A stretch of 23,254 bases of DNA from a virus, in IMG/VR virus record IMGVR_UViG_3300024320_000046, positions 1-23,254 of that record, one strand, 5' to 3'. The notes beneath the pieces are model-generated. The model made no database searches, was not told the origin of the DNA, and saw only the letters and a program-made list of their open reading frames with translations. A program made the position numbers and the translations under genes. Position 1 is the first letter of the stretch, and the number at the start of each line of letters is the position of its first letter. Of the stretch, positions 1-23,254 are shown in pieces.

Positions 1-5
1 TGGCT

Positions 6-404
6 ATGATAAAGTTCTTCTCAAAGATTTATAATCAATGTGGTATTGGTTCTAGCCATGTGATTACTAGAACTGGCAATCCCATGTTAAAACGGTGGGG
101 TATTTGGACACCATATTTTACTGTATTATTTTCTAAAATATTTGCAATTAAACAAATACCACATAATCACGAAGGTTCTTTTATATCTTTTTTATTGTGG
201 GGTTCATATACAGAAGTTGTAAATGGTATTGCAACAAAAAAGAAATGGATTAATAAGTTATCGCATAATCAGTTTCACGAAATAAAAGCAAATAAACCTG
301 TATATACATTAATGTTTATGGGTGTTATTAAAAATAAAATAACATCTGGTATTGTTAATAATAAAGTAATACCATCAAATAAAATTGTAAGGGGATACAA
401 ATGA
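6..404 (+). CDS. Cupin-like small phage protein
   Basis: 132 residues. The centre reads as a compact beta-barrel: His53-x-His55 (PHNHEG), then a hydrophobic strand with LLWGSYTE (about 63-70), then a second histidine cluster (His87, His91-Glu92) before a strand VYTLMFMG (99-106). This H-x-H, W-G-x-Y, H-x-[IE], [VW]TLxFxG order matches a cupin-like family I recognise from phage structural regions; metal binding through the histidines is inferred. No enzyme activity can be assigned. The ATG at 6 is five bases from the window edge, so its ribosome binding site is not visible and a further upstream start cannot be excluded. It overlaps the next gene by four bases (ATGA), so the two are probably translationally coupled in the late operon. 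Confidence 0.6.
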   Translation: MIKFFSKIYNQCGIGSSHVITRTGNPMLKRWGIWTPYFTVLFSKIFAIKQIPHNHEGSFISFLLWGSYTEVVNGIATKKKWINKLSHNQFHEIKANKPVYTLMFMGVIKNKITSGIVNNKVIPSNKIVRGYK

Positions 405-595
405 ATGAAAAACAAAAATTTTTAACGGAAGCTGACATAGATAGAATAGCAGAAAAAGCAGCTGGAAGAGCATTAGAAAAAGTATATGCTGAAGTTGGTA
501 AAAGTGTATCTAAAAAACTAATGTGGATTATGGGTGTTGTATCTATAAGTTTAATAGTATGGCTATCTAGCTTTGGTGGTATAACTAAGTTATAA
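401..595 (+). CDS. Small C-terminally anchored membrane protein
   Basis: 64 residues. Residues 1-35 are charged and predicted helical (EADIDRIAEKAAGRALEKVYAEVG), followed by one hydrophobic span at about 40-59 ending in SSFGGITKL. The amphipathic helix plus single C-terminal membrane helix resembles small proteins that sit near tail genes in marine phages. It could be virion-associated or holin-like; the sequence does not decide. The start ATG overlaps the stop of the cupin-like gene (ATGA). It is followed by an AGAGGAGG ribosome binding site serving the next microgene. Confidence 0.6.
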   Translation: MNEKQKFLTEADIDRIAEKAAGRALEKVYAEVGKSVSKKLMWIMGVVSISLIVWLSSFGGITKL

Positions 596-606
596 GAGGA
601 GGCAAT

Positions 607-708
607 ATGTATAAACTTGCAAAAATAATGGCGGCACATCCAAATAGGAAAATCAATGGTCAGTACAGAAGATTGTACTATCGTGGAAGGATGCCACATA
701 AATTATGA
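607..708 (+). CDS. 33-residue basic microprotein
   Basis: Translation begins MYKLAKIMAAHPNRKINGQY and ends in RRGRMPHKL-like basic sequence (RLYYRGRMPHKL). It is called because a near-perfect Shine-Dalgarno (AGAGGAGG, about 594-603) lies just before the ATG and because its stop overlaps the start of the next gene in ATGA fashion (705-708), the pattern shared by neighbouring genes. It is rich in Arg, Lys, His and Tyr with no membrane segment. Function unknown; it lies in a run of small basic proteins, so nucleic-acid or capsid interaction is only a guess. Confidence 0.55.
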   Translation: MYKLAKIMAAHPNRKINGQYRRLYYRGRMPHKL

Positions 709-998
709 CAGATAAGAAAAAAGACAGCAGGTTAAAAAAAGCAGGTGTATGTTGTTATAATAAACCTAAACGTACCCCTAACCATCCTAAGAAATCTCAT
801 GTAGTAGTTGCTAAACAAGGTGATAAAATAAAAACTATTAGGTTTGGAGAGCAAGGAGCTAGTACAGCAGGTAAACCTAAATCAGGGGAGTCAGCTAAAA
901 TGAAAGCAAAAAGAAAATCATTTAAAGCTAGACATGGTAAAAATATAGCTAAAGGAAAAATGTCAGCAGCTTATTGGGCGAATAAAGTAAAATGGTAA
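705..998 (+). CDS. Small basic conserved phage protein (TIRFGEQG type)
   Basis: 97 residues, strongly basic. An N-terminal part carries CC and PKRTPNHPKKSHVVVAK, then KTIRFGEQGAST (about 43-54), then the C-terminal KRKSFKARHGKNIAKGKMSAAYWANKVKW. The last segment, R-K-S-F-K-A-R-H-x-K-N-I-x-K-G-K-M-S-A-A-Y-W-A, is a pattern I recognise from small uncharacterised proteins in many marine phages (a DUF family; I believe DUF6321 but cannot confirm). No catalytic motif is visible. It is coupled to both neighbours (ATGA upstream, 7-base overlap downstream). A role in head or DNA packaging is inferred only from charge and position before the tail genes. Confidence 0.65.
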   Translation: MTDKKKDSRLKKAGVCCYNKPKRTPNHPKKSHVVVAKQGDKIKTIRFGEQGASTAGKPKSGESAKMKAKRKSFKARHGKNIAKGKMSAAYWANKVKW

Positions 999-1180
999 AA
1001 AAGAAAACAAAAAAAAGTACAGTAAATAAAGCAGGTAATTATACTAAACCTACTATGCGTAAAAATCTTTTTAACAAAATTAAAGCAGGTAGTAAGGGTG
1101 GTAAGCCCGGACAATGGTCAGCTCGTAAAGCTCAAATGTTAGCTAAACAATATAAAGCTAAAGGTGGTGGTTATGTCTAA
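992..1180 (+). CDS. Small basic conserved phage protein (GSKGGKPGQWSARKAQ type)
   Basis: 62 residues with nearly a third Lys or Arg. The diagnostic stretch is residues about 25-58: R-K-N-L-F-N-K-I-K-A-G-S-K-G-G-K-P-G-Q-W followed by SARKAQMLAKQYKAKGGGY. I recognise this as a common uncharacterised small phage protein, usually next to the gene encoding KWRTxSGKPS. The start overlaps the upstream gene by 7 bases, and its end overlaps the following start, so the three basic genes form one translational unit. The molecular role is unknown. Confidence 0.65.
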   Translation: MVKKKTKKSTVNKAGNYTKPTMRKNLFNKIKAGSKGGKPGQWSARKAQMLAKQYKAKGGGYV

Positions 1181-1418
1181 TAAAACTAAAAGACAACAAA
1201 GTTTAACTGATTGGACTAATCAAAAGTGGAGAACATCTAGTGGTAAACCTAGTAATGGTAAAAGAAGATACTTACCGGATGCAGCTTGGAATGCTTTAAC
1301 ACCCGCTGAGAAAAGAGCTACTAATGCTGCTAAAGCAAAAGGTAATAGAAAAGGTAAACAGTTTGTAGCACAACCTAAAAAGGTAGCAAAGAAAGTAAAA
1401 AAGTACCGTACAACATAG
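1173..1418 (+). CDS. Small basic conserved phage protein (KWRTSSGKPS type)
   Basis: 81 residues from ATG 1173. A GTG at 1164 is in frame, but the ATG is better placed behind AAAGGTGG. Order of motifs: SLTDWTNQKWRTSSGKPS (about 9-26), RYLPDAAWNALTPAEKRATNAAK (about 31-53), GKQFVAQPKKVAKKVKKYR (about 61-79). This K-W-x-T-x-S-G-K-P-S ... R-Y-L-P ... K-Q-F-V-x-Q-P-K pattern matches a small uncharacterised family widespread in phages and some bacteria (I believe DUF5872; not verified). It overlaps the preceding gene by 8 bases. Positive charge suggests binding to nucleic acid or to an acidic virion surface, which is inference. Confidence 0.65.
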   Translation: MSNKTKRQQSLTDWTNQKWRTSSGKPSNGKRRYLPDAAWNALTPAEKRATNAAKAKGNRKGKQFVAQPKKVAKKVKKYRTT

Positions 1419-1427
1419 GAATATAAA

Positions 1428-2075
1428 ATGACATACTTACAAGTAGTAAACAATATTTTAAAACGATTAAGGGAAAGAACTGTAGCATCTGTAAATGAAA
1501 CAACATACTCTAAATTAATAGGGGTGTTAGTTAATGATGCTTTAATAGATGTAGAGAATGCTTGGCATTGGTCAGGACTTCGTAATACACTAACAGCTAC
1601 CACTTCCAATGGTATATTTAATTATGAACTTAATGGTACACAGAATAGATTAACAGTATTAGATGTTATAAATGAAACTGATGATTTTTTCTTAAAACAA
1701 AAAAGTTCACATGATTTTAATAATTTATTTTTAAATACAGAACCAGCAACAGGCTCACCCTATTACTATTGTTTTAACGGTATAAGTTCTGACGGGGATA
1801 CACAAGTTGATTTATATCCAATACCTGATAAAGCTTATACGATTTACTTTAATGTAATATTAAGAAGTGCAGAATTAGAAAGTGATGCAGATACTTTTAG
1901 CGTACCAACTAAACCTATTGAACTATTAGCTTATGCACTAGCTGTAGAAGAACGTGGAGAAGATGGTGGTGCTACTACAACAAGTGCATATGCTAGAGCA
2001 AACAATGCCTTACAAGATGCTATAGCTTTAGATGCAGCTAAACACCCAGAAGAAAGTATTTGGTATGAAGCTTAA
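1428..2075 (+). CDS. Tail adaptor / tail tubular protein A (T7 gp11-like)
   Basis: 215 residues, close to the roughly 200 of T7 gp11. In T7-like phages this protein forms the ring joining portal to tail nozzle. Seen here: an N-terminal helix TYLQVVNNILKRLRER, then LVNDALIDVENAWHWSGLRNTL (about 31-52, with the W-x-W typical of the family), beta strands through the middle, VDLYPIPDKAYTIYFNVILR (about 126-145), and a C-terminal helical part with AYALAVEERGEDGG and KHPEESIWYEA. The next gene is the nozzle protein, as expected for the gp11-gp12 pair. The start follows AGGAATATAAA. Confidence 0.8.
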   Translation: MTYLQVVNNILKRLRERTVASVNETTYSKLIGVLVNDALIDVENAWHWSGLRNTLTATTSNGIFNYELNGTQNRLTVLDVINETDDFFLKQKSSHDFNNLFLNTEPATGSPYYYCFNGISSDGDTQVDLYPIPDKAYTIYFNVILRSAELESDADTFSVPTKPIELLAYALAVEERGEDGGATTTSAYARANNALQDAIALDAAKHPEESIWYEA

Positions 2076-2096
2076 TTACTTAGGAATTATTAAATA

Positions 2097-3659
2097 ATGT
2101 CAAAACAAATATTAACAGCATCATTAGTAGCCCCAGCATTCTTAGGTTTAAATACCCAAGAGTCTAGTGTAGCTAATGACCCTAGCTTTGCTTTAGAAGC
2201 TAATAACTGTATTATAGATGAATTTGGTAGATTAGGTGCAAGAAAAGGTTGGTTATATCGTACTACTTCCGGTGGTACAGGTGTTAACTTAAAAGGTATG
2301 CACCCCTTTTTAGATATAGCAGGAACTAATACTTTAGTGTCTTGGTCTAGTACTAAATTTTATACAGGACTGGCTACATTAACAGAACGCACCCCTACTA
2401 CTACTGATACTATTAGTGCTGGTAATTGGAGTAGTGCAACACTAAACGATATAGCATATTTCTTCCAAAGAGATTATAAACCTTTATATTACACAAATGA
2501 AACTACACCTAATGAATTTAAAAGTATAGACCAACACACAGGAAGTTCAGGAACACCACCAGAAGCTAATATAGTTATGTCAGCCTTTGGTCGTTTATGG
2601 GCTGCTGATACTACAACTAATAAAACTACAGTATACTTTACTGATTTATTACATGGATATAAATGGGGTGGAGGTAGTTCTGGTTCTTTAAACATAGCTG
2701 GAGTTTTACCTAAAGGTCAAGATGTAATTACTGGTTTAGGTGAAATGAATGGTAACTTAATTATATTTTGTAAAAACCATATTATTATATATTCAGATGG
2801 AGATAACTTTGCATCTACTATTAGTACAACTTCTTTAACTTTAGTTGAGGTTATTTCAGGGGTAGGGTGTATAGCTAGAGATAGTATTCAAAATACAGGA
2901 ACTGATATTGTATTTTTATCGGCAACTGGATTACGTTCATTAGGTAGAACAATACAAGAAAAATCTCAACCATTAAATGATTTATCTAAAAATGTAAGAG
3001 ATACATTTATGGATATAGTTAATAGAGAAAGTGACCTAGGTTTAGTTAAATCTTGTTACTTTCCTGAAGAAGCTTTTTATTTAATTAGTTTACCGGAAGC
3101 AGCACAAGTATTTTTATTTGATACTAGGGGTACTTTAGAAGATGCTTCATTAAGAGTAACTACTTGGAATAATTTAAGTCATACTGATTATGTTTATGAT
3201 GCTACTAGTAAAGTTATGTATCTAACACAAACAGATGGTATAGCTGAGTATAGTGGTTATAACGATAATGGTAGTGCATATACCATGTCATACTTTACTA
3301 ATCATTTTGATTTTAATAAACCTAATATACTTAAATTAATAAAGAGAGCAGCAGTTACAGCTATTGGAAGTTCATCACAACCTTTTACTTTAAAGTGTGG
3401 TTTTGATTATACAACTAATTATTTTAGTTTTCCATTTACTTTAAGTCAATCAGCAGTATCAGAGTACGGTATAGCTGAGTACGGAAGTAATGCAGCAACA
3501 ATAGCAGAGTATCATTCAGGTATTTCTTTGGAAAGACTTGATTCTTCTATATCAGGTTCAGGTTCAATAGTACAACTTGGTATTGAAACAACAATAGATG
3601 GGGCGTTATTAAGCGTTCAAAAACTAGACATTTACACTAAACAGGGTAGGATTATATAA
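2097..3659 (+). CDS. Tail nozzle / tail tubular protein B (T7 gp12-like, P22 gp10-like)
   Basis: 520 residues, beta-rich throughout with many short Thr/Ser/Gly strands. It opens with SLVAPAFLGLNTQESSVAND and NCIIDEFGRLGARKGW (about 37-52). The pattern 'G-[LI]-N-T-[RQ]-[ED]-x(n)-A-x-x-[AL]-x-N-[CV]... G-x-L-x-x-R-x-G' is a hallmark of podophage nozzle or stabilisation proteins. A short motif (I/V)-(A/S)-E-Y recurs at about residue 381 and three times at about 455-472 (SEYG, IAEYG, IAEYH). T7 gp12 is near 800 residues, so this is a shorter type. It follows the adaptor by 21 bases and its stop overlaps the fibre start (TAATG). Product class is well supported by position and N-terminus; the fine family is not proven. 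Confidence 0.72.
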   Translation: MSKQILTASLVAPAFLGLNTQESSVANDPSFALEANNCIIDEFGRLGARKGWLYRTTSGGTGVNLKGMHPFLDIAGTNTLVSWSSTKFYTGLATLTERTPTTTDTISAGNWSSATLNDIAYFFQRDYKPLYYTNETTPNEFKSIDQHTGSSGTPPEANIVMSAFGRLWAADTTTNKTTVYFTDLLHGYKWGGGSSGSLNIAGVLPKGQDVITGLGEMNGNLIIFCKNHIIIYSDGDNFASTISTTSLTLVEVISGVGCIARDSIQNTGTDIVFLSATGLRSLGRTIQEKSQPLNDLSKNVRDTFMDIVNRESDLGLVKSCYFPEEAFYLISLPEAAQVFLFDTRGTLEDASLRVTTWNNLSHTDYVYDATSKVMYLTQTDGIAEYSGYNDNGSAYTMSYFTNHFDFNKPNILKLIKRAAVTAIGSSSQPFTLKCGFDYTTNYFSFPFTLSQSAVSEYGIAEYGSNAATIAEYHSGISLERLDSSISGSGSIVQLGIETTIDGALLSVQKLDIYTKQGRII

Positions 3660-4372
3660 TGAGTAATTATTCAAAAACAACAGACTTTGCAGCAAAGGAT
3701 GCGTTATCTACAGGTAATGCAAATAAGATTGTAAAAGGTACAGAGATAGATGATGAATTTGATGCCATACAGACAGCAGTAAACAGTAAAGCTGATACTA
3801 ATAATGCTGCTTTAACAGGTACACCAACAGCTCCAACAGCTAGTGCTGCTACTAATTCAACACAAATAGGCACTACAGCTTATGTAACATCTGCTATCAC
3901 TACTGCAGTTGCTGCAGCTAAAGCAGCTTTATTTCCAGTAGGGACTATATACACACAAGCAGCAGTAGCTACTAACCCCGCAACCTTATTAGGTTTTGGT
4001 ACTTGGGTATCATTTGGTGCAGGTCGTGTTATGGTAGGTATAGATGGTAGTGATACAGCATTTGATACATTAGAAGAAACAGGTGGTAGTGCAGATGCTA
4101 TTGTAGTAAGTCATACACATACAGCAACTTCTACAGTAACTGACTCCGGACACAAACATTTATCTGCTCAAGGTACAGAGTTCCCAAGTTATGGGTCATC
4201 TGGAACTGCTGATGGCCCTAATGGTTTAAGAAGTGGAGACCCGCATGGTTTTACAGAAACTAAAACAACAGGAGTTACTGTTGCTACATCTATAGCATCA
4301 GCTGGTTCTAGTGGTACAGATGCTAACTTACAACCTTACATAGTTGTATATATGTGGAAAAGAACTGCTTAA
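3659..4372 (+). CDS. Short tail fibre / collar-type receptor-binding protein
   Basis: 237 residues. Residues 1-45 (FAAKDALSTGNANKIVKGTE then DDEFDAIQTAVNSKAD) are the virion-anchoring N-terminus typical of podophage fibres. Residues 47-80 carry the fibre repeat-like NNAALTGTPTAPTA ... TQIGTTAYVTSAI. From 91 on comes a gp10-C-like tip: FPVGTIY (92-98), FGTWVSFGAGRVMVGID (113-129), paired His-x-His sites at 152/154 and 165/167, and the terminal ANLQPYIVVYMWKRT. Such His pairs in fibre tips often bind metal along a trimer axis; that is family knowledge applied by inference. It is very short for a sole fibre, so another receptor-binding protein may lie elsewhere. It overlaps both neighbours by one base. 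Confidence 0.78.
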   Translation: MSNYSKTTDFAAKDALSTGNANKIVKGTEIDDEFDAIQTAVNSKADTNNAALTGTPTAPTASAATNSTQIGTTAYVTSAITTAVAAAKAALFPVGTIYTQAAVATNPATLLGFGTWVSFGAGRVMVGIDGSDTAFDTLEETGGSADAIVVSHTHTATSTVTDSGHKHLSAQGTEFPSYGSSGTADGPNGLRSGDPHGFTETKTTGVTVATSIASAGSSGTDANLQPYIVVYMWKRTA

Positions 4373-4686
4373 TGAAAACACCTGTAATACTTTATAAAGA
4401 TTATACAATATTTACAGAACAGTACGAGGACAAATTATTTTTACATTGTGATGTTTACAAATGGAATAAAGAAACAAAGAAAAGTTTACAACATAGTTTA
4501 GATTTAATACTAAGATTATACAAACAAGATGTATATGCTTTACATGAAAACACTGATGATAACAAACATAGGAAATTTTTAGAAATGTACAAATTTGAAT
4601 TATATAGCACAGAGATGGGCCTAGATGGTTTGTTACATCAGGTCTGGAGAAAACGAAATAAAACTAAGGAGATAAAAAATGGGTAG
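4372..4686 (+). CDS. Small protein between fibre and internal virion genes, possible degenerate GNAT-like fold
   Basis: 104 residues from ATG 4372, which overlaps the fibre stop (TAATG); an in-frame ATG at 4354 lies inside the fibre gene and is less likely. The segment LFLHCDVYKWNKETKKSLQHSLDLILRL (about 22-49) followed by VYALHENTDDNKHRKFLEMYKFELY (about 54-78) resembles the strand-helix-strand and 'K-x-x-K-F-x-x-x-x-G/K-F' end of acetyltransferase-like phage proteins found beside tail genes. No acetyl-CoA loop (R/Q-x-x-G-x-G/A) is seen, so activity is doubtful. It overlaps the next gene by 8 bases, with AAGGAG inside its 3' end serving that gene. Confidence 0.5.
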   Translation: MKTPVILYKDYTIFTEQYEDKLFLHCDVYKWNKETKKSLQHSLDLILRLYKQDVYALHENTDDNKHRKFLEMYKFELYSTEMGLDGLLHQVWRKRNKTKEIKNG

Positions 4687-5503
4687 TAGTATAGGAAAAA
4701 TATTAGGTGGAGAAAAAGCACAGCCAGCTAAAGCTGCACCCGGAGCTAGGTTTGAACCGTTTACATATACAGGTTTAGCGGGTACAGCAACAGGAAGAAA
4801 AGAAGGTGATTTAGGATTTAGGTTTGAACAAGAACTAACCCCTGAATTACAAGCGTTGTATGGGCAAGGTATTGCTGCAACTAGCCCCTTACTTTCTCAA
4901 TACTTAGAACAGGCACAAGCCCCTATCCCTACATTTGATTTTACGGGTGATGATTTAAGAGCAAGGGAGCAACAAATATTACAAGAGCAAACTGCTTTAT
5001 TAACACCTGAACTAGAAAGACAAAGACAACAATTAAGAAGTGATTTGTTTGGGTCAGGTCGTTTAGGATTACAAGTGTCAGGAGAAGCAGTAGGTGCTGG
5101 GGAAGGTACAGGAATGGTTAGCCCTGATGCTTACGGATTAGGTTTAGCACAATCTAGGGCATTAGCTGAGTTAGGGCCACAAGCAAGACAACTAGCTTCC
5201 GCAGAAAGATTACAAGACTTTGGTTTACAATCTGAGCTATATAATATAAATCAAGAAGCAAGACAACAACAACTAGTTAACTTACTAGGTGGTCTAGGGG
5301 CTAGTATGGGTACATTTAAAGATGTATTAGGTATAGAGCAAGGTTTAATTGGTCAAGCTTCTGGATTAGAACAAGCTCGTGCTGCTGCAACTGCTGGAGC
5401 ATTCCAAGCAGGTACACCAGCTACAGGGCGTAAGCCGGGATTATTCGAACAAATGTTAGTAGCAGCTGCAGGTTCTGCTGGTAAAGCTTATGGAGGTGCA
5501 TAA
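4679..5503 (+). CDS. Internal virion protein / ejection protein (Ala-Gln-Gly-rich)
   Basis: 274 residues, rich in Ala, Gln, Gly and Leu. It begins MGSSIGKILGG, then RFEPFTYTGLAG (about 25-36), then long Gln-rich helices (EQQILQEQTALLTPELERQR, about 97-116) and a conserved-looking turn FGSGRLGLQVSGEA plus SPDAYGLGLAQSRALAEL (about 123-165). This helix-turn arrangement is typical of the first of several internal core or ejection proteins in marine podophages (analogous by position to T7 gp14 or P22 gp7). Membrane insertion on ejection is the expected role, by inference. A clear AAGGAG precedes the start, and the stop overlaps the next start (TAATG). Confidence 0.62.
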   Translation: MGSSIGKILGGEKAQPAKAAPGARFEPFTYTGLAGTATGRKEGDLGFRFEQELTPELQALYGQGIAATSPLLSQYLEQAQAPIPTFDFTGDDLRAREQQILQEQTALLTPELERQRQQLRSDLFGSGRLGLQVSGEAVGAGEGTGMVSPDAYGLGLAQSRALAELGPQARQLASAERLQDFGLQSELYNINQEARQQQLVNLLGGLGASMGTFKDVLGIEQGLIGQASGLEQARAAATAGAFQAGTPATGRKPGLFEQMLVAAAGSAGKAYGGA

Positions 5504-6240
5504 TGGCAGGGATGATTAAAAATATATTTGGGTTAGATACTGCATCTATATTAGAAAAAAGAGCAGAAGAAAATAGAAAAAAAGCACTAGCAAGAATAAA
5601 AGCTGGTAATATAGACCCTACGGTAGCTATACTAGGTCAACAGTTTGGTGATATGTTAGGGCGTGGCTTAATGAAAAAGCTAGGGTATGAAGACCCTGAA
5701 ATGTCTAAGGCAAAAAAAAATGAAGCTTTACAAAAAGAGTTACAGGAAGATTTAGCAAAGCTTGATAAGACAAGTTCAGATTATTACAATAGGATAGCGG
5801 AAGCATTTTTAACTAATAACGATTATCAAAGAGGAGCAGCAATGCTTGGTATAGCTCAATCTATTGATGCTAGAAATCTTAAAAAAGAAAAAGAAATAAA
5901 AGAAAAAGAAAAAGAAGATAGAGGTAAACCTTTTGTTCCCTCGTTAGCAACTAAAGCAGAAAATGATTTATATTCTAGTATTATAGATGATTCAGATTTT
6001 TCAGGTATAAATAATAAAGATGAACTTATAACTAGAATACATAATGATTTAGAAAATTATAAAGACAAGTGGAAAAAGAAACAGAAGAAAGAGGGGCGTG
6101 AAGATACTTGGGGAGGTGATAAAGATGCTGTATTAGCAATTCTTAACCAGTATAAAAATAGTGGTTTAATAGAAAAAGATAGTGATTTGATAGACGGTAT
6201 GAATATACCTTTTACAAATAAGTGGGAATTTAAAAAATAA
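5503..6240 (+). CDS. Internal virion protein, charged coiled-coil type
   Basis: 245 residues. N-terminal MAGMIKNIFGLDTASILEKRAEENRKKALARIKAG is followed by a segment with QQFGDMLGRGLMKKLGYEDPE (about 46-66), a helical region with NNDYQRGAAMLGIAQ (about 105-119), and a highly charged Lys/Glu run (about 126-140, KEKEIKEKEKED). No enzyme motif is visible. The second of three consecutive virion proteins between fibre and exported proteins, it corresponds by position to T7 gp15-type internal proteins, though much shorter. A second Met (residue 4) is also possible as start. The DNA-ejection role is inferred from order and composition. Confidence 0.58.
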   Translation: MAGMIKNIFGLDTASILEKRAEENRKKALARIKAGNIDPTVAILGQQFGDMLGRGLMKKLGYEDPEMSKAKKNEALQKELQEDLAKLDKTSSDYYNRIAEAFLTNNDYQRGAAMLGIAQSIDARNLKKEKEIKEKEKEDRGKPFVPSLATKAENDLYSSIIDDSDFSGINNKDELITRIHNDLENYKDKWKKKQKKEGREDTWGGDKDAVLAILNQYKNSGLIEKDSDLIDGMNIPFTNKWEFKK

Positions 6241-6249
6241 GGAGACTAA

Positions 6250-9075
6250 ATGGCAGATTTAAATTTAATTAATGAAATAATATCTAGCCCTATTAAAGAT
6301 AGTGAAACTAATGATGTGGATAAAAAATCTACAAGTTCTGTTGACCTTAGTATTCTTAATTCAGTTTTTAAAGAATCTACCCCTGAACAAATAAAAAAAC
6401 AAAAAAAAGAAAAAGAAAGGAAAGAAGCTCTGGATGAAATAAGTGCTTTTAAAAAGTTTAACTACGGTTTAGATAGTACTAATAATATTCTTACTAATTC
6501 TTCTTTGTATTTAGAAAGTAAATTTCCTATGGGTACTTTCGGTAGGAACGGTACATTTTATACATCCCCTGATGAATTATATGGGGAGGGTTTTACTGAC
6601 TTACCGGAAGATAAAAGACGTGAAGTTTTAATTAAGCATAGACAAAAAGAACTAAAACAAGAATATCCAATTATGTCTGCACTAAGTAAAGAGGGAAGTA
6701 CTGGCTTTGCAGAAACTCTAGGTTCAATTTCAAAAATACTTGTTGACCCTACTATACTTCTTCCAGTTGGGCAGACAGTAAAAGCGGGTATTGCTACTAG
6801 TGCAGGTATAGGTGGTTTATTTTCTGTTACAGAAGATTTAGCTACAGTTGATGCTGAAATTGATAAAGAAAAATTAGCTTTATATACAACATTTAGTGGA
6901 GTAGCTGGTGGTGTTATTGTTAAAGGTTTAAATGTGTTAAGGGGTAGGAAAATAAAAAAAGAAGAAATACAAGATGCTAATTTAAAAATGGAATTTATTA
7001 ATGATGCAGTATCTTTAGCTAAATCTAAAAATGTAGCTGCAAAAGATATACCTAATTTTGTACAAAAAGAATTAGGAATGTCTGCGGAAGATTTAACAAA
7101 AACAATTAATAATACATCTGTACCTTTAAAAAATTTAACATTGCCTCAAGCAAGGGTAGAGCAAGAATTACTTAAAATACATAATAAAGGCTCTCAAGGT
7201 AAAGTAAGTTTATTTACTGATGAAATAATTGGTAACATATCTACAAGAATAAAAAATGTTGCACCAAGAATATTTGGTAGATTAAGAAAACATGAGTTTA
7301 ATGTGTCTACAAGAACACACAGTGAATTACAATTAATTAAAAATTTTACTAGAGCAATTAATAGGGAAAATAAAAAAACTCGTAAATTAATAGGTATGCA
7401 TTTAAATAATGGTAACTATGGTAGCGTAGTAAAAATATTAAAACCTAAAAACCCTAATATTCAAAAAGATATAACTAATGTTAGAAATTTATTAAATAAA
7501 AAACAAAAAGATTTATCGGATGTAGGCTACGATATAAACGTAATTGCTAATTATTTTCCTAGAAAAGTAAAAGATTTAGACGGTATAAAAAATCTTTTAA
7601 ACTCAGAACAAAGGGGTGTGATAAACAATGCCTTGTATAATAGGGCAAGAGAATTAGGATTAAAATCAGCAAAGGATTTACCAGATGATGAAGTAGTAGA
7701 TATTCTTAATAAATCAATTCGAGGTTTTAATCGTCAAGTAGATGGTGCAGGTTTGGGTTTTACTAAGTCAAGAAAAATAGACACAGTCACAGAAGACATG
7801 ATGAAATTTTATGATGAACCTTCTGTAGCTTTAACAAATTATATTAGACAATCAGTTAATGATATTGAACGTAGAACATTTTTAGGTAGAGTTAGTAAAG
7901 ATAAAAAAATTAAACCTTATGATGAAAATATTGAAGAATCAGTAGGGAATTATATTAATCAAGAATTAAAAGCTGGTAATATTAAAATAGATGATGTTGA
8001 TGATGTAACAAAATTATTAACTACTAGATTTGGTATGGGAGAAAAATCACCCAATAAAGTTCTTAAATATGTTAGGGATATAGGTTATGGTGTTACTTTG
8101 GGTAATCCATTATCTGCAATGATTCAATTAGGTGATGTTGGAGTTTCTGCTTGGATTCAAGGTAATAGAAATACTATATCTGCTTTATTTGGTAAAGCTA
8201 AAGTGTCTATGAAAGAATTAGGTTTAGATGACATAATGTCACACGAGTTAAATAATGCCATAGATACTTCAAGAATATTAGGTGGGGTATTAAAAATATC
8301 TGGGTTTAGAATGGCAGATAGATACGGTAAAAATGTTTTATTAAAGGCTGGTTATAAAAAAGCTACAAAAGCAGTGCAGTCTGAAGCAGGTACTAAATCT
8401 TTAGCAAAAAAATATAAAGAAGTATTTGGAGATGATGAATTTAATATGTTAGTGGCTGAGTTAAAAAATGGTGAAATAACAGATAGGGTTAAATTTTATT
8501 TATGGAATGAGCTATCAGATGCACAGCCTATATCAATGTCTGAAATGCCACAAGCATATTTAAATGCTCCTAATGGTCGTATATTTTATGCCCTTAAATC
8601 TTTTACAATAAAACAAATAGATTTACTTCGTAAAAATGTTATACAAGAATACAAAGCAGGTAACAAATTAAAAGCAGGTAGAAATCTTGCAGGTTATATG
8701 GTTTTAGTAGGTGGCATGAATGGTACAGTTAAAGAAACTAAAGATTGGGTTATGGGTAAGGGTTTTAATGTTGAAGATATATCAGACAATTCTATAAATC
8801 ATTTATGGTCAATTATGTTTGCAAGTCAATATATACAGGAAAGATATTTATCACAAGGAGATATTGAAGGAGCTATAGTTAACACTGTAACACCCCCTTT
8901 AAGTTTACTTACAGACATAGGTAAAGATATTCATAATTTAGCTACAGAAGGTGATGTTTTACCAGAAAAAACTATTAAAAATTTACCTGTATTTGGTAAA
9001 CTATGGTATAACTTTTTTGGTGGTGGGTTAGAAAATGCATTAAAAAGACAAAAAAGTGAAAGAAGAAATGATTGA
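6250..9075 (+). CDS. Large internal virion protein (DNA ejectosome, T7 gp16-like by position)
   Basis: 941 residues, the largest gene. N-terminal charged low-complexity part (about 1-80), then hydrophobic or Gly-Ala segments at about 166-197 (DPTILLPVGQTVKAGIATSAG) and 208-230 that could insert in membrane. Next is a long helical middle with ARVEQELLKIHNKGSQGK, NYFPRKVKDLDGIK and ADRYGKN-type motifs, and a C-terminal region with SFTIKQIDLLRKNVIQEYK and NLAGYMVLVGGMNGTVKET. The NYFPR and 'F-x-x-K-Q-x-D-x-x-x-x-x-x-x-x-E-x-x-x-G' segments are typical of marine podophage giant internal proteins. No lytic transglycosylase or lysozyme catalytic motif was recognised, unlike the T7 gp16 N-terminus. 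Good ribosome binding site AAGGAG. The stop overlaps the next start by 8 bases. Confidence 0.7.
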   Translation: MADLNLINEIISSPIKDSETNDVDKKSTSSVDLSILNSVFKESTPEQIKKQKKEKERKEALDEISAFKKFNYGLDSTNNILTNSSLYLESKFPMGTFGRNGTFYTSPDELYGEGFTDLPEDKRREVLIKHRQKELKQEYPIMSALSKEGSTGFAETLGSISKILVDPTILLPVGQTVKAGIATSAGIGGLFSVTEDLATVDAEIDKEKLALYTTFSGVAGGVIVKGLNVLRGRKIKKEEIQDANLKMEFINDAVSLAKSKNVAAKDIPNFVQKELGMSAEDLTKTINNTSVPLKNLTLPQARVEQELLKIHNKGSQGKVSLFTDEIIGNISTRIKNVAPRIFGRLRKHEFNVSTRTHSELQLIKNFTRAINRENKKTRKLIGMHLNNGNYGSVVKILKPKNPNIQKDITNVRNLLNKKQKDLSDVGYDINVIANYFPRKVKDLDGIKNLLNSEQRGVINNALYNRARELGLKSAKDLPDDEVVDILNKSIRGFNRQVDGAGLGFTKSRKIDTVTEDMMKFYDEPSVALTNYIRQSVNDIERRTFLGRVSKDKKIKPYDENIEESVGNYINQELKAGNIKIDDVDDVTKLLTTRFGMGEKSPNKVLKYVRDIGYGVTLGNPLSAMIQLGDVGVSAWIQGNRNTISALFGKAKVSMKELGLDDIMSHELNNAIDTSRILGGVLKISGFRMADRYGKNVLLKAGYKKATKAVQSEAGTKSLAKKYKEVFGDDEFNMLVAELKNGEITDRVKFYLWNELSDAQPISMSEMPQAYLNAPNGRIFYALKSFTIKQIDLLRKNVIQEYKAGNKLKAGRNLAGYMVLVGGMNGTVKETKDWVMGKGFNVEDISDNSINHLWSIMFASQYIQERYLSQGDIEGAIVNTVTPPLSLLTDIGKDIHNLATEGDVLPEKTIKNLPVFGKLWYNFFGGGLENALKRQKSERRND

Positions 9076-9607
9076 TAAATTTATATTTTTATTACTAGCA
9101 ACCATAGTAGCTATCATAACAACCATAAACAGTTATGCAGCAGATAGTACAGTAAATTACAAAAACCAACCCCCACCCTCTGCAATCTCTGCAGGTGTGC
9201 AAAGCTATAGCCAAATGATATGCAGCTTTCCTGTTGTTGGTGCTGTGCAAACTTCTGTTGTTGGTATATCCACAGGTACAACTTTTACAGATTTTCGGTG
9301 TGAAAATCGTGCCTTGAGTATGGCATTAGCAAAAAGTGGGCTTAAGGTTGCAAGTGTCAGTATTTTGTGTGCTGATTCAAAAGCAGTATGGTCAGCTATG
9401 CTACATTCTGGAACACCTTGTAGTATCTGGAATGGTAAAAAAGCACTAATTGGACAAGAAGCAATTAAGCATTATAAAATGATGGGGTATATAAACGATT
9501 ATGGGCAAATTTTACGTTATCCTGACTACTTGGGTACTGACTACAATGTTAGTAATTACAGCAACTCAAACAGTCAGAGCAACGGAAACATCAAATCTCC
9601 TAAATAA
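9068..9607 (+). CDS. Exported Cys-containing protein with signal peptide
   Basis: 179 residues from ATG 9068; an in-frame GTG at 9056 would only add charged residues before the signal. Residues 1-24 form a clear signal peptide: MIDK, hydrophobic core FIFLLLATIVAIITTI, and a probable signal peptidase I site NSYA|AD. The mature part has four cysteines (52, 78, 101, 118), which could form two disulfides in the periplasm, and a low-complexity Asn/Ser tail (about 160-175). No lipobox and no recognised enzyme motif. The last 107 bases also encode the start of the next gene in the +1 frame. Function unknown; candidates are a virion surface protein or an envelope-modifying or lysis-associated protein. 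Confidence 0.62.
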   Translation: MIDKFIFLLLATIVAIITTINSYAADSTVNYKNQPPPSAISAGVQSYSQMICSFPVVGAVQTSVVGISTGTTFTDFRCENRALSMALAKSGLKVASVSILCADSKAVWSAMLHSGTPCSIWNGKKALIGQEAIKHYKMMGYINDYGQILRYPDYLGTDYNVSNYSNSNSQSNGNIKSPK

Positions 9608-10859
9608 CGGTTCATTTGATAATGAAACTGAGGGGTGGGAATTAGATGGTACTGCTACTTATGATGGTAATGATTACGGAGAATTAAATCAGTCAGTTAG
9701 ATTTAGTGGTGCTGAAGGTGGTTCTATATCACAAGATATTGATTTAAAAATATTAGTAGAATCAAAAGAAAAGATTATTGATAAAGCTCATGGCAGTATT
9801 TTATCCATAGGTTGTAATAATGAAGCAACTGGAGCTTGGTGTTCAACTGAAGGTACAGTAGATAATTTAGATACAGTTAAAACAACTATCGTATTTAATG
9901 ATGGCACTCAGACAGAAACTTTAAACTATAATTTTACTAGTGATTATAATGATGGTGTTATTACTTCCACTTTTAATATTGAGTTGCAAAAAGAATTTAA
10001 TATAAATAATACAACAGTAAGTGTAAATGTCTTTGGTGATGATGCTGGGGACTGGGAAGGAAAATTTGGCTCTATCATTGACGATTTAAGCCTTACTTTA
10101 ACACTCTCTGACCTAGTAGTGGCCCAGCCTATACAAGTCCCTGTTATCGTTAAACCAGAGCCTCCTGTAGCAATTGTTGTTCCAAAGGTAGAAGAAACTG
10201 TACAAATAGGGTCGTTAGATGCAACATCTATAGCAAATACTATATCAGCTGGTATCATTGATATAAAACCACCCCCTGAAAATTTATTAGTAGTGGATAT
10301 ACCTGTTTTAGATATGCAAATGGATATAGCGGAAGTACAACCGATAGAACAAATATCTGAACCAGTTGCAGAACCTGAACCAGAAACATTAGAGAAAATT
10401 AGAAGTGAGGAAGTACCTTCTGAGATAGAAGAAACTACTATGGAAGAAGATTTAAAATTAGAAATTAAAGAACAATCGGAAAAAGCTAAAGGAGAAAGTA
10501 ATGAATTACAAAAAGAAACCAGTAAAGAAGATGAAAGTAAACAACAAAAAGAAGAAGAAAAGCAAAGGGTACACAAAGAAAAAAATGTATTAGATAAACC
10601 TGTATCAGATGTAAAGGTACAAACTGTTGATGTACCTACCATAATATCTTTTAACAAAGGATATTTTGAAAACACATACAAAGATACGATAGACCTAACA
10701 ACAACGGAGATAGATTTTTATGACAAACAAGACGGATTCAACAATCAAGATTACGCCCAAGCTAATTCTGATTTTTTTAATATCAGTAGCAGCTCCAATG
10801 GGGAGTGGGGTGTGGCTAATAGCAGACCTGTCATCACGCTTGAGCAGTTTAGAAGATAG
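9501..10859 (+). CDS. Exported beta-sandwich protein with long Pro- and Glu/Lys-rich stalk
   Basis: 452 residues from ATG 9501. Residues 1-27 are a good signal peptide (MGKF, then YVILTTWVLTTMLVITATQT, site VRA|TE). Residues about 31-203 look like a jelly-roll or carbohydrate-binding-type sandwich: NLLNNGSFDNETEGWEL at the start and DWEGKFGSIIDDLSLTL at the end, with a Cys pair at 105/114. A Pro/Val linker (about 208-290), a highly charged Glu/Lys helix (about 292-365) and a C-terminal 85-residue segment follow. The layout suggests an elongated periplasm-spanning or surface protein. It overlaps the gene before by 107 bases and the one after by 140. A later start (ATG 9546) would weaken the signal peptide, which is why 9501 is preferred. 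Function unknown. Confidence 0.62.
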   Translation: MGKFYVILTTWVLTTMLVITATQTVRATETSNLLNNGSFDNETEGWELDGTATYDGNDYGELNQSVRFSGAEGGSISQDIDLKILVESKEKIIDKAHGSILSIGCNNEATGAWCSTEGTVDNLDTVKTTIVFNDGTQTETLNYNFTSDYNDGVITSTFNIELQKEFNINNTTVSVNVFGDDAGDWEGKFGSIIDDLSLTLTLSDLVVAQPIQVPVIVKPEPPVAIVVPKVEETVQIGSLDATSIANTISAGIIDIKPPPENLLVVDIPVLDMQMDIAEVQPIEQISEPVAEPEPETLEKIRSEEVPSEIEETTMEEDLKLEIKEQSEKAKGESNELQKETSKEDESKQQKEEEKQRVHKEKNVLDKPVSDVKVQTVDVPTIISFNKGYFENTYKDTIDLTTTEIDFYDKQDGFNNQDYAQANSDFFNISSSSNGEWGVANSRPVITLEQFRR

Positions 10860-11055
10860 CGTTGCTAGTATTCCTAGTGGAGATAACTCAGCTATTGTTG
10901 AAAGAATAACTGCTGTAGAAATAAATGCAACTAGCAACAAAACATTTATTGATAAAATTGATGCAGATATAGATAAAATCGTTGAGCATGTTGATAAGAG
11001 CTTTGAGAAAATAAGTTCAACAATCAACTCCAACCCTCTTTCATTGGGTAATTAA
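10720..11055 (+). CDS. Membrane-anchored coiled-coil protein, candidate spanin- or holin-like
   Basis: 111 residues. A charged N-terminus (MTNKTDSTIKITPK) precedes one hydrophobic span at about 14-35 (LILIFLISVAAPMGSGVWLI), then SSRLSSLEDSVASI and further heptad-like helix to the end. An N-terminal anchor plus coiled coil is the architecture of inner-membrane spanins (Rz) and of some tail or holin accessory proteins; no sequence match is claimed. A clear GGAGA lies 9 bases before the ATG, inside the upstream gene, supporting independent translation. The first 140 bases overlap the upstream gene in the +1 frame. Confidence 0.6.
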   Translation: MTNKTDSTIKITPKLILIFLISVAAPMGSGVWLIADLSSRLSSLEDSVASIPSGDNSAIVERITAVEINATSNKTFIDKIDADIDKIVEHVDKSFEKISSTINSNPLSLGN

Positions 11056-11056
11056 T

Positions 11057-11311
11057 ATGAATAAAAAACTTTTATTACTATTAATAACTGGAATATGTAT
11101 TTTAATTTGGTTAGTAAATAACTTTTTATCTAAATTAAATAGTTTAGAAGAACGAGTATTATTAAATAATAATATGATTGGAGAAGTATATAATATATTA
11201 CAAAAACAAGATACAATGGTTGGAGATATAGAAGATAATTTAGCTAGTTGGATAGAGAGAGAACTGGGTAAAATACATTTAAGACTTAACAAGCTACCAA
11301 TGGAAAATTAA
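11057..11311 (+). CDS. Second membrane-anchored coiled-coil protein
   Basis: 84 residues. Membrane span at about 4-21 (KLLLLLITGICILIWLV), then FLSKLNSLEERVLLNNN (about 23-39) and a helical, charged rest. The layout and the post-membrane motif (L-S-x-L-x-S-L-E-x-x-V) echo the previous protein, so the two may be distant duplicates or partners in a membrane complex. It begins one base after the previous stop and has only a weak GGG ribosome binding site, so coupled translation is likely. A role in lysis or superinfection exclusion is possible but unproven. Confidence 0.58.
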   Translation: MNKKLLLLLITGICILIWLVNNFLSKLNSLEERVLLNNNMIGEVYNILQKQDTMVGDIEDNLASWIERELGKIHLRLNKLPMEN

Positions 11312-11312
11312 T

Positions 11313-11489
11313 ATGAAGAACGTAAAACATTACACAAGAGATGGTAAAGTACATAAGGGTGGTACTCACAAAATGCCTAATGGGCATTTACATTCCGGAG
11401 CTAAACACTCAAAAACTAGTAAAAGGCTTTATCACTTAAAAGATTTGTCAAAGACAGTACAAGCAAAATTAAAAAATAAGAAAAAATAA
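11313..11489 (+). CDS. 58-residue His/Lys-rich conserved microprotein
   Basis: The translation starts MKNVKHYTRDGKVHKGGTHK and continues with MPNGHLHSGAKHSKTSKRLYHLKDL and a Lys-rich end (KAKLKNKKK-like, residues about 50-58). The G-x-x-H-K-M-P-N-G-x-x-H-[ST]-G-x-x-H-[ST]-K-x-S-K-x-L-[FY]-H-L-x-D-L pattern is one I recognise from short marine phage proteins of unknown function. Spacing (one base after the preceding stop) fits the operon. It is the last gene of the late block, and its Lys-rich 3' end doubles as the U-tract template of the opposing terminator. Confidence 0.65.
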   Translation: MKNVKHYTRDGKVHKGGTHKMPNGHLHSGAKHSKTSKRLYHLKDLSKTVQAKLKNKKK

Positions 11490-11515
11490 AAGGTGGTGCG
11501 AGGAAAGACACCACC
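11471..11515 (-). terminator. Rho-independent terminator of the replication/nrd operon
   Basis: Read on the minus strand, GGTGGTG (11515-11509) and CACCACC (11498-11492) form a 7-bp stem, with a possible T-G pair extending it, around a 10-base loop. A U-rich run of about 20 bases follows (positions 11491-11471, only single A and C interruptions). It sits 14 bases after the nrdA stop. No U-tract follows the hairpin on the plus strand. Confidence 0.85.
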
Positions 11516-11529
11516 GATTACTTTGGGGA

Positions 11530-13239
11530 TTAACCTTCACATGCTACACATTCACCACTACTACCTCTTACTCCAGCCTCACTTCTTAAATAGTATAATG
11601 ACTTTATATATTTGTCTTTAAAAGCTAGTTTATGCACCCTAGATATTTCTTCTTCAGGGGTGTCAGAGGGAAAGAATAAGTTTAAGGACTGTGCCTGACA
11701 TATACTTCTTTGTCTTGCACTAGCTAATCTAACTAACACCTCTTGATTAATCTCAAAGCTAGTTTTAAATACAGCTTTCTCTTCATCCGTAAGCCAATCA
11801 ACTAACTGTACTGAACCATTATCCTTAATGATTTGATTAATGGTCTCGTCATTGTATACGTCTTTAGACTTCATTAACTCTATCAGTACAGGGTTGATGC
11901 GGTTTATCTCACCAGCTGGGCTTCCTTGTACGAATACATTTTTATAAACTGGTTCGATTCCTTGTGATACACTACCGCAAACTAATGCACTAGAACTATT
12001 AGGGGCTATGGCCAGTAAGTGAGTATTACGGACTCCATGCCCTTTACACCACTTAGGTTCACCCTTAGTCTTAGCTAACATCTGAGTAGCTTTTACAGCG
12101 TCTTTCTTTATATCCTTAAACATATTCATATTTAAAGTATGAGCTTCAAGTGATTCAATGTCAATCATATTTTGTTGTAGGTAGGTATGGAATCCTAGTG
12201 TTCCTAGCCCCAATGCCCTACCAGATTCAGTAAATCTAACTGCACTTTCTAAACCTTTTATACCCCTACCCATCTGTATAAACTCTTCCGCAACACAATC
12301 TAGGAATACGATAGCATCATGTACTGCATCTGTATCTTTCCATTCATCATACTTAGCTAAATTCATAGACGATAATACACAAGTAAAGGTATGGAACTCG
12401 TCACTATGTAATGTAATCTCTGTACATAAATTACTAGCTTTAACTTTTAGACCATGCTCCGCATACATAGGTGGATTCTGGCTGTTCATCTTATCAATAA
12501 AAACAAAGTAACCTTTACCTGTTAACATCTTAACCTTCATAGCTTTCTGATAACGAGACATAGCATCTTCATCTTTACTGTCTAATCTAGTAATAAAATC
12601 TTCAGTTACTAACCAACCTATATTACAATCATCAGGGTGGTTAATAACATAGTCAGCTATCTCCCAGAAATCACCATGCTCCATTTCTAAGTAACCCGCC
12701 CATGCACCTCTTCTAGTATTACCTTGAGATACATCACGAGATAACTGTACAAAGTCTTTGAGTACGGGAAGTATACCACTTGCCACTCCTCCAGCGGAAA
12801 TCGGCATACCTCTCTCCCGTATTTCACCAAGATAACTTGAAGTACCAAAACCATTCTTACTAAGAACTGCTGTTTCTTTTTGTGAATCATAAAAGTCATA
12901 GACATTATCACCCACATAATTACCACTACAAGATACAGGACAACCTTTTTTAGAACCCATGTTAGCTAGTATAGGGGTAGAGCAGGCAAGCCATCCGTTC
13001 CACATAAGATTAAAGAATACTTTTCTGTAGTGTTCTTCTTCGCTTCCCATATGACTTGCTGCCGCAGTTGAGATTCTTTTATAAATAGAATATAAGTCAG
13101 GGTATTCAGGGCTAGTATATTTATCTTTTAATATCTGCCAAGATGGGGTAGTAACCCATAGGGGTAGTTTACCCTCTGCTTGTAACCTCTTACGTTCATC
13201 CCCTAGTTCATCATAAATTGATTTATGTTTTTGTACCAT
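11530..13239 (-). CDS. nrdA: Class I ribonucleotide reductase, large (alpha) subunit
   Basis: 569 residues from ATG 13239, preceded by GAGGG; an in-frame TTG at 13269 lacks such support. The enzyme reduces ribonucleotides to deoxyribonucleotides with NrdB. Visible residues: STPILAN (87-93); redox Cys104 in PVSCSGN; active-site Asn270-Leu-Cys272-Thr-Glu274 (equivalent to E. coli N437, C439, E441); second redox Cys287; substrate-site region PNSSSALVCGSVSQGIEP (413-430); radical-transfer Tyr549-Tyr550 (KSLYY); and a C-terminal CVAC pair (564, 567). It is much shorter than E. coli NrdA (761) and has no N-terminal ATP-cone, so allosteric activity control is probably absent. It is the last gene of the leftward operon and overlaps the nuclease-like gene by 17 bases. 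Confidence 0.92.
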   Translation of the reverse strand: MVQKHKSIYDELGDERKRLQAEGKLPLWVTTPSWQILKDKYTSPEYPDLYSIYKRISTAAASHMGSEEEHYRKVFFNLMWNGWLACSTPILANMGSKKGCPVSCSGNYVGDNVYDFYDSQKETAVLSKNGFGTSSYLGEIRERGMPISAGGVASGILPVLKDFVQLSRDVSQGNTRRGAWAGYLEMEHGDFWEIADYVINHPDDCNIGWLVTEDFITRLDSKDEDAMSRYQKAMKVKMLTGKGYFVFIDKMNSQNPPMYAEHGLKVKASNLCTEITLHSDEFHTFTCVLSSMNLAKYDEWKDTDAVHDAIVFLDCVAEEFIQMGRGIKGLESAVRFTESGRALGLGTLGFHTYLQQNMIDIESLEAHTLNMNMFKDIKKDAVKATQMLAKTKGEPKWCKGHGVRNTHLLAIAPNSSSALVCGSVSQGIEPVYKNVFVQGSPAGEINRINPVLIELMKSKDVYNDETINQIIKDNGSVQLVDWLTDEEKAVFKTSFEINQEVLVRLASARQRSICQAQSLNLFFPSDTPEEEISRVHKLAFKDKYIKSLYYLRSEAGVRGSSGECVACEG

Positions 13240-13648
13240 TTTTAAATCCCTCAAATGTTTCTGGGTCAAACAGTTTCTTTATAGGTAACAACCACATCTT
13301 AGATGCATTATTATCACCACCCATAACTGACTTCTTCCCCTTCATTGTTCTTATTATTTTCTTTAAACTCTTTGTTTCAAATACTAATGTACAGAATATA
13401 TTATCATCAATACATAAATTATGAAACCAATAATCAGATTCAGTAGCATTAATACCGGATGGTTTCTTCCAACATTCATACTCAATACAAATGTTACCTG
13501 TCCTCATCCACATACCACGTTCACTTTTAACTTCTATCTTTTTATCTTGCAGCATAGATGCTACTTGTTCTTCTTTAACTTCCCCGTATGCTAAATCAAT
13601 ATCAAACTTTTTCCTATCTTCCTTTTTAGGTTTTGTATTATCTACCAT
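13223..13648 (-). CDS. PD-(D/E)xK-like nuclease between nrdB and nrdA
   Basis: 141 residues. N-terminal basic tail, then FDIDLAYGEVKEEQVASML (15-33), IEVKSE (38-43, an E-x-K signature with Glu39 and Lys41), TGNICIEYE (50-58), KPSGINATESDYWFH (62-76). An acidic helix, E-x-K, a Glu-bearing strand and a 'K/R-P-S-G-[IL]-x-x-[ST]-x-[AS]-D-[YW]' loop is the pattern of a small phage nuclease family of the restriction-endonuclease-like fold. Activity on DNA is inferred from motifs. The gene starts 7 bases inside the nrdB end with GGAGGG ahead of it and overlaps nrdA by 17 bases. Coupling a nuclease to nrd genes suggests recycling of degraded DNA to dNTPs. Confidence 0.62.
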   Translation of the reverse strand: MVDNTKPKKEDRKKFDIDLAYGEVKEEQVASMLQDKKIEVKSERGMWMRTGNICIEYECWKKPSGINATESDYWFHNLCIDDNIFCTLVFETKSLKKIIRTMKGKKSVMGGDNNASKMWLLPIKKLFDPETFEGFKNGTKT

Positions 13649-14604
13649 GCAAACTTACCCTCCACCCAATCTCTTGTGTAATTGTTTCCTTGCTTTGCAA
13701 AGAAGTCGTGTAAAGAACCACTATTAATATTTTTATAAAACCAACTACTAATAGGGTCATACTCTACATTGTACATAGGTTTTATATCTAATTGTGATAA
13801 ACAAATATTTAATCTTGATTGTATAAAGTTTTTCATTTGTTTAGCAGTAATACCCTTGATATCTCCTTGTTCAAATATCATATCTATTATTCTACATTCA
13901 TGTTCGTATATTTGTTCACAAGTTTTTTTAATTTTTACTACAAGCTTTTGATAGTCTTTGTCACTAACATTAGTTTCTTTCTTTAACTCTCTGTGTAACC
14001 AAGCCCCAGCCTCGCTGTGTAAGTTCTCATCTCTAACTGAGAAGTTAATACCAGCAGTCATATTCATTAGTTTGTTTTTACCTTCCGCTTGGAAATGTTT
14101 TAGGAAAGCAAAGTTACTGTACAATATTGCACCTTCAGCAATACTACCAATAGCAGTAATGTACAATGGGTCTTTATCTTTAAACTGCCTACCTATCCAA
14201 TCCATTCTATCCTTTAATGTTTTATCTTTAGCATATCCAGAGTAGAAATTATCTGTATCTATTCCTAATACTTCATTTATCTTACGATAAAATTTAGCAT
14301 GTACTGCTAGTTCAACTGTTGCAAAACTACTACTCATAGCTTGTACTTCGTGTCTTGGAAAAGTATCTCTAATAAAACCACCCCAATAATTCTCACCTAC
14401 TTCTAACTCATACATAGTAAAAAGTTTTAGGACAGTCGTAACACCATGCAACTCTTGGGGTGTTAGTTTAGTTTTTAAATCATGTAGGTCTTTTTCCATT
14501 TCTATTTCGTGGGGTGTCCAAAAAATATCTTGTTGTTGCTTAGTAAATATATCAGCTTCTTTGTATTCTGTTACATAGTTGTTATCATTAATTAATAAAC
14601 TCAT
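13642..14604 (-). CDS. nrdB: Class I ribonucleotide reductase, small (beta) subunit
   Basis: 320 residues; houses the dimetal and radical cofactor needed by NrdA. Recognised ligand motifs: acidic Glu66 or Glu68 in FTMYELEVGENYW, Glu98 and His102 in VELAVHAKFY, Glu157 in IAEGAILYSNFAF, and Glu193 and His196 in RDENLH. Spacing from Glu98 to His102 is x3, whereas the usual class I pattern is E-x2-H; aligned on His, the radical Tyr is Tyr106, while aligned on Glu that position is Phe105. C-terminal SSWFYKNINSGSLHDFFA contributes to subunit interaction in relatives. ATG 14604 follows GGGGAGA. Identification as NrdB is firm; cofactor type is open. Confidence 0.92.
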   Translation of the reverse strand: MSLLINDNNYVTEYKEADIFTKQQQDIFWTPHEIEMEKDLHDLKTKLTPQELHGVTTVLKLFTMYELEVGENYWGGFIRDTFPRHEVQAMSSSFATVELAVHAKFYRKINEVLGIDTDNFYSGYAKDKTLKDRMDWIGRQFKDKDPLYITAIGSIAEGAILYSNFAFLKHFQAEGKNKLMNMTAGINFSVRDENLHSEAGAWLHRELKKETNVSDKDYQKLVVKIKKTCEQIYEHECRIIDMIFEQGDIKGITAKQMKNFIQSRLNICLSQLDIKPMYNVEYDPISSWFYKNINSGSLHDFFAKQGNNYTRDWVEGKFAW

Positions 14605-14605
14605 T

Positions 14606-14821
14606 TTATTCTCCCCTTAAATCTTTTTTAATTTGACTTATTTTTATTTCTATCTTGTCTTCAAACCTTTCCACTAAATCTTCTGAACTTATTTCTAGTA
14701 CTTCCATCAAAGTAATTTCATCTATATCTTTTAATTTTATACATAGTTCTTCAAATGTCATTCCAAATTTTTGTTCTTCTTGGCCATGTTTGTAATCAAG
14801 AAAGTTTAATATATCACCCAT
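14606..14821 (-). CDS. Small acidic conserved phage protein upstream of nrdB
   Basis: 71 residues from ATG 14821, whose A is also the last base of the upstream stop (TGATG); a GTG one codon earlier is in frame but the ATG sits better behind AGAGG. The sequence GDILNFLDYKHGQEEQKFGM then FEELCIKLKDIDEITLMEVLEISSEDLVERFEDKIE is acidic and helical. The 'L-L/M-E-x-L-E-[IL]-S-S-E-[DE]-[IL]-V-x-R-F-x-D' stretch is one I associate with a small uncharacterised phage family often beside the endonuclease I gene. It ends one base before the nrdB start codon. Function unknown; a regulator or partner of its nuclease neighbour is possible. Confidence 0.6.
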   Translation of the reverse strand: MGDILNFLDYKHGQEEQKFGMTFEELCIKLKDIDEITLMEVLEISSEDLVERFEDKIEIKISQIKKDLRGE

Positions 14822-15249
14822 CACACACCTCTTAAATGTTCCTGCCTATATTTGTATTTATCTTCTTCATTCAATGACATATATTTTTTTAGTTTATCAC
14901 ATTCTTTAACTGTAAAGAAAGCGAACTCTTCCTTAAAACACCATTGACCCATATTTAATTTACTACCTTTCCTAACTTTTTTAAAGGGGTCGGATAAAAT
15001 AAATATTAGTTCTTTGTCGGGGTAATGTTTCTTAACTGATTTATACTTAAGTGTATCTCCTGCCCTAAAAAAACCTTTACATTCTATCAGTACGTTACCT
15101 TTAACGAAATCAGGTACATACTTACGGTGAACTATATAGGGCATTCTCTCCGGTTCAAAAACAAAACCCATCCCTTTTGTCTTTGCTGCGAAGGTACTTT
15201 CTAATCCACTTCTGTATATGTTTTTATTTCTTTTTTGTCTTACTTTCAC
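14821..15249 (-). CDS. Endonuclease I, Holliday-junction resolvase (T7 gp3-like)
   Basis: 142 residues, near the 149 of T7 gp3. The enzyme cuts branched DNA and helps degrade host DNA and resolve replication intermediates. Catalytic signature: YRSGLE with Glu17, YVPDF with Asp47, and IECKG with Glu56 and Lys58, in the same order and spacing type as T7 Glu20, Asp55, Glu65, Lys67. The start is GTG at 15249, supported by AAGGAG 8 bases upstream; the next Met comes after the first catalytic residue and is ruled out. It overlaps the exonuclease gene by 26 bases. Confidence 0.9.
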   Translation of the reverse strand: MKVRQKRNKNIYRSGLESTFAAKTKGMGFVFEPERMPYIVHRKYVPDFVKGNVLIECKGFFRAGDTLKYKSVKKHYPDKELIFILSDPFKKVRKGSKLNMGQWCFKEEFAFFTVKECDKLKKYMSLNEEDKYKYRQEHLRGV

Positions 15250-15961
15250 TTGTTAACTCCTTAACAAAATCCAAGGGGATTTGTTTGTTTTTCTGCAGCA
15301 TCCATAGTAACTGTGCATTTTCTACGGCTCTTTGAAAACCGTCAGGAGCAAACTCTTTTTGATATAGGTCTAGCACTACTTTATCCCATTCTTCCCTAGG
15401 AGTATTATTAAGAAGTTTGGTAGCCTTCTTCTCACCTATACCATGTATACCAATAATGTTATCAACTTTATCACCCGTTAACATTTGCTTATAAAAGAAT
15501 TGTTCTCCGTCTTGAGCTGTAACATCTTGCCAAGTTTCCTTGACATAATTATAATGCTTACCCTCCACCATTAATAAATCTTTATCAATAGTAGCTATTA
15601 CTGTATCTTCCGTTTGAGATAAAGATAATGCATCATCAGCTTCCATGCCGTTAACTATCTGAGCTTTGTATTGTGTTACTAGATAGTCTTTAACAAGCTG
15701 ATAGTGAACTGGTTTATCTACACCAGACCTATTAGCTTTATAATCTTCTCTAATTTTATATCTGAAATTATTTTTACCAGATAAGAAAATTTTGTAAGTA
15801 TCACACTCTGTATTATTTAAAATATTATTTACAAATGTCTTACAAGAGTAAAGGGTATAAGGAACAGGCTCTGCCGTAACTTCACCTGTTTCCTTATCCT
15901 TTTTCTGACATGCAAACCCAATTCTATAAACTATTGGGTCTCCGTCTATTAACAACTTCAT
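15224..15961 (-). CDS. 5'-3' exonuclease / flap nuclease (T7 gp6-like)
   Basis: 245 residues. Metal-binding acids are visible in order: LIDGDP (Asp6, Asp8), basic arch KIREDYKANR (about 69-78), GMEADDAL (about 104-111), TIDKDLL (about 123-129), MLTGDKVDNIIGIHGIG (about 158-174) which leads into the helix-3-turn-helix EKKATKLL. This is the FEN/5'-3' exonuclease family; in T7 the homologue removes RNA primers and degrades host DNA. No Shine-Dalgarno stands before ATG 15961 and the upstream SSB stop is only two bases away (TAACTATG), so translation likely depends on the SSB gene. Confidence 0.88.
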   Translation of the reverse strand: MKLLIDGDPIVYRIGFACQKKDKETGEVTAEPVPYTLYSCKTFVNNILNNTECDTYKIFLSGKNNFRYKIREDYKANRSGVDKPVHYQLVKDYLVTQYKAQIVNGMEADDALSLSQTEDTVIATIDKDLLMVEGKHYNYVKETWQDVTAQDGEQFFYKQMLTGDKVDNIIGIHGIGEKKATKLLNNTPREEWDKVVLDLYQKEFAPDGFQRAVENAQLLWMLQKNKQIPLDFVKELTSESKTKKK

Positions 15962-15963
15962 AG

Positions 15964-16614
15964 TTAAAAGGGTATTTCTTCTGCAAACTCTGTGTCTGCT
16001 ACTGCCTTTGCTTTAACAGGCGTACTTTTTTCAACTACTGAGCCATTAACTCTTTTATCATGCAAGTATTTAACTAAACCAAACATAGCTTTAGTGGCTA
16101 TATTGTTTTCGTCTTCCGCATCTCCTACTGACATTTGAGCAGTTGCTGCGGGTGGTACTTGGTCTTGATATTTAGCAGGTATAGCGGACATGCTACTTAT
16201 ATTATCATAAGTTCTATCCCCAGACTTGCTATGAGAAACGACAACATTGATTGGCATACCTAATACCTTATCCCAATCTGCTACCTCACCATCTCTGGCT
16301 GTGGGTACAAACATTTTGTAATACTTATATTCGTTACCACGTTCATTCATAGTTTGGAATATGTTGAAAGGTTTAGACCATAAGATTCTTGGTAATGTAC
16401 CGCCATCTGATAAAGTCTGCTCCTGTCCTACTAACTCAATACCTAAAGAAAGCTGTTGAGCTGGTGGTTTTTCCTCACCCGCAAAGTTTCTTTCCTGTAA
16501 GCCTAAGTCAGCAACATAAACTAAACGACCTTCATGTTCACCTTCTGGCACATTAGTGTACTCTATAGTAGAAGTACTCTTCTCTGCTTGGGGTGATACT
16601 CTATTTATTGCCAT
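15964..16614 (-). CDS. Single-stranded DNA-binding protein (T7 gp2.5-like role)
   Basis: 216 residues. The C-terminus is acidic and ends EFAEEIPF, the tail with terminal Phe found in ssDNA-binding proteins that contact polymerase and helicase. The first 150 residues are beta-rich (IEYTNVPEGEHEGRLVYVAD, QQLSLGIELVG, LPRILWSKPFNIF, KYYKMFVP, INVVVSHSKS), consistent with an OB fold, followed by a Pro/Ala linker. Position between polymerase and exonuclease supports the call. I recognise the N-terminal half as a marine-phage SSB type, though divergence from T7 gp2.5 is large. Good GGAG before ATG 16614. Confidence 0.75.
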   Translation of the reverse strand: MAINRVSPQAEKSTSTIEYTNVPEGEHEGRLVYVADLGLQERNFAGEEKPPAQQLSLGIELVGQEQTLSDGGTLPRILWSKPFNIFQTMNERGNEYKYYKMFVPTARDGEVADWDKVLGMPINVVVSHSKSGDRTYDNISSMSAIPAKYQDQVPPAATAQMSVGDAEDENNIATKAMFGLVKYLHDKRVNGSVVEKSTPVKAKAVADTEFAEEIPF

Positions 16615-16646
16615 AGTTTAATCTCCATTGTTGTTAATACTACTTC

Positions 16647-16674
16647 AGTATATCATACTCAATGTATTTGTGAA
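16647..16674 (-). promoter_or_regulatory. Candidate sigma70-like promoter before the SSB gene
   Basis: On the minus strand TTCACA (16674-16669) and TATACT (16652-16647) are separated by 16 bases; each matches 5 of 6 consensus bases. It overlaps the 3' end of the polymerase gene and lies about 33 bases before the SSB start. In AT-rich DNA such matches arise by chance, so confidence is limited. Confidence 0.4.
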
Positions 16675-18509
16675 TAGTCTTTTCCAAAAGAAATATCACA
16701 ATCCAAGTCTCTGTTTAGTTTCAGAAGCTTGTTCACATTTTGTATAGATTCTTTTAATATTGCTGTTACTTCCTGTTGTTTATTTTCCTGTAATTCTAGG
16801 ATAACTTCATCATGGAACTGAGCTGTTAATTGCTTTCTTTTCCTTACGATAAAGGCTAACCACATATCAAAGCAATATGTACCTGTACCTTGATTCAGGG
16901 TAGAGAACTTATCTTTATCTGCTTTAAGATAATAATATAATTCAGATACAGGATTCCAAAGCCACATTTTTTCATCCACTATTTTAACTTCACAATCCTT
17001 TGCTATCTCTTTTAATGACCAGTTTCTTTTCCAATATGCTTTGTGTATTTTAGTAGCTTCACCCTCACTAATACCTAACTGTCTTGATAAAGTAGTAACA
17101 CCTGCTCCATAAGTACAGGCATAGTTACCACCTTTGTAGTTATGTCTGAGTTGTGATACTTCATCAGTCTTGTTACCGGATTTATATTTATCAACTTGTT
17201 CTTGTGTTACTGCACCTGCTGACAATGCTAAATCTAAATGTGGGTCAAAGCCCTCCGTTGTCATAGCTGTTACATATTCTGGGTCGTACTGCCACATGTA
17301 ATGCTGTTTAGTTCTATCCTCTAAACTAGCCATATCAGAACCACATAATGTATGGTTATCTTTTCTTACTGTAAATAAAGAACGTAACTCTTTACCGTAC
17401 GGTTTACGGTCAGATGGTAAGTTAACACAGACTGCATGCTTAAATCTTAGTGTATTAGTAAAGCCTTGTATTCTGGCCTCAACAAAACCATCATCATTAG
17501 CATTTTCTAATAGACCCTGTACTGCACCTATCCTATGTTTAACTACAGTCATAGTTCTTAGATGTTCTAACTCTGGATTATCCTTAATTAAAATGTCTAT
17601 CGATTCACACAAGTTACCATCTGGTTTTTTAATTTGAGGTATGCTTTTACCATCACCGTTATAAGAATAAGTAGCGGGTTGCCAACCTAATGATTCTAAC
17701 CAATCCTTTATTTGAGGTACACTACTAGGGTTAGGCTCATTGTAACCAGTCACTACAGTTATATCACCGTCATAATCAAACGGTAAGTTTTTCTCTTTCG
17801 TTAACTCATCCCACTTAATACCAGTAGCGGATAGGCTACCATCTTTTTTATAGGGTTTAGCAGGGCGGGTACGCTTTGCCATCTTAGGTACTTGTGGCAT
17901 AACACTAGCCAATGCATCAACCGCTACTTGATAGTTAGTTGTTAATTCTTTATGTAATTTATGAGCCTTGTCTATATCAAGTTGCCATTGACTAGCCTCT
18001 TGCATTGCAGCACAACTCATCTTATGTTCTAAGTATCTAATTAATTTATTACTATCTTTACCCTCATAAAGTTTTTCTAACATAGAACTTTGTTTTTCCC
18101 AGAGTAAGGTATTAATCTTTACATCTTCCTCACATCTTTCTACATAAACTTCTAGGGCTAGGTTCTCCCAATCTTCCACTACAGGTTTAGCTACCCCTAA
18201 TCTTTCTCCCCAAAATTTAAGTCCATGCTTACCAATTTCAGGGGTGAGATACCAACTAAGAGCAGTTGTATCTACAATGTGAGCTTGTAATTTAATATCA
18301 AGTATTCTTTCTATAACAGGTTTATCGTAACGAATAAAGTTATGACCTATTAATCTGTCTTCACTAGTTAAAGTGTAAAAGAACTCTGTCATTTCTGGGT
18401 AGTTAGTTAGTGTGTATAATTCTTTTGTGTCCATATTATAAATGGATGCACAATGTATAAGACTAGGTTTAAGTCCATCCGTTTCTATATCGCATACATA
18501 ATCTGTCAT
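16659..18509 (-). CDS. Family A DNA polymerase with 3'-5' exonuclease (T7 gp5-like)
   Basis: 616 residues (T7 gp5 has 704). Replicates the phage genome. Exonuclease domain: CDIETDGL (Asp7, Glu9), GHNFIRYDKPV (Asp62), CEEDVKIN (Asp129). Polymerase: motif A SDMASLEDR with Asp392 and Glu397; motif B R455-H-N-Y-K459-G-G-N-Y463-A-C-T-Y467-G; motif C QFHDEV with His566, Asp567, Glu568. Tyr463 occupies the position equivalent to E. coli Pol I Phe762 and T7 Tyr526. The PNPSSVPQIKDWLESLGW segment (about 260-276) matches the T7-type thumb region. All catalytic residues are present, so it should be active. The start overlaps the primase-helicase stop (ATGA). Confidence 0.95.
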   Translation of the reverse strand: MTDYVCDIETDGLKPSLIHCASIYNMDTKELYTLTNYPEMTEFFYTLTSEDRLIGHNFIRYDKPVIERILDIKLQAHIVDTTALSWYLTPEIGKHGLKFWGERLGVAKPVVEDWENLALEVYVERCEEDVKINTLLWEKQSSMLEKLYEGKDSNKLIRYLEHKMSCAAMQEASQWQLDIDKAHKLHKELTTNYQVAVDALASVMPQVPKMAKRTRPAKPYKKDGSLSATGIKWDELTKEKNLPFDYDGDITVVTGYNEPNPSSVPQIKDWLESLGWQPATYSYNGDGKSIPQIKKPDGNLCESIDILIKDNPELEHLRTMTVVKHRIGAVQGLLENANDDGFVEARIQGFTNTLRFKHAVCVNLPSDRKPYGKELRSLFTVRKDNHTLCGSDMASLEDRTKQHYMWQYDPEYVTAMTTEGFDPHLDLALSAGAVTQEQVDKYKSGNKTDEVSQLRHNYKGGNYACTYGAGVTTLSRQLGISEGEATKIHKAYWKRNWSLKEIAKDCEVKIVDEKMWLWNPVSELYYYLKADKDKFSTLNQGTGTYCFDMWLAFIVRKRKQLTAQFHDEVILELQENKQQEVTAILKESIQNVNKLLKLNRDLDCDISFGKDYSQIH

Positions 18510-20161
18510 CTTGCTTTACCCCACCTGTCCGGCTCTAAATAAGTTACTGTCTCTTCATCAAAGTATACATCACAGCTATAGCTTTGTCCAAAGTCTCGGT
18601 CATACAACATCTGAAAGGTGGACATATTCTTTCTTTCCGGTGAACACTCTTCCGTTCTATCCCTCATAATACCATGGCCATAGTGAAACCACTTTTCCAT
18701 TGCCCTACTTCCAGTAAATTCAGAACTTAAAACTTTAGCCCCTTGCTCATGGGTCTTAGCACCTTTTGGTTTAGGGTTAACATGAGAATAACAGAATATA
18801 GTAATAGGGTAATTCTGTACTAGGTCTGCCATATCAGTACATATTTCATTGAGCTTATCATTGGCAGTACTAGAGTCAAAGCGACTGACCAATGCAGTCA
18901 ACGGGTCTAGTATAAATATATTAATACCATCTAACAAATGCATTTCCTCTATTGCTACTCTTATATCTTCCCAATCCCTACTACCTGACCTATCGTAAAA
19001 TCTAACTTTACCCTCTAATGATTCTAAAGTATCCCTTAGTAATTCGTCTGAGTATTCTTTATCAGGTCTAGTAAAATCTAACTTAGCTTCTTTACTTGCT
19101 AACTTCTTAGCAGTTTTTACGGGTGAGTTTTCTAAATCAAATATGCCTACCTTTACTTTCTCATTGTATACGAGATGATGTACTAACTGATAGCAATGGT
19201 CACTCTTACCAATCTTAGGTGCTGCTCCAACCACATGAATTGTATGTGGTCTAATACCAAAACAAGCCCTAGTAACAGTAGCCCAAGGGAATGTTAAACC
19301 CATCTGGGGTTTCTCCATAGCCTTATCTATAAAGTCAGACACATCTACTACTTCACCCTGTCTTAAAACTTGAGCATTCCAAACAGTAGCTTGATATAAT
19401 TCCTTTCCTTTACCTTTTACTAACATATCACTAGCATCTTTCTCTGAGAGTATAGCTACCTTTGCTAGTGGTATAATCTTTAGTGCATCTTTCGTTGCTT
19501 TCTTTCCTGCACTATCGTTATCGAAACATAAGATAACTTCCTGATATTTATTTATAAAATCTCTGTTGTGCAGTAAGTCTTTACTAGCAGATGTTGCACC
19601 ACGAGTAAGAGATACAACCGCAGGTTTATACTGTGCATACTTAGGCGGGGTGTTGTCTAGTATAACTTGATGTAAGGCCATAGCATCTAGCCTACCCTCA
19701 GTTATAAATAGTTTACGGGAGAGGGGTACTATACTTTGTCCCCATAAATCAAACTCACCCTTTCTATTACCAACTGCTTTAAAGTTTTTATTTATACAAT
19801 CCCTAACTTCATAGCCTATTAGCTCACCGTTGTTATGGTCAGGGTAGTAGTGTTCTGTTATCGTAGTGCCGTCTACTTCGCTTAAAGCTAACCTGACACC
19901 ATAGTATTCTACGGTATCTTTACGAATAAGACGGTCAGGTATCTCTAAACTTTTTAAGTTACTGATATCTGGCATAGTCATAACTGTTGATTCCTCTTTG
20001 TATTTAATTTTGGTGGTGTCTTGCATGGGGTCATACGTTTCACAAGCAAAGCAATAAGAATTTTGTGTACCATCTTCCTGTACAAATACCTGTTTTCCAT
20101 CTGAACTCCCGCAATCCTTACAGGATATTTTGTGTAATGGTTTTCCCCTTGATTGTCCCAT
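18506..20161 (-). CDS. Primase-helicase (T7 gp4-like)
   Basis: 551 residues, close to T7 gp4 (566). It unwinds DNA and makes RNA primers at the fork. Zinc-binding domain: Cys14-x2-Cys17 and Cys37-x2-Cys40. TOPRIM primase: FITEGRLDA (Glu155) and CFDNDSAG (Asp214, Asp216). Linker about 265-290. RecA-like helicase: Walker A GAAPKIGKS (312-320), the ENSP region (344-347) after FDLE, Walker B NIFILDP (Asp419), sensor His460 (YSHVN), and Arg486 in TGSRAMEK as likely arginine finger. All parts appear intact. It begins two bases after the small upstream gene with only a weak A-rich ribosome binding site, so coupling is likely, and overlaps the polymerase start by four bases. Confidence 0.95.
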   Translation of the reverse strand: MGQSRGKPLHKISCKDCGSSDGKQVFVQEDGTQNSYCFACETYDPMQDTTKIKYKEESTVMTMPDISNLKSLEIPDRLIRKDTVEYYGVRLALSEVDGTTITEHYYPDHNNGELIGYEVRDCINKNFKAVGNRKGEFDLWGQSIVPLSRKLFITEGRLDAMALHQVILDNTPPKYAQYKPAVVSLTRGATSASKDLLHNRDFINKYQEVILCFDNDSAGKKATKDALKIIPLAKVAILSEKDASDMLVKGKGKELYQATVWNAQVLRQGEVVDVSDFIDKAMEKPQMGLTFPWATVTRACFGIRPHTIHVVGAAPKIGKSDHCYQLVHHLVYNEKVKVGIFDLENSPVKTAKKLASKEAKLDFTRPDKEYSDELLRDTLESLEGKVRFYDRSGSRDWEDIRVAIEEMHLLDGINIFILDPLTALVSRFDSSTANDKLNEICTDMADLVQNYPITIFCYSHVNPKPKGAKTHEQGAKVLSSEFTGSRAMEKWFHYGHGIMRDRTEECSPERKNMSTFQMLYDRDFGQSYSCDVYFDEETVTYLEPDRWGKAR

Positions 20162-20163
20162 GA

Positions 20164-20346
20164 TTAGTCTATTCTTTTTCTAAGTTCTTCCATAAAGTAT
20201 TCCTCCCCATGCTTTTCAATTATTTCGACAGCATCAGCAATACACCAGTTTAATTTCATTTCATCCATAAGTTCTTGTGTCATTATTTCATCTTTATTAA
20301 TGACATCTTGTAATGTTTTTACTTTGTATTTTTCTTCTTCAGTCAT
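20164..20346 (-). CDS. Small acidic leader protein of the replication operon
   Basis: 60 residues, no membrane span, rich in Glu, Lys and Asp (MTEEEKYKVKTLQDVINKDE, then a helical remainder ending FMEELRKRID). A very strong ribosome binding site (AGAGGAGGAA) precedes it, and it is the first gene after the minus-strand promoter at 20374-20403, so it should be highly translated early. It ends two bases before the primase-helicase. Not recognised; a small host-takeover or regulatory protein is possible. The strong signal and tight coupling argue it is real. Confidence 0.6.
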   Translation of the reverse strand: MTEEEKYKVKTLQDVINKDEIMTQELMDEMKLNWCIADAVEIIEKHGEEYFMEELRKRID

Positions 20347-20373
20347 ATTTCCTCCTCTGTTTATGTACGAAAT

Positions 20374-20403
20374 ATATTAAGGGATAAGGGTTCTAGCTGT
20401 CAA
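20374..20403 (-). promoter_or_regulatory. Promoter of the replication/nrd operon
   Basis: On the minus strand a perfect -35 TTGACA (20403-20398) and a TAATAT -10 (20379-20374) are 18 bases apart. The inferred start is about 20365, giving a leader of about 20 bases that carries the AGAGGAGG ribosome binding site of the 60-residue gene. Two TAAGGG repeats (20378, 20385) lie across its -10 and spacer. Confidence 0.65.
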
Positions 20404-20450
20404 GATATTTATTTTACTACTGAGTATTTACTTTTACTAAAAAATATGAT

Positions 20451-20479
20451 ACCCTCTAAGGGTGTTGTAGGGTAACAAC
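20451..20479. repeat. Two abutting inverted repeats in the divergent control region, candidate operator
   Basis: First repeat: ACCCT-CTA-AGGGT (20451-20463). Second: GTTGT-AGGGTA-ACAAC (20464-20479). Arms are perfect 5-mers and the two sites touch. The core (T)AAGGG also appears as direct repeats at 20378-20383 and 20385-20390 inside the minus promoter and again in both inverted repeats as AGGGT. Location between two divergent promoters suggests a regulator-binding site; an origin-related role is an alternative. Confidence 0.45.
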
Positions 20480-20492
20480 TAATATTAATATA

Positions 20493-20522
20493 TTGACTTA
20501 CAGCAATGATGAAAAATACTAT
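20493..20522 (+). promoter_or_regulatory. Promoter of the small rightward operon
   Basis: TTGACT (20493-20498), an 18-base spacer, and TACTAT (20517-20522). A start near 20530 would give a leader of about 40 bases to the ATG at 20569. It lies 13 bases downstream of the second inverted repeat, a suitable operator distance. Confidence 0.55.
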
Positions 20523-20568
20523 AGTTATTTTATAACACATTTGATTAATAACAATGGAGTATATACTT

Positions 20569-20757
20569 ATGATAGATAAAAAGTTATCGGATGTAAACAT
20601 TGAAGACATGCAGAGTAAGGGTATAAATGTAGTTTTATCACCCAAAGCTAACAGGAAAAATGCTAGTAAAAGTGTACCTGCAATAGAGCCAGAAAGATTG
20701 TTCGTTATCTTCTTAGCCTTTCTTTGTTTATCCGTACCTGTATGGCTATTCTTATAA
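20569..20757 (+). CDS. Small protein with C-terminal membrane anchor
   Basis: 62 residues from ATG 20569, chosen because TGGAG (20555-20559) stands 9 bases before it; the ATG at 20554 overlaps that signal itself and is less likely. Residues 1-40 are polar (IDKKLSDVNIEDMQSKGINV then KANRKNASKS), and the end LFVIFLAFLCLSVPVWLFL (about 43-62) is one membrane helix. It is the first gene behind the plus-strand promoter. Not recognised. A tail-anchored early phage protein acting at the host inner membrane is the simplest reading. Confidence 0.55.
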   Translation: MIDKKLSDVNIEDMQSKGINVVLSPKANRKNASKSVPAIEPERLFVIFLAFLCLSVPVWLFL

Positions 20758-20760
20758 GAT

Positions 20761-20970
20761 ATGAGTAGTGAAGTCTTACTAACTATGGGATGTTGGTTGA
20801 CCTTAGGGTTTCTTTACCTTGTAGCTTACCCAACATCCAATTTACTGCACGATTTTAGATACAAAAGGGATGAGTTAAAGGATGAAGTGATAGTCATTAG
20901 AATATTTTACATTGCTTTATCGTTCTATATACTATGTTTTATTACTAAGGCCATAGTATTAAATACATAA
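20761..20970 (+). CDS. Small two-span membrane protein
   Basis: 69 residues with two hydrophobic helices, about 5-24 (VLLTMGCWLTLGFLYLVAY) and 45-65 (VIRIFYIALSFYILCFITKA), separated by a charged loop (HDFRYKRDELKDE). Size and topology fit a class II holin, but it lies away from the late genes and beside early-type small genes, so holin function is not favoured. It starts three bases after the preceding stop with a poor ribosome binding site, suggesting coupling. Function unknown. Confidence 0.5.
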   Translation: MSSEVLLTMGCWLTLGFLYLVAYPTSNLLHDFRYKRDELKDEVIVIRIFYIALSFYILCFITKAIVLNT

Positions 20971-20980
20971 AAGGATTTTT

Positions 20981-21172
20981 ATGAGATGTACTGTTTGCAA
21001 TAACCTACTGACTGATGAAGAATCTGTAAGGAAATACCCCGCAACACACCCACTGTTTAATAATTATATTGATACTTGTACGGAGTGCCTTGAACAAATT
21101 AGAGAGATTGAAAGAGACTATGAAGAGTCTAAAAAAAAGAGGGGCAATGTTACACCCCTCAAACATACATAG
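20981..21172 (+). CDS. Small Cys4 zinc-ribbon-like protein
   Basis: 63 residues. MRCTVCNNLLTDEESVRKYP gives Cys3-x2-Cys6, and DTCTECLEQIREIERD gives a second C-x2-C at about 33 and 36, a likely structural zinc site. The layout C-x2-C-N-x-x-L-[TS]-[DE]-x-E-[ST]-x-R ... D-x-C-x-x-C is familiar from short phage proteins of unknown role. AAGGA lies before the ATG. The last 42 bases contain a complete minus-strand terminator, so the C-terminus KKKRGNVTPLKHT is partly shaped by that signal. Confidence 0.62.
   Translation: MRCTVCNNLLTDEESVRKYPATHPLFNNYIDTCTECLEQIREIERDYEESKKKRGNVTPLKHT
21131..21160 (-). terminator. Rho-independent terminator of the microprotein operon, inside an opposing gene
   Basis: Read on the minus strand GAGGGG (21160-21155) pairs with CCCCTC (21144-21139) around a 10-base loop and is followed by eight T residues (21138-21131). 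It lies 19 bases after the stop of the 21180-21389 gene and entirely within the 3' end of the plus-strand zinc-ribbon gene. Confidence 0.85.
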
Positions 21173-21179
21173 CAAGTAT

Positions 21180-21389
21180 TCAATGTAATTTTTTCTTATT
21201 TATTTTGCCCGTTGTTTCTTCTTCTAATATTACCTCACCCCATGTATCATGTCCATCTAAATAATATTCATCAATCATTTTGTATTCCTCATTATCAAAC
21301 TTTTCCCTTGCCTCTTTCTCTGAATCCGCTTTGACTTCGTATTCTGTAATATAACATTCAAACCTTTGTACTATGTATTTTTTACTCAT
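21180..21389 (-). CDS. Small acidic protein, last gene of the microprotein operon
   Basis: 69 residues: MSKKYIVQRFECYITEYEVK, then ADSEKEAREKFDNEEYKM, then an acidic stretch with WGEVILEEETTG and a basic end. The 'Y-x-V-x-[AT]-x-[SN]-E-[EK]-E-A' strand-helix pattern is common in short phage proteins that fold as a single alpha/beta unit; function is unknown. Strong GAGGAGC before ATG 21389. The whole gene is covered in antisense if the plus-strand unit reads to its terminator at 21414-21461. Confidence 0.6.
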   Translation of the reverse strand: MSKKYIVQRFECYITEYEVKADSEKEAREKFDNEEYKMIDEYYLDGHDTWGEVILEEETTGKINKKKLH

Positions 21390-21413
21390 ATATTAGCTCC
21401 TCATTTGCGATTT

Positions 21414-21461
21414 AAGGGGTGTTAAAATAATTTTGCTTATCATTACACCCCTTTGTTTTTT
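21414..21461 (+). terminator. Rho-independent terminator of the small rightward operon
   Basis: On the plus strand AAGGGGTGT (21414-21422) pairs perfectly with ACACCCCTT (21445-21453) around a 22-base AT-rich loop, followed by TGTTTTTT (21454-21461). It lies about 240 bases beyond the last plus-strand gene and just upstream of the ribosome binding site of the opposing 21180-21389 gene. No T-run follows on the minus strand. Confidence 0.7.
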
Positions 21462-21467
21462 AATATA

Positions 21468-21569
21468 CTATACTCTACCACCATATGTAACCATTAAAAT
21501 CATTCCAAACCAAACTAAGAAAGGAATAATTGCTATAATTAATATCTTAATAAATAATATTGGATTCAT
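21468..21569 (-). CDS. 33-residue single-span membrane microprotein
   Basis: Translation MNPILFIKILIIAIIPFLVW followed by FGMILMVTYGGRV: nearly the whole protein is one membrane helix with a short polar end. Support: GGGGG just before the ATG and an ATGA overlap (21566-21569) with the stop of the preceding 53-residue gene, the coupling style of this operon. Too short for many gene finders. Function unknown. Confidence 0.55.
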   Translation of the reverse strand: MNPILFIKILIIAIIPFLVWFGMILMVTYGGRV

Positions 21570-21727
21570 TCTTCCCCCTGTTGTAATTTTAAAATTTTAA
21601 GTTCTTGCCTAGCTCTCTCTACTTCTTCTTTACTAGTACCTATATGAAAAAATACCATATAGGGATTGTCCGGATTAAACCTTTCTAGCCACCGTTCTAA
21701 TTGTTTTATTCTTCTTCTTCTGGCCAT
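21566..21727 (-). CDS. 53-residue basic-to-acidic helical protein
   Basis: Begins with an arginine cluster, MARRRRIKQLERWLERFNPD, then NPYMVFFHIGTSKEEVERAR and a charged helix ending QQGEE. No membrane span. The start lies 22 bases inside the end of the upstream gene and follows GGTGGAG; the stop overlaps the next ATG (ATGA). The Arg-rich start could bind nucleic acid, but nothing specific is recognised. Confidence 0.55.
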   Translation of the reverse strand: MARRRRIKQLERWLERFNPDNPYMVFFHIGTSKEEVERARQELKILKLQQGEE

Positions 21728-21912
21728 AACTCCACCCTTATAGACTCGTAGTCCCCAGTAGTTTTATTTAAAAATATATCGTGATGTGTATTATCCAGAT
21801 TATAATATTTAGTATATAAGTATTTATAATTATCTGGATTCTTCATAAGCCCTTGTTTTATAGCGTTATTTGTTGCTAATTCTTTATCTCTTACGGTAAT
21901 TTTTTTATTCAT
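21706..21912 (-). CDS. 68-residue small soluble protein
   Basis: Sequence MNKKITVRDKELATNNAIKQ, then a Tyr/Asn-rich middle (NPDNYKYLYTKYYNLDNTHHD), then FLNKTTGDYESIRVELWPEEEE. Probably a small alpha/beta fold with an acidic tail; no known motif. GAGGATAC precedes the ATG, and the ATG overlaps the upstream stop by one base (TAATG). Function unknown. Confidence 0.55.
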   Translation of the reverse strand: MNKKITVRDKELATNNAIKQGLMKNPDNYKYLYTKYYNLDNTHHDIFLNKTTGDYESIRVELWPEEEE

Positions 21913-22073
21913 TATAATGTATCCTCAAAATATATAATCTTATTTCTTAAATTATCTATTTGTTTTTTAATTGCTGTTTGTATATTTGCATCTGGTTTAT
22001 GGATTGCAATAATTTTTACTAACAACTCAATACTTGCCCTTATATCTTGCGGTATTTCATTTTCTTTATGCAT
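21912..22073 (-). CDS. 53-residue helical protein
   Basis: MHKENEIPQDIRASIELLVK is followed by IIAIHKPDANIQTAIKKQID and a charged helix ending YFEDTL. Predicted all-helical and soluble. GGGGGA precedes the ATG, shared with the end of the upstream membrane microgene. Its end carries the GAGGATAC ribosome binding site of the next gene. Not recognised. Confidence 0.5.
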   Translation of the reverse strand: MHKENEIPQDIRASIELLVKIIAIHKPDANIQTAIKKQIDNLRNKIIYFEDTL

Positions 22074-22074
22074 C

Positions 22075-22197
22075 TTATCCCCCTATTATTAATATTAAAA
22101 ATGTGGTTGCTATGATAAGTGCGAACATAATAGTTGCCCCTATAATTTCCCAACCTGTAAGGTATTCACCATTTAATCTGTCTTGCTCATTCATCAT
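22075..22197 (-). CDS. 40-residue single-span membrane microprotein
   Basis: Polar start MMNEQDRLNGEYLTGWEIIG followed by a membrane helix (about 18-38: IIGATIMFALIIATTFLILII) ending in GG. GGGAG precedes the double ATG; the second ATG (22194) is an equally possible start. It overlaps the end of the upstream gene by 11 bases, and its last codons supply the ribosome binding site of the following gene. Function unknown. Confidence 0.52.
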   Translation of the reverse strand: MMNEQDRLNGEYLTGWEIIGATIMFALIIATTFLILIIGG

Positions 22198-22372
22198 TGT
22201 TCTCCCACTTATTATTAATTTTAATTGATAATTCTGTTATGTGATAGCCACAATCAAATCTTTTTCCAACCCTTGTATATCCGTTGATTGTTGCGTATCT
22301 TTTAGCACCCCTTAACGTAAAAGATGTATCATAATAGATGCCCTCATTATTTATAATTCCGTATGTATTCAT
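22187..22372 (-). CDS. 61-residue small conserved-looking protein
   Basis: MNTYGIINNEGIYYDTSFTL followed by RGAKRYATINGYTRVGKRFD and YHITELSIKINNKWENNDE. The I-I-N-N-E-G-I-Y-Y-D-T-[ST]-F-T-x-R-G-A-K-x-Y-A-T motif looks like a family seen in short marine phage proteins; no function is known to me. Strong GAGGAGAA before the ATG. It sits two bases after the upstream stop. Confidence 0.58.
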   Translation of the reverse strand: MNTYGIINNEGIYYDTSFTLRGAKRYATINGYTRVGKRFDCGYHITELSIKINNKWENNDE

Positions 22373-22374
22373 TG

Positions 22375-22647
22375 TTATTTCTCCTCATTTAAGTTAGTTA
22401 ATGTATATAAACCATCTTTAATCTTTCTTTCTGTAACTGGTTTCTTCTCATTTAAAAATATATTTCTATACTTTGATGTAGTAACTGAATAATCCCAGTA
22501 ATAATCATCAAGGTATATTTTACCATCATTATCAATCATAGCTATAATGCTATTATAACTTTGAAAAAACATCTTGCCGTTATCATTTATTATAAATTGA
22601 TTAGCAATTCTATTGCCATTTGTACTTTGCATATTTGATACTCTCAT
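22375..22647 (-). CDS. 90-residue conserved small phage protein (FQSYNSIIA type)
   Basis: MRVSNMQSTNGNRIANQFII, then FFQSYNSIIAMIDNDGKIYL (about 27-46), DDYYWDYSVTTSKYRNIFLNE (47-67), and a C-terminal KPVTERKIKDGLYTLTNLN. The order N-G-x-x-[IV]-A-N-Q-F-I-I ... F-Q-S-Y-[ND]-S-[IV]-I-A ... W-[DN]-Y-S-x-T-T-S-K-Y-R is a well-conserved pattern in phage and bacterial small proteins; the role is unknown to me. Starts behind GGAGGATA within an 18-base sequence repeated at another gene start (23199-23216). Confidence 0.65.
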   Translation of the reverse strand: MRVSNMQSTNGNRIANQFIINDNGKMFFQSYNSIIAMIDNDGKIYLDDYYWDYSVTTSKYRNIFLNEKKPVTERKIKDGLYTLTNLNEEK

Positions 22648-22661
22648 TTCTATTTATCCTC
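22644..22661 (-). repeat. Repeated translation-start sequence, copy 1
   Basis: GAGGATAAATAGAAATGA on the minus strand, including ribosome binding site and start codon of the 90-residue gene. An identical 18-mer lies at 23199-23216 before the 87-residue gene. In this copy the first 12 bases also encode the last residues and stop (Glu-Asp-Lys-stop) of the upstream gene. Confidence 0.6.
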
Positions 22662-22811
22662 CATATCATCTAACAAACTTTCAACCAATGTTTCTAATTG
22701 TAATTCAATAGTTATAAGTTTGTTTATATACGAACAATGATAGTTATTTTCTTCAGCATGATAACTTAATCTAATTACATCATTTTTTAGTTTTCTTAAT
22801 TCTTCTTTCAT
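22650..22811 (-). CDS. 53-residue helical protein
   Basis: From the second ATG (22811) the sequence is MKEELRKLKNDVIRLSYHAE followed by ENNYHCSYINKLITIELQLE and an acidic helix ending DDMEDK. Predicted coiled-coil-like. The first ATG (22814) is only two bases from GGGGG, the second five, hence the choice. Its 3' end is the ribosome binding site of the following gene. Not recognised. Confidence 0.52.
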   Translation of the reverse strand: MKEELRKLKNDVIRLSYHAEENNYHCSYINKLITIELQLETLVESLLDDMEDK

Positions 22812-22820
22812 CATGTCCCC

Positions 22821-22919
22821 CTATCTATTAAATAAATATGAAATTAATATAACAAATAATGTTAAAGATATAAAACTTAATAACATTATTGCCCCGTAAG
22901 TAATTGTAAAAGTAATCAT
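22821..22919 (-). CDS. 32-residue single-span membrane microprotein
   Basis: MITFTITYGAIMLLSFISLT then LFVILISYLFNR: one hydrophobic helix filling the protein. AGGAGAAATAAAA precedes the ATG, a good ribosome binding site, and its stop codon region (TAGGGGG) forms the ribosome binding site of the following gene, which supports translation. It is the smallest of three such membrane microgenes in this operon. Function unknown. Confidence 0.52.
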   Translation of the reverse strand: MITFTITYGAIMLLSFISLTLFVILISYLFNR

Positions 22920-22938
22920 TTTTATTTCTCCTGTTAAG

Positions 22939-23202
22939 TTATGAATATTTTAATTGCTCTTGATATTGTTCTTCGAATAGTTCTAATAGGGTAGAACGTT
23001 CCCATAAATAGCCATCACCGGTAGTTTTTGGTAATCTTTCCAGAATTACCTGAATGGCTTGTTCTTTTGTCAATTGCATATATACCGCCTGTTCTACTGC
23101 ATTAGCCATAATATGATAATATTCTTCATCATTATTAAGCCAGAGTGCTGTATTCCAATGCGATTTAGATTCCCAGCCGTTGTATGTATTATCTTTATTC
23201 AT
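22939..23202 (-). CDS. Conserved small phage protein of the NGW-W-N-x-ALWL-x-ND type
   Basis: 87 residues: NTYNGWESKSHWNTALWLNND at about 5-25, then helices YYHIMANAVEQAVYMQL and EQAIQVILERLP, and a C-terminal LLELFEEQYQEQLKYS. The 'N-G-W-x-[ST/N]-x-x-x-W-x-x-x-L-W-[LI]-x-N-[DE]' opening is shared with a widespread phage and bacterial small-protein family (I believe DUF7249; unverified). Function unknown. AGAGGATA precedes ATG 23202 within the repeated 18-mer. It is the first gene of the leftward operon visible here; the operon promoter may lie beyond the window end. Confidence 0.65.
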   Translation of the reverse strand: MNKDNTYNGWESKSHWNTALWLNNDEEYYHIMANAVEQAVYMQLTKEQAIQVILERLPKTTGDGYLWERSTLLELFEEQYQEQLKYS

Positions 23203-23216
23203 TTCTATTTATCCTC
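23199..23216 (-). repeat. Repeated translation-start sequence, copy 2
   Basis: Identical 18-mer to 22644-22661. The bases upstream (to about 23240) read in frame as a short open tail ending Asn-Lys-Glu-Asp-Lys-stop but without a start codon in the window, similar to the Glu-Asp-Lys-stop of the gene overlapping copy 1. Confidence 0.5.
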
Positions 23217-23254
23217 TTTGTTAATTAATGTTGCATTTATATTTTATATATCTT

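Follow-up and report, generated by a model that had tools for sequence, protein, structure and literature searches.

We consider it probable that two convergent gene blocks in this viral DNA meet at a dual-coded, one-way terminator, T1, which insulates the blocks from each other and doubles as a point at which related phages swap genes, and that rightward RNA reads over the 69-aa gene that ends the leftward block. The window, by which we mean the whole stretch of DNA analysed, is a virus record of 23,254 nt (IMG/VR IMGVR_UViG_3300024320_000046). It carries leftward replication genes (primase/helicase, DNA polymerase, exonuclease, endonuclease and ribonucleotide reductase). To their right come a divergent promoter gap (20347-20553), a block of three short genes on the + strand and a run of leftward microprotein genes. 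A search for near DNA relatives of the window found no annotated phage, and a more distant DNA search returned only partial matches, all in the replication genes and pelagiphages among them. An Rfam search over the window gave no match.

Gene layout and the hairpin T1

The genes, candidate promoters and T1 elements of this region are as follows.

20374..20403, - strand: promoter candidate for the replication genes, TTGACA-18-TAATAT, with a conserved -35
20493..20522, + strand: rightward promoter candidate, TTGACT-18-TACTAT, nearly invariant in the relatives
20554..20757, + strand: first gene of the rightward block, 67 aa, without a family
20761..20970, + strand: rightward-block gene, 69 aa, conserved, without a family
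20981..21172, + strand: zinc-ribbon-like gene (CxxC...CxxC), 63 aa, last in the rightward block, whose tail encodes T1
21131..21138, - strand: U-tract (U8) of T1; the + strand encodes Lys codons
21139..21160, - strand: stem-loop of T1, a predicted leftward intrinsic terminator inside the coding tail of the zinc-ribbon gene
21180..21389, - strand: last gene of the leftward microprotein run, 69 aa, wholly antisense to any rightward transcript that reaches the hairpin T2
21397..21402, - strand: conserved ribosome binding site GAGGAG of the leftward 69-aa gene
21468..21569, - strand: hydrophobic microprotein gene, 33 aa, at the right end of the swapped cassette

The sequence ATATTGACTTACAGCAATGATGAAAAATAC upstream of the rightward block (20490-20520) is nearly invariant in nine records despite diverging flanks. 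Its spacer is likewise conserved, which hints at an operator or a special promoter. In a relative, L064, a GC-rich tract containing C and G runs (CACACCCCCGCGGGGGGCGGGGTGGGC) lies upstream of the microprotein genes, within about 0.5-1.2 kb of the left end. This phage is otherwise rich in AT, and a strong promoter-like TTGACT...TATAAT follows the tract.

T1 has the structure of an intrinsic (Rho-independent) terminator, an 8-bp GC-rich stem followed directly by U8, and reads GAGGGGTGTAACATTGCCCCTC and then TTTTTTTT on the minus strand (stem 21160-21139, U8 21138-21131). Its d'Aubenton-type score was 31.2, compared with 14.4 for the best chance hairpin in 60 dinucleotide shuffles of the whole window, on a scale that was built for E. 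coli RNA polymerase, with a threshold of about 0, and that may not fit the polymerase of the host. The preliminary description had placed the terminator of the leftward operon inside the rightward zinc-ribbon gene, and these data bear it out. Elsewhere in the window there is a single clear terminator, also leftward (11515-11492, score 22.9). It lies at a second convergent junction, where a rightward block ends at 11489 and the ribonucleotide reductase gene at 11530, and no rightward terminator is visible there (terminator at 11492-11515).

Bidirectional intrinsic terminators occur between convergent genes. T1 is like them in being one hairpin at a convergent junction, but its U-tract lies on the leftward side only and it should work in one direction. 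On the + side, AAACATACA or AAACATACATAG follows in place of a U-tract, and we rejected a bidirectional role for this reason. In four of the five variants the stem is just 6 bp long on the + strand. The wobble (G-U) pairs of T1 can form only in the leftward RNA, again in four of five variants, and are mismatches on the opposite strand, while eight pairs are kept in all variants. These features support a leftward polarity, and the conserved anatomy suggests that T1 acts as a strong one-way intrinsic terminator.

Relatives were gathered by using the primase, zinc-ribbon, 69-aa and middle genes as scan queries, and the convergent layout was found in seven other records (L064, L010, L003, L004, L006, L007 and L008). 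Three further viral scans with alignments gave no new convergent member and only two distant zinc-ribbon homologs (L099 and L100). T1 is kept in all seven convergent relatives, with scores of 31-42 in all relatives scored. Across 106 loci, each record whose zinc-ribbon gene is on the opposite strand has exactly one T1, and no other locus has any. In the window's group the zinc-ribbon and primase genes point in opposite directions, but the zinc-ribbon gene lies on the primase strand in five other records (L011, L012, L014, L038 and L067), and the five same-strand homologs found have neither T1 nor the protein tail KKRG..PL that characterizes the convergent group.

The codons of this tail are the unusual ones that the T1 stem requires. 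Leucine is encoded by CTC in every variant, although CTC makes up 2% of Leu codons here, and proline by CCC (15%); the probability of obtaining GAGGGG..CCCCTC by synonymous choice alone was 0.00017-0.0007 per variant. L006, L007 and L008 keep AAAAAAAGAGGGG (an A-run plus GAGGGG) in a shifted reading phase, AGA GGG GCT compared with AGG GGC or AGG GGT elsewhere, and K-R-G is still encoded. Because the codons are rare and the phase shift retains K-R-G, selection appears to act on the nucleotides of T1 and not on the protein alone. Codon choice, the phase shift and the absence of the tail from same-strand homologs together support the reading that T1 is dual-coded, in which KKRG..PL would exist because the zinc-ribbon reading frame crosses the terminator.

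A recombination seam at T1

The positions at which the relatives exchange partners define one further feature.

21130..21144, no strand: recombination switch interval of 15 bases between left gene bodies and right cassettes, made up of the U-tract and the adjoining stem arm of T1

To the left of T1 the window is about 95% identical to L010, and L003 is about 95-98% identical to L004, with cross pairs mostly at 50-75%. To the right the partners are swapped: the window matches L004 at 92-100%, and L003 matches L010 mostly at 90-98%, falling to 75-80% around 21272-21332. At informative sites between 20554 and 21569, the first partition was favored 148:2 up to 21130 and the second 98:1 to the right of 21144. 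The last clean site of the first partition is 21129 and the first clean site of the second is 21145; positions 21130-21144 are identical in all four sequences. The exchanged cassette is roughly 440 bp long and comprises the 69/67-aa gene, the hairpin T2 and the 33-aa gene, at the start of which there is a second seam (near 21546-21581).

All four combinations of gene body and cassette exist: (1,A) in the window and L064, (1,B) in L010, (2,B) in L003 and (2,A) in L004. Because of this four-combination pattern, the alignments mark T1 as a module joint at which related phages swapped the right-hand cassette. Dense mosaicism is also seen among close relatives over 17700-23254, where identity steps from about 50-75% to 95-100%, often near gene starts. 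In these mosaic genomes T1 is one of several seams, a sharply placed one, and any causal part that it might have in recombination is hypothetical.

Somewhat doubtful, in our judgment, is the alternative that the seam is an assembly artefact, or that ordinary homologous exchange fell at T1 by chance, with no special recombination role for the hairpin. Other seams do lie near gene edges, and crossovers are always favored by conserved bases, although ordinary exchange at conserved bases would also fit the preferred reading of T1 as a swap point. The recombinant contigs are metagenome assemblies. With the word lengths that assemblers usually employ, a chimera across 15 bases of identity is unlikely. 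The shortness of the shared stretch thus speaks against an artefact, as does the recurrence of the window's own combination (1,A) in L064, which comes from a separate metagenome record.

T2 and the predicted transcript overlap

The second hairpin of the region, T2, lies between the leftward genes at 21180-21389 and 21468-21569. Its two parts are as follows.

21414..21453, + strand: hairpin T2, a borderline candidate for a rightward terminator; equally or more stable on the minus strand, where it is a stem-loop before the leftward 69-aa gene
21454..21461, + strand: T-rich tract of T2, TGTTTTTT

On the + strand T2 reads AAGGGGTGT...ACACCCCTT and then TGTTTTTT (21414-21461). Its fold gave z = -3.5 on the + strand and -4.9 on the - strand, and no stem plus T-tract of its quality arose when the region was shuffled 1000 times, while shuffling the window 300 times gave 2; this confirms that T2 is a real hairpin beyond chance. 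Its terminator score was -2.4 or -22.8, depending on the assumed start of the tail, and either value falls within the chance range (threshold about 0). A simple terminator scan did not list T2 since its loop is longer than the limit of the scan.

T2 with a good T-tract is identical in the window, L064 and L004, and is altered in L003, L010, L006 and L007, in which the T-tract is poorer and scores fall to -33 to -65. In L008 T2 is missing, with the convergent genes and T1 present. At the L008 locus, upstream of a primase match, the rightward block lacks an intact middle gene but retains the zinc-ribbon end; the locus offers a natural test of whether T2 is dispensable. Across variants the outer T2 stem is kept, apart from its weak outermost pairs and a single G-C pair that is broken in L006. 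One pair changed on both sides, and covariation was no better than in column shuffles (five sequences). The stability of the fold favors the + strand in two of five variants and the - strand in three. Because the score is borderline, the T-tracts are poorer in four relatives and L008 has none, T2 is weakly supported as the rightward terminator.

The gene layout offers no clear substitute, as no rightward terminator was found at the end of the zinc-ribbon gene in the window. In four relatives an AT-rich hairpin (ATTACTAGTGTAAT followed by T6) lies past the zinc-ribbon stop; at -2.0 kcal/mol it is not stable enough to account for the missing rightward terminator, and the window has no such hairpin there.

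Alternatively, T2 might not be a rightward terminator and might act mainly once transcribed leftward, as a stem-loop that precedes the 69-aa gene and protects, processes or separates its message. We regard this as a possibility of some substance that on balance we would not adopt. The minus strand is as stable or more so in three of five variants, T2 stands directly before the conserved ribosome site, and four of five variants have a poor T-tract on the + strand. However, the wobble pairs of L003 and L010 form on the + strand only, the window variant has a good T-tract, and L008 manages without T2.

If rightward RNA reaches T2, the predicted overlap of the two transcripts is about 330 nt (21131-21461), in line with the roughly 300 bases proposed in the preliminary description. 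The crossed terminators proposed there are firm on the T1 side, while the T2 side scores -2.4 to -22.8, is weaker in four relatives and is absent in one. Similarly, the placement of a rightward hairpin past the last leftward gene and upstream of its ribosome binding site was correct, but its strength as a terminator is borderline. The idea that each transcript is antisense to the last gene of the other would hold in one direction: rightward RNA extending to T2 would be antisense to the whole leftward 69-aa gene, its ribosome binding site and its 5' flank, but leftward RNA would extend into the zinc-ribbon gene by just 34 nt (21139-21172). The sequence AGGGGTGT is indeed shared by T1 and both arms of T2 in the window, where it has 6 copies against 0.6 expected, but the hairpins of the relatives do not share it. 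Pairing between T1 and T2 through this 8-mer was rejected, as it is not common to the relatives.

These points bear on the proposal that the crossed terminators T1 and T2 yield 330-nt complementary RNAs, or colliding polymerases, and so form a mutually repressive timing switch between two units. Its geometry is correct, both hairpins exceed chance, and the window, L064 and L004 share an identical T2 with a good T-tract. Nonetheless, the leftward RNA would barely touch the zinc-ribbon gene, which makes mutual repression unlikely. Four relatives have a weak T-tract at T2 and L008 has no T2 at all, the shared 8-mer is unconserved, and none of the analyses points to different timing of the two units. 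We found no support for such a switch and consider it very improbable. Antisense effects on the leftward 69-aa gene are possible. A search of eight relatives for PF00940 (phage RNA polymerase) gave no match, but its controls were equally silent.

From the observed anatomy, conservation, codon bias and recombination pattern, we infer how the transcripts would behave around a dual-coded T1. T1 would end the leftward microprotein transcript and so keep it from continuing as antisense RNA across the three genes of the rightward block in the direction of the replication promoter. The KKRG..PL tail of the zinc-ribbon protein would be the product of a reading frame that crosses T1, and related phages would exchange the right-hand cassette at the same place. 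Because the rightward block has no terminator at its gene end, rightward transcription probably crosses the leftward 69-aa gene and then ends at a partial stop at T2, in a head-on collision or further on. The antisense overlap would then follow incidentally from the tight packing of convergent genes, and would damp the 69-aa gene mildly at most.

Relation to known systems and meaning

Overlapping 3' ends of convergent transcripts are common in bacteria, and a review describes convergent overlapping 3' UTRs in S. aureus as well as noncontiguous operons of phages (PMC7154746, Fig. 3b,c). The junction resembles these overlapping 3' UTR, or excludon-type, arrangements (PMC7154746) in its convergent genes, with one putative terminator far past the gene end, so that the transcript would run antisense over the neighbour. 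Unlike them, it has one terminator embedded in the coding tail of the opposing gene, and its overlap is one-sided and predicted from the sequence. Excludon-type geometry is present at this locus on the condition that T2 is the rightward terminator.

PeSLs (Arbiol 2010; Comeau 2014), as described in papers that cite this work, are promoter-terminator stem-loop motifs that mark shuffling seams in T4-like phages. T1 is likewise a putative terminator stem-loop at a module-shuffling seam (switch at 21130-21144). By the same description, PeSLs have an early promoter and many intergenic copies, whereas T1 has no attached early promoter, with no conserved promoter seen beside it, is intragenic and occurs in one copy per record, and the phages here are not T4-like. 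T1 resembles both PeSLs and overlapping 3' UTR pairs, and is not classed as a PeSL as described there, being intragenic, promoterless and single-copy.

In this compact phage genome, the same bases would form a regulatory hairpin, encode a protein tail and mark a recombination seam. A broader idea, which we put forward as speculative and rather unlikely, is that terminators in the coding tail of a convergent gene are portable recombination hinges, at which the common terminator sequence allows microprotein cassettes to swap while both transcripts stay insulated and the protein gains a terminator-encoded tail. If the arrangement is general, coding-tail terminators would be missed by annotation restricted to intergenic regions, and such buried terminators may help to explain how phages swap small genes without breaking transcription.
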